Source: Gyrodactylus bullatarudis
Taxonomy: Eukaryota > Platyhelminthes > Monogenea > Gyrodactylidea > Gyrodactylidae
Length of the DNA stretch: 64,000 bases
NCBI GenBank assembly: GCA_012064415.1
Contig: SSNU01000148.1
Location: 53,249-117,248 of the forward strand
Direction: 5' to 3'
A program made the position numbers and the translations under genes. The notes under the pieces were generated by a model that saw nothing but the letters and a program-made list of their open reading frames with translations, ran no database searches and had not been told where the DNA came from. Positions 1-64,000 of this stretch are shown piece by piece. Positions within the stretch are counted from its first letter, which is position 1; the number at the start of each line of letters is the position of its first letter.

Positions 1-484
1 CCTTTAAGTCCGCTTTCAGCAGATATCTTCTTGGGATGCTTCTCGTGAGAAACATTCGATTTTATGAATTTGCCTTTTTTTGCCTTTTTCAGAATTAAAA
101 ATTGCCTTTTTTCATCATAAAGTATGCCTTTTTCTGGTCGCCCTAGTTATGACTCTTTTCTCACAAAAAAGCTGTCAAAAACTGTTACTTCATTTTTGAT
201 TTTAATCATGTAGGTTTAAAATTTTAACCTGAAGCAAACAGGTTTTAATTTTTTGCAAAAAATAATTTTGAAGTTTTTTTAAAACGTTGTTTTGAAAACC
301 AATTTCTCAAGATCATATATGAAAAACTATACAATTGCCAGAGCACTATAAATATATGCTCAAGGTTAAGAGATATCCGATCAAAGACAACTGATCAACC
401 TGAAAAAAATTCAGATCCGAGAAAAAATGACCAAATCAAGTAATAATTACGATAATCTTGTGAAATATTCTGTTCTTACGACAA
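1..484. other. AT-rich gene-free stretch
   Basis: No gene is visible. The first 140 bases repeat a T-rich motif with TGCCTTTTT several times, which looks like degenerate transposon sequence. Everything up to the foldback element at 485 is AT-rich with no supported feature. Confidence 0.4.
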
Positions 485-1102
485 CTCTAGCTAGCTAGAT
501 TGGTCTGAAATATTTAATATTTATTCCTCTCTGCCCTTTTTGTACACCTTGAATACATAATGTATTCTTAGGAACTACTTTTAATTTAAAAAAATTAGTT
601 TTTTATATTTACACGCACGATCAGAATGGCATTTAGAAGTCTGAACGACACATTAGCCCCTTCAATTTGCCATGTTGGGTGACAATCTTGAACGAACCAT
701 TTGTCTCATCAGTGACCGATGATGCTTTTGTCTCCGATATCAATAGGACTCAAATATTGTCCATTCAACATTTTTGAATTATTAATACAGTATTCATTTG
801 TATTAGTTTTATAACGATGACAGGTTTGGTATTGTGAAAATTTGTACTTAATTGTTCTATTGGATAATAAAATTCATGAATTTATCAAAAGAGGTTTTTC
901 TAATAGTCAAGAGGGGTTGAGCTGATGATATTTGAATAAACACCTCTATTATGAAATAAATCTATAATTCTAAACATTTATAAATTTTATTATGACTAAT
1001 ATATGGTGTAATACACCATTGGTGTATTCAAGGTGTACAAAAAGGGCAGAGAGGAATAAATAGTAAATGTTTCAGACCAATCTAGCTAGCTAGAATTGTC
1101 TT
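485..1102. repeat. Foldback MITE with ~80-bp terminal inverted repeats
   Basis: The stretch 485-565 reappears as its reverse complement at about 1020-1102. Both arms carry the CTAGCTAGCTAGATTGG motif and a CTCTGCCCTTTTTGTACAC block. The arms are near-identical and the interior has no coding capacity, so this is a non-autonomous DNA element. The superfamily is not determined because I cannot see a clean target-site duplication. Confidence 0.75.
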
Positions 1103-1345
1103 GAGACGAATCTAGCAGTTCAGACCTTACTAGCTCCAACATATATTATATTTACATGATTTCAATGCAATAAAACAAATCTGAACTTGTATAATAATAA
1201 TTTTTTGTTTATAACTAAAGTCAAATTGTGGCAATTCGGAAATCTTTCTGAATCTAAAGACCTAGGTGCACTAAGGAAAGGAAGAAATTAGGAATGCATG
1301 ATAGATTAGTTCTGACAAAAATCTTCTACACTCTCAAATTTTTTT

Positions 1346-1575
1346 TTTCTTCGAAGTTGCACACTTATTAAATAATAAAAGCATGAAAATATTATACACA
1401 GAAATAGATGGTGTTCACAAGATTTAAAGTTAGACCTCATCCTAGGCCGGCTGGCAGAGGAGGATCATAGTTGTCAAACTTGACCAATTCCTCTACTTAG
1501 TTTAGACGCATCGATTCTGTAGGATGCTGAAATTCCATGATATTTTCAAATGAATATTCGATCAATAATTTTCAC
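1346..1575 (-). repeat. Dispersed repeat R1, copy 1 (probable LINE 3' end)
   Basis: About 228 bp that recur almost identically at 7925-8159. Read on the minus strand it ends in an A-rich tract (AACTTCAAAGAAAAAAAA in the second copy), as a retroposed 3' end would. At the second copy it directly follows a minus-strand LINE C-terminal fragment, so I infer it is the 3' UTR of a LINE subfamily. Confidence 0.6.
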
Positions 1576-1641
1576 TTTAATAATAATTGGAACTTTTTTC
1601 AACATATTTGGAACTCTAAGAAATATATTTTTATTTTACAG

Positions 1642-1866
1642 AGACTTAGAGAGATCACAACACCCTTACCAAGTCCGAATCATGTGCCTCCAAGAGTTAG
1701 AGACCGCGAAGACTTGACGATATGGAATATCGGAGCATTTGTCAAGAACGAATGTAAAACAAGATGGTTTCAGAGGAGAACCTTGAGGAATGTCATTAAA
1801 AACTCAAAGCCAGATCAAATGCAAGGTGAAGCTACTAATCCGGGTGATGACATTCCTTCAGTCTAA
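1642..1866 (+). CDS. Possible 3'-terminal coding exon, function unknown
   Basis: A pyrimidine-rich tract ending in TTTTACAG (to 1641) precedes an open stretch of 74 codons with visibly higher GC than its surroundings. The peptide is basic in the middle, with a WFQRRTLRNV segment, and ends in an acidic tail (PGDDIPSV) before TAA. It could be the last exon of a gene whose other exons lie outside the window, or a captured or decayed exon. I do not recognise the family. No upstream partner exon is visible in 1-1640. Confidence 0.25.
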   Translation, partial: RLREITTPLPSPNHVPPRVRDREDLTIWNIGAFVKNECKTRWFQRRTLRNVIKNSKPDQMQGEATNPGDDIPSV

Positions 1867-2984
1867 CACTATTTTACAAACAAACATTCAGAATAATGAA
1901 AGAAAAAGACTTTACTCACCAAGTGTTTTTACCTCATCAAGAACATTCATCTACCCAGTTTATTATGCATTTTAGTTTTTTCTTTTAGATTAATTTCAGG
2001 CTTATTCTTGTTATTTCAATTCTTCCAGTATTCTCTGACTAAAAATCCACAAGAGTTGACCAGTAATAAGACAGCAATTTTTTCAAAAGTTCACCCCCCC
2101 CCACATCTTCCCTCAACCACTTCCAATGGATTTGAGTCAATTTCAAAAGATGAACAACATACTTTTAACATCATCATACGTAAACAGAATTAATGAATCT
2201 GAAGCAGACGATAGTCCATTCGAATTATATCCCATCATTGTGAATGTGGATAATTTGAATGTGAAAATGGAAAAAAACTTGTTAATTTATGGAAAATAGG
2301 ATAAATACTTTGCTGAACAAGCAAGAGTCAATAATATCCATACTTTTAAGTATATTATACAATTCTTTCAAGAATATTATATTAATGATTTATTTATCAA
2401 ATAAATTTTATCGTATTTACTTGTGAGTAGATACATAAACTTCTTCTTCTTCTTTTGATGATCTGTCTCAAAAATCATTTCCCATAAGAAAATTTATTAT
2501 TTGTTCTATAGAGAGCTGGGCTAGAGTCTTTTCCTCTGATAGTGCAATGACATAAGAGGGGACTAGAGTCTGTCTTGAATTCATCGGGCTCGATTGAAAG
2601 GGGTTCAGTGAATGAGTCATACAACAAAACCATGATATATTTTACTCAGAAATCCTAAAATGGTTGATTCAGAGACTATACAATGAATTTTGGTATCCAG
2701 GTTCAATTTTCAATTCTCAATTGATTGGTGTTAGAATCTTAACTGTGTGGATAACATGTGAAAAGTTGTTGATAGCGTGGTAAACGTAGGAATTTCACGA
2801 TAAATTAAACTTCATCTGAAAGAGAATCTGTTAGAGGCTAATTGTACCAAAATTTATGAATCAATGAACAAATCTAATCAGATATTTTCGTCAATAATTC
2901 TCCTATATATTTTGTAAAATTATAATGCTACTTGTAGGTATGCTGGTCATGAAATGTTGATGAAAAAATGGGCTGTGTCCTTCC
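1867..2984. other. Gene-free intergenic stretch
   Basis: No coding signal is supported. It holds a C9 homopolymer at 2094-2102 followed by a short pyrimidine-rich patch. The rest is AT-rich, with nothing that matches the repeat families described elsewhere in the window. Confidence 0.4.
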
Positions 2985-3225
2985 TATATATTTTATGAGG
3001 ACACCCTCAATATCCTCAGAAAGCTGAATATCAGCGAAGCAAATATTAAAAAGAAGAGGGCCAATAGAAGAACCTTGGGGGACCCCAGAGTTTATCTTAA
3101 CAATTTTACTGTTGGTGGCGTTGAAAGTAACATATTGCATCCTTTTTGTTAAAAAGTACAAAGTGAGATTAATTACATAAGGATTAATTTTTAAATCAAT
3201 AAGTTTTTTTTGATAGGAGCAGTCG
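2985..3225 (-). pseudogene. LINE reverse transcriptase fragment (minus strand)
   Basis: Translation of the minus strand gives a piece of the same reverse transcriptase as the main LINE at 4054-6600. It includes the B-box SGVPQGSSIGPLLFN, the preceding KKKLIDLKINPYVINLT region and the following CFADIQL segment. It lacks motif C (FADD) because the similarity breaks off in KYIGRT. It is a truncated dead copy in the opposite orientation to the main element. Confidence 0.85.
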
Positions 3226-3284
3226 AAAAGTCAGATACTGAAATTCCATGATATTTTCAAATAAATATTCGAATAATGTCTATT

Positions 3285-3800
3285 TCTTACCCTACGATAA
3301 ACAATTTCATCTTTTAACATGATTTAGGATAAATATGACATAATGAATTGCGGTAATCTTCAATCTTTAAAAACCATTGTGAACCATATTCACTCTAAAA
3401 TTGAGTTACTCGATTTCTCTTTTATAACCTTCATTAAAATTCCGGAATAATTTCTTAGATCCACGACAAAGTTACTTATAAACTCGTATTGCCATATTAA
3501 TTACCATTCAGACATTTTTATTCATAGATAATTTGTAAAAAAATTTATTGAATCCTCTTCTATGATCGAGCATGTTTATTCCTTAAGAAGAGTAGTTTAT
3601 GATGAACATTTTCTACTCTCAGCTTTTAACATGATTAAAGATAAATATGACATTATGAACTGTGATAATCTTCATTCTATAAAGACCATCATGAGTCATA
3701 TTCGCTCTAAAATAGACTATTCTATTACTCTATTATATCCCGATCTTCACTAAAATTCCAGAATGATTATTGTAAAAATTTTTGAGATTACAATTACAAA
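3285..3800 (+). pseudogene. Two head-to-tail LINE C-terminal fragments
   Basis: Two successive plus-strand copies of the LINE ORF2 C-terminus. The first (about 3290-3450) is broken by stops and frameshifts. The second (about 3555-3753) is open and ends in SKIDYSITLLYPDLH then TAA, homologous to SKLDYSKSLLYANLH at the end of the intact ORF2. The second copy's 3' UTR start (AATTCCAGAATG) runs into the 5' part of the main LINE at about 3800 with no intervening poly(A). Confidence 0.8.
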
Positions 3801-3809
3801 CTGATTGAA

Positions 3810-4079
3810 TTGTCTGTGCGATATTTTAAAGATCACTCATCCAATTATTATTATGTTAAGAAGTTGCCAACTCAGTATGCTGCTCCTCCTCCTCTTGACC
3901 GTGTTAAACATGGATCCGGTCACGATGCCTCAAATGTTGATCTGGATGTTTCCCACTCTAATCCCACTTTGACATCGCCCGCTGTTCTAACCAATATGAT
4001 CATCAATCCTCCTGGCTCACTCAACAATGGCATTGGAACAATCAACAAAATGAGTAAGCCTGAACAGTTTTTTCGTTAA
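3810..4079 (+). CDS. Short upstream ORF of the LINE (ORF1 remnant?)
   Basis: An 89-codon ORF just upstream of, and overlapping by 26 bases, the ORF2 frame. It has a proline-rich stretch (AAPPPLDRV) and no recognisable zinc knuckle or RRM. Position and overlap fit the tail of a LINE ORF1, but the family cannot be shown from sequence. No longer ORF1 is present upstream, where truncated LINE tails begin. Confidence 0.4.
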   Translation: MSVRYFKDHSSNYYYVKKLPTQYAAPPPLDRVKHGSGHDASNVDLDVSHSNPTLTSPAVLTNMIINPPGSLNNGIGTINKMSKPEQFFR

Positions 4080-6600
4080 TCATTCTGGGTTTTTCCTTCT
4101 CAATATAAGGTCATTTTTCTCTCAAAATTCTCTATTTAACATTAAAGATATAATCTCTAAATTTAAGCCATCCTTATTTTTTGTTACTGAAACCTGGCTT
4201 AGACCTTCTATCTCTGATTCTATTATGAATACTCCTGACTATCTGTTTCTTAGGGCCGATAGATTAGATTCTATTGGTGGTGGAGTTGGTATTTATATCC
4301 ATAATAGTATTAAAATCTTATCTAAAATCTCCTCGTCATCCCCCTTTCAGTATATTTTTATTAAAGTTAATTTAAATGGTGCCATTTATAATTTTCTATT
4401 AGTCTACAGACCCCCTATTGGTTCCAAATATTATATTTCTGATAACTGTCTTTTATCGCATATCTACTCACTAGTAGATACACATGAAAATCTCACAATC
4501 TTGGGAGATTTTAATTTTCCGTCTAAAAATAATTCCCCGTTAATTCCTCCACTTTTTGACGAACTTTTATCCAAATATAACCTCGATCAAATAGTTGATT
4601 CCCCTACACGTAAAGATAATATACTCGATCTCATTTTCTCTAACGTTTTTTTCAGATCAATCTCACGCTCTGTGACATTTTCTGATCACAATTTACTATT
4701 CTTTAATTTTTCTTTATCCAATCACTCCATTTTTTATCAAAAATTAAAGAAAACAGTCGACTTTAAAAAATGCTGTGATCTGGTTCAATCTTCACTGGTA
4801 ATATTATTCAGCAATAATAATTTTAACTCTGACCTTTTTTATTCTCTTATACATAAATCATCTAGATTAACTATCAATTCCCAAAAGTTTTTCAATGACA
4901 CTACTCATTTAGACTTTACTTCCCTGAGGTCTTTTGAATCTATTGTTTCAAACGATCTTAAGACCAACTCTCAAAGAGGTTGGTCTAAATTCAGAAAATT
5001 ACTCAACATAAATAAACTCTCATCTATCGTAAATTTCACTGACCTAACTGATCAAGCGTTCTGTGATAAAATTAATGATAATTTTATCTTATCCTTCAAT
5101 AAAGCAGAAAAAATTGATCTCATTCCAACTCAGTCTCCCCCACCTGTTATCTCTCTAACTGATTTAATTTATTTTTTTAACAAATGTAAAAATAAAAGCA
5201 GACTTGATAATCACTTTAACTCCTTTAATCTATTGAATAACCTACCGTCCTCATTTTTAAACTTACTTATTCAATTCATTAACCAATGCATTGCATTATG
5301 TGATATACCCTCTGAATGGCTTATTGTTAAAATAATCCCCATTCCCAAGGTTAAAAAATATTCTTGCTATTCCGATCTCAGGCCTATATCATCTTTGAAT
5401 ATTTTCCTTTCAATTTTGGATAGGTTTCTGACCGACGAAATATCAAAATCACTGCCCCATCCTTTTCCGGATAAAACACAGCACGGTTTCTTATTCGGTA
5501 AAAGTACATCTAGTAACATGATTGAGTTCATGAACTATACTCTTCACTTTAAGAAAAATCCTAATCAATTCCTCATTATCCATTTTATAGACATATCTAA
5601 GGCATTTGATAAGCTAAAATTCTCTTTTATTAAAAAAAAGCTTATTCAACTTAACATTTGCCCACATATAATTAATCTAACAATGTTTTTTCTCTCTAAT
5701 CGGAAACAATTTGTTTCCTTTAACTCCACCACTAGTAAACTTGAATCAATCAACTCGGGTGTTCCCCAGGGTTCAATAATCGGTCCACTTCTCTTTAACA
5801 TTTGCTTCGCTGATATTCAGCTCCTGGAGAACATTGAGGGTGTTCTCCTTAAATTTGCTGACGATTTCAAATTCGTCTTCAAGGTGAAAAATTCCCTTGA
5901 TATATTGAAAATAAATCACAACTTCTGTCTTCTTAAAGGTTCCCTTGAGGCCATGGGGCTCTATATTAATAGAGATAAATGTAAATTGTTACTCCCAGCT
6001 GGTCTCCCTGCAACCCTCTCGGAATCTCTTCTACTTCCTGGAGAAATTGTCTCCTTAACTTTGGACCTGGGTTTCAGTATCTCTGATGGACTTAAAATTG
6101 ACCCTCTCTCTAATCTCCCTAAAATAAAATCCACTATTTTCTCAATTCTAAAATTCTCTAGGTCCGTTAATTTAAGGCTTAAGGCTTTCAAAGCTTTAGT
6201 CTTAAATAACCTCGATTATATCTCTCCCCTTGTTCCCTCACTAACTTTTGAAAAATCTCTCGAAATTGAGCATATTCAATCTAGATTCCTCTATTTCTTA
6301 TATCCTGATTTAGAATCTTATAATTCTCGCATATTAGTCTCTGGGCTCAACCCTCTCTGGGTTAGAAGATATGCTATTATTGTTAAATCATTTGCTAAAT
6401 CTGTTAACTTATTTGAAAACTCATATAACCTCAGAAACCCCTCTTTTTCAAATCACTATTTACTATCATCATATAATATGATTGATAAAAAATATAAAAT
6501 ATCAGACTGTCACGACCTAACTAATATTAAAACTATAATGTCACACATTAGGTCCAAACTTGATTATTCTAAGAGTCTCCTCTATGCTAATCTTCATTAA
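4054..6600 (+). CDS. LINE ORF2: APE endonuclease-reverse transcriptase
   Basis: The frame is open from 4054 for about 848 codons. The first ATG (4225) would drop the endonuclease N-terminus (LNIRS and VTETWL motifs), so translation probably starts upstream or by reinitiation from the overlapping ORF. APE-type endonuclease motifs follow in order: GGGVGIYI, LVYRPP, LGDFNFP, DSPTRKDNILDLIFSN and the catalytic SDHNLL. Reverse transcriptase motifs follow: DLRPISSLN, FIDISKAFDKL (A), SGVPQGSIIGPLLFN (B) and KFADDFKFVF (C, near codon 601). The C-terminus ends in SKLDYSKSLLYANLH. No RNase H or CCHC knuckle is evident. The uninterrupted frame, against many broken relatives nearby, suggests this is the youngest copy. 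Products nick target DNA and copy the element RNA. Confidence 0.95.
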   Translation, partial: VSLNSFFVNHSGFFLLNIRSFFSQNSLFNIKDIISKFKPSLFFVTETWLRPSISDSIMNTPDYLFLRADRLDSIGGGVGIYIHNSIKILSKISSSSPFQYIFIKVNLNGAIYNFLLVYRPPIGSKYYISDNCLLSHIYSLVDTHENLTILGDFNFPSKNNSPLIPPLFDELLSKYNLDQIVDSPTRKDNILDLIFSNVFFRSISRSVTFSDHNLLFFNFSLSNHSIFYQKLKKTVDFKKCCDLVQSSLVILFSNNNFNSDLFYSLIHKSSRLTINSQKFFNDTTHLDFTSLRSFESIVSNDLKTNSQRGWSKFRKLLNINKLSSIVNFTDLTDQAFCDKINDNFILSFNKAEKIDLIPTQSPPPVISLTDLIYFFNKCKNKSRLDNHFNSFNLLNNLPSSFLNLLIQFINQCIALCDIPSEWLIVKIIPIPKVKKYSCYSDLRPISSLNIFLSILDRFLTDEISKSLPHPFPDKTQHGFLFGKSTSSNMIEFMNYTLHFKKNPNQFLIIHFIDISKAFDKLKFSFIKKKLIQLNICPHIINLTMFFLSNRKQFVSFNSTTSKLESINSGVPQGSIIGPLLFNICFADIQLLENIEGVLLKFADDFKFVFKVKNSLDILKINHNFCLLKGSLEAMGLYINRDKCKLLLPAGLPATLSESLLLPGEIVSLTLDLGFSISDGLKIDPLSNLPKIKSTIFSILKFSRSVNLRLKAFKALVLNNLDYISPLVPSLTFEKSLEIEHIQSRFLYFLYPDLESYNSRILVSGLNPLWVRRYAIIVKSFAKSVNLFENSYNLRNPSFSNHYLLSSYNMIDKKYKISDCHDLTNIKTIMSHIRSKLDYSKSLLYANLH

Positions 6601-6839
6601 TCCCAGAATGTTTAATGAAATTTCTTGAAAGGTTTATATATTTCTACAATACTCATTACACATATTTCATGAACATAGATTAATCAAATTTTTTTTTATC
6701 GAAACGCCATATTATATCCAGAGATGCTGTGTATATATATTTGTATTTATATTTATTTATTTTATCTTTTATAAATCAATAAAATCATACTTTCTTACAA
6801 AAAAAAATTATGATTTTTTATTTTTTCAAGAAAACTAGA

Positions 6840-7028
6840 TTAACATTTTTATTTTTTTTTTTTTTTTTGAAATTGAAACATTTATATTTATTCATAGAAA
6901 GGATTTGTACAAACAAGGGAACAGGGAAAGAGTGTTCAATTTGCCCGGTGTGGGAGGGGCTGAAGCTAGGACCGAGAGTAAAGGAGTCCGAATGAGAGGT
7001 GAGAGAGATACCACTACGCCACACCGGT
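6840..7028 (-). mobile_element. tRNA-derived SINE-like element (minus strand)
   Basis: On the minus strand a tRNA-like head begins at about 7028. A 9-bp perfect stem (CCGGTGTGG with CCACACCGG at about 6945-6953) encloses a box-A-like GGCGTAGTGGTA. A degenerate box-B-like segment and an unrelated tail follow, ending in TTTCAATTTC plus a long A tract at 6848-6868. The same tail recurs at 8402-8510. The pattern fits a SINE. Box B is weak, so Pol III competence is uncertain. Confidence 0.5.
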
Positions 7029-7030
7029 TA

Positions 7031-7300
7031 TTTCTTATATCTTTCATTGTACATATTAATTACTCTATTTAATACAGATTATATTTCTAACAAAAAAAAT
7101 GAAATAATCCAGATTACTTATTTCTATATGTATTCTATATTGTACAAACTACCTTTTCACAATACAGATTTATTTTCTAACAAAAAAACAGATAAATTTC
7201 ACTATTTAATTTTTGTATCTATTTACTATTTGTATAATCAGATTTAGGCTTAGATAATTTGTATATTCTTTAATTCAATATAAGATTTATGTCTAAAAAA
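7031..7300 (+). repeat. Stack of three very short LINE 3' tails
   Basis: Three successive segments of about 70-110 bp each resemble the LINE 3' UTR. The first two end in TTCTAAC plus an A tract (near 7098 and 7188) and the third ends GTCTAAAAAA (near 7299). They lie head-to-tail in the same orientation as the main LINE and contain no coding sequence, as expected from extreme 5' truncation. Confidence 0.6.
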
Positions 7301-7924
7301 TCCGTATTTCATCTATAGTCCATTAGTTGAATTGAAATATACACTATTGGTGTGATCAATCAATCATTGGAGATATATCTTGCAATCAAGTGCTGATAAC
7401 ATGATCACCTTTCACCCAACAAACTAAAAAACCTTCATGTAGAGATTAGAGTGTCACTTGAGATGTTCTCTGATCGAATTAAAATTTCACAACTCCTATC
7501 TGTGTTTCCATATAAAAATAGATACACTTTAACCACCGCCAACCCCCTCCCTCCCTCTGAAGACCCCTTTTAACACTTGCTCTCATTCTTTCTCTTAGTT
7601 AAATTGATTTCATCACTTTTCATTTGGGACTGTCGCATTGTCCGTGTCTAATGGGAGAAATGAATGACAAAGTGTTCAACCTTTTTAATCATGCTCCATT
7701 GAACATGTTTGACATAATTTTATTATCATAAAATCATTTTACAATTTTACAAATGTTTATCTTCATTTATTGATTTAACATGGGACACTTGAGAATTTCA
7801 CTTACAAGTAATTAAATGATTCTGGTATTCAAAAAATAATCCAAGTCTATATGTATTTTGTACAACTCTCATTTCTATTTTTAGTGGACCTCATTCTTGA
7901 CTCATGTACAAAATTATATAGTGA
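7301..7924. other. Gene-free AT-rich stretch
   Basis: No ORF, RNA gene or repeat boundary could be supported here. The only departure from background is a short C-rich patch near 7540-7570. Confidence 0.4.
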
Positions 7925-8159
7925 TTTTTTTTCTTTGAAGTTGCACACTTATTAAATAGTAAAAGCATGAAAATATTATACACAGAAATAGATGGTGTTC
8001 ACAAGATTTAAAGTTAGACCTCATCCTAGGCCGGCTGGCAGAGGAGGATCATAGTTGTCAAACTTGACCAATTCCTCTACTTAGTTTAGACGCATCGATT
8101 CTGTAGGATGCTGAAATTCCATGATATTTTCAAGTGAATATTCGATCAATTATTTTCAC
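7925..8159 (-). repeat. Dispersed repeat R1, copy 2
   Basis: Near-identical to 1346-1575, including the CCTAGGCCGGCTGGCAGAGG block. On the minus strand it lies immediately downstream of a LINE C-terminal fragment (8165-8330) and ends in an A-rich tract at its low-coordinate end. That supports it being the 3' UTR of a LINE subfamily. Confidence 0.6.
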
Positions 8160-8164
8160 AATAT

Positions 8165-8330
8165 AAAAGGTGAAATAATTAAAAGTGGGGGTCAAGAAGT
8201 GATTTTGAATAGTCAATTTTTGATCTGACATGAGTAATTATAGATTTAAGATCATGTAGTGATATAAAATAAAATTATTAAAATAAAGTATAGGTTCAGA
8301 TAATTTACATTTACTATCTATCATATCATA
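8165..8330 (-). pseudogene. LINE C-terminal fragment (minus strand)
   Basis: The minus-strand sequence around 8190-8240 encodes the LINE C-terminal signature (a SDQKLTIQN-type version of IRSKIDYSKSLL) in broken form. It sits directly upstream, in its own orientation, of repeat R1. Confidence 0.55.
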
Positions 8331-8401
8331 AGCAGAGAGTGGATAGTGATCTGAAAAAGAGGATCATTTTAGATTGTGGAAATTTTCAACTAATCAGGAT
8401 G

Positions 8402-8510
8402 AGTTATTTTTTTTTGAAATCGAAACATTTATTATTATATAGAAATATAGAATTTAATAATTGTACAATTATGAGAACAGGGAAAGAATGTTCAATGTAA
8501 TTCTACAATA
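8402..8510 (-). mobile_element. SINE tail, 5'-truncated copy
   Basis: Matches the 3' part of the SINE-like element at 6840-7028: the GAACAGGGAAAGA block, then AATGTTTCGATTTC followed by an A tract on the minus strand. The tRNA-like head is missing. It adjoins a 40-bp minus-strand scrap of the LINE (about 8512-8555). Confidence 0.5.
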
Positions 8511-8604
8511 ATAGCATGTCTTCGTAACCAAAGGGGATTTGAACTGAAGAATCAACTGATTTCTGTTCCTAGTTCCCTTTTTGAACAGCTGATATTAAAA
8601 GTGG

Positions 8605-8710
8605 TCGTTGAACCGGATTCTGCTGAAGTGCATTGGGTTGGCGTCCTGCCTGCACTAGCTTGGGGATCAAGATCAATTTGAACCTCACATCACCTTGAAT
8701 TCATTATTAT
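8605..8710 (+). mobile_element. Second tRNA-like SINE head (putative)
   Basis: The sequence GCATTGGGTTGGCGTCCTG resembles a box A, and GGATCAAGATC some 25 bp later resembles a box B. The layout is that of a tRNA-derived SINE promoter on the plus strand. No tail or target-site duplication could be defined, so this is a weak call. Confidence 0.35.
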
Positions 8711-8775
8711 TTTTATTGTATCATATGATTTAATTTCAATATAATGTTTTCATAAATATACGATATAAATCACTA

Positions 8776-9317
8776 TCAATCTTTAGAGATTGAAAGAATC
8801 CAATATCGTTTTTTACACTCTCTGTATCCGAATCTTGACTCTTACAATGCGCTCATCTCGATCTCGGGGCTACAGCCATTGTGGATCAGAAGATGCGCTT
8901 TTATTATAAAAAGTTTTACAAACTCGTCGTCATCCATTACCTCCTCTTACAATCTAAGGAATAAAAACTATAATGACCATATTTTATTGTCGTCTTTTAG
9001 ACAATCAGATGCTAAATACAATCTTTCAGATTGTAACAACACCCATGATCTTAAATCTATTATGGCATATATTAGATCAAAAATAGATTATTCAAAATCT
9101 CTCTTATACTCTTCCCTACATTTATAAATTATCAAATCCAGTTTGGTCTTCGAATTATTGCTCAGACTCATTTAGTTCCTTGACTGTTAAATGAACTAAA
9201 TCACATAGACCAAATATGTATTGTATATTTTTGCACATTATATCGTTATATAAGATTTATTTATGTTCATATTTACCTATATTGTATATATTAATAAATT
9301 TTTCTAACAAAAAAAAA
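8776..9317 (+). pseudogene. 5'-truncated LINE copy
   Basis: The coding part (8783-9127) is open and gives the ORF2 C-terminus: LEIERIQYRF, SGLQPLWIRRCAFIIKSF, SSYNLRNKN, then SKIDYSKSLLYSSLHL and TAA. The 3' UTR follows and ends in TTCTAAC plus an A tract at about 9307-9317. It is a typical 5'-truncated insertion, diverged from the 4054-6600 copy. Confidence 0.85.
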
Positions 9318-9559
9318 TAAATACTCAATCTCCAAGGATTTTTCAATACTCAGTGATGGGACTGATGACTAAGAACTGGTGCTTTTTATGAAAAAAAAAA
9401 TTTCTTTAAGACCTCATTCTTGAATTCTCGATTTTCAATAACTCTATTCTAATTATTTATTCATTTTTTGAATAAAATTCTTTGAATCCATGTATTACCG
9501 ACTCATTCAGGGAAGTATAAATTCTGTACAATATTATCTTTAATATCCTTTTTAAATAA

Positions 9560-10260
9560 ATATATGAGGCTCTATATTAATAGAGATAAATGCAAAATAA
9601 TGCTCCTATCTGGTTTCCCTGCAACCCTCTTGGAATCTCTTCTACTTCCTGGAGAAATTGTCTCCTCAACTTCCGACCTGGGTTTCAGTATCAATTCTAA
9701 TTTAAGAATTGATCCATTATCTAATTTGCCTAGAATTAAGTCACACATATTCATTATAAAAAAATTCTCGTTATCCTGTAATGTAAGATTAAAAGAGTAT
9801 AAATCATTTATTCTTCCTCTTTTTGATTATATCTTTCCTATTTTACCTAAAATAAATAACTCTCAATGTTTGGAAATAGAAAGGATTCAATATAGATTCT
9901 TACATTCTATTTACCCTCACCTTGACTCTTATAATGCACTTATCTTTGTCTCAGGGCTTCAACCACTCTCGGTTCGCAGATATGCATTCTAAGTGAAAAA
10001 ATTCTCGGAAACTTATTCCCCAACTCAAAGTAGCTATAATCTCCGTAATAATAAACTTAAATCTAATTTTTTATTGTCTGCTTTTTACTCCATTTACACA
10101 AAATTCGATTTAGCTGACTGTGAGAACCTTACTAATCAAAAATTAGTAATGTCTCACATTAGATCCAAATTAGATTATTCCATTTCCCTTCTCTATTCTT
10201 ATCTTCATAAACCAGATGATTAATGAATTTCTTACAGATTTACAAGTTTTTATTTTTTAA
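9560..10260 (+). pseudogene. 5'-truncated LINE copy with in-frame stop
   Basis: Starts within the post-RT region (RLYINRDKCKIMLLSGFPATL) and reads to VRRYAF. It is then broken by a TGA near 9993, after which the same frame continues to SKLDYSISLLYSYLH and its stop at 10222. It follows the preceding truncated copy in the same orientation. The stop and the 5' truncation make it a dead copy. Confidence 0.85.
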
Positions 10261-10352
10261 TTTTAATTGTACATTGCCAAATAAACCAGATACATTATTT
10301 CATATTTTGTCATTCACAAGGATATTATGTACAGAGTCTTTATGACTTTTAA

Positions 10353-11110
10353 AATTTATTTTTTTGTTAGACAAAACACTTATATTTGTAGAGATATAGA
10401 AATTACAAAATAAATATAGCATAATCCACTATGAAAAGGTTCTCTTTTTTCAAATGATGAATAAATATAATAAAATTAAAAATGTTCAATAATTATCATC
10501 GGGTCGGCGAATGTGAGAAATAATAACATTATAAAGTATTTAATATGAAAAACTAATGTCTGCAAGGAAAACGAAATCCATATGAAGATATGAGTAAAGT
10601 AAAGACTTAGTGTAGTCTAATTTAAATCCCTTTTTTTGTTAGACGAATTTCTTATATTTAAATAAAATTGATAATTACAAAATACTAAAGTAATCTTTAT
10701 AGGGGTTTTCGTTCAAGGCAAAATAAATGAAAAATGATGTATAAAAAAATAAAATAAAAAAAAATGTTCTATCAATTCATCAAATTGGCGAATGAGATTA
10801 GTAATCTATGATAGCTAATCATAAGGTTATAAAATATGAAAATCTAATGTGAGACATGACTAATTTAAGATTAGACAAATCATCACAATCAAATAATTCA
10901 TAATTTGATTTAATAGAGAGGAACGTAGATGTTAAAAAATAATAAAAGTATAAAATGTAAATCTTTTTATAAATTTTCATAATTTTCAATATTCAAAATA
11001 ATGTATTCTTTAGTATTTTAGACAAAGTAATTCGTAAAATATAAAAAAAACAATAAAGTCTGTAAGAAATTTGTTAATCATCTGGTTACTAATTCTTCAA
11101 ACTCAAAAAA
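10353..11110 (-). pseudogene. Two tandem minus-strand LINE 3' ends
   Basis: Two successive segments begin, on the plus strand, with T(n)GTTAGA: 10358 (TTTTTTTGTTAGACAAAAC) and 10631 (TTTTTTGTTAGACGAATTTC). These are reverse complements of the LINE tail TTCTAAC plus A tract. Degenerate C-terminal sequence follows each. The second includes the 3' UTR block with ATCATCTGGTTAC near 11075-11090, shared with the copy at 9560-10260. Confidence 0.6.
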
Positions 11111-11879
11111 TTGCTTCAATTTATTCTCGATTTCTAAATACATTCCAATGGTAACCGAAATGGATAGTTTTATGAGGTTATGTAAAAATCTAAATCATGT
11201 CTGTTAAAATGATTAAATGATGTGCTTCTGATCGATGCGAGGGTCAAACTACAGTAATTGCACCTGGTGACAGGCATTCATATTTTTATTTAAAATGGAT
11301 AAGGCTTCCCTGAGACTAATCCAAATAGCAGACTCTGTTTCTCCTTGTTTTATTATACATCCCTACGTTAGAGGTAACCATAATTATCCTAGTGGCTGAG
11401 TAAAATTTAAACCATGACAACAAAAAAGGTTCCTAGCTTATGTCACAAAATAAAATATAAATGGGAAAAAAGGCACAAGAATGAAATCACATAAACACAC
11501 AACAAGAGTGTAATAATAACATATTGAAAAAACAAGATACCAAAGGATGGGTTATATAGGGGTGGGGTTGTCACAGCTATATACTCATTTATTTATGTAG
11601 ACTACCGTATCCCTGAACCATATATAATTAGTGTATTTAGTGGTTAATTAATGAGAAGAATGGGGATTATGATTACACTTCTAAGACCTCATGGAATAAT
11701 TATTATGTTCTTGGGGAAATTTATGGCAAAAATATAATTATTACATACGCCTATTTATAGTACGAGAGGTTAAAAACCAAGTTGAATAATTTCCCACCAT
11801 TCAATTTAAATGAAACGTCTGATAATCTTTTATTTAGGCTAGAAACATTAAGATAATAATAATAAGCCATGCTTTCATC

Positions 11880-12304
11880 ATAAAAAATTCTCTGAATCTT
11901 CTATCAGAATCGAAAGGTCTTACAATCTGAGAAATGTGTCTTATGAAAGTAACCACTTACTCTCTACTTATAATAAACCTAACGATAAATATGAATTTTC
12001 TAATTATTAAAACCTCAACTCGATGAAACATATCCGATATAAAATCGACTACACCCACTCTCTGCTGATTTTCATTTAGTAGAAACTACCAGGTGGTATT
12101 CGATTAAATTTTTGAGATTTACTTCCAACACTAGCCCCTCTAAGATGTTCCACGCCAATTCGATTGTAATCGAGAACTCGTTCAAGAATTATGCTTCATC
12201 CTTGTAATAATTATAAACCATCAAAAACCACCACAATTTGTTTGTATTCTCCATTAGTATTTTGTATACTTTTCTTCTTTTTCAATATAGATTTTATTCT
12301 AACA
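11880..12304 (+). pseudogene. Degenerate 5'-truncated LINE copy
   Basis: Broken reading frames around 11895-12080 still show SYNLRNVSYESNHLLSTYN and KIDYTHSLL, homologous to the LINE C-terminus. The 3' UTR ends at TTCTAACAAAAAT near 12304. Stops and frameshifts are frequent. Confidence 0.7.
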
Positions 12305-13282
12305 AAAATAGATATTATTAATGACTAAAATAGTATTTAGAAAAGTCGATTGAAACTATTTCATCTTGGAAAGAAGGTTTACTAGCAAAACTTTGATCTG
12401 AAATGCATCAATGTTTTAAAAAGAGTTAATCAAAATTTACAAGAACAAAATCTCTCTTTCAATTGAATTAGAATTTATTTCCAAACAACGACTCCTAATA
12501 TCCACGGTCTGAAAACTCTGTTTTTCGATAAAGCTATCTTAATAGTGTTATTTCTTATCTTATCTAAATGATTTACTTATTACGAAAATAGTGTATTTTG
12601 AGTTTTAAATTATTCGACTTTTAAATTTGAAAAAATGTGGTTTTATTCTTAGGCAACTTCGAGAGCGAGTCAATTCTAAGTTTCTAACAAAAAAAAAAAC
12701 TATAAAAGCCCCAGGAAATATCCACTTTAATAAAAATTCACATGTGGTCTAGTAGCTCAATGTAAACATTTTTCGAAATTTACAATAATTAGTATTCTCA
12801 TAGTTGAGAGATAATTACAGATGGCCATTTTATACTTTACTAAATAATACAAATAATAATGCACACACAATGTTCCTAATGATGGGTTCTGATATGGGAT
12901 TGGATATGTTCCATGTAATTATCGAGAATAATTATCTTTTTAACTCACGAAAAATGATCACATAATATGCAATATGTAATACTTATAGACATGTCAATTT
13001 GTACATGCACTTCTATTGTAAAAATATATCCCTGTTTATGTCAAATTATAGGCAAAACTAATCCAGATTATTTCATATGGCATATTTTTGAGTTTTATGA
13101 CTCATATGAGATGATGTATTGTTTAAATCATTAATCAGAAAATTCAAAATCAGTATGGTGGAAAACTCAAAAGTGATTATCTGACTTTTAACAGAGTTCT
13201 TTAATGGTCAAGCCGCGTTTTAAGTTGTAGAATGCGAGTAAGAAGTTATCTTTAAAAGAAGCAGTCCTCAGATAGTATTTTT
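12305..13282. other. AT-rich intergenic DNA
   Basis: No gene is supported. A lone TTTCTAAC plus A tract near 12677-12700 looks like another minimal LINE tail insertion. The rest shows no structure I can define. Confidence 0.4.
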
Positions 13283-13580
13283 TTTGTTAGAAATATTTTA
13301 TTGATATGTACAATATAGGTAAATATGGTTATAAATAGATATACATATAAGGTTACAATAGACATAAGAATACAATAAAGATTAAGTCCAGCTGAATTTG
13401 TTCAATAGAGTCAATCATCTAAATGAATCTGAGCATTAAGTCGAAGAGCAAACTGGATTTTAACATTTATAAATGTAAGGAAGAGTATAAGAGAGATTTT
13501 GAATAATCTATTTTTGATCTAATATATAACATAATAGATTTAAGATCATGGCCGTTGTTACAATCTGAAATATATAGGAT
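13283..13580 (-). pseudogene. Minus-strand LINE 3' end
   Basis: Begins with the reverse-complemented tail (TTTTTTTGTTAGAAATATT) and continues into the degenerate C-terminal signature (about 13485-13545). It meets a plus-strand LINE fragment at about 13590, giving a tail-out inverted pair. Confidence 0.7.
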
Positions 13581-13589
13581 TGCCGATAT

Positions 13590-14400
13590 TAATAGAAATT
13601 GTCTCCTTAACTTCAGACCTCGGTTTCAGTATATCTAATGGACTTAAAATTAATCCACTCTCAAATCTGTCTCAAATAAACTCTCGAATTTACTCAATTC
13701 AAAAATTTTCTAAATCAGTTAATTTGAGACTAAAAGCTTACAAAGCATTAGTACTTAGTTATCTTGACTATATTTCACCTCTAGTCCCATCATTAAGCAC
13801 TGAAAATTCCTTGGAGATTGAACATATTTAATCCAAATTTTTATTCTTTCTCTATCCTGATCTAGCGTCATACAATGATCGCATCTCAACCTCGGGGTTA
13901 AATCCCCTTTGATATGCTATAATTGTGAAAACTTTTATTAACTCATAAAAACCTTTCATAAAAATTCAAGAACAGAACTATTTCATACTATTTACCAGAT
14001 TTAATTGCATTTATTTTGTATACATTATTTTATTTTTATATTTCAATATAAGATTTCTTTCTAACAAAAAAAAATCATCTCAATTAGTTGAAAATTTCTA
14101 CAATTTAAGAAGATACTCTTTTTCAGACCACTATCCGCTCTCAGCTTATAACATGATAGATAGCAAAGAGTCTTTTATATTCTAATCTCCACTAACTCCA
14201 GAATGGTTATTGAAAATTCTTTAATGGCCTTCATATCTTCATTACAAGTGTTTCAAATCCAACCAGATTATATCTAATTTATTCTATATTTACAAGATGC
14301 CTAAGATGCAGAAAACCTTTATTTTAATAATGCTTTTCCTGATTACTATATTTTTGTTAATTAATATATTAATATTGAATAAAATTTTCTAAAAAAACAA
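13590..14400 (+). pseudogene. Two head-to-tail truncated LINE copies
   Basis: The first copy (13590 to about 14072) reads EIVSLTSDLGFSISNGLKI and then LEIEHI before a stop, and ends in TTCTAAC plus an A tract. The second copy begins immediately after that tail (about 14076) with FYNLRRYSFSDHY, and ends in TTCTAAAAAAAC near 14400. The abutting junction repeats the head-to-tail pattern seen at 3.8 and 7.1 kb. Confidence 0.8.
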
Positions 14401-15611
14401 AAAAATAGAGAACTCGTATTCACTTTGCTCTTTTTTGCTTCAATTGTCTGCTTCTCTTTTCTCCTTTCATTTCGAATGCAATTTCTCTTGAATAAGTTTT
14501 TATTTTTTTAAGAATAAGTTAATTGATATGTATTAATTTCGGGTTTGCTTTTGCTCAATTCTTGGAGCCTTAAAGCTATTCGAAATTCCTTTTTTTCGTC
14601 TCACTATTTCATGTGTCTTTTATTGAAATGAAAAAATTATATTGAAATTAAATCATTGGATACAGAAATATATATTAATTTTAAAGTAATGCATCATAAC
14701 ACACAGCTTATTCTCTGTAGTTGGTCTTGGACTTTCTTCTGGACAAATAACATTTCCTTTAGAGAAATTGAATTATGGATACTTTATCTGAATTCCGAAT
14801 ATTGAGTAAATAGATCACTCTAAAGTTAAATTTTGAACTCAAAAAGTTCAATTAACCAGTTGAGAAAAAAATCCCTCGTCACACTCCATTAATTTTTTCT
14901 CATTAAATCGTAAAAATTAAATACAGAGTAGTAGTTGTAATAATAATAATAATATCCTTCTTAAATCTTGATATGTTACTTGCCCATCTTGAGTCCATGT
15001 GTGTTTACTGTTTAGTGAGTAGGAGAGATTCAATATCTTATTTTTTATACGTGTTACCAAGTAGAGACATGTCATGTTTCAACAACACGACCACCAAGAT
15101 GTTTTTTACATGTAGTAAGTACATTTAACTAATAAAAAACCACATACATATATATCAAGATTTATCATATCAAATATAATCATTTTTAATTGCAATTTTA
15201 ATCCAGCAGAGTCCCACTAGCGTATCCATAAGAGTCTATATTATGTTTTATGGTTTACACTCACATAATTTCTGCTTGATTGGTGAGTTTTTTCTTCTCT
15301 TTAAATAAATAATTTAGATTTTATTATTAATTTCACTCATCTCTTGTCAATGGCGAGATTGCATGAAGAGAAATCACACCTAGAAAAAACTCTAAACTGA
15401 GTATTTATTGAAAAATTCAATTACCCTTCAAGAATGAAACAAAAAGACTTTTAGACAATTGTATGATCTTGAGGTCGTCATGACGAGAATTTTACTGTAT
15501 TCTTTTATTCAATCATGAGAAAATTTATCAACTAAACTAAACAGTAATTAAGGGTAGAGAAATCAAATAGAGCAGATTTGAATTCATTCATTATTATGAT
15601 ACAGAGCTGTG
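14401..15611. other. Upstream region of the homeobox gene
   Basis: No gene or defined repeat is visible. AT-rich with short polypurine and TAATAA runs. Distal regulatory sequence of the homeobox gene could lie here, but nothing specific can be shown. Confidence 0.35.
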
Positions 15612-15737
15612 ATTGGTCCATAGTCAATGAATAATGTAGATCATCGCAAAATATATTTCCAGCCAATCAGAGGGAAAGATGGCAAGCGAAGACTTCTGAT
15701 TGGTCAATGTTGTTTAGAGTAGAAAATAATATAAATA
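15612..15737 (+). promoter_or_regulatory. Core promoter of the homeobox gene: CCAAT boxes and TATA
   Basis: Three NF-Y type boxes lie close together: ATTGG at 15612-15616, CCAAT at 15663-15667 and ATTGG at 15699-15703. A consensus TATAAATA follows at 15730-15737. Transcription would start near 15760, leaving a short leader before the ATG at 15789. Spacing and order are those of a compact RNA polymerase II promoter. Inference from motifs only. Confidence 0.65.
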
Positions 15738-15788
15738 GCCCATCGTAGTGTTGGGAAATAATCATTCCTACCTCATTACTACAACATA

Positions 15789-17060
15789 ATGACTTCCTTT
15801 TCCATTTCCAATATACTCTCTGAGGATTCAACCAATTATGAATGGGCTCATAAAGTCGACACATCATCGGATACTTCCATACGGATTACTACTCAGAAAT
15901 CAGACAACTCTTCTACATTCAATGAGAGTGTTGATGATAAGATACCTTGTAGGTTTACCACATAAAATAATACCACATGAATAAACTAATCAAATTTTTT
16001 GTCAACTTTAGCTGAAAGTAAATCTCATGAGTCTTCATCTCCCCTTCAAATACCTGGTGGATCTTTGAACTTGTTCAACTTGATGCAACACCATTACAAT
16101 CAACTATTCGACAATATGAAACAACAAGAAACTCCAATCCCCCTATTGACAAATCAGACACCCGAGGGAAAACGTCAGAAGATTGAGAGTCATTTGGGCG
16201 CCTGCTTCGAATCAACCTCATCCTCAATGTCGGATTATGAAGAGAACGACGATCAGAATGACCCAAATCATTTCCAGATATCCCCTCAGAACCAGTACGG
16301 TAGTAGAGTTTCAAGACCCCGGAGGTCAAGGACGACATTTACCACTTATCAACTGCATACTCTAGAGACAGCTTTCGCCTCAAATCATTATCCCGATGTA
16401 TCAGTCCGTGATCAATTGGCTGAACAGTTGAATCTCACTGATGGTCGTGTTCAGGTAAGCTTACATTTTTAATTTAATTTTTCTTCCATACTTTACTCAA
16501 GAACTTTTTGAGTCCACTTAAGTTGTTAGTAACAAAAAAGTGGATATTTATTTATCATCCCCTACTACTATGATGGGAACTGGGGATTACCTATTTCACA
16601 CTCTTATTTTTTTCAAATTAATTAACACATTAGATTGCCCAATCCATGTTGGTAACCGAACAAGCCTTGATTTGAAAAAGATTTAATTTGATAATTATCT
16701 TCTCATTAGGTATGGTTCCAAAATCGTCGTGCTAAACACAGAAAATATGAAAAGGTCAAAAAGAATTCAACATTGAACTTGAGTGTAAAGAAACAGAATG
16801 AACCAGCCACTCCTATCCACAGTTCACCAGAATTCACCAGACTTACACAGATGCCGCAATTAAAGGCTCCTCAGACCATGTCCAACCATAACAGTAACCA
16901 GATCCTATCCAATGTTCAGATTGACTCAAAATGGTTGAATGAGACATTAATTAAGTCTCAAACTTTCCTCCAGGGACAAATCCCAGTGAACTTTGAGCAG
17001 TATTTCCCACAGAGTAATCAGAATCCTACTTCAACACCCCTCCTATATGGAAATCATTGA
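15789..17060 (+). CDS. Paired-class (PRD-like, Q50) homeodomain transcription factor
   Basis: Three exons: 15789-15948, 16012-16454 and 16710-17060 (introns 63 and 255 bp, phases 1 and 0), 317 aa. The N-terminus carries FSISNILSE (residues 4-12), an eh1/octapeptide-type Groucho-binding motif. The homeodomain spans about residues 156-215: [21 protein letters not shown], then [12 protein letters not shown]. It has Gln50, Asn51 and Arg53. The intron between homeodomain positions 46 and 47 is classical for paired-class genes. Position 56 is His, where most relatives have Trp. There is no paired box. An acidic serine-rich linker precedes the homeodomain and a polar C-terminal tail follows, with no obvious OAR motif. 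It is presumably a nuclear DNA-binding repressor binding palindromic TAAT sites. Hbn-, Prop- or Vsx-like assignment is unresolved. AATAAA lies just downstream near 17080. Confidence 0.93.
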
Positions 17061-18106
17061 CAGATTTAAACAACAACATAATAAAAATTTTACCTAAAAT
17101 CAACATCTTTTTCCGAGAAAATAGAACAGCGATTTCCCCCCTCATATTCCCTTTCAGATAAGATTCTCGTTTGAGCATTAGTTCTAGTCAGTGGAATTTC
17201 ATTGAAATTGGAACAGGGGGAAAGCATTTTTGGTAGTTGGTGCTAATAAGAGTTTAATCCTCCAACTTCTAGTAACTAGGGTCTTAGATCATATTTAGTA
17301 TGTTTTCACACTTTGCAGAAAAAAGATCAAATCATGAACCCAAAACTTAATCATAAATTAATTATTGCGAGCATTGCATATTTTGACACCATTAATATTA
17401 AGTTGGTAACTAAACTTAAACCTAATTAACCCCACTGGGTATTCACACCGAATGGGATTCACTATAGTTACATGTGGGTTGATTTTATAAAAAGGGCTTG
17501 AATGATTGAAAATTCTCGAATTTTCTCTTCAATGATGAATAAGTGATCATATTGAATATTTAGAAATGGGATTTATTGATATCTCCATTATATGAATATA
17601 AAATAGTTTAATGAATTATATTGAATAATGAGTATAAAAATTTGATGTAATTTAGGGAAACGTTCAGAATCTAAAAATCACTTTAATAGGTTTAGAATCT
17701 AGATCAAGAGATCGACCAAAATGAGTTTTCACATCATTCAGACATCTGATTTATTTCGAAATGATTTTTAACGATACTAACTGTGGGTAATCATTGATTA
17801 ACACTCAGGACCAACGAATCATAAAATTTCCCAAAAAATAATATTCCATTACTAACTACCAAAGATTTCTATAATGATTTTAATTTCTGAAATAAAATTG
17901 CCTCGTCTAATCAAATTGGTTTGTTCAGGCATAAACATTTAAATCCGTCAATTGTAATTACTAAAATTCAAGTTTTAGAATAGCCTTCAAGACTTTTTTG
18001 AATAAAATAAATAGTATGTACGGGGAAGAATTTCTTAAAGTGAGTTTCACTTTTAGACAATTGAAGGGTCAATTTATCGATCAAAATAAGCCCTATATTT
18101 TATGAT
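17061..18106. other. Gene-free 3' flank of the homeobox gene
   Basis: Contains the likely 3' UTR start with a poly(A) signal near 17080. The rest is AT-rich intergenic sequence with no supported feature. Confidence 0.4.
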
Positions 18107-18890
18107 TTTTTTTGTTAGAAAATAAATCTGTATTTAAAATGAATTATAATGAGTACATAGAAAATGGTTATAAATCATCGAGATGTTTATAGAACAAAAT
18201 AAAACATAAATCCTAATAAGTAATTCAAAAAACATTCTGGTTTCTAGTGAAGATCTAGATAAAGGAGAGAATGAGTATAATCTAACTTCTTATGAATATG
18301 TTGCATTATAGGTTTTATACATTTAGGATTATCACAGTCGTAAATTTTATACTTATCATTGATTGATTCATAAGATGAGAGTAGAAAAGATTTTCTATGG
18401 GATTGATGTCTAAAGTTATAATTATGCTCGATCGGAGAAGAAGTTGCTAGGAAATTTTTTACAATAAAAGCATATCTTCGAACCCAAAGAGGCTAGAATC
18501 CGAGAATTATATGATTCTAAAAAGGGGAAGTGCCGATATAGAAATTTACTTTGAATTCTTTCAATTTCTCGAGCTTGAGAGTAAGTAAGATTGACCAAAA
18601 AAGTAGAGTTGTAATCTATCAAAGGCAACACCAGGGTTTTTTTACACAATAATAATACTCTTATTAATATATATAATGGGCTCTTCCAGTGAAATTGAAT
18701 GATGATAAAACATATGGTCTGAAATCTATTCAAGAGCTGGTTGCAATAGAAAAAATGATTTTCTGTTAAAATTAACGTGATGAAAAATTTGCTGAATTTG
18801 ATTTCGGCCATTTCTCTCATGATGGAAGCTGTAACATTTTTTCCTAATTATTTTCAATATACGTGTAAGTAAAATAAGTTTTACGGTTCA
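18107..18890 (-). pseudogene. Minus-strand LINE copy, degenerate
   Basis: Starts with the reverse-complemented tail (TTTTTTTGTTAGAAAATAAA). On the minus strand it encodes LPLIDYNSTFLV, AREIERIQSKFLY, FPFLESYNSRIL and a broken C-terminus. The 5'-most part (18690-18890) reappears at about 31240-31410, so that segment belongs to the same repeat family. Frameshifts and stops show it is inactive. Confidence 0.75.
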
Positions 18891-20640
18891 ATTAATTCTT
18901 TCAAAAACTAATAGCCTTTTTTTAGCCTTTTAAAATTTAGATTCAAGTTTCTTAAAAAGAAAAGAGGTCAGAATTGAAATTTTTAGAATCTTTGATTTTA
19001 CAACATGCTTCAAAACACTTTTTTGAGACCCTAGTAATCACTTTGACGATCTTGGAGTTGAGCAAAGACGTAAAATAATCCTTTATGTTATACTTTTTAC
19101 ATTAGAAAATAACCTTCTGTATTCTATGATTATAATGGAAGAGGGGATTGACTCAAAACTTGTAGATAAATCTTTCCATTTAGTACATTTTGACATTGTA
19201 AATCTCTTCTTCATCAAATGGGATATGTGAAAGAACCTGTCCTCTCTCTAAATGAACAGTCATATTATATTATGAGTGGAGAAAAGCAGAGTTTATTTAC
19301 AAATTGAGAACATAAATTACCGAGAAAGAAATTTCTCCCCTATATACCTATTTGTATTCATCTGTTCCATGTTTTTTCTTTCACATTTCTTTTGAGCATT
19401 TTGTTCCTAAATCACTTTATCTTCTCTCTTCCCTTTATCCTTCTCTTTTTGATGCAAAAAACTAGAGTATCGTAGACTATGAACTGTATTGTTGTATTGT
19501 TCTCATTTTGATTTGAAGGGATAACTAGCCCCTACAACAACCTGGACACATGAGATAGAGAGGGGTGATCATTATCTTTTTAACCTTGATATCATCATAA
19601 TTCAACATCATTCAAGTTAATAATGATACATTCAACACTTTGATAATATCCCAATCCTTTAACTACATTTACATTCATCATATTGTATTAAAAATGAGCA
19701 TATATTTTCACATTTATCAGAGTTGAAGAAGACTGTGAACAAACAAACGCATATGTGGGCTTGACATCTATGGAATTGAGAGATGAAAATCTTTTCTTCT
19801 ATGCATTAATCAGAAATTTATGAAAACCTATTGTCCTAATCAAATAGGTCTGTCTATTACCAATTTAATTCATATAATTGCAACTTAGTTTCTTATACAA
19901 TTCCGAATATTTTAACCCTTCAAGTCTCAGAAATTACTTGTCAAGCACCTCATTCGATAGGAAATCTTTTGATCTCTATCGAAACGATTTTTTCGTTATT
20001 TTGAAAACTTATTTCACAAGGTCATATCTGAAGAGGGAATCAAGTAATCATACCTACAGCTTATACACTTTTCTCTCCACTGTTGCTATTTAATGGAGAT
20101 TTTTGGTGTTTTTTTCAGCTTGCATTAATTCTTAATTCTTTTAAACTTTTACTATTTCTTTCAAAATTGTAAATTATTATTTTCATTCAATTATTATACC
20201 ACTGATGATCCTTTAAAAAATGCGTATTTGGTTTTAATATATCTTTTACTTCTATTCTGATACCTACAGTAGAATAAATCTGTTAAAGTTTAAGTATTAC
20301 CCAATTCTTTTATCAATAACTCCTGAACTAAAAATTATATCTTTTAACTAACTGTAGCTTTGCAATTAGTAGGGCCTCAAGAAGGTCTTCTGAGTAAGTC
20401 CAGATTTGTTTTTTCTGGAAAATTTGTTATTAAAACATTCTTAAATTGGATTTTTGCAAAACTAGTTAAAGTTAATTAAGAATTTTTAAGTTGAAGCGAC
20501 AAAACAGGACATTCTGCGTCAAATCTCTATTTTAATTGATGTTCTGAGGAGGTTTTACCTCGTCCTTGGACAATCGGCATTTAAGGCTCATAATAGACAC
20601 ACCTTACTATTTCTTCTACTCAAGTTGGGAGCAGTCGAGT
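18891..20640. other. Intergenic, no recognisable gene
   Basis: A short ORF at 19878-20093 (SLRNYLSSTSFDRKSFDLYR) shows weak DNA-level similarity to 45905-45985 (shared TCAATAGGAAATCT context), so it is probably an unnamed dispersed repeat rather than a gene. Nothing else is supported. Confidence 0.35.
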
Positions 20641-20642
20641 TA

Positions 20643-20745
20643 GTCGGATACTGGAATTCCATGATTTTACAAATATTCAAAAAGGTAAGATTAATGAAGA
20701 TGGGGGTAAAGAAGGGATTTTGAATACTTAATTTTAGATTTAGCA
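20643..20745 (-). repeat. R1 tail joined to LINE C-terminal scrap
   Basis: GGAATTCCATGAT near 20660 is the inner edge of repeat R1. It is followed by a GATTTTGAATA block that is the reverse complement of the LINE C-terminal coding signature. This is the same arrangement as at 8140-8240, which supports R1 being part of that LINE subfamily. Confidence 0.45.
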
Positions 20746-20750
20746 GGAAT

Positions 20751-21184
20751 AATTATTATGATTTTTACAAAATTCTTAATTTTTTCATAAAGAAATCGAA
20801 TTTGATCAATATTTTTTGGAATCTAGATCATGAGGGCTTCTTTCACAATATGGAGAAAAAAAATTTAGAAAAATTCAATTTTTGAGGAAAATACGGCAAA
20901 TTTGAAATCTTGAAGTCGTGCCCAAATTCCCGTTTTTTTGAACCTTGAGTTGAAATTTGTTTCTGATTTCAATGTGAGAAAGTGATCAAAAGTTGATTTT
21001 TAGGATCACAATAAGACAAAGAAATTAAATATGCTGAATCACCCCATAATCGTGACAAAATCAAGTTTCGATTTTTCCATCATTTTTCCTACTTGAAAGT
21101 CGATGAGATTTGATATTTCAAGACTTTTATGATGATAATTGTTTTTTTTCATAAATTCCCATCTTCATATTAACTAAGTGTAGA
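20751..21184. repeat. Foldback family FB-A, half-element
   Basis: Matches the left arm and centre of the complete palindromic element at 60661-61372 (AATCGAATTTGATCAA, AATCACCCCATAATCGTG) and ends with the family terminus CCCATCTTCATATTAACTA. The left terminal repeat is missing, so this copy is truncated. Confidence 0.7.
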
Positions 21185-22599
21185 TTAATTATACCTTCAA
21201 ATCTAAAAATAGTATTTCTACTCATGATATGAAAAAAAAACATTCTCTGTGTGGAACTTCATACGTCGTCAAAGCATTCTAAAGATTCTGTTTTTGAAAT
21301 CTCTATTGATTTCGATGATGTGAAGAGGCAATAATTCCCTCACATTTCACTAGGTCAACAAAAGCAAAAACGTAATTACAATGGAAGAAAACAAATGAAT
21401 TGGGTCATTACCGTGAAAGAATAAAGAATGAATAAAAGTCTGCGTTGAAGTACAGAAAAATGAATAGAAGAGAATTATTAATTTCCACTCAGTACCCCAA
21501 GGTATTTTTTTATTTAAAAAATAATATCCAAGAGAGAAAGAGAGGAAATTTTCAAGATTTTTTTTCATTATATAATTACTAATTATATGTATGGTATGCA
21601 ATGTATATATTTACTCACAAGTAGGCAAGAGTTGTTCAAAAATTAATGAAAATTCTCTCTTACTACCACTACAGCTACTACTATTACTACTGATGTGAAT
21701 GAATTGATGAGATACCTTAATAATATATCATTAAACAATACTCATTATGTTGTTGTCTCTTGAGAAATAAATTGAGCGATTCTTATGGATAAGAAAAATA
21801 AAGAAATTAATATTTATTCATATAGTATTGTTGTTCGAGTAAACAATGGAGGACCTTAATTAACCAAGATTTCATCATCTCCCTGCTAGTTTACTACTTT
21901 TCAGTATGTAATCACTCTATTTAACTTGAGATTGAAGAGGCCAAAATGATTCTGGAGAAAATTTTTTTATTCTTCCTTGAAATTAAGAGACATTAATCAT
22001 TCCACTGGACAGAGCAACATATTTAAACTCAAACCATAAATGCCAGTCAGTCAGATCAAAATTTACAGGTCAACGTAATTAGTAATTACATCATAAAATA
22101 AGGGTAAAGTCGTTCTGGAAATAGTCTTCGCATATGTTGAATCCAAGAAACTATTAATATTCCAACAAAATTGAAGGGAAAACATAAAAATAAGGAATCA
22201 AATTTACGATTGATAAATTTCGAGATCTAATGATCCATTATTAAGAATTTTAGAGACCTTGAAAATTGTTAGAAAAATCGATCTAGGGACAAGGACAATA
22301 TGAAAAAGTTCTGTTGAGAAAAATTAAAAGACCATCAGAAGTTGTGTGAATTAATGAAAACAATTTTCAATAAAATTTGCTCATTAAATTTTTAGAGCAA
22401 ATTTTCAGAATCATTAATTTTATTCAAGTTCATAAAATTATAAGAGTAGTCAATGTTAGATCTAAATTAGATCATCTAATCTGACTGAAAAGTTATTAGT
22501 AGAGGCTCAAAAATAATGCTTAAAAATTATTTTTTAAGATCTAGAAATTAAAAAAAATAATATTTTTCGATTTTATCGTGATTTTACCGAAAAAAATCT
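21185..22599. other. Intergenic AT-rich DNA
   Basis: No gene or repeat boundary could be defined. It contains an ACTACT/CTACTA microsatellite-like patch near 21661-21690. Confidence 0.35.
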
Positions 22600-23640
22600 G
22601 GTTTAATTAGAGAACAGTTGCCCCCTCTTATTTCTCTCTAAGTTTACTTTGAATCGTGTTGGTCTTTTTATTTTCGATGACATGAAAACTCACCGCAAGG
22701 GATTCGTTTTCAGCTCATCGATGCTAAAAAGCCCTTAGTCTGTTTGTCACTCAAAAAAATTACTGCAATACAAGGGGGGGCAAATGTTCTATAGATTGGC
22801 CAAAAATTTTGCATAAAATACTTAAAGGTTACCGTATAAAAAAATCAGTTAATGTTAAAATCAGAGTAGAAATGACTCAGAAAAGTTTAACTTATATTGG
22901 TTCGTATCTACGCCATAAATTCTCAGGACCCAGACAAAAAAAGTTTATGTAAAAAAAATTAAAGTTTCTAACCAGATGGGAAATGATTCTCGAAGAAATT
23001 CTGATTTTAGCTTGACAAATAATTTTGTGAAATTTAAAACTTGAGTGGGTATTGAATTTTCTATAGGAAATCTTTGCAAATTATATTTGTTAATGCACTT
23101 CACATTGGAAGGATAAAAGATGGTTGTATTTATTATTTCTTCTCTTTCATCATTGAACAAATTCAAATACAAATGCGTGAAATTTAAAATTAAAATCTCA
23201 TCAAAACTATTCAGTATGAAATATCGATTATTTACGGTATACAGTTCAAAATGTTATTTTTATTCTTAGCACCCAGTAATATTCATTCATTTCTAGCTTT
23301 CGATGTCAATAAGTCCTCTGTTTATGAGAGACCTTTTTATCTTATAAAATTTAATCTTGAACTGATTGGTATCTATTCTGATATGGACTGTTGTATGGTA
23401 ACATCTAAACTTGAATATTTAAATTAGCCAAAAATAATTATCTCATCTAGATTCATATATATTTTGTTCATAATTTTAACTTTCTATATGATGTTTTTTT
23501 GGCCAATCAATTGAACGTTTACCCCCTCTTGATTTCCAGTAATTTATCTGAACGACAAAGAGACCAACACGATTCCAAGTAAACTTGCAGAGTCTTCAAT
23601 GAAGAGTAATAAGAGGGAGCAACTATTCTCTAATTTAACC
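22600..23640. repeat. 1-kb foldback element with nested inverted repeats
   Basis: The outer arms pair 22600-22680 with about 23565-23640: TAATTAGAGAACAGTTGC against its complement, then a TTACTTTGAATCGTGTTGGTC block. A second, inner inverted pair lies near 22775-22800 and 23498-23530 (TTGGCC next to a C5 run). The interior encodes nothing recognisable. It is a probable non-autonomous DNA element, arms diverged. Confidence 0.65.
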
Positions 23641-24850
23641 TTTCCATTTAATAAAAATGAGCTAAATATCAATAGAGCTCAATGTGCCCATAAAGAAAAT
23701 GCTTTTAAAATTTCTTGATTTTGATAGAGGATCTTTTGGGCCATGGAATTCCATCACTATAGAGTACTGAGGACTTCTTTAAAAATAAGCAAAATTAAAC
23801 TCTGTTTGGAAAAACAAATAGAAAAAATGCAGAGGGCTGAGGTGAATAATTATAATTATCGTATCGACTTTATTTCCTATTTTAGTAAAGCTTTCATCTT
23901 CCTAATCTGACTCGGAATCCAGACATAAATGAGCCTTTTAAAATATATACAGTCGGAACCGAAACTCATTGGCCAACCTAGTCCGATGAAATTAGAACGT
24001 AATATATCAAAGGTACTATTGCAAGGTTTAGAGAGGTTTTAGAGAGCATATATAGAAGACAAGGTCCTTTTTCATTAAAACATAAAATTTTTCCTTCAAA
24101 GGTACTCCATAAAAACCTATTTTATGCAGTCGTTACTCAATATTATTTTCTTGGTTAAATCCCTAGAATTTGGACAAGAGATGATTCCTTATCATATTCG
24201 ACCGTGTTTTGGTAAATACATTACTCGTTAATACATGGACGAAGAAAAAATAAGAGAAAATATTTCTAATTGACATAAAACATTAACTTGATGGGAGAAA
24301 AATTCAACCCTGTGTTGTCATGGTGAAATTTCTGATTGATTCTTTCATCAACTGCCCACTGGTAAAGAGAGATAGAATTTAACAATTAAATAAACAAAAT
24401 GCATTAAAAGAGTTACAAATTCATGTAAAAAAAACTTCTCGAGAATAACATTCAGAACTCAATGTGTGTGACCTATGACCTATTTTTGAGTATTAACTTG
24501 CTTCACACTAAAGCATAAGAAGATATCTTTAGATTAGTTGCCAATTATGTACAAAATATTTCACCAACAACTGACAAAAAATATGTATGTTTATTAAACA
24601 ATCTTTTTCATTATTAACTTACCCTACTACTACTCACAAGTGTAACTGGGGAAGGAGGAAATAAATTTAACATAAACAAATAATAAATAACAAATTCAAA
24701 GTAACCAGTAAATTTATTGACCAGTTTAATCAACCAGAGAGTCTTAAAAATTCAGAGCATTCATGAAAAACTGAAACATTTTAAGTTGATAATTTTTCGT
24801 TTTTAAGAAATTTTAAATCTGGGAACACTACCATTGCACAAAATATTCAC
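23641..24850. other. Intergenic AT-rich DNA
   Basis: No supported gene, RNA or repeat. Confidence 0.35.
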
Positions 24851-25541
24851 TAAACCTAATTGACATGAAGATGAGAATTTACTATCTTTACAAAAAACTC
24901 GATATTTTTCTCCGGATTCACAGGAAAATAATATTTTTTTAAATTCTAAAATGGCATGAGCTAATAAGATGCGGATATTCGAAAAATTCCGAAAATTAGG
25001 CCGTTTTTCAAATATCAAAAATGCACCAAGTTTCCACTTTTTCAACTCTTCAGCTGAAAATTTTTATGGATTTTGATGATTCGAAGCAGTTAAGTGATGA
25101 TAATTGGGATCAACATTGAACGAAGAATTCGAATAGCGAAGATATTACTGTTTCAGAGAAAAAGTTGAACTTCCAGATTTTGGATAATTTGCCTTCGTGA
25201 TAATCAAAAAATTCAAATAGTTTGATTTCCCACGGTAATGACGGGTTTCAGTGAACTTTTACAGGTGAATTCGAATTCTTCGTTCAATCTTGATCCCAAA
25301 TATCATCACTTAACTGCTTCGAATCATCGAAATCGATATTAATTTTGAGCTCAAAAGTTGAAAAAGTGGAAACTTGGTGCATTTTTGAAAAACGGCCTAA
25401 TTTTGGTCAGATTGAATATTTTTCGGAATTTTTTTTGAATATCAACAACTTTTTAGCTCATTCCATTTAGAATTCAAAAAATTATTTCTTTGAAATCGGA
25501 GAAAAATAGTAAATTCTCATCTTCATGTCAATTAGGTTTAG
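24851..25541. repeat. Foldback family FB-A2, complete palindromic copy
   Basis: The termini CTAAACCTAATTGACATGAAG (24850 onward) and its complement (to 25541) are perfect inverted repeats, and the pairing continues inward for most of the element. The family is repeated at 53461-53787 and, more distantly, at 41685-41975 and 35210-35545. It has no coding capacity. Confidence 0.8.
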
Positions 25542-26690
25542 ATAATTTAATCTCTACCCTACAATGTAGGGCCTACATGCATAAAAATATCTCATACTCC
25601 ATCGGCGAAAGGCCCTTTAATTTCTTACGAAGATAAGTTGAGTAATTAACGAAAATGCATGTAACATTTTTTCAGATATATTCTGAACAGCAAGATCGGA
25701 TTTTCCAACCACATGACCTGAAACACCTTGCTCTTCGGTTAGATTATCTTGTGTCAGGACTGTTTTAATTCGTTTTTGTAAGTGTATCAAAAATTTTCAA
25801 TCTCTAGAGTTAGAGGCTTCCGTCTGTAAAGTGAAAGGCCAACTCTGCCGAAAATGATCTTCTCGAACACAGTGTTCGGAACACCCCCAAGAACCTTTTG
25901 TTTCGGGTCAAAATAAATGCATTTATTGTAGCAATGATATTCCAAAACATTGAGAAACGTCTTGTAGATCTTTTGAATGAATTATCTGATCTAGAGTGTA
26001 ATACTCGACAGCTTCTATTAGGTCACTTGAGTCATCCGGTTTTTAGCAAAATTTATGTTTCTAATTACAATGATATTGGCCCAAATGTTTGTTTACGAAG
26101 CACCTTAAATAACCACGCATCGTTAAATTTTTCATGTTTTAAATTACAAAATTCGAGTGCCTTCATACTTTGACTCAAATAATCACTTATCGTGTATAGA
26201 AAATTCTTTTAGCCACAAGAAATGTAGTAAGCTTATATATTTTCCTTCAAAAGTAAATAATATTTTTATTCTCTTATAATGTAACCATTGTATTAATTAG
26301 ACTTATAATCAGAGGTAATTTATTCAAATCATCATTATCATTATAAAGACTCATAAGACAGAAAGAGACTAAAAGTATTACACACACACATAAATATAGA
26401 AGGAAAGGTGAGAGGTAAATTAAGAGATTAGCTCTCTCATCCAATAATTCCTTTATATTCATTAGAGTTTAGAGTTTAAATGAATAAAATAAATTGATTG
26501 TTTCATAGTGAAAAGTCGAGTTAAATCGCTTGGAATAATGATAATAGTAGTAATCTTTAATCCTATGATGATATGCTGTCACTTAATGAAAAAGGAAAAG
26601 AGTATATTTAATCATTAAATTTTTAATAAATGTTATGTGTTTAGTTTTAAATTTAAAGAAAACTACTTTAAAGTAGTCACACAAAATTGG
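25542..26690. other. Intergenic DNA upstream of the dynein light chain gene
   Basis: 25650-25900 is slightly GC-richer. It runs into a 91-codon ORF (25898-26173: FSKIYVSNYNDIGPNVCLR) that matches no family I know and is probably transposon-derived. The remainder is AT-rich. Confidence 0.3.
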
Positions 26691-26698
26691 TATAAAAT
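26691..26698 (+). promoter_or_regulatory. TATA box of the dynein light chain gene
   Basis: TATAAAAT followed by more TA-rich sequence, 109 bp upstream of the ATG at 26807. Motif-based inference. Confidence 0.4.
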
Positions 26699-26806
26699 AT
26701 ATATAGAATCTTTTGATCTTTTTCAATGATTCCTATTCAATGAGTTTTGCTATCACATTCGAATAAAGAGAACCATTTCATTAGTATTGCAACACTTTTC
26801 TTAATA

Positions 26807-27238
26807 ATGAGCTTTGGAAGTTCAAAGTCTTCTCTTAAACCACTACTTAACGATCCAAAAGTAGAAGTTGTCAACTCAGATATGAGCGAGCCATTGCTAA
26901 ATTATGCTGTACGAGTGATCAAATCAGCTCTAGCTGGTCAACGAATCGAGCAGGCTGCAGCAACTGAGATAAAAAGAACTTTAGAGGATAGAATGGGCAG
27001 GTTTTGGCATTGTGTTGTTGGCTCCTCTTATGGAACGTAAGTTACAAGACAATTTTTGGATTATGTACTTTGTAGAAATGTTACATATCAAGATGGAAGT
27101 TTCTTTTACGGAAATGCAAGTGATGAATATTTCCGTAGTTTTTCTGTACTTCTCTACAAGATTGGAGGAAACGATATATCCGAGAATGAATCCACCACGA
27201 TTCCTGAAGACGAAATTAATGAAAAAATTTACCAATAA
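26807..27238 (+). CDS. Dynein light chain (LC8/DYNLL-like), divergent
   Basis: Two exons, 26807-27036 and 27076-27238, joined across a 39-bp phase-2 intron (GTAAGT to TTTGTAG), 130 aa. The intron matters: read straight through, the frame hits a TAA at 27037-27040 and looks like a pseudogene. Spliced, it continues GTNVTYQDGSFFYG and SFSVLLYKIGG, matching the edge strands of the LC8 fold. LC8 hallmarks are VVNSDMSEPL (near residue 21), the helix EIKRTLEDR, and FWHCVVGSSYG (residues 66-76). The sequence is longer and more diverged than the roughly 89-aa LC8, with N-terminal and acidic C-terminal extensions. It would act as a dimeric hub in dynein or other complexes. An AATAAA overlaps the stop codon. 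Confidence 0.87.
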
Positions 27239-27733
27239 ATTATAATTTGAGCCATCTTATTTTCTTCAATCTCTAATTAATGGCCGATAAAAAGAGTGAT
27301 AAGAGACATTCAGGAAAGAGTAAAATAGTTATTCGTTTGTTTAATTTTCTTATTTTTTAAAAAAGATCACAAGGAAGTTACAAGTCTGGGTCTCAGAATT
27401 CACGAATGTTTCTTTTTTTTGTCACAAGTAATATTTACAAATTTATATCTCTAAAACCTGTACAATTCAAGTTATACAGACTATATGACTAATATTAGAA
27501 TTGAAAGGCTTTTAAAGTTATTGATTGAGAGAATACGAAAATCGTCACATTTCATTGGTCACAGAAATTTGAAAAATCTTTCTTTTAAATCTGTGTGTGT
27601 GATCACTGATCAGTGATCAGGTAAGGAGGGGAGAAATTTGTGGCATAAAACAATTTTATAAATAAATGGGTTGGCTGATTGTTGAGGTACATTGATTTTT
27701 TTACATTTTCCTTTATCTTTCTTCTCTTCATAG
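27239..27733. other. Convergent intergenic region
   Basis: Shared 3' flank of the dynein light chain gene (+) and the F-box gene (-). It includes a 20-nt perfect palindrome near 27600 and a T-rich patch near 27412-27420. Confidence 0.5.
27599..27620. other. Perfect 20-nt palindrome
   Basis: TGATCACTGATCAGTGATCA is self-complementary and lies between the convergent 3' ends of two genes, preceded by a GTGTGTGT run. It could form a hairpin in RNA from either strand. Function unknown. Confidence 0.5.
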
Positions 27734-29437
27734 TTAGTTGAATTGTAAATCTTTGAACCGTTTGAGTAGTATGTAAATGGTTGTATTATATATTGTTGTT
27801 GTACGTACGACACCATGACGCGAAGCTCTTTCAAAGTTACCCTTGACCATCTCATAATACTTGCCATCTTCAAGAGTTAGCGATTTCAGACGCCAACAAC
27901 GAATTCTTATTGGATAAAATCAATAAAGTAATAGCTTACCTTAGGTGATCGATAAATTTACGACTATTATCACTGAACCGAATTGTCTCCGGGTCCCATT
28001 GGATTTCAAGGGCCTCAAGATTCGGACAATTATTTGCAAAGTTTTCAATCACTCGATCGACATGCACCCTAGTGTTGTACTTGAAGAACCATCCATGAGG
28101 AGTTCCCAAAACGCATATCCTGCAATTGAAATGACCAATTTCCTTACTTAATATTCTTGAGTTTCGGTATGACCATCATCCAAAAATATTCAGCCAAATG
28201 GGGTTTGCCATGAAGCATAATCCCCTTCATTTGAGCACCGTAAATGTCGATGAATCGATTTATTGGTTCATCGCTCAATTCAGGTGTAAAACTCAAATCT
28301 ATCGCTTCAATATTCTCAAATTTGCCTTCATCTATAAGCCGGTTCATAATTTTGTCGTTGAAAAAGTCTACATGACTCAATGCTAGGTAGGTGAATCCTT
28401 TGAAGCGGGTCAAGATATTCTCGAGACATTCTTGAGATAATTCTGTTGAACTGAGATCGAATTCATGAATCCTCGACTTCTCCCAAGGCACCTGCATCAT
28501 GTATTCATCTTTGAGACCTAAAAGTTAGTTAGGAACCAAGCTGAAAGACTCACCACAATGGCGTAATAAAAGCGTCTTGATTTTGTTACAATTGGCCAAG
28601 AGAAGACTGAAACAGGCCCCTTTCACGTTAATACAATAATTAAGGGCTACACATTCAAGATGAATACAATTCATCGCGAGTAATTCCACATGGGAATCCT
28701 CGACAAAAGCAATTCCATATAGGTTAATTACGCGCAAGTTTGGCGTGTGTGCCTTGATTTTGCTAATATTGATAACCTCGTATATTTCTTCTTCCTCTTC
28801 ATTGCCCATTTCAAAAGTTCCTATGAGATGTAATACTTCAAGGGAGTTGAGACACGAATAGATTTTCCTCATTAAACCTTCCATGAAGATGACATCACTC
28901 AGGCATATACACAGGTAGTACAGGGAATTGGGAAAGCCCATAAGCTCATTGTAATCATGAAGCTGCATTGCATTGGAAAAGTCCAACGTCATAAATTTCA
29001 AGTTGGTACATTTATTGTCTAACTCATCCAGGGCTGGTACTGTAATTAAATCACTATTCATTTCAATATATTTGAGACTTGATCCAGATCTCTGATTTAT
29101 AAGATTGATGAGATCATCAACTGAACAAATCTATCAGAAAAAAAGAATCATTAATATTATACATAGCATAGCTTACGCTTAGGCCGCCATACTCTGGCCT
29201 CAGATTGAGGGCTTGCCATAAATGTTCATCGTAAGCAATTCTACGCCATTGCTTGCAGACTCTGACGATTTTGCAGAGCTCTTTATGACTGAGATATGAA
29301 AAGATTCGCAGTATCAACTTTTCCGGAAGCCTGGTAATCATAAACTAAAGAATGGAAGAATGGTTTAATTGAGAATGGTTTTTTACCTCGTTATCCTGGT
29401 AGAACCCAGAAGACATTTTCCTCCGTCGAAAATCCAT
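27734..29437 (-). CDS. F-box / leucine-rich-repeat protein (SCF substrate receptor)
   Basis: Six exons on the minus strand: 29387-29437, 29177-29344, 28554-29130, 28148-28517, 27940-28119 and 27734-27905, 505 aa. All phases match across introns of 42, 46, 36, 28 and 34 bp. The F-box is at residues about 20-66: ITRLPEKLILRIFSYLSHKE, VCKQWRRIAYDEHLWQ. Degenerate LRRs follow (LRVINLYGI, HLECVALNYC, FTYLALSHV, IEAIDLSFTPELSD). The C-terminus has WDPETIRFSDNSRKFIDHLR and YYEMVKGNFERASR then VVRTTT, which I recall as strongly conserved in animal FBXL proteins, though I cannot name the orthologue. The F-box should bind Skp1 in a Cullin-1 ubiquitin ligase and the LRRs the substrate. CCAAT-type motifs (ATTGG, CCAAT) lie upstream near 29560-29615. 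Confidence 0.93.
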
Positions 29438-30204
29438 GGCTAATCTCGATGATCAAGATCAAGGATTATACTATGGAATTGATCAGAGGGGATTATTTGT
29501 TTTAAAATATTATTGATGTACTTAGGATGGGAAATATCAGGAAAACTTTACTCTGATTGGTTAGTTCAGAATAATTCATTCAACATATACACCATGTCTT
29601 CACAAATATTAACCAATCAAATGATAACAAATTAAAAGCCATATTATAAATTTATGTTTCGTGTTTTTCCATGATCCTTACCTTCCTACATGCAGCATGT
29701 TCTATAGACCGAATATCCCCCTGTAACGATCATCAAGAAAGTATTGAGTATACAAAGTCATAACTTTTCCAGAATACAATACAGATCTTTCATAAAATCA
29801 TGATAAGTTCATAATTTTTTCGATTTTAATCCCCTTTAAAAAATAATTCAGCTTATAAAGATCAATATAAGATTCCAGCAGTGTTTTTATTCAAAGACAT
29901 GAAACTTATTACTCTTTAACAATTGCAAACTCCATCCTCAAATAGTTTTTTTCAAGATACAAACATGGATATACTTTCAAGTAACCACGTAAAAATAAGA
30001 TTTTAAATTTCTATTTGAATAATAGAACTGCTAAATTATTTTTTCATGATCTGATTGTGAAAATGTTTCTCCAATCAGGACACAGTAAAGACTTGCATGA
30101 TATTTTTGAAATAGTGTATTCTATGTAGACACTGTTGCTAGTTGCATAACTCAAATGTTTTCAACTTTTTCGATACAGATAGATTTTCAGAAGTTTTTTC
30201 GACA

Positions 30205-30345
30205 TGTAAATAAGCACAATGTAGAAATTACAGTGATTTTAGACATTAAACCTACTAGCAAAGTGTGGTCACTGGTTATTACTATATCAATCTGAATCTA
30301 ACTTGATGGACATTGTCTTCTCACACCTAGATGTTAGAAATTCGG
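30205..30345. repeat. Direct repeat flanking the ribozyme module, left copy
   Basis: Resembles 30571-30730: ATGTAGAAATTA, TTTTAGACATTA and ACCTACT in the first part, then GGTTATTACTATATC and a GATGTTRGAAAT block near the end. The offset between copies is about 366 bp. The divergence indicates an old duplication. Confidence 0.65.
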
Positions 30346-30395
30346 ATAAGCAAGTGTCAATTCCATAAGAGAGTCAAATAATATTCAACTCACGG

Positions 30396-30449
30396 TGGCA
30401 GATGTAGACGCGTTTCGTCCTTATTAGGACTCGTCAGTACACCATAGCC
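30396..30449 (-). ncRNA. Type I hammerhead ribozyme
   Basis: On the minus strand all core elements occur in order. The stem I 5' strand is GGC, an internal loop, then UGUA (30449-30438). CUGACGAG follows (30437-30430). Stem II is GUCC/GGAC with a UAAUA-type loop (30430-30417). GAAA is at 30416-30413. A minimal stem III in ACGCGU precedes UC, with predicted cleavage after C at 30407. The stem I 3' strand is UACA, a loop, then GCC (to 30397). The conserved uridine turn and GAAA are intact. A very short, self-complementary stem III is characteristic of ribozymes carried by Penelope-like elements, Schistosoma Sm-alpha repeats and retrozymes, which cleave as dimers. It should process multimeric transcripts. 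Confidence 0.9.
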
Positions 30450-30450
30450 A

Positions 30451-30512
30451 GGATTCGAACCCAGGTCTTCAACGTTGTGAAGCTTCTAACCTCCTGGTCA
30501 GAACCCCCGTTC
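30451..30512 (-). promoter_or_regulatory. tRNA-like Pol III promoter module upstream of the ribozyme
   Basis: On the minus strand a box A (GACCAGGAGGTTAGAAGC, 30499-30482) is followed by a CTTCA/TGAAG hairpin in anticodon-arm position. A near-perfect box B (GGGTTCGAATCC, 30462-30451) comes next, within a wobble-containing T-arm-like stem. The anticodon loop would have six bases and there is no proper acceptor stem, so this is a tRNA-derived promoter and not a functional tRNA gene. It ends one base before the hammerhead stem I. Confidence 0.7.
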
Positions 30513-30570
30513 GTCTCCTATTATACTCAACACTCCGATGGTATTGACACCACCTACACACTGGTTTTTT

Positions 30571-30730
30571 GTAAATAAGTAACATGTAGAAATTAGTGTT
30601 TTTAGACATTATACCTACTCGACATATTTTTGTAGCTCTAGTTATTACTACTATATCGGAAGTAGTATGTCCATTGAAATCTTCTTGTCTATTCACGCCT
30701 ATGGATGTTGGAAATCGGACAAAATTTTCA
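30571..30730. repeat. Direct repeat flanking the ribozyme module, right copy
   Basis: Partner of 30205-30345. With the left copy it brackets the tRNA-like module and hammerhead, giving the layout of an incomplete tandem dimer with a unit of about 366 bp. Confidence 0.65.
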
Positions 30731-31239
30731 GAAGCAACAAGAAACATAACAAAAACTTTAGCGATTAATAATACTACTTATAATTTCAAGAGAAGTTTAT
30801 TCCTCAATTTATAAATCAATGTTTTAATGTCTTAATGCATGTTGATATAAACCCTGTGTATTTTAGCTGCCGTCCTTTTTCTGACTGCTGTTTTCTTGAC
30901 AGATATTGAAATTCTACTCTACCCACACACAAATCTTGTAATAATAATAATGCATTACACGTCTATTTACATGCACCCTGGGATATAAAAATAACAAATT
31001 GATTTTTTCTTATCTTCCATGTTGAAAATGAATTAAATTTAATTCACACAGTGATACAGATGAATAGGGTTTCAAGAATATGTTGGATTTTTCTTTAAAA
31101 AAATAGAATGTTTTTTTCGAGGAATCTTTAACATTTGCAATAGCCTGTAGCGAGACATTTTATATTTATGAAAAGATCTGAATTGTCTAATTAGAGGTAT
31201 TTATTTTGTAAGTAATCGATTTCTAGCCTGGGTCAGAAT
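30731..31239. other. Intergenic DNA
   Basis: AT-rich, no supported feature. There is no second hammerhead at the position expected if the right-hand repeat unit were complete. Confidence 0.4.
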
Positions 31240-31410
31240 TTGATTGGCCTCTTCAATGTAATAGTTACAAAAGAATGATTTTGTATTAAAATTAAAATGT
31301 TTTGAAAAATTTGCTGAATTTAATTTTGATCATTTTTCACATGATATTTTTTCCCCAATCATTTTCAATATAGTATAAGTGAAATGAGTCTTACGGATCA
31401 ACTATTTCTA
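31240..31410 (-). repeat. LINE-associated repeat fragment
   Basis: Similar over about 150 bp to 18700-18890 (GAAAAATTTGCTGAATTT, TTTTCAATATA, then a GTCTTACGGATCAA-like end). It is an isolated scrap of the same minus-strand LINE region. Confidence 0.6.
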
Positions 31411-31946
31411 TCAAAAGCCTCTAAGTCTTCTATGACTTCGGGCATACTCAAAGAGGATTAGGTGAAATTTTAAACGACATATTAATACCAACTTTTATGA
31501 TAGAATTGTCAGTATTATTTTGAAGCATGTGTCAAAAATACTTCACCATTATGTCATTCAGTTTCAAAAATCAAGAATTTTTCAAATCGCCACTCAATTT
31601 TCAATGAAATTTTACTACACAATCACTAAAATCCGGAATATCTTGACCATTTGATGAATTTCTTAAGTTTTATTATCAAAAATAGTAATCTTTTCATTAA
31701 AGGGACCTTCATGGTAAATTCCGTTGTGGGAAAAATGAGCAATTTGATAATGGAGGATGACTTTCACGTTTTAAAAATATGCAAAACATGATCTGAGTAC
31801 TGAATTCTATCAGAAAAGTAAGTACTCTCTTGAGTTGTTCGGAGAAAAAGAATTTCATCAAAGCCTAATACTCATCAGAGTGATAGTTGCCATATAAGTA
31901 CAAATTCGCAAAGATAAATTCGGGAAATCGAACAATCTGGATTTTT

Positions 31947-32248
31947 CGCTAACACAAGTCAATCAGTAGGTTTGACGAATTTCTCTCAGCATCTGTGTCC
32001 AAATTTGAATTCAACGTCCAATGTTGATCCGAGATATCAGTATCAAATTGCTCTAAATCTTCGATAAATATTTTGAGCACAAAGGTTGAAAAAGAGAAAT
32101 TTTTGGCATTTTTGAGAAGGATAAAAAAGTCTAATTTTGGTCAAATAGAAGAAAAATATTTAGTTTCTTGTAAAAACAGTAAGTTCCAGTAAATCTATTA
32201 TCGTGTTTTTTTAATCAATAAAAACCTATTGATTGACTTGTGTTAGCG
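31947..32248. repeat. Foldback MITE (~300 bp)
   Basis: The terminus CGCTAACACAAGTCAATCA (31947 onward) is repeated inverted at the end (32228-32248), extended by a CCTA block. The interior resembles the FB-A2 interior (CAAAGGTTGAAAAAG, CTAATTTTGGTCAAA), so it may be a related element with different ends. Confidence 0.7.
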
Positions 32249-32465
32249 ACTTTAACAGTTGGAATACTGATAGGAAAATTTATTCATTCTAGGACTTGAA
32301 GAGTTTTAGAAAATTTTATATTGCGTTTCTAAGACAATGCTATATCTAATTGATAAGAACTTTACTTGAGATATATATACTCTTGAAAGGAAAACAATGA
32401 ATTCAGATTTGAATTTATTAAAAGATAGACATAACATTTTTATATATTCTACTGTATGCAAACTT

Positions 32466-33160
32466 AAATAGCATCTTGAGCTTAAATTTATTACGAGATT
32501 GAGAAACTTTGAATCAAACAAAGAAAAATAGGATTTTTTCATGTTATCATTTTTCTGAGAAGGACAGAAATATAGTAAACTTGGACGAAATTTCGCAAAA
32601 TTACTTAAATCAGCCATTGATATGAAAAACTAATCTTCGGGTATTTAAATATAATCCCACCAAATTTCGCTTCAAAATACTTTTCAATGCTTCTGGAATA
32701 AGATAAACAAAATTGGGAAAATGTTTGAATTTAAAACATTTTTTGATCTATCAAAATATTCATGAAAAATTAGAGAAATTTCGTTTTGAGCTATTGAAAA
32801 AACAATTTTAAAGGGATTTAAGTCATTTTTACAACTATGTAAAGAAATAAAGTGAATTCAAGTTAAAATTATAAATATAAAAAAATAAAAAACGTTCTAA
32901 ATTTTCACAATTTTGTTTATCTTATTCCAGAAGCATTGAAATGTATTTTGAAGCGAAATTTGGTGGGATTATATTTAAATACCCGAAGATTAGTTTTTCA
33001 TATCAATGGCTGATTTAAGTAATTTTGCGAAATTTCGTCCAAGTTTACTATATTTCTGTCCTTCTCAGAAAAATGATAACATGAAAAAATCCTATTTTTC
33101 TTTGTTTGATTCAAAGTTTCTCAATCTCGTAATAAATTTAAGCTTAAGATGCAATTTAGA
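32466..33160. repeat. Long near-perfect inverted repeat (~258-bp arms, ~180-bp spacer)
   Basis: 32466-32723 and about 32904-33160 are reverse complements with very few mismatches. Both arms, read divergently, translate to the same peptide beginning MADLSNFAKFRPSLLYFC. This is not independent evidence for a gene, only a consequence of arm identity. The high identity implies recent origin or gene conversion. A transcript would form a long double-stranded hairpin. Confidence 0.85.
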
Positions 33161-33891
33161 CCTCATTCATTCCATAATTAAATATCTGATCACAGGTTTT
33201 ACCCAAGCGAAATTTTTATGATTTACTGACAGGTAGTATATTGTATTTTTCATAAGCTATTCTGAAAAGAAGTGACAGTCTTAGTCATAACTAAAGCTCG
33301 AACTGATCTGTTTAAGGATTCTACCAACAAATGTTAGAGGTAGAAAAAATTATCCATCCCAAATTGACTACCATACAATAAACACAACCCTTTATGACAT
33401 TTTTAGTTGATGTGTTCAATAAACACTATTTACTGACAGGTTTTCCGTACAGAATAAATAAATACATGCAAATGAATAATTCCAGCATGAAGAGTGGTAC
33501 AGGTTTATAAATAAAATTTCCAGGAAAAACAAGAAATTGATCATAAAGTAAATTGGCAGTTTGTTTTTTAGCTTAGGAACACTTTGAGGGAGGTCACGGT
33601 CAATAATATTTTGTCAAATAGAGATAAATATCGATATAAATCCATCTAGCAGAGCCTTTGTATACGACTTTGCTATCGATCTGACAAAACTTTTACTCTA
33701 AATTCAAGACTGAAGTCAACACCGAATTTACTGACTGCATTCAAATGAGGGTGGTTAATTTTTAAAAGTATTAAAATGTTATTCCCTCTATTCTAAAACC
33801 GTTTAAAAATATTATTCTTCAAAGATTTACTTTTTAACATTAGAAATACAGATTTTGTATGAGGTGATCTAGAAAAGTTTGTATCTTTATT

Positions 33892-34360
33892 AGGGTAATA
33901 CAAAATTTTATTTTCCCCGAACAATGTTCTATGCCTTAATCAAAAATTGAGTTTCAACCTTGAAAAACACATTTTTGAAAGTCAAAATGAAAATTTTTCA
34001 TGTTCTGGTATACAAAAATCATTAAAATTGCCTAATTTTCTAGGAAATTCTTTCAACATGTGAAAAAAGACTCAATTTTTACAATAAGTCCTATTTTCAT
34101 TCAGAATAATGCAAAAACTATTCAAAAAGCTTGATTTTGTCCTTACTTGTAGTAAAATTCATTGAAAAAATCACGGCGCGTGTTCAAAAATTGGCATTTT
34201 CAATAGAGATTTTGTATATCAGAACAAACTCGAAAACGTATAGTTTTATAGCCTTTATCAATAAAGAAGAAAAAAGGGCGATCATGTAAATTAGAGTAGG
34301 TTAACTTTTTCTAGCCTTAATCTCATGTTAAAGATTGTATTGTACATTTTGTATTGCCCT
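33892..34360. repeat. TA-flanked MITE (mariner/Tc1-like ends)
   Basis: The ends GGGTAATACAAAAT and ATTTTGTATTGCCC are inverted repeats flanked by TA on both sides, as expected for Tc1/mariner-type insertions. A second copy in inverted orientation is at 45264-45683, with shared interior (CCCCGAACAATGTTC). About 470 bp, non-coding. Confidence 0.7.
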
Positions 34361-34372
34361 AATGTAAATTGA

Positions 34373-35209
34373 AGATGGGTTAGAAATTACAATCATCGAT
34401 GTGTGATAAAAAAATAGCTAGTTTAAAGTTTTAAATTCATTTTTATTTTTACAGAATCAAATATTTTTTGAATCAGCACGTTCAGGGTAGAAATAATAAG
34501 CACAGTGAAAATTTGAAAAGTTTTGGCATAAAAAAAAATTTCCTGTCTACTTATTAGCGACAACACATGAAGTTTTTAAAATTTTTGCATCAAGTCTTAG
34601 AAATCATCCAATTTCTGAGAATATCGCGGAGGTTGACAATCAGATATTATAACGATTAACGGCTTTAAATTGAAAAGCAATACTACTCACCTGATTCTGT
34701 AAGACCATCCTTGCCTATTTCACAATCATCTCTTGATATGAATGAACCAGATTCTGAAATAATTCCAAATACCTTGAACTTCTACTTGGGTTATGTTATG
34801 TCAGCCTCTTAAAAAGTTTAACTGCTAAATGAGAGGAAATGTATTCAAAAGAAATTCTTTTGCCTTGGTAATATAATAGTACAGTGGTCTCTTGTTGTAT
34901 ACATTTTCATACGTATACATATATTCTGTGAATGCTACTTTTCTGTGATTGGTTGAGAAATGTGATGAAGTTGAAAAAAAACTTCCCATTTTATCACACC
35001 ATAAATTAGAGGATTTTTTCTCTCTTTATTATGATGGTTGCATTTTCAAGCTTTTAACGTCAAAAAATAAACCAAAATATTCTTCTTCCCTCCATCTTTG
35101 TATTTCTATTGCATTGAAATTGGATTGTTTTTAGCTCAAAAGGTAAGAAATTTGTTAATTTAAGGGTACTTATTTATTGAAATATGGTTGAAATTTGAAG
35201 AAATATTCA
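34373..35209. other. Intergenic DNA
   Basis: AT-rich. The 61-codon ORF at 34949-35134 has no recognisable domain. Nothing is supported. Confidence 0.35.
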
Positions 35210-35545
35210 GAATAAAGCTTGTTGAGGTGAAGATGAGAATTTATGATTTTCTAGAAAAACCTCCAATCTGACAAAAATTTGACCAATTAGATTTCCCACT
35301 TTTTCAAAATTTCTCAAAATTTTAATCTATTTCGAAGATTTTGGATAAAAATTAGACAGAGAACGTTAAAATGTTCACAGTAATCCATTATTATTCTGGG
35401 AAATCGATTATAATGAAAGAAAAACTTCCAAATTTCAAAAGTGGAACTTTTTCTCGGTCAAATTAATATTTTTTTCAGAAATATTCTCTATTTTCATTTG
35501 AAAATTTCTAAGACTCGTGGGCTTCTTTCATCTTGGAATTCAAAA
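35210..35545. repeat. Foldback family FB-A fragment
   Basis: Begins with the family terminus variant GAAGATGAGAATTTATGATTT and contains the CCACTTTTTCAAAATTT block of the family. The right terminus is not recognisable. Confidence 0.55.
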
Positions 35546-35699
35546 AATGAATTGACTAGCTTTATTTTGATAGTCATTACTCCTTTGAAATAACAGTATC
35601 AAACAGACACAGGAAAATACTTAAATTTCTCGAGTTATTGTCCAAAGACTTAATAATAGGACTTGTAAAAAGGGTCAAAAGAATAGTCAGTGAAGAAGA

Positions 35700-37310
35700 A
35701 GTGCTCTTGATCCTGATTCTATTAATGATTATTTCATATCATGTTACTCTAAAAGATCATTTTTCCCCTTGTTCCCCTTCACTATTCTAAATTACCAATA
35801 TAGATTTATTAGTTATGATGAATTTATTGAAATTATCAATAGAATTAACCACCAAGATAGTGAAGATATTTACAATATTTCAATTAAAATTATCAAGAAC
35901 TGTTCCCCCAATTTTAAATATCTCCTATATTCTTTCTATTATTACAATATATTTATCAAACTTTCATTGCCAAAAGACTTATTATTAGTCAATATTGTAC
36001 CCATCCCTAAGAATAACTCTCCTAAAGCTGTTAATGACTTTCGTCCTATTTCATTAATGCCCAAACTTACATGTATTTTGGATTCGATAATTCTATTTTT
36101 ACTGAAAAAACATATTGATATCAGCCGTATTGATCCTACTCAACATGGTTTTATTAACTCTCGCTCTACTGAAACAAATCTTCTTGCTTTTTTTCCCACT
36201 TACAAGAATGTAAATCCCTAAATATTCTTAATATAGTTATATATATAGACTTGAAGAAAGCATTTGACTCAATTTCCTTTTCTTCGATCATGAATGTTCT
36301 CTCTGAATATGTTGACGATTTTAACCTTTTAAATGTCATATATTTATTCCTATCATCTAGATCTCAATTTGTTTCTATACATAATAAATCTTCCAGAGTT
36401 TGTGATATTACCTCTGGAGTCCCTCAAGGAAGCCAAATAGGTCCATTATTATTCAATCTTATTTTTTCCAAAATCCAATCCAACAATAATAATATCAGAC
36501 TATTCAAATTTGCTGATGACTTGAAAATATGTTTTTCTTTCCCCAATAATTCTCTAGATATTGATATTGTAGTAAACTTTATTTCAAAATTAGAACAAGA
36601 TCTATCTTTTTTCTCTCTAAAAATTAACTTTGACAAAAGTTTTTTTATCATTCCCTTTATTAGTCCGTCAAATCCTATCTTTAATGACTTTAATATTCAT
36701 ATTTTCAAAAGGAAATTCTTGGTTCGTGATCTTGGTCTTGAATATGATTATAACTTGCGTTTTGATAATTATATAAAATCGATTGCTAATGTTTTTGCTG
36801 CAAGGACCCTTCATATTCATAGAACTGCCAAATCAATCCAACTAAAAATTCTGCTCTTCAAAACGTATGCTAGACCTGCCATTGAATACTGCTCTGCAAT
36901 CTGGAGTCCTTCTGCCTTATCAATGTCTTTTATCCTTGAAACTATTCAGAAACGATTTATTCGCTTATGCAATCTCCCATCCAGTGGTTTCGGCAAAATA
37001 AGACTCCTCAGGCACCGTAGAAATTTTAGATGTATTAAACTTGCTAAAGACAATGTTCAAAGTTTATGGAATATTCAAATAAATCAAAGAGTCCTGAGAA
37101 ATAACAATGTTAAAATTAAAAGACCTTTAAACAATGCCTTAAAGTCCCTTTATTTTTTTGATAGACTTCCATCTTTATTTAACGAAATCTCTCGCAAAAA
37201 TATTGCATTTACTAAAAAAGATTTATACAACTACCTGGAAAACTTTTGATACATATATATATTTTTTTCTTTTTTGATACAATATGACAATAAATTTATT
37301 TATTTATTGA
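35700..37310 (+). mobile_element. Second LINE (jockey-like), 5'-truncated and frameshifted
   Basis: The reverse transcriptase is split by a frameshift near 36221-36251. The first part (35769-36221) has the VNIVPIPKN, DFRPISLMPKL and TQHGFINSRST motifs. The second (36251-37249) has DLKKAFDSI (A), SGVPQGSQIGPLLFN (B) and FKFADDLKICF (C), then a long C-terminal domain ending in LYNYLENF. No endonuclease domain remains. The 3' UTR is short and ends in a TTTATTTATTTATT tail, unlike the TTCTAAC plus A tails of the first LINE, so this is a different family. Confidence 0.9.
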
Positions 37311-37329
37311 ATGAGATTAATGAAATCTG

Positions 37330-37800
37330 AAGAAGACTGGAAGAAAACTGATACTCTGAAAGATTTGTTCAAAAATACATACAAAAAGCTTTAGAAGATG
37401 AAGCAACTCAACCAGTAGAGCAAGAACAAACTGAAGAAGCTACCCCTATCTACATGAAACTAAACTTTAAAGGGGATGGATTCACTCTATTCAGATTTAA
37501 AGTGAAAGACAAGCTGAAAGAATCGGAACAATCTAATCTCATTTATCGCTTCAATGCATCATGCGGAGCTAGATATTTAGCTCGAACTCAAAAAAGGTTA
37601 GCAGTTAGGATCAATGAACAAGAATAGTTCAGTAATTAAAAAACACATTGATAGATACGGGTGCGAAGCGAGCGAAGCAATTTCAAGATTGTATTTAAAA
37701 GTTCAAAAGCGACCAACTGACGGACCTCGAAATCAGAGAGAAGTTTTACATTATGAGGGAAGATCCAAATCTGTGTATTCAAAAGAACTACACACACAAT
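37330..37800 (+). pseudogene. Penelope-like element GIY-YIG endonuclease remnant
   Basis: Frame 1 (to the stop near 37626) reads FRFKVKDKLKE then LIYRFNASCGARYLARTQKR and LAVRINEQ. This resembles the CxC-containing GIY-YIG nuclease of Penelope-like elements (Y-x-CGxxYxGRTxRxLxxRxxEH). An overlapping frame (37614-37922) continues with SSVIKKHIDRYGCEASEAIS, matching the region that follows in those proteins. A frameshift therefore separates the two. The first Cys of the CxC pair is replaced and the catalytic Gly in the YIG-type motif is Ala. Decayed copy. Confidence 0.65.
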
Positions 37801-37922
37801 TTAGAACTACCCAATTGATTTTTAATTTTTCTTTTCTGTCTGAAAAGTTTTTTGGTTTTTCATCAATTGGAATTACTCGAGAGAAGATTTTACAATTTTC
37901 ATTCATAAACATTTCATCATAA

Positions 37923-40014
37923 CAATTTTTATAAAATATTGAACCAGGAATTGAGACTGACGAGACCTGGCGAAATTTACATATCTCTATAAAATATAAT
38001 TCTTTTTTTTAAATTTTGATTGATGAATATTTCCAGTTATCCGGACGTATATGAAAATGTGCGTTTATTTTTATCTAGAAATTATCCTTCTCAAGGCAGA
38101 CTTTCTAACATATTCATTAGGCATCTTCTCTCTCAGTGGAGTAGGAATATATATTGATCCGAAGGAAAGATGAGATCAAAAGAGTTTGAAAACTTTCTGA
38201 TTAATTACTAATATAGAGTGATGTAATAATAATTTTTTCACAACTGTGATTAAGCATAGAGAAATGTGCATAAATGGAATATACCTTCATCAAAGGGTGA
38301 AACGACAAATGTCACACAACATGGATTAGATTGGTCTTTTGCTATATCTTTTTTAATCTGGTATTTTTCTGTACATGTTCTTTTTATTTTGAAAGGGGTT
38401 ATGCTTTTTCTTCTGCATTGCACAGAAAGGGAAAGGAAACCAAAAAGAAATTATGGTACGTGAAAAGGGCTAATTAAACCACAATTCTTTTTACATTTTC
38501 ACCAACACCAAAATAGGAGAATCCTAACAATGGTAAAAAACAAAAGAGAGGATGAAACAAATTACACAATCATTAGTTTCCTATGTTTTGCTTGCCAGTC
38601 AACTGCATTTCTTTTTTCCCTTGGGTTAAGAGTAACTAGGGAAAGGGAGAATGCGTTTATCGAATAATTTTAACTATCACAATCATTGATTGATCGGTTC
38701 TTGTATTTTTTCAAATTATTTTTTCTCGTGTAAGCCACGAGCCAGATAATTAGAGGTGACAGTTTTCTTCAACCGACCAACCAACCTCTTAATCCTCCTA
38801 AAATTGGTAACGATTTTGTTTTAATAATCGCTATTATTCAATTATTTTTTTAGAATTAAAATTTTATTATTAAATTGTACAATACTTTATTAGCCTTTAA
38901 CTTAAGCTGTTCAAATTTCTGTAACATTCTCGCTACAATAAGCCATTGTTTTCATCATGAAAAATTTAATTAACATTTAGTTTATCCACGAATCATATTA
39001 ATTAAGATAAGAATAATTATTAAATTAATCAAATTACAGTTTATCTATTTATATACCCCAAAATACAAAAGATATTGAGTTGAAACTGTTTATTAGTTAT
39101 TTTGAAAACAAAATATCTCTCAAATATAACTCAAAAATTTTATTCTCATCAAGAAAACATTTAGAATGAATCAAAGCATTAATTAATTCCATCAAATCAT
39201 AAATTATTATATGATATATGTTGATCAAATTCTGATAAATCCTGAATTTATTGTTTTACATCGATTCTTCAAAAAGCCTTATCATTGGCTCAAACATAAA
39301 TAATCATTTAGAGAAATTTAAACAGTTCTTATTAAGCCGTGATGGATCCGAAGCATTTTCATAACTCATGAATCATAAGGCAGATTATACAGCGTAGCAT
39401 TACTTAAATATTATTTCAATCTTGAAGCTCTGAAGAGCTGAATAAAATTCCGAATTCTGAGGAAAATCATGTTCTGGTTCATTGAAATATATTCATAGTA
39501 AATTTAATCCCGTAATTTCATTGTGATTCAACACTAGGAGATTCTACTCCTGACAACACTGCTTCCGTGTAAAAATTTTAAATATTACGCGAATAGAAAC
39601 AACAGCAAGAATTAATTAAAACATCTTAAACACGAGCAAAGATTCAAAATTATGGATGTATAAAATTAGCTTACCAATAAAATAAATAAATTTGAATTTT
39701 GTAAATGAAAAAAACAATATTCGAAAATTGAAAACGTTTTTAATTTCTTTTTGAAAATACAGTATTTTTCAAATATTATTCAGATTTAATAAGACATTAA
39801 CTTTGCATTTTTAATTTCATCTCTCACAAAAAAGAAATTATGACAAAAATTTTATGGCGCGGAATTTAAATCTCAAAAGGGGCCAATCTGTTAATAAGCT
39901 GCTACGACAAAAATAATTAGCATATTCATGATCCTCATGAAATTCTGATCTAAAAAATATAGTTTGCTAATATCGATTTTCGGAAGGGGTTAGCCTAATG
40001 TACAGCTAATCTGG
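37923..40014. other. Intergenic, no recognisable gene
   Basis: AT-rich with scattered short ORFs, none with recognisable motifs or splice-supported continuation. Confidence 0.35.
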
Positions 40015-40235
40015 ATGAATTTGGGAATTCATGATTTTTACAAAAATCTCATTTTTTCATCAAGGTATCGAAATTTTTGAAAGATTTTTTGGTAACTGAT
40101 TCAAAATCTACACTTTTACTGGTTTGAGACATGAAATTTTTGAATATTTTCGCAAAATTCGATTTCATGATGAAAAATATATTTTTTGTAAAATTTCCAA
40201 CTCTTGTCCGAATTATTATTTTTTCTTATGGGGTT
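40015..40235. repeat. FB-A fragment
   Basis: Contains ATGATTTTTACAAAAATCTC and a CATCAAGGTATCGAAATTT block that match the arm of the complete element at 60661-61372. It is truncated and diverged. Confidence 0.5.
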
Positions 40236-40382
40236 TTAAATACAAATGGGATGAAAAATAACCCGAGATTTCGTACTAGGGTTAAATAATGGTTTGATAT
40301 GGCTTTTGCAAACACGACTCTCATGGACTTGCATCCAGAATTTACTATGGTCCCTTGAGCAGTAATCGAAAAAATAGTGGTT

Positions 40383-40614
40383 CTATTCAAAAAAGACTGG
40401 TGAATGTAAATTTTGATGCCAAGCTAATTTTAATTTATAAATCTGGGATTTCTTGATTTTTACCCGGGTGATCTTAATAAAAGTGAATAGTGCAGTAAAA
40501 CCACACTCGAGATCCAGATGGAAACATTGAAATCTAAATTTTATTGGCAATTCTACTCCTAGTTTTTCTTCTAAATCCTGTTCATAAATGATATCTAAAA
40601 CCATCAAATAAAGT
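40383..40614 (-). CDS. Tentative extra 3' exon of ORC3
   Basis: An open frame preceded on the minus strand by a usable acceptor (AATCAAAG). Its phase fits a GTAAGC donor located 2 nt before the apparent ORC3 stop at 41987. The peptide includes FTFIKITRVKIKKS and LKLAW, faintly reminiscent of the conserved ORC3 C-terminus (GFIKPTK then RLTW in the human protein). Similarity is weak and the intervening 1.4 kb is mostly MITE sequence, so this may be chance. Confidence 0.25.
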
Positions 40615-41200
40615 CTTTGATTTAGTTTGTAAATAAAGCCTATTTCCGAGACAGCAAAGAGATTAATGAAGTTAATGCAAACTCATTAATTTATCTAAGC
40701 AAATAAGAAATTCATAGTAACGGCTGTATTATTTATCGTATTTTATACTTTGCAGCAAAGAAACGATAAGAAAATTAGTGCATGTTTAATAAGGAGAAAT
40801 GTAAAAGGTTTCCTAATCGAAGCTCGACAATTTCAAGAACAAAACAATTTCATACAAGGGTAGAAAATATCTATTTTACTTATTCTATATTTCATATCTG
40901 GAATTATCAGACACCAATATTCCATGTTACTCTGTTGATAACATCTTTGCGTTCTTTGCTCATCTTAATAAGGCCTATATGATTCAAAGTGGCCAGCGCA
41001 TTGAAGAACCTCATTCTGGAAAAAAACAATTGATTATTATTGATTTGAGCTGTCTTTTAAAATGTAAATGAAATAAATTTTTTGATTTTGAATCAAAAAT
41101 CATAGCAAAGGTGTAGATTCATTACTTGGTCAGATGATCAAACTTGAGATTTGAGTAGTGTAAGTCTCTAGAAAAATTCCCAAAGCGAATTTCTACTTAA

Positions 41201-41569
41201 CCCTTTCAGGTCCGAGTCTATTTAATGACTTCAAACATAGAATAAAAATACATATTCGGAATCAGAATGAATTATAGATGAATAATAAAACCTTAAATCA
41301 TCTGAAAACCTTTTGATAAAAAATTCTTTTTGGACACTTTTCAATACATTTTTCCTATCTACTTTCAAGCGATCACACAAGTACAAGTAATTGTATGATT
41401 TTTTTAATAAATAAGGTGAATTTAGTCTATCCCAATGAAATACCTTATGGTTCAACTTTTTTCGGGAAGATTGATAATGGTGTGTATCTTTCAATTCATA
41501 GGATTTTTATTGCTACAAAAATTTAGGTTTGATATTTTAGCCCACATATGGGCCATGGACCTGAAAGGG
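41201..41569. repeat. piggyBac-type MITE with TTAA flanks
   Basis: A perfect 13-bp terminal inverted repeat (CCCTTTCAGGTCC at 41201-41213, complement at 41557-41569) is flanked on both sides by TTAA (41197-41200 and 41570-41573). CCC ends plus a TTAA target site are diagnostic of the piggyBac superfamily. The 87-codon minus-strand ORF inside shows no DDD transposase signature that I recognise. Confidence 0.88.
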
Positions 41570-41684
41570 TTAAATGAAAAATGGGTCTTATAAATTAAAG
41601 AAGAATAGATGATAACAAAACTGATTTATATAAATTACAAAACATATGCGTAGCTGAACTTAGTAAATTTAAGCTCAAAGTTTT

Positions 41685-41975
41685 ATCGGTTTTTAGAGGT
41701 TGAGAAAAATTCGAAAAGAAAACTTTTTAATTTATTTAAATTTCTTCGTCTCATTTTAAACTAAAATTTGGACATCAATTGGCTCTAATTCCCTGGAATT
41801 GATAAAATTTTTGAGTTTAAAAGTGGAAATATATTGCGATTTTGTGATTCAATTTTTCAGAAATATTTTCTATTTCTAAAACTCATGGGTTCAATTTTTC
41901 ATGACTAACAAGATAAAACTATTGTAATTTTTTTAAATTAGTAATTAATTCTCATCTTCATGTCAACTAGGTTTA
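41685..41975. repeat. FB-A2 fragment abutting the ORC3 3' end
   Basis: Ends in CTCATCTTCATGTCAACTAGG, the family terminus, 11 bp from the apparent ORC3 stop codon. The left arm is lost or diverged. Confidence 0.6.
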
Positions 41976-41986
41976 GATTGTAAGGC

Positions 41987-44900
41987 TTACATAACGATGG
42001 GCTTTATTTTTGAATCTATTGTAGCTTCTCTGGTATCATCATCGTCTTCATCTTCAGTCTGGTTATCAGAAATTTTTTCCTTGTTTTCTTCATACTCTAT
42101 TTGACTCATTTTTCCATTTTCATTGTCGACCATGGCGTTGAATGCATAGAGCCAATCATTGAGATTTACATAGGTCCCAGTGAACTCTGTGTGGAGTTTG
42201 TACATGATTGAAAAGTCCGAATTCTTTTTGGTATAGAAATAAAAGTTAATGCAATAGGTAAAATCATTATTACCGTAACCATTCATATCCCATTGTTCTA
42301 CTAGTGGAATGCAAAAATTTCTCAAGCGATATTTTGAACTGAAAGATACTTAAAATATCATTTTCACCTCTCATAAGAAAAGAAATTTATTAAGCTACAA
42401 AAATATGTATAACTCATAAAAATACAGCTTCTCACTTATGATAATCAAAGTTACTTTAAAAAGGGGGATGTAATCAAGTTTTTTTAAAATAAGTTTTGAG
42501 ATATGAAGGGTTAATTTGAATAATTATCAATACTGCCTCGTGAGACGTGTAATATTTCTATGCTTTTGATTTTATAGAGATTGTAAATTATAAAGTGAAA
42601 CCTACTTCCTTATGTTTCCAGTTAAAATGATGAAGAAATCTTCTCAGTACAAGAGAAGAAAGAGTTTAATTTACTAGAAAGGCACAATAATGTTCCCCTG
42701 CCAAAAGTGTGAATAAATCCCAAACATTTCTGGTGTCTTAAAAGAACGTTTAAATATATAATAGGCTAAGAAAAGATTTTTAACTTTTCAAGTTTCTGCT
42801 TTCATTTGATAGAAAATATGAAAAATTTCTTCTGAACCTAATGTTTTAAATTTTCGAATTTGCGCCAGTAAGTTTTAATGAATTTTATTATGAGAAATGG
42901 TAAATTTAGAATTATTGGACACACTAGGATCTTTTTTAAACAAGATTTTCACATCAAACTAATATTCTGAATCTGGTCAATTTGGGGAAAATGGTATTTA
43001 TATGTGTACAATGTCATAAATTTCACACTACAATGAATGGATTAAATTCAGTTTATGATCTATACATGTAAACCATCAAAACTATCCAATTAGAGTAGAG
43101 TATTGGATGCTTGCAGATTCAAGATGAATGATACCCAGCCATCATTTTCCCAATATTTTAGACTTTAATAGTGTACATTTGTAAACAAAATCTTCCGAAA
43201 TGAATTTGGATATCTTATTTATATGATAAAGTGGTTTATATTTATGGAATAGATTATTACAGGACGATGACAGATGGCTGAATAAATGGACAAAACAATC
43301 ATTTCTATAGTGTGGAATAAGAGATCACAAAACGGCCTATATATCGATAAATTATTGAACATAGGATATTACTTCGAGCTATATTCAAATTTTTGGAAAA
43401 GATTATTTTCTGGATAGTGAGATAATATAATAGAGCCTAAATTTCGTTTTTAAGCATTCAACAGTAATAAACGAATTGACTACTAACAAGTAAGTGGTTT
43501 TTTTGTTCATTATTAATCGATCATACTTTTATTTCATAAATAATTGAATAATTCATACAAAAACATAGCAGGAACTTTGATGGGAAAAATATTGACGAAA
43601 TGGAAATTACGAATGCCAAATGTTCACATCAAACATTGGGTTGAGACATCATGTTCCATGTACCATTAGAAACCTCTCAAGCAACAGGATTAGATTCTGA
43701 ACCAAGTTAAAAATCGGAATTTAAAAATACAGTTGTCCCCCAGCTTTGGCATAGGGAAAAGGACACACCCTACTTCTCCAAGAAAAAATTTATTTTTTCC
43801 TTCTGTCTACATACTTTGTAGTAGGTCTATTAGTTTATTTAAACATATTTTTTCCGAAAAACACTGAAACTTTGAGATTTTCATATCATTTTAATTCTGA
43901 TCAGTTTGATATCGAGTTTTGGTATCAAATTGGTGTAAACTTCACTAGAAAAGCTTTTCATAATTTTCAATTTAATGTTGAATGTACGTCGTACGATTTT
44001 TTAATCAAAAAAGATAATTACAGGATAAACGAATAGCTAATTATAATTAGAGACCATAATCTAGTACTCATGTTCTTTACATTGTATCATGTACAACTCA
44101 CATTGTATGACTAATATAGAAAATGGATAATGATTTCTTCCTGATTAATCCTATTTTAATTTCTTCATCCTTCAACTAAAACAAATTTGAGGACCACTCA
44201 CTTAAGTTGGCCACAACTTTCTTATAAATAAAGATAAAAACATTTTGCTAATTTATTAAGGCAAATAATGAGGTGAAAAAGAATCCATCAATTAAGCGAA
44301 AGCGGATAAGACACAGTAGCCAGTTACTGTGTTATAATTTCTTGGGAAAATGTGACAAACCAAGAGTTTACCATGTACACTAAACTTCCTTAAAAATGTA
44401 TCAGAGTTAAACCGGTCGATAAGGACTATTTTTGCTTGATTACTTATGAGTAGGAGTATGAAATTTGTATTTTTTTTAGAAACTAGGTGACATTTTGTTT
44501 GGCCATAAATTAGTTATTTTTCATCATTTTGAGCCGAAATTTCAACTTTGGCTGATTCTTTTTATCCCGTCATGCCAATTTTTATTCTATTTGCTTCTGA
44601 GAAAACAAATTTAATTTATTTTTGTTTAATCATCATGAAATTAACATGATTCGATACAGAAAAAAAAGTTATCTGGTTTCCTCAAATTTCAGGGTAAAAT
44701 ATTATTTCATCTGAGATGAATGAAGGTTCCAAGACGAGACCGTTTTTGTAAAAAGTTTTAGATTTAAGTTAGCTTTTTAATTTTTACATTCATGACTCCT
44801 GTTGTATGACGTCATCCATATGAGGTCTTTTAGCAAAAAAACTACTAGATGCCCCCCTTTTTCGGAAATCACACATCATGAGAAGGAAAATTTGGCAAAT

Positions 44901-47847
44901 GATTATCTCATATCTTGAGCAGATTTAAAGATGGAACCTAATACAGTTTTTGCGGCTATTAATCAATCAAAATTATGATTACCTTGAACTTTTCACAGAC
45001 CAAATCTCTATGAATGGTAGCCTGAAAGTCTGGATTTATGTTGCTCTTGATTTCGTCCAAATCCTTCTTGTTGGCAGGATAGAAGGCCTCATGGAAGCCA
45101 TGAACTTTGAATGGAGGCAGCAAAGACTTTGGGTCAGTTTTGAATATTTCCTGGAGAAAGATTTTTATCTCTTCAAGTAATGCATTCTTTGGCGAATTCA
45201 CTGATGTCTTTGTGCAAGATATTTTCATTTCATCTAATTGCTAGAATAAAATAGGAATAGATATATATTAGAGTAACATTTAATCTCATTTTGAAGATGA
45301 TCGAAAAGTGAGCATTTTTCCTATAAGACCATGTTTTCGAGTTATTTCTGATATTCAAAATCTCGATTGAAGATGACAATTTTTGAACAACCGCCATGAT
45401 TTTTTCAATGAATTTTACTACGAGAAAGGAGAAAATTAAGATTTTTGAATAGTTTTTGTAAAATTTTGAATAGGGTTTATAGTAAATATTGAGTCTTTTT
45501 CCACAGGTTGAAAGAAATTCCTGGGAAATTAGGTAAATTTTGATGCCTTTAGGGAAAATGGGATTTTTGTGTATCAGAACATGAACAAATTTTATTTTGA
45601 TTTTCAAAAATGTACTTTTCACGATTTAAATATCAAGGCATGGAACATTGTTCGGGGAAAATAAAATTTTGTATTACCCTAATATATATATATATTAGTT
45701 TCGTATGAGCTCGAGCCTTGCTTGATGAATTATGCTTCCTAGCCCTCTCTACGTACGTATTTTTCAAGACTGGATGCAACAATTCAATAGACTATTATTC
45801 CTGTCATGAACGTAGTGATTTCAAATAACCTTTTTCTCTTGTAGGTTAGTACCTAATAAGGATATTTTTATCTATCATACTCAGGGTACCACTTAGGCAA
45901 TTCATCATTGTACAATGTATTATATCTAAGCCTCAGAAAGTACTTGGTATACCCCCGATTCAATAGGAAATCTATGAGTCTCCTGAAATACGCAAAAAAG
46001 TTGATTTTTTTCAAAAGAAACTAAAAATAATTTCGTTAAAATAACTATAGTCATGAAAAAAAAAGTCTGAGATTTTTAATGAAAAATTTCAACGTACCTC
46101 TTTAAGACTTTTCATGCTCATCTTCCTATTAACTGGCATTTTGACAGGGTTGACCATGACTTTAGGATTGAAATTGGAAGGGTGCTTGCCATCAGTTTCC
46201 ATAGCATTGTCATTCTGCTCGGAGAACTTTTGGATAAAATACTTTGACTTTTGTATTAGACTGGATAAGCTATGCAAATCAGGATCTTGGCTGTTCCAAT
46301 CGGCTACGAGGAGATTCCTCAAATAACTATTCGTCTTCTCCTCATTATTCAATGCGATGATATTTTTCATGAGACGAGAGAACTTGAGAAATTCATAGCT
46401 ATCGTTGAGGTTTCTCTTCAAATCTTCATCTGAAATGTTACTGATGGGGAAGAAAATGAATTGAATGAGGTGAAATTTGCAAGTTTTCCAAGAATCTCAC
46501 TTAAAGCTGGGAAAGATGTTTTCCACGAGGAACTTGGTTTGTGCCAATTTACCTTCAAGCCAAGAGAGATACAAATCGGAAATCTAAATACATGTCCATC
46601 ATAATGCAATGATTAAAAGGGGAAAAAAGAAGAAATTCTCACAGAAGTCTGCTTGGACATTGAAGAATTTTGGCTAATCCGATAGAGCCACTGGATGACT
46701 ATGGGAACTCTAATTTGTAACCTCCAATTGTTTTCAATATGCTCAGTCAGTTTAGACTCAATCAAAGAACTTGAAGTTAGTAGGTTACATGAGACAGGTT
46801 GAGATAACGTACGCCTAGTCTGTGGGCTTTTTATACGATCTGGAGATTTTATTGACTCCTTATCATCCCGGGTGCATTCTTTGATGAATTCAGAATCATT
46901 TGTGAGCTCATTGAGTGATGTAAAGGATCGCAAAAGACATTGGAATTCTCGGCCAGAGAGGGAATTAAAATAAAATTTTGTCTTTTCCAAATCCCCACAT
47001 GTGATATAGATGTATTGGGGATACTTGAAGATTGTCTTGAGAAAGATGAACTTGATTCTTCTCAAAAGATTTTTCACTGAGTAATCTAAGCATAACATAA
47101 GATCATCGATTAGGTATATCAATGAATTAGCATTCAATTTCATTCCACAATAAGCCATCATTTTTTCTACGACTGTGTTGACAAAAACCATCGGAGATGG
47201 AGTTTGGAATAGGACAATATCCATTCGACTTGATGTGCTTGAATTTAACCTTGAAGTTAAACTTATCTCAAGGGTAGTGGAGATGCAAAAAGCTAAAACT
47301 AAGGGCTTAAGGTGACTTTCACAAATCCGATAGTTTGTGCAAATGTCTATAAAATCATTGAGAGTTTCATTTGTTATTCCATCCAAGTCAGATATCATGA
47401 ATACTATCGGTCCGGATTTTAAATTTGAGTCTAAAATTATTCAAAGATGAGCTAACCTGATTTTATATTTTGATTTAATCCAAATAATGATTTCTGAACG
47501 GTAGAATACATTTGGGAATCTCCTTCAATTGACAATTGTTCAATCAGTTTTTCAATTAAAGTTCTGGCGTTGTTAATTGAATTTAACCCATGAGTTGAAG
47601 CGAAATACCCATTACAAACATCGTTCACAGTCTTGGAGACATTACTAATGAAAAAATCCAAATCAGGATTATTCACACCAGTCAGAAAAACACAGGAGGC
47701 AATTGATTCAACCTTTTCATACTCTTTTCTCAAAAGGTAATCTCTAAACGTTATTAAAGATTCATTAGATAGATTTTCAATATCCTTTTGACAGAGATTA
47801 GCAAAGTTTTCCCAATTTCGACCAAAGAATTTATTAACCTTTTCCAT
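41987..47847 (-). CDS. ORC3: Origin recognition complex subunit 3
   Basis: Six exons on the minus strand: 47457-47847, 46643-47403, 46501-46583, 46098-46440, 44983-45240 and 41987-42223, about 690 aa (human ORC3 is about 711). Diagnostic segments: SCVFLTGVNNPDLDFF (N-terminal AAA-like region), VFMISDLDGIT in Walker-B position, PLVLAFCISTTLEI, and LCLDYSVKNLLRRIKFIFLK. The C-terminal part has SLLPPFKVHGFHEAFY and DFSIMYKLHTEF then NDWLYAFNAM. Introns are 53, 59, 60, 857 and 2759 bp, and the two long ones hold MITEs. In exon 6 the open frame upstream of 42223 is intron and MITE sequence: the phase-0 acceptor lies at 42224. The C-terminus is acidic and lacks the usual RLTW end unless the exon at 40383 is used. 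ORC3 acts in the six-subunit ORC that loads MCM at origins. Confidence 0.9.
42279..42510. repeat. piggyBac-type MITE in the ORC3 last intron
   Basis: The left end CCATTCATATCCCATT and the right end ATATGAAGGG are followed by TTAA (42511-42514). The left flank is a mutated GTAA. The interior matches the copy at 51321-51768 (TTTTGAACTGAAAGA, ATATGTATAA, AAAGTTACTT). It supplies a misleading open-frame extension upstream of ORC3 exon 6. Confidence 0.75.
42515..44982. other. Remainder of ORC3 intron 5
   Basis: AT-rich intron sequence with no defined repeat or gene. Confidence 0.5.
45264..45683. repeat. TA-flanked MITE in ORC3 intron 4
   Basis: Inverted relative to the copy at 33892-34360: GAGTAACATTTAATC at the left end, GTATTACCC followed by TA at the right end, and shared GAACATTGTTCGGGGAAAA near the right end. 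It lies wholly inside the 857-bp intron 45241-46097. Confidence 0.7.
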
Positions 47848-48294
47848 ATTATGGACCGTATAAAAAATTAATAAATAGCTTTTTGATTTTAATCCTTAAA
47901 ATACGAAATTGAAATATATTTAAACAAAGTAATCATATGACGTCTTGAGTCAAAGAGAAAAACAATAATTTTGTGATTTTATAAAAAAACTTTTTGCTTA
48001 ACTGAGTCAACTCCTAGGATTCCTTAAGTAAATCACAGTCTGAGATATTACTTTAGGATATTACATTTTTAATTGATTATTAAATTATAATTTAGACCTT
48101 CAAAAAGTGAATTCAATTTCCTAAAATTGTAACAATTGTTGAGCTATTTAATTAAAAATTATCGATTTGTCTTGTTAAACTCTACTCTAAAAGCTTGCAT
48201 AAGAACAATACACTTTAATATTAATAAAAAGAAATGTATTGAGTATTTTTTCTGGAATTGATGAATAAATGAACAAAAATAATAATAGTAGTAG
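47848..48294. other. Intergenic region between ORC3 and the Nudix gene
   Basis: 447 bp, both flanking genes on the minus strand. It must contain the ORC3 promoter and the Nudix 3' UTR. No clear TATA or CCAAT box is seen. Confidence 0.45.
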
Positions 48295-49233
48295 TTAATC
48301 AAATGGAAATTGTCTTCTTAACATGGAATTGAGTAGTAGGAAATTGCAAACATCTTGGTCTGGATTAATAAATCCATGTCTGAACAAAAAGTCCAAAATA
48401 ACTAAACCAGAATTGGGTTTAAATATATCTTGACATATGAGTTCTTTAACTTGGTCAATACTCAGTAAACGAAAACCGTTTACCTCTCCATCAGAGTTGA
48501 TTGGTGTGAATTCTGCGGGCAATTTCAAATCATAACAAAATTCTAGATTAGGAGAGATTCCTTTACAACTTTCACTGATACAGCTAACATATCCAACCGG
48601 CTTAAGACCTTCTAGAAGATCTTCTGGAATGGATGCCTCTTCAACACATTCTTTTTTGACGCAATCGGAAACACTCATTTCGTAAGTGAGTCCACCTGCC
48701 ACTATATTATCAAGCATTCCAGGATGATTTTGCTTGGTTAAAGACCTCTGAGCGATCCACATGAACATTTCCATCTTTTGAGTAAGAGGATTACGAACAA
48801 AAGTGTAGCCATTGACATGAACTCCATAACGTGAAACTCCCAACATTACAGAGGCAGCTCTTTCCATTTTCAAAAAAACCTTTTCTCTATTACTGGAATA
48901 GATTCCAAAATCTTCATCTCGCCAACCCTTCAAGGCATCAAGATTAGATCCTCGACGTAGCTCTTGCATTACAATACTCACAGCCAAAGATCTCTCATCA
49001 AAATCCTTTAACATAGGATTGAGAATAATTGATCTCTCTTCTTGGGATTCTACTTCTTGGAAAACCTCTGGAAATCTAAGTAGGTGTTCTGCTATTGCTG
49101 GTCTTATGAGTCCTACAAAGTGTCCTTCAATAAGAAATTTGTAGCAGTCGAATGGTTTGATGTTGTTCGGAGCAAAATTATTACATCTTGAGCTAACCAG
49201 CTTCAGAAATCCCGAAAGAGGGCTGAAGGTCAT
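48295..49233 (-). CDS. DUF4743/Nudix hydrolase (YJR142W/NUDT20-24-like)
   Basis: Single-exon gene of 312 aa. In-frame stops just upstream of the ATG support the start. The N-terminal half is the DUF4743-type region that precedes this Nudix subfamily (FLIEGHFVGLIRPAIAEHL, then VSRYGVHVNGYTF). The Nudix fold follows, with the partner motif PGMLDNIVAGGLTYEM. The Nudix box, residues about 179-201, reads GGLTYEMSVSDCVKKECVEE: the two catalytic glutamates of EE are present, but the first conserved Glu is Met and the usual Arg is Lys. Known relatives hydrolyse damaged (oxo- and oxy-) thiamine diphosphates, so a metabolite-repair role is inferred. It is divergent with ASPP across 234 bp. Confidence 0.93.
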   Translation of the reverse strand: MTFSPLSGFLKLVSSRCNNFAPNNIKPFDCYKFLIEGHFVGLIRPAIAEHLLRFPEVFQEVESQEERSIILNPMLKDFDERSLAVSIVMQELRRGSNLDALKGWRDEDFGIYSSNREKVFLKMERAASVMLGVSRYGVHVNGYTFVRNPLTQKMEMFMWIAQRSLTKQNHPGMLDNIVAGGLTYEMSVSDCVKKECVEEASIPEDLLEGLKPVGYVSCISESCKGISPNLEFCYDLKLPAEFTPINSDGEVNGFRLLSIDQVKELICQDIFKPNSGLVILDFLFRHGFINPDQDVCNFLLLNSMLRRQFPFD

Positions 49234-49467
49234 TTATCACAGGCAAAGTGGGAAAATTGTGAAAATCTTTAAAAATTTACCTTTTGATGTTAATGGTACG
49301 ATTTTCTATTTTAATTAAACAAACTTACTTTGTTCACCAATTGTTTGTAATAATAAAAGCAAAATATTTGAAATATATTTTAATGAAGATATCATGTTTA
49401 CGCATCCTCTAATCCCGAATCACAATAATATTTTCTATGCTCAATAGAGAAATAAAGCATATTCATA
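49234..49467. promoter_or_regulatory. Putative bidirectional promoter (Nudix / ASPP)
   Basis: Only 234 bp separate the divergent start codons of the Nudix gene (-) and ASPP (+). Both core promoters must fit here unless ASPP has non-coding exons further upstream. No strong TATA box is visible. Confidence 0.5.
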
Positions 49468-52400
49468 ATGCAAAGATCCAATATTAGCAATGAGTTGTCA
49501 ATGAATGATGCTCGAGCTATTATAGAGAGACAAAAATCCCAAATTAATTCTCAGCATTTAATGATAAATCAAAAAGAACAAGAAATACAGAGACTTAGAC
49601 ATTTGAACAGTCAAGTAATATATGTTTGTTTATCTTTGAAGCAGAACAACTTATTCAACAAAAATAATCGGACAAATAAAACGCTCGATTTGTCTATTGA
49701 TGAAGAAGTTAAACTTCAACAGCTTCGAGGTTTGCGTGGACAAACTGAAAAATTGAGATTAAATAATGAAGTTATTCGTGAGTATTATTCCTCGTTCATT
49801 TTTAATCTCATCATCTAAATTTGAATATATATTTACTTGATCAAACTTTTATTCTGTAAAAGATTCATCCCTTCTTCTAAAATTCAAAGTCTCAATTTAC
49901 ATTTGCACTCCTGTTTGCTTTATTATTCCTATAGCCTATTTATCAAAAACATATCATATACTTGAATTCAAATTAACTATTTATTTTCTGCTTTGTAAAG
50001 ACTACTTAACATCCTGAGGTTTTCCAATTTAAAGGAAATTAATAAAAAAAATTCATATCTTTTAGTTAATGAAATAACCACAATTAAAGGCAATTTGTCA
50101 AACAGAAGTACTGATTTGGCATCTCATTTAAGAAATTATCATCAACTCGATGAACAGATAAAATTGGCAATGTCCTGGCGTGAATGGCTTGATGATTGCC
50201 TAAAGCTAGTTGTGGCTGTTTGTAATAACAGTGCATCTGTACAGGAAAAAAATCGTCTTTCAAGTCTTTCTCAAGAGGCATACTCCCGACCTGCCTTACA
50301 ACTTCTTAATCAAGATGTAAGTAGAATTTCAATTAAAAGAGGCAAAATCATTATTTTTATAAATTATTATTTTAGCAATGGAAAAAATGGAACGAATCAA
50401 TTCGACATTTAAAACAAACAGATGATCGTATTGCCTCAAAATCAAATAATTTTAGTTCCCAATCCCCTCAGCCTTCAGATGTTTATAAATTTTCAACCTC
50501 CAGTACTTTTAACAAGCCTTTGCCAAATATCTCTAGAAATGATATTAAAAAGTGAGCATTAATTTTTTTAGTTGGATATTTAAAATTATTTCACTATAAT
50601 TTCAATGTCAGAACTGGATTACAAAATCCAACGAGTGAGCCATCTGGCTCGCCTAACATTTCCTGTTTGAATAAAATTTCAAAAAATGATATTCAACCGA
50701 CTGCTGTATCTGGACTCTTCACCAGAGCTACCAACAGTCCTCCATCTGCCCGTAGAGCTTCCCTTATGCTTCTGCTAAATAGTGCAGCTTCGACTCCATC
50801 AGTTACTCCAACTGGCGAACCAAACAAAGTCTTCCAAGTCAGTGGATCTAAAGGAATGGTCTCAAGGCAAAAGTGTCCAGAGGCGACCATTTTTGCCTTG
50901 GGTCGAGCCAAGACACCTCCACGCTATGCTTCTCGCACTGTGATTAATGACACATATATGCGGCGTCTCCTAGATAAAGAAAATATTGAAAAATACAAAA
51001 AGACAGCTAATGAAATCTACATGAATCAAGTTGCAAAAATTTCCACAAAATATCTTGGCAACCTAAAGACAGAAGATAACAATAAACCAGTTGTCTGTGA
51101 TAAAGATGTCTCAGCTGATGCAGATAAAAACATAAATTTCACTCAGGCAATCGAAAAAGCCGGCAACTCAAATATATCCTCTAGCGATTCGTCCCTAGAT
51201 ATGGTCGGTTTATCAGAACGTGATGCCATAGAGGTTGACCTGGATGTAAGTTGTTTCAATTTTTGTTGCAGTTAAATTAATCAGAGTATATATTTATCCT
51301 CTTACAATGAATTACATAAACCCTTCATGTCCCATTTTACCACTAGTGAAAAAAAAACTTTTTTGAGCGATAATTTGAACTGAAAGACGCTTAAAATACT
51401 TGGAAAGGATACTCATTAGAAAGTAATATGTATAATTCATAAAGAAAGCTTTTCACTGATGATAACTAAAGTTACTTAAAGAAGAGTGATTTTTTGAAAA
51501 TGCAGTCTAATATTTAGAACGTTAGCCTATTTACTGAACCCTTGGAAAAAAATAAAATAACTTTTTATCTGAAAATAATACTTGTAGATTTCAAATGTTC
51601 AATTGCCTGGTTGATATCTCTCATAGTTTAGAAGATGACTTTGTCTTATATATGACAATTCGGCTCTTGAAAAGGAATTCAGATCCGGAATCAGTGTGTA
51701 ATTATTTTGGTATGGCTTCAAATTTTCCAACTCTAGTGTGCTGAAAAAAAAATTTGGGACATGAATGGTTAATTCAGCCTAGACTAAATGAAACCTAATA
51801 AAATTGGTACAATTCTCAATAAAGCCCAACGCTATTATTATTATTATTATCCGTTCAAATATAAACTTTTTATCAATTAATCTCTTCTTAGAAGTTTAGA
51901 CTCGACTTGGTAACTGTTTGCAGTAGAACATTGGTTTAAAAAAGAATAACAATGATGATAATAGATAATCCATCACATCTTTATTGAACATGTACGCTAA
52001 ACGAACAAGAGAGAGACAGAGAGAATAAATGAAAAATCTCTAACCTTGTATGCGAGATTTATTATTTTACTTATTTTTCAATTATAATTAACCGACCGTC
52101 TCTCTCTTTCTCTCAATATTTCATAGTCATATTCATTTTACAATCTTCATTAAATCTTTATTTATTTTTGATCTTCTTCATTTGATAACTACTACTAGTA
52201 CTATTAATAATAAAATATTATTGTTGTTGAGAGATTAAATTGATTCGTCTCTGCGTTACACGTTCATCATATTTTCCTCTATTCATCTTTCCATCTTTCA
52301 AAGGTAATAATTATTATAATAGAATATGTCTCTTTCAAATTGAATCGACTCTCTCCTTCTTAACTGACGCTTGTCTATAGTGTCATCCTTATTGAAATTT

Positions 52401-55400
52401 CAATAAATATATACTGGTCGAATTAATACATGTGAAACACTTTCAATATTTTCAATTTTATGACTATTTTACATGATAATTTTTTTCAAACCAACACACC
52501 ATTTGATACATTATAAAATTCACTATCGAATGATATCTGAATATTTTTTCTACCATTTCATTTAACCTAAAAATTCTCCTTTTATTCAATAATATCAAAG
52601 CATTTTTCAATGAATGATTTTATTTAACATCATTTCAAGATAATTATGACGACGTTTTTAGAATTTCACATCCAAGTTCAATGGAATTTCCAAATTGCTC
52701 CCCGTTTGCAAAAACTCTTTAAGATTAAAGTCCCTAAAGGTATTTTACTAAGTTTAGGTCTGTATTTCTTGATGAACAATTAATAGAATCAATTTTATCA
52801 ATAATCAGTCATTCAAATACAAGAATCTCATCTTAGAGTTGATTTTTACTCGTAGAAATGGGATAAACCAAAATGTTGAATTTTCCCGCAACAAAAACTA
52901 TTGCCAAGATTCCTTTAGAATAAATTGCTCCCCAACCCAAAACTGAAGCTTCATTGTGTACTTTAATTGTGTATTTTCTTCGGAGCGTGTCCTCATTTGA
53001 ACACCAATGGTAACTTGAGCCATCAGGTTTTTTTCAAGTTGAGCCTTTTTTTGTTTGTAATTGTTACTTAATTCGAATTGGATCTTTGGCTTAATTTTCC
53101 CTTGATCCAATCAACTTATTAAAATTCTTATTTTTGACTTCCTCAAGAATATTTCTTTTCCCATTTCTTTTTGAATCTTTCTTAAATTTGGATTCAAATC
53201 TAGTTTTGCTTTTGCCTGATTGCAGTTCATAAAAATTATAGTAATGATTCGTTCACTCTCCCACCTTTGAATATTTGCTCATTTTGGCTTCAAATCAGGA
53301 AAGATGAAATGGTAGAAAAAATATTCAGATATCATTCAATAGTGAATTTTATGATGTATCAAATGGTGTGTTGATTTGAAAACAATTATCATGTAAAATA
53401 GTCCTAAAATTGAAAATATTGAAAGTTTTTCACATGTATTAACTCAACCAGTATACATATACCTAATTGACATGAAGTTGAGAATTTATTATCTTTACAA
53501 AAAACTCGATATTTTTCTCCAGATTCACAGGAAAAAAATATTTTTTAAATTCTAAAACGGAATGAGCTAATTAGATGTGGATATTCGAAAAAAATTCAAT
53601 CTGACCAAAATTAGGCTATTTTTAGAATACCGAAAATGCACCAAATATCACAAATTTTCGTTCAATGCTGATCCCAAATATCATCACTTAACTGCTTCGA
53701 ATCATCAATAAAAATTTTGAGCTCAAAAGTTGAAAAAGTGGAAATTTGGTGCATTTTCAATATTCAAATTTTCGTCAATTAGGTTTACATAAATATATAC
53801 ACTATCCAATGCATAATATCTCTATAATATGTTTTAGTGTAAAAACATGTTCATTTCATTCAATAGAATCATTCTTCATTTAAGCATTTTTTAATCACCC
53901 TTCTCATCATCATGGTAAACACTTCATTTTGAATTATATATAGACAAAATACAAAATAATAATCTGCCTTTTACATACACACAAACACACATATGTGGAA
54001 AATAATTTTATTTTCATCCCAATTCTGTTTCATCTCTCACAAAGTTTACCAGAGATTCCTCGCATGTGTACCAAAGGTTGAGAGAATAAATAAACTCTCA
54101 CGAGACTAGAGAGATGCACGAGGAATCCTGAGACATGTACACAAAAATCAAAAGAAGAAACAATCATCAAGTGTAACTGGACTGTGTATATTGAGATTCT
54201 ATAAAGAGATGGCCCTAGTATCAGATTTACCCCTTATTCTAATTGAAAATCAAATTTATAATAAGAATCCTTTTTACATAGAATTTCAATAATGGAATCT
54301 CAATAAGAATCCTTTTTATATTCTTTTAAATTAAAAGTTTTAATAAAATAATATTAACCTTCTAGAAAAAGTCACGTAACAATGAAGAATCAATAGACTG
54401 TGATAAGGTCGGCCCAGACCGAGATCTCGACGATGGAATAAATAGATTGAGTCAAGATAATAAAACCAAGACAAAACCTGATACAAGTACAAATAATAGT
54501 GCTGATAGTGCAGTTATAGCTGACATGTCAAATTCATCCTCTGTAAATTTCCCTTCCCCAGGGGTTAACTCGAATAAAAACACACCCAACAACAACACTA
54601 CCAATATGAATACAAACAATAACAACAACCTTAGATATTCATCAATACAAAATAATAATAATAGCAATATCAATACTTATTCACTAGACAATAATAATAA
54701 AGATAAAAACAAAGTTATGATACATGACTTGAAAATTCAGCCAGCATCAGAAGAAGATTCCTTAATAAAGCCTCAACTATCCCTACACGAGATAGACCAG
54801 ACAGACTTTCAATCTTCCATCAATCTTGGCCATCACCTCGGGATTAATAACACTACAGCATTATCTTCTGATGAATCCAATCATATTGACATCTATGTAC
54901 CTCCAAATGACAATGGTATGTTCTTTCCCTATTTACAATTTATATTAGAACTAATTATTATTTTTTTTCAATTACTTTATTATTCTGGGATGAAACTAGA
55001 TTTTAAAAATATCTCCAAGTCATCTTGAAATGAAGAGGATTCACTATAGTTATCATAACATAATCTTCAATTGATCGCATAAATGCTTGGCTTTCTTTCG
55101 CCTGGTTATATATTTTGTTGACAACCGGAACTAATAACTATGATTATTATTTAAAAGGAATGTGATTGACCTAGGCTCTCCATGAGATGATGTATTAGGA
55201 ATAGATTCGAGGGATTCAATTTTGATTGTTTCAAAATTCCCAATTTAAGATTTTTGGGTTTCCCTTTGAATGATTTCAATAAAGTGATATAAACAAAGGC
55301 TAAAAAAATTTTAATCAAAAAAATCGATTTACATGTCAATTTTATAATTTATTCTAGGAAAACGATTTCACAATATGTTGCAAACGATAAAATCTAAAAG

Positions 55401-58400
55401 ATTAAATTATCGATTGAGTATTTAAGGCCATATAATATATAGCATATATACAGGTTTAAAGTTCAAGTTTGTTGGGTACGCAGAAAAATGACAAAATTTG
55501 AAACAAAGTTCAATGTATTTTCAAAAAGAATTTCGATCATTTAAAAGATTTTGGTGCCAGTTTAGGGAAATTTATCGGTTCATTCAACTACCATTGCTGA
55601 TCCCTTCTTTACCATGAAACTCTTGAAAGAATAACAATAATACATTACTATTTCTCTACTTTCATAAATCCTCATTACACGAAACCAATCTACAAATATA
55701 TATATTATACAAGTGTGTGTGTGTGTGTGCATATATGAATATATGTCAAGAAGAAGATTAAGAGGAAAAACCAAACCTATCTGTGTACAGTGTACATGTT
55801 CCAGATTAGTAGTTCTGGTGTGATTTTATAGTGTATCATTATTATTATTAGTATGACCTTTATATATCCAAGAGAAAGAATATATCCATTTCTATTCATG
55901 TAATAAGGGAAATTGCTGTTCCAAGTTTTTCGATGAAACCCGATAAATACTATGGATATTGCAACTTTGAAACAATATACAAACACACACACACTATATA
56001 TGTATATAGTCATGGTGTGTACACTGTACAAGTTGGGGGGTCGTGGAATCATATGATCTAGTTACATTTATTTATTTTTTCTCCTAATGGGCAAATGGAA
56101 AAAATGTTGTCTGATATGAATTTTATACATTGTACATGTTTTACACTTGATTATCTTTTGGAAAGAATTATCCGGGGAAAATGTGGTTTTTCAACTGCCC
56201 TACTCTTGTGATCAAATTTGTCTGAAGCAAGCATAATTGTATTGATATTATTATCACCATGGCTACTGACTACTTTCTTCTTGATTTCTTCTCCCATCTC
56301 TCTTCATTAATAGTGATAATAATGTGGTGTAAATAGAAATTACGATATAACCAGAATAAAACTATGCCATATTTAGATTATGGTCTGCCTAATAGCCATA
56401 TAAATTTTTATCCATCATTCTCTGGGAAAAATAAAGAAATTTCTCAAAAATTATTAGGCGTTATTTGTGTATTTGTATTCTGAGAAGAAAAAAGAAAATC
56501 TTTAACCCTTTAAGTTCCAGTAAATTTTTCCAATGACTCTTATTCAATCTTTTCCCTATCATATGATTTGTAACGAATCCAGAAATAACCCAGGATTAAA
56601 AATAATTTAATCATCTTAACCCATTTTACCACCAAAGAAAATATTTAAAACATTTTTGAGAGTCAATTATTTAATGAAACAATAGCTGCAAATTTCAATT
56701 TTGCAATAGCCTGCTCAATATCTCTCATAGTTTTGAAGATAACTGGTTTTAAAACCAAAAAATGCCAATTTTAACACCTATTATCTTTTCAATGATAAGT
56801 CGGCTTTCGAAAAGGAATTCAGATTCGGAATCAGCGTAATTATTTTAGTATAACTTCAAAATTTCCAACTTTAGTGATGAAAAAAATAATGATTTGGGAC
56901 ATAAAGAGTTATACAATGGGTACATGAGATTTGGTAAGATCTAGACGATACCGAAAATTTTTACCCAGATAATATATCCTCGATTTTGACTCTAAGAAGA
57001 ATCTCTTGTGGAAAATTCGCATCGTTCATATTTACTCAACTATATTTTATATAGCACATTCTCATCATCTCTTTTATATGACTCGTAGATAAAATAGTTA
57101 TTTTGAGTCATGCTTAAAATATCTTGAATGACTGATTTTCGCTTTTCATCCTGTATTCATCTTCATACATATTTTCCTCCCTAATACACTCATAAAATGG
57201 TCTCTTTCTCTCTGATTATATAGGGGAATATATTTTATAGTATAGTAGACACAATGAATCATAGTCTAAAGTCATTTCCACAAATCACACCTGATTATCC
57301 TTGAAAATAATTTTTATTTTCCAGAAAAGATTAAATCGATCTTGAAGAGACTGAATTTGAAGAAGGATTTAACTGATGCCGAGAGAGTTATTCATCAGAA
57401 AAAAGTTTTGGCTGGCGAAGAAGAGGCTTCAAAGAGTGTTAGATTCCATCCACTTGCTTTGCTCCTTGATGCTGCTCTCGAGGGTGACATTGAACTGGTC
57501 AAAAGAGCATCCAAAGAAGTAAGTAAACCCACTTTTTTCACGCTATGAAGAAAGGATTGAAAAAACCAAATCTTTAGAAAATTATACACCATGTTTCATA
57601 TCTCAGGTTAGCGCCAAATTCCCAGTTGAAAAAAATTTTTTGATATCAAAATCAGGAAGTGATCGAAAGTTGATTTTTAGGATCACGATTAGTGAAAGAA
57701 ATCAAATACTTGATTTTTTAATGATTTTTACTGCTTGAAAATCAGTGAAATTTAGATGATTCAAGATGATGACTTCCTTGGCTTATTGTGATCATAAAAA
57801 TCAACTTTTTACCACTCTCTCTCACTTAGAAATCAACAAACATTTCCAACTCAAAGTTCAAAAAAATGGAAATTTTACTCTGATGATCCAATGTATTTTC
57901 GTTTCATGGCTAGGATGATTATGAAAAATTTATGAATACAGCACTATCAAAAATAAGAAAAGATCTTCTTTACTTTATTCGTCTCGTCCCTGTCCTCGAA
58001 TCAGATCTGAACAATAGATTCATCTACTCTAATTAGAATTGTTTTGGTTTAAATTATAATTCTTCCAAATATTTCATTGAAATTATTCAATTTGGTAAAC
58101 AATTCTTTGAGAATTTCGAATTTATTTTTCATTTATCTTGCAATAATAATCTATAGATTACAAGAAGATTAAAACTCATCCACTATCTAATTGATAACTG
58201 TCAATATCTTTTAGTTGACATGATTATGATTATGATTATCAGCTTTAATTTCCTGATAAAATTTGGGGAAATTAGATTCTTAATGAATTCATCTCTTCTT
58301 TTTCCCTAGGTTGAAGATGTATCTCTACCCAATGACGAAGGAATTACCGCCCTCCACAATGCAGTCTGTGCTGGTAGAATTGAAATAGCCAAATTCCTCG

Positions 58401-58613
58401 TTCTCGAGGCTGGAGCTGATGTCAATGCTGGTGACACAGATGGCTGGACTCCCTTACATTGTGCAGCTTCATGTGCCAATCTCAAGTTAGCTCGTCTCCT
58501 CGTCGAGAATGGAGCTGTTCTGAATGCTCGAACTCTGAGCGATTATGAGACACCCCTTGAAAAATGTGATAATGGAGCTTGCGAAGATGGTGACTGTGAA
58601 GACTATCTCTATA
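49468..58613 (+). CDS. ASPP: ASPP family protein (apoptosis-stimulating of p53 / PP1 regulator)
   Basis: Seven exons are visible: 49468-49777, 50066-50316, 50376-50551, 50612-51245, 54366-54915, 57325-57518 and 58310-58613. Phases match at every junction, and an in-frame TAA upstream supports the ATG. At least 806 aa. The N-terminal coiled coil ([36 protein letters not shown]) parallels the ASPP1/2 helical region. A long low-complexity middle follows, with poly-Asn in exon 5. The C-terminus is highly conserved: [50 protein letters not shown], the ASPP ankyrin repeats (about 670-790). The N-terminal ubiquitin-like domain is absent. The SH3 domain that normally follows is not in the window unless the gene ends at a tiny exon near 58869. 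It would scaffold PP1 and p53-type partners at junctions or in the nucleus. The introns hold several MITEs. Confidence 0.93.
51321..51768. repeat. piggyBac-type MITE in ASPP intron 4
   Basis: The ends CCCTTCATGTCCC and GGGACATGAATGG are inverted repeats. TTAA follows on the right (51769-51772) and a mutated TAAA precedes on the left. The interior matches the 42279-42510 copy. Confidence 0.82.
52410..53456. repeat. 1-kb foldback with ~150-bp inverted repeats in ASPP intron 4
   Basis: The arms begin TATACTGGT and end ACCAGTATA, and pair for about 150 bp (AATACATGTGAAA, TTTGATACATTATAAAATTC, ATGATATCTGAATATTTTTT). The TATA at each end suggests a TA target site. The minus-strand ORF inside (52898-53110, [18 protein letters not shown]) could be a transposase remnant but shows no diagnostic motif. 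The centre is GC-richer than the arms. Confidence 0.82.
53461..53787. repeat. FB-A2 copy in ASPP intron 4
   Basis: Begins four bases after the previous foldback with CCTAATTGACATGAAG and ends in GTCAATTAGGTTTA. It is an internally deleted version of 24851-25541, with matching ATCACTTAACTGCTTCGAAT. Confidence 0.75.
55713..55729. repeat. (GT)n microsatellite in ASPP intron 5
   Basis: Uninterrupted GT dinucleotide run flanked by TATATA-rich sequence. A short CA run lies nearby at 55981-55994. Confidence 0.9.
56506..56910. repeat. Degenerate piggyBac-type MITE in ASPP intron 5
   Basis: Starts after TTAA (56502-56505) with CCCTTTAAGTTCCAG, like the 41201 copy. From about 56615 (TTAACCCATTTTACCAC) it resembles the 51321 copy, so it may be two nested elements. 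The right end is decayed (TTGGGACATAAAGAG). Confidence 0.6.
57597..57895. repeat. FB-A core fragment in ASPP intron 6
   Basis: Central part of the FB-A palindrome: GCGCCAAATTCCCAGTTG, AAAGTTGATTTTTAGGATCAC, then the inverted counterpart near 57785-57870. Both termini are missing. Confidence 0.65.
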
Positions 58614-58868
58614 GTGAGTGTCTTTTTCTCTCTTCTTGAGAATTTTTTTGTTTGTCTGTCTGTCTTTTTCTACTTCTCACTTACTTGCTTGGTTGCTTTG
58701 TTAAAGCAAACAAACCAACCAAGCCAATGTACAAACATATGTAGAGAGATTAATATTTTCTCGAAGAAAAACTTATTGATAAAACTTTTGGAATCGAAAG
58801 CGTTCTCATGTGAAATATACTTTTTAACCTCAATTTTCATTCTGTACATTTTTGAAAATCAAGAAAAA

Positions 58869-58882
58869 TCTCTTGTTGCAGC
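58869..58882 (+). other. Possible tiny alternative terminal exon of ASPP
   Basis: CTCTTGTTGCAG is a strong acceptor 255 bp downstream of the last ankyrin exon. With the phase-1 donor at 58613 it would add only Thr-Arg-Thr-Met before TAA, giving an ASPP without SH3. Alternatively the real SH3 exon lies beyond 64000. Confidence 0.3.
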
Positions 58883-60660
58883 TAGAACTATGTAAATAAT
58901 TTTAACAACAGTTAGGCCTTCTCTTGTCCTATATTCTTTATTGGTAGTAAATTATTAAAAATACTTCTTTTTCTTTGACGCCATATTCAACAAGCTTGTA
59001 GGGTCTATATCAACAAAACTCATTCTGAACATTTTTCTCATTGATAATTAGGATGAGTCATTAACCAACTTGATGTTTTTTATGCAATTCTTTCTTTGGT
59101 CATGCGCTTACTTTTTCAAAATCAAATTTCATGATTTTTATTTGAAGCTATTATTATCGTATTCTTATCCTTTGATACAATCGCTGGTGTACTTTACTCT
59201 TAATTTGTGTATCTAATCATTTTATATATGATATTGGGAATAATAATTTTGGGATTGTGCATTGATAATCTGGCACATCAAGACTACGAATTCACATGTA
59301 CACTAAGAACATGAATAAACTACTGTATTGTATATTGTTATTCGCATAAAGTTTTTACAAGTATACACTACCGAGAATTGGATTAAAAACTGTATTATCA
59401 TCCTTTGAAACTGGTATTCATATCCGTGTTCAAACTTCTTAGAAAGATGAAATTATTTTTCTGCATATTCATTAGAGAAACTTAGAAACCTTTCTGTTTA
59501 TTCAATTATTCTGACAGTTTTACTATAGTTTATTTTTTCAATAACTTTTAACACTCCAGTGGGCATTGTATCAAAATGTATAAATGTCTAAATCCATTCT
59601 TAATTTATTTTCAAATTTGTTGAAATTATCGGTTTCATATCAGAGAAAGATAGAAAGAGGGATAAATTCTTCTAAACTGTGATGATAGTCTAGCGTGGAA
59701 AGGAATCTATTTTATAGAAAACTTTTTGTAAAAGACTTGTGAAAATTATCAAAAATCACATTCACACCTTCCTGTTTGTTTCCATTCAAATATAATCTAT
59801 ACAATGCAATATCAGAATTGACTTGCATCATATCAAGTTACCATCTTCATCTGATGTATATTTAAACTTGATACTCATCATCAGGAGACGAGTATATCAC
59901 CAGAAATCAATAGATGAATTTACGTTTTCTTTTCTTTTCGATTCTATTCATATATTTTAATGAATAAACACACAGTCGTTTAAAGATTTTTTCAAATTTA
60001 GATTACTCTTTGATACATTTTTCCGTTTTTTTTGAAATTTGAGTCGATAACTTTTGGAATTGTATGAATATGAAAGGGTAAATTTTTGATTCTAAGGACT
60101 CATCTCATCATCGTTTGTGAATCAATTTTCTTTAGCGAAATTAATCAATTCACTACATCATATCAATAAGCTTTATCTACGACGTAGATTCTACATACCC
60201 TATGCAGAAAGTATCACTTATAAGTTTAGTGATTGATTCGACCCCAATATATAAAAAATGCACTAATCAAGGCAAAAATATTTCATGCTATTGCACAACT
60301 CTCACAAAATAGTAAAGAATGGTCAGTGAATGTATTTTTATGGCATTCGAAGCATATACTCCTTTTTTACGGTCTCTAATCCTCGGACAGACAGCATCTT
60401 CTTCGATTATAAATAATTATTTATTCTTCTAATAATTTCTGTAGCGAGACATAAGCTGTTCTGAAGAAAAACTTCAAATAATTTTGTCTGGTCTGTCTGT
60501 TATTGTTTTCAAGAACATCAACTCCTCCTTTCCATTCGTTATGATGTTGAATTATTTCAGGAGCCTTCGATTTTCTCATCCAATGGCATATATGATAAAG
60601 TTTTGTCTTCTTTAACAAAATAATCCGTCTGAACAACGTTGTTACCCCTGGGAACATACA
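58883..60660. other. No exon recognised; intron or 3' flank of ASPP
   Basis: AT-rich without repeat boundaries or conserved coding sequence. No SH3-type peptide is seen in any plus-strand frame. Confidence 0.4.
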
Positions 60661-61372
60661 CCTAGTTAATATGAAGATGGGAATTTATGATTTTTACAAA
60701 ATTCTTATCTTTTTCATCAAGAAATCGAATTTGATCAAGAATTTTTGAAATCTAGATCATGAGGCCCTCTTTCACGACACGGAGAAAAAAATTTAGAAAA
60801 ATCAATTTGAAATCTTGAAGTAGCGCCAAATTCTGATTTTTTGAACTTTGAGTTGAAAATTTTTGTTGATTTTAATGTGAGAGAGGGATCAAAAGTTGAT
60901 CTTTAGGATCATAATTAGTCAAAGTATTCAAATATGCTGAATATGGTTTTGAGAATCACCCCATAATCGTGTCAAAATCAAATTTTGATTTTTTCATCAT
61001 TTTCCCTACTTGAAAGTCGTTGAAATTTGATATTTCAAGATCCTTGAAAAATGAGGAATTTATCAAAAATTTTATTATGATCATCGGTTTCTTTGACTAA
61101 TTTTGATTCTAAGAATAAAATTTTGATCCCTCTCTCACATTGAAATCAACAAAACTTTTCAACTCAAAGTTCAAAAAATTGGGAATTTGGCACTACTTCA
61201 AGATTTCAAATTTGCCGTATTTTCCTTAAAAATTGATTTTTTCTAAATTTTTTTTCCCCGTATCGTGAAAGAGGGCCGTATGATCTAGTTTCAAAAAGTT
61301 CTTGATCAAATTCGATTTCTTGATAAAAAAAGAATTTTGTAAAAATCAATTTTTTCCCCATCTTCATATTAA
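60661..61372. repeat. Foldback family FB-A, complete palindromic copy
   Basis: Best-preserved copy. The left terminus CCTAGTTAATATGAAGATGG and right terminus CCCATCTTCATATTAA are inverted, and pairing extends through about 330-bp arms (AATCGAATTTGATCAA with TTGATCAAATTCGATT, AAAGTTCAAAAAATTGGGAA with its counterpart). The central spacer is small. No ORF of significance. Confidence 0.85.
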
Positions 61373-61737
61373 TTTGCTATAAATTAGAGCCTTTTAAAAT
61401 TGAAACATCTAGTGTCTATTCTATGTGTTTTAGGTTAATCGAACAACTGATAATGCTTGTCAACATTCAATACACTAGCCACTAAATTAAAGATTATTAA
61501 TTTTTTCTTGATATTTTTTTCATTCAAGATTCATATCGAATCCTTTTTTTTCTTGCTCTCTCTCTGTATATATAACCCACTCGTCGTCGTTCTTCTCTCT
61601 TCTTATAATAGTAGAAACGCTTTCTTTTTTTATTCCAATCTCTTGATGAAGAAAATACAATTGCTTATTCATTCAGTTTGTACTTTATAACATTTTGAGA
61701 AAAAAAGAGGGTCTCCAATCAATATACTCCAACTAAT
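61373..61737. other. Spacer between two FB-A elements
   Basis: AT-rich with a CTCTCTCTCTGTATATATA patch near 61555-61575. The 77-codon ORF here has no recognisable domain. Confidence 0.35.
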
Positions 61738-62165
61738 TAATATGGGATTTTATGATTTTTACAAAATTCTCAATCTTTCCATCAAGAAATCGAATTTGAT
61801 TGAGATTTTTTGAAATCTAGATCTCAAGGCCCACGATATGAAGAATAAAATTTGAAAAAAAATAAATCTTAAAAAAATTATATATACAGCAAATTAGGGC
61901 CAAATTCCCATTTCTTTGCAAATTTCAAAGTCAGGTAGTGATCGAAAGTTGATTTTAAGGATCACAATTAGTCAATGAAATCAAAATGCTGAATGATATT
62001 TTGTGAATCATCCCATCAACTCGTAAAAACAGAATTCTGATTTCTTGACCATTTTTAGCGAGTGAAAATCAGTAAAATTTTGATGATCCGAATCCATGAA
62101 AAATGACGAATTTATCTAAAGTTTTATGGAGATATTCAGTTTCCCTGTCTTATTGTGATCATTGC
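61738..62165. repeat. FB-A copy, right-truncated
   Basis: Follows the left arm and centre of the 60661 element (ATGATTTTTACAAAATTCTC, AAATCGAATTTGATTGAG, TCATCCCATCAACTCGT), then breaks off. Confidence 0.7.
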
Positions 62166-63645
62166 TAATGATTCATTATGTATTATTTAATATTTTATCG
62201 CGAATTTACCGAAAAATCTTGCATAAACTACTTATTAGTAAGCCTAAAATATATATTGAAAAATAACTAATGTTGAAATTTATTCAAAACACCGAGATAA
62301 TATCCAAATTATTACTATCTCAAATGTTATTTTTGAGTTTAATAAATTGTTAGACAATGAAAGTCATCTCTCTGCCTATTATTTTGATACCTTATAAGTT
62401 ATAACTTTGAACCCTGATGTCATGGTAGAAATCATTTTGTTTTAAGAAATATTTCGTTCTAGGTGCTTAGGTAATATATCCCACAGCACTATGCATTATT
62501 TTTTTTAAAATTTTTTTCAGAACAGAGAGAGAATAGCTGGTTAAAATGAGCATTTTAATACTTTTTAAGGCTCTAGCGATCATGAAATTCAACTTAAAAT
62601 TCATCAAAAAATTTTAACTCGAGATTTGAACTATGCTATAATTTTCCTAGAAAATTATTTTTCTTCATTTCGTAAAGGTGATTCTCATGATCTGGATTCC
62701 AAAATTTCCTTCTTATTAGGACTAGATTTATACCAAAGAGTTAAAATACAGTAGTTTCTCTTGCCATAATCCTTCCCCCTTCAATTGGAATTTTTTTTAC
62801 TTTTTACCCCTCTTTCAACCTGTTCTCATCATAGAAAAGTAAAACCCAACACAGAGGAATTAATGATAACACCTGAAAAGGTATTCGTATCATGTCTTAC
62901 AACTAAGGTCATTATTATTCAAAATACACACTGATTAGAATAAGGGAATACAAAACATCATCATCATTATATTCAGTTATCATCACTTTATATCCTTTAT
63001 TTATGGTTCAATGTTTACAGTAATAAGTACAGTTTTAGTGTAGTTGATAAGATGTACTATATTCAACCTCTATCTGAGGTTACATCCCATCAAACTGCAT
63101 GATTACTGTAGTAGATTCCCTTTTAAAATGAGGTTTTTTTGATTGCTGCATCTCTCTTTTATTTATAAAAACCATTTGGAGTTTTCCCCCCTAATCTTGT
63201 GAATGAAATTCTAACAAGATGGAAAGCACATTCTTTAGTACAATATAACTGTTATATACAGAATATTGTAATTGATTTTTCTTTTATTTTTCTCCCTCGT
63301 CTTGATACATCGTCTCCCACCAACACCACTATCCATCAATCCCTAGGAAATAAATTACATATTTCGAAATTCTCACATTTTGTCTAGTCTACTTTTTCCC
63401 TTTTTTTCACACCAAAATAAAAAAAAATAAACAGGGAATAAAACAATTCGTTCACTCTGTCCAATTGCGCTCCAATTTCTGATAATTAATGTCTTGGTTA
63501 TTATTGGTCCGATTTTGGAATGGGAATAAAATTTTTTCCTCCCATTATAATCTACGAATGAACATCACTCTTCCACAAAAATCTGTTTCTTATTCTGAGA
63601 ATTTTATCTCTTTAATCAGACTCCGGAATCCTTCTATGAAATTTC
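62166..63645. other. Intergenic or intronic AT-rich DNA
   Basis: No gene or repeat is supported. A short stretch near 62190-62230 (TTACCGAAAAATCTTGCATAA) resembles sequence near 22580-22815, suggesting an unnamed dispersed repeat. Confidence 0.35.
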
Positions 63646-63649
63646 ATCT

Positions 63650-64000
63650 AGAAATCTTAAACTCACTTTGGCGAGCTAAAATTCCCATTTGGTGCCAAAA
63701 TTTCATTTTTTCGAACTTTGAGCTGAAAATTTTTATTGATTTGAAAGTGGGAGGCTGATCAAAAGAGTTTTTTCAGAATCAATATTAGATAATAAGGCTG
63801 AATAGCACCGTCAAATTATCGACTGTTACCCCATTTACGAGAGATTTTGAATTATCGAAATTTCATTGATTTTAAAGTAGTGAAAATGATCGAAATTTCG
63901 AAATTCCGTTCCCAAACGATAATGAGGTTATGCATAAGATAAGATTCAGTCGAATTGATTTTCTTGTCTAATTCTGATCTTTAAAAACCTCTTTTGATTA
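63650..64000. repeat. FB-A-related copy running off the window
   Basis: GGTGCCAAAATTTCATTTTT, CGAACTTTGAGCTGAAAATT and TTATTGATTTGAAAGTG match the interior of the FB-A arm. The right end is beyond the window. Confidence 0.55.

Follow-up and report, generated by a model that had tools for sequence, protein, structure and literature searches.

A type I hammerhead motif in a Gyrodactylus genome as one module of a probable SINE-type retrozyme with a Penelope-like insertion signature

The window, meaning the whole 64-kb stretch of DNA analysed, holds several protein-coding frames and repeats besides the ribozyme motif. A Nudix/DUF4743 gene (48298-49233) finds its best protein match in the monogenean Cichlidogyrus casuarinus (53% identity), followed by five flukes, which on this one gene suggests a monogenean-like flatworm and bears out the first-pass annotation in placing the DNA in an animal genome. 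A homeodomain frame lies on the plus strand (15990-16472), and the minus strand carries an ORC3-like frame (46613-47440) and a frame of leucine-rich look that has no Pfam match (28525-29130). Reverse transcriptase frames, LINE-like by reading, were found at 4054-6600 (848 codons without a stop), 9486-9992 and 35694-37249; the outer two gave RVT_1 matches (4054-6597 and 36173-37246), and 9486-9992 was assigned by likeness. Directly downstream of the last of these frames, stretches of 37307-37785 on the plus strand are 83-89% alike to the GIY-YIG-bearing loci L043 and L048. A remnant of the block that adjoins a putative minimal hammerhead in Penelope-like elements (PLEs) lies at 31868-31912 on the minus strand (91% identity over 45 nt to the PLE loci L044 and L045), and an inverted repeat of 258 nt, 98% complementary and with its arms 178 nt apart (32465-32722 and 32901-33158), looks recent.

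The ribozyme motif was read by inspection from the minus strand as GGCUAU-GGUGUA-CUGACGA-GUCCUAAUAAGGAC-GAA-ACGCGU-C/UACAUC-U-GCC, with the slash at the predicted cleavage point (Table 1). Stem I (GGUGUA/UACAUC) comprises six base pairs, one of them G-U, and continues, beyond an internal loop, with GGC/GCC; GUCC/GGAC forms stem II, and the ribozyme core, CUGACGA...GAAA, is complete. By inspection this is the layout of a type I hammerhead (a CUGANGA...GAAA...UH core, stems I, II and III, and an open stem I), and the letters, stems I and II and the order of the core are all as the first-pass annotation had described them. Stem III consists of ACGCGU only, a palindrome that would form one or two pairs alone and six between two molecules; the palindromic stem III of the annotation is thus present, is newt-like and would be expected to favour dimers.

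An Rfam search of the 64-kb window returned no match at the gathering score. With model RF00163 the ribozyme scored 26.6 bits (E 0.032 over the whole window) compared to a gathering score of 34, which is a curation threshold and not a chemical criterion, and the low value is due to the short stem III, since that of the model is longer and two of its positions are missing here. Formally, the covariance check proposed with the annotation therefore went against the motif, but the short stem III and the number of copies account for the score. The 31-nt ribozyme motif recurs at 326 places (161 forward and 165 reverse, with up to three mismatches) in the assembly searched (77.3 Mb, 471 contigs) and the reversed control pattern at none, which excludes a chance origin. 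RNA folding gave -18.1 kcal/mol (z -3.2, with none of 200 dinucleotide shuffles as low), yet in this minimum-energy structure GACG of the core is paired to CGUC, an arrangement other than the active fold. For the monomer, this inactive fold at -18.1 compares with -13.5 for the hammerhead without stem III and -7.8 with one stem III pair, while for two strands the inactive fold reaches -42.0 and the hammerhead dimer -35.1. In these energy models, which ignore tertiary contacts, the preference for the inactive pairing would speak mildly against a freely active ribozyme. Judged from its letters, the minus-strand motif is a real type I hammerhead ribozyme, the cleavage of which is predicted only.

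The ribozyme lies within an element bounded by an 11-nt duplication, which was spotted by eye and then checked; the 11-mer ATTTTCAGAAG occurs only twice in the 64-kb window and not at all on the other strand. The automatic boundary search placed the edges further in, with a 7-nt repeat only, because the 5' part of the window copy has diverged. This copy is a single-orientation insertion ending at the long start site described below, and it contains no long frame, hence encodes neither a reverse transcriptase nor a GIY-YIG endonuclease. The repeat unit (GC 0.405) is 365 nt long in the window, compared to 369 nt in locus L010, and in L010 an A box (TGGCCTAGTGG) is found at 68, a B box (GGTTCGAATCC) at 112, the Rfam match at 130-178 and the cleavage site after 166. 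The A and B box consensus (GGTTCGARTCC for the B box) is what we take to be that of tRNA-type RNA polymerase III (pol III) promoter boxes; GGTTCGARTCC has a single match in the window on either strand, at 30461-30451. The two boxes follow each other in order and with tRNA-like spacing in L010, and the A box of the window copy is degraded. Among 49 arms covering the box region, 34 have the A box, 29 the B box and 18 both. ARAGORN gave no match in the window or in 22 loci, and Rfam no tRNA match, so the tRNA link rests on the two box motifs.

Across the genome, the repeat of about 369 nt around the ribozyme is shared by at least 73 matches (40 of 974 candidates scored), and the joint between B box and ribozyme was found at 179 sites. 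Stronger conservation of the ribozyme was also sought across the copies and not found: its 31-nt window ranks 90 of 338 and is no better conserved than the rest of the repeat. The repeat is short (365-369 nt), non-coding and below 50% in GC and carries a type I hammerhead, as retrozymes do. On sequence grounds, the hammerhead is probably one module of an Sm-alpha-like, SINE-type retrozyme with a non-coding repeat of about 369 nt; the first-pass annotation was silent on the pol III boxes, the repeat unit and the head-to-head form described below.

Table 1. Features of the hammerhead-bearing element in the window
Feature	Position	Strand	Basis or remark
Type I hammerhead, extended stem I	30396..30449; Rfam match 30443-30401	minus	inspection, Rfam, folding
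Predicted cleavage site, after C30407	30406..30407	minus	GAAACGCGTC / TACATC
Whole retrotransposed element, ~1.4 units, 530 nt, GC 0.377, longest stop-free stretch 84 codons	30194..30723	minus	between exact 11-nt duplications
Target site duplication, copy 1, ATTTTCAGAAG	30183..30193		element edge
Target site duplication, copy 2, ATTTTCAGAAG	30724..30734		element edge
Complete repeat unit, 365 nt	30205..30569	minus	90.6% identity to L010:1553-1921
5'-truncated second unit (partial tandem)	30570..30723	minus	50 nt adjoining the full unit ~85% alike, remainder diverged
tRNA-type B box, GGTTCGAATCC	30451..30461	minus	directly upstream of extended stem I (start 30449)
A box, degraded, TGACCAGGAGG (TGGCCTAGTGG in L010)	30490..30500	minus	motif
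A-run, short reverse-transcription start site (unit ~338)	30237..30240	minus	sequence
A-run, long start site (unit ~371), end of window copy	30194..30199	minus	sequence

The form of the insertions was assessed at 88 loci, namely 30 from among the best DNA matches, one PLE neighbour (L043), 22 places of the ribozyme motif, 28 listed ribozyme places and 7 loci chosen partly by listed opposite-strand neighbours. Eight loci duplicating insertions already counted (L056, L059, L061, L062, L068, L069, L071 and L074), groups with fewer than 100 aligned nt, one group at a locus edge and, from the end counts, pieces below 60 nt were left out. Pieces were grouped into one element only when less than 60 nt apart, and wider opposite-strand neighbours were uncounted (plus then minus in L027, 839 nt, and L063, 166 nt; minus then plus in L072, 78 nt, and L104, 67 nt). 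The resulting 96 elements comprised 51 head-to-head pairs with their 3' ends outward, 44 single pieces, one with two same-strand pieces and no tail-to-tail pair. The 7 loci chosen partly by opposite-strand neighbours inflate the head-to-head share, and without them the counts are 45, 43, 1 and 0 of 89 elements. Exact duplications of at least 9 nt bound 42 of 95 elements, compared to 0.58% in a control that combined the left flank of one locus with the right flank of another; the other 53 have no duplication of that length. The duplications are longer than the 4 bp set for retrozymes and support the annotation's retrotransposed element. By type, 30 of the duplication-bearing elements are head-to-head, 11 single and one same-strand. 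Since one duplication encloses both arms, a head-to-head pair represents one event. Comparison of the flanks showed scattered shared repeats and, in our reading, no duplication-bearing insertion counted twice.

The 3' ends fall into two clusters (unit 321-350 and 356-11) about 33 nt apart, with 43 of 141 pieces ending at unit 331-340 and 51 at 361-10, both at A-runs; in duplication-bearing head-to-head elements the medians are 338 and 371. These are the short and the long start site, respectively, and a hairpin is predicted around the long one in one copy. Both outer ends lie in the clusters in 38 of the 51 head-to-head elements, and the remaining 13, with an outer end in neither cluster, were excluded from the pairing test. 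A short end was combined with a long one in 24 of the 27 classable elements among the 30 duplication-bearing head-to-head insertions, compared to 13.6 with shuffled ends (p 5e-5 and 1e-4 in two runs). Without the duplication filter the count was 30 of 38 (19.0 expected, p 3.5e-4 to 5e-4), after removal of the 7 loci mentioned above 20 of 23 (11.6 expected, p 4.5e-4), and in the 30 best-DNA-match loci alone 10 of 12 (6.1 expected, p 0.03). Single-orientation insertions with duplications (n = 12) ended at the short site in four cases and at the long site in eight.

A second hammerhead family was recovered from the genome-wide Rfam search, which gave at least 57 matches, 29 of them passing the gathering score (73 of 11,180 candidates scored). 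The eight best matches (L001-L008) belong to this family, which mostly has ACGCGCGU as stem III, and L008 has a B-box-like stretch upstream of the ribozyme. In our reading of the matches, four of the eight loci (L003, L004, L005 and L007) are head-to-head, and by eye the 3' ends lie at two places about 41 nt apart.

The 5' ends accumulate close to the A box. Unit 61-73 holds 18 of the 141 ends (5.0 expected); counted against the 68 ends that lie in unit 1-135, the same 18 compare with an expected 6.5 (p 6e-5), and in partner arms the interval holds 6 of 67 ends, with 2.4 expected. Unit 1-60 is poor in 5' ends, with 10 of the 68 where 30 would be expected. Seven of the 18 lie before the A box and 11 inside its first six bases (68-73), positions that are blurred by a few bases since local alignment trims ends. 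We read this cluster as the likely 5' end of a pol III transcript, a reading blurred by the 11 ends inside the box. At the ribozyme cut, only one of 141 ends was found (unit 165-172, 3.1 expected, in loci often chosen by the ribozyme motif), and one of 67 in the less biased partner arms (unit 164-172, 1.6 expected); 5' ends downstream of the ribozyme are under-sampled. In 38 of 157 pieces the length exceeds one unit (up to 641 nt, or 1.74 units, with no full dimer in the sample), so an RNA longer than the unit, or a circle, was copied and the cut site was read through. That self-processing defines the transposing RNA, as the first-pass annotation held, has so far gone unsupported, with no build-up of 5' ends at the ribozyme cut and these 38 pieces reading through it. 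The two arms of an insertion overlap by at least 60 nt in unit coordinates in 40 head-to-head elements, and their median identity in these is 0.97, compared to 0.91 between loci; in four of 38 elements the arms are free of substitutions at the 132-198 sites compared, and in others they have rare variants in common. This usual sharing of variants points to one RNA or source behind both arms. Two RNA templates per insertion were considered as well: of 28 duplication-bearing head-to-head elements with sufficient overlap, 17 have no arm difference at commonly variable sites and one has three or more, which makes one RNA or source more likely.

Head-to-head arms, 3' ends at two sites some 30-40 nt apart, a tail on one arm and short duplications together amount to the insertion signature of PLEs. 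In the accessible parts of PMC3846280, head-to-head is the commonest inverted form of PLE copies, and the Adineta inserts have inverted pLTRs, a 31-bp tail on one of them and duplications that measure 8-10 bp in the cited examples and are missing from some copies; self-priming was proposed there. The purified Anolis PLE protein, according to the available text of PMC11167929, cuts and extends both DNA strands, reverse transcription beginning at a pair of neighbouring internal sites that correspond to the tail, and ribozyme mutants still insert. The two strands are reported there to show no difference in start site, which leaves room for pairing within one insertion but does not demonstrate it. 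The genome studied here has PLE frames carrying both reverse transcriptase and GIY-YIG domains, and 19 GIY-YIG matches, not all of them PLEs, were found in it. A block common to diverged PLE copies occurs at 235 sites (control 0), and we read it as a putative minimal hammerhead with UCACA/UGUGA as stem I. Among its listed zero-mismatch places, 16 neighbour pairs within 5 kb were, by eye, head-to-head in 14 cases, tail-to-tail in one and same-strand in one. Two PLE composites, L042 and L044, were examined for their ends, both by eye. L044 has a 12-nt duplication (AATATGAAATTC) and one short and one long end, and the head-to-head composite of L042 is nested in a copy of the second retrozyme family and shows a duplication of roughly 10 nt with one mismatch, other copies of the family thus showing the empty site. 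The PLE tail in this genome is longer, at about 46-62 nt by eye. When retrozyme and PLE 3' regions were compared, no clear homology was seen, the matches being hammerhead to hammerhead, a retrozyme copy in L043 and short low-score matches. The element inserts like a PLE, yet, with no long frame, is not a PLE itself.

What was observed is the anatomy of the element and its copy number, the duplications at the target, the head-to-head form and the two clusters of 3' ends together with the way they pair. The element is probably (at roughly 0.77) a SINE-type retrozyme with an internal pol III promoter, a palindromic hammerhead and two start sites, moved by PLE machinery. Transcription by pol III, a PLE as the enzyme, self-cleavage as a dimer and the order of the steps are what we infer. 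In the proposed scheme, pol III would make a retrozyme RNA beginning close to the A box; multimeric or circular forms may also arise, and are proposed because some copies are longer than the unit. An autonomous PLE would supply the enzyme, a reverse transcriptase with a GIY-YIG endonuclease, which would cut both strands of the target DNA. Each cut strand would then serve as a primer on the retrozyme RNA, in most cases with one strand starting at the short site and the other at the long one. Joining of the two 5'-truncated cDNAs at their 5'-sense ends would yield a head-to-head pair within a single duplication of about 9-16 nt, or just one arm if one of the syntheses fails. The chances appear even for the wider proposal that retrozymes and PLEs both insert by symmetric double target-primed reverse transcription, in which two polymerase units split the two RNA start sites and one arm becomes tailed. 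If so, the head-to-head palindromes of PLEs would be a normal product instead of self-priming accidents, and the optional tail the trace of a second start site.

The most serious alternative, though an unlikely one, is that PLE machinery is at work but the second arm arises from the first cDNA by self-priming or fold-back copying, instead of by another target-primed synthesis. The closeness of the arms, including those with no substitutions and those with shared rare variants, would be expected from such copying. A copied arm should, however, stop anywhere within the first, whereas in most cases the shorter arm ends at the short start site, a site also used by single-orientation insertions, and extension of both DNA strands by a PLE in vitro (in the portions of PMC11167929 available) also argues against a fold-back. 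It is rather improbable that an ordinary SINE was mobilised by a LINE and that the head-to-head form arose by L1-style twin priming, with a second primer annealing within the same RNA. The inverted piece made by twin priming stems from RNA further upstream and carries no repeat of the 3' end. Twin priming would also place inversions within a single target duplication, and LINE-like reverse transcriptases are present in the window. Twin priming is nevertheless disfavoured because the arms overlap and share 3' ends: both usually reach the 3' start sites, mostly with one short and one long end, and in 40 elements they have at least 60 nt in common. The designation of Sm-alpha elements as SINE-like (PMC2770079 and PMC8490949, accessible parts) also lends the LINE-based explanation some weight. 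A satellite or fold-back DNA repeat spread by recombination, with the hammerhead as a fossil without a role, is very improbable. The tandem and inverted arrangement and the unremarkable conservation of the ribozyme would fit such a repeat, but dispersed insertions with exact duplications already contradict it, as do the preferred 3' end sites, the variable 5' truncation and the lack of any piece above 1.74 units among 157.

Being small, dispersed and present in hundreds of copies, the element provides a cleaner insertion record than large PLEs, in which start sites, pairing and duplications are countable, and the short/long pairing makes the PLE insertion mechanism testable with an RNA of 370 nt and the protein in purified form. 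Should the pol III boxes be in use, a retrozyme would have a promoter of its own.

The combination of a hammerhead with a tRNA-like SINE is not new in flatworms, since Sm-alpha elements already have it. In the accessible text of PMC2770079 and PMC8490949, the schistosome Sm-alpha and Sj-alpha elements are SINE-like, with a type I hammerhead, a 335-bp relative and similarity to predicted tRNA-Gln genes, and no report of head-to-head insertion or two-site tails was met for Sm-alpha there. The likeness to the present element (a flatworm SINE-like element, a hammerhead, a tRNA relation) is one of description and not of sequence alignment. The metazoan non-LTR retrozymes of Cervera and de la Pena (2020) are described, in the parts of PMC7229834 available, as non-coding, low in GC and 150-450 bp long, with type I hammerheads, duplications above 4 bp and coexisting PLEs. 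They form multimers, whereas the tandems of the present element are partial, reaching no more than 1.74 units in the sample, and it has pol III boxes, while retrozymes seem to be without promoters according to the review PMC7761336, as far as its text was accessible. A search for retrozymes linked to RNA polymerase III found only work on LTR elements, with most subscription papers outside its reach. In the axolotl HHR_Amex1, which lies in a repeat of about 330 bp, stem III is very weak, its loop is palindromic and the motif works better in dimeric form (PMC7229834, same parts); compared by description, the newt and axolotl satellite hammerhead shares the weak palindromic stem III and the repeat size and differs in host. 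With PLEs, the element has in common the head-to-head partial copies, an optional tail at one end, short duplications and a type I hammerhead (accessible parts of PMC3846280, PMC11167929 and PMC7761336), but it encodes no protein and has no clear sequence in common with the PLE loci compared. PLEs are regarded as strong candidate movers of animal retrozymes on account of their hammerheads, tandem copies and coexistence, so far as a proposal (PMC7229834, in the text available). The literature searched, most subscription papers being outside it, yielded no report of a hammerhead in Gyrodactylus or monogenean retrotransposons or of a head-to-head link between retrozymes and Penelope. The type of element is already known; within the reach of these searches, the novelty lies in the structural evidence for PLE machinery moving a retrozyme and in the frequent pairing of its start sites.
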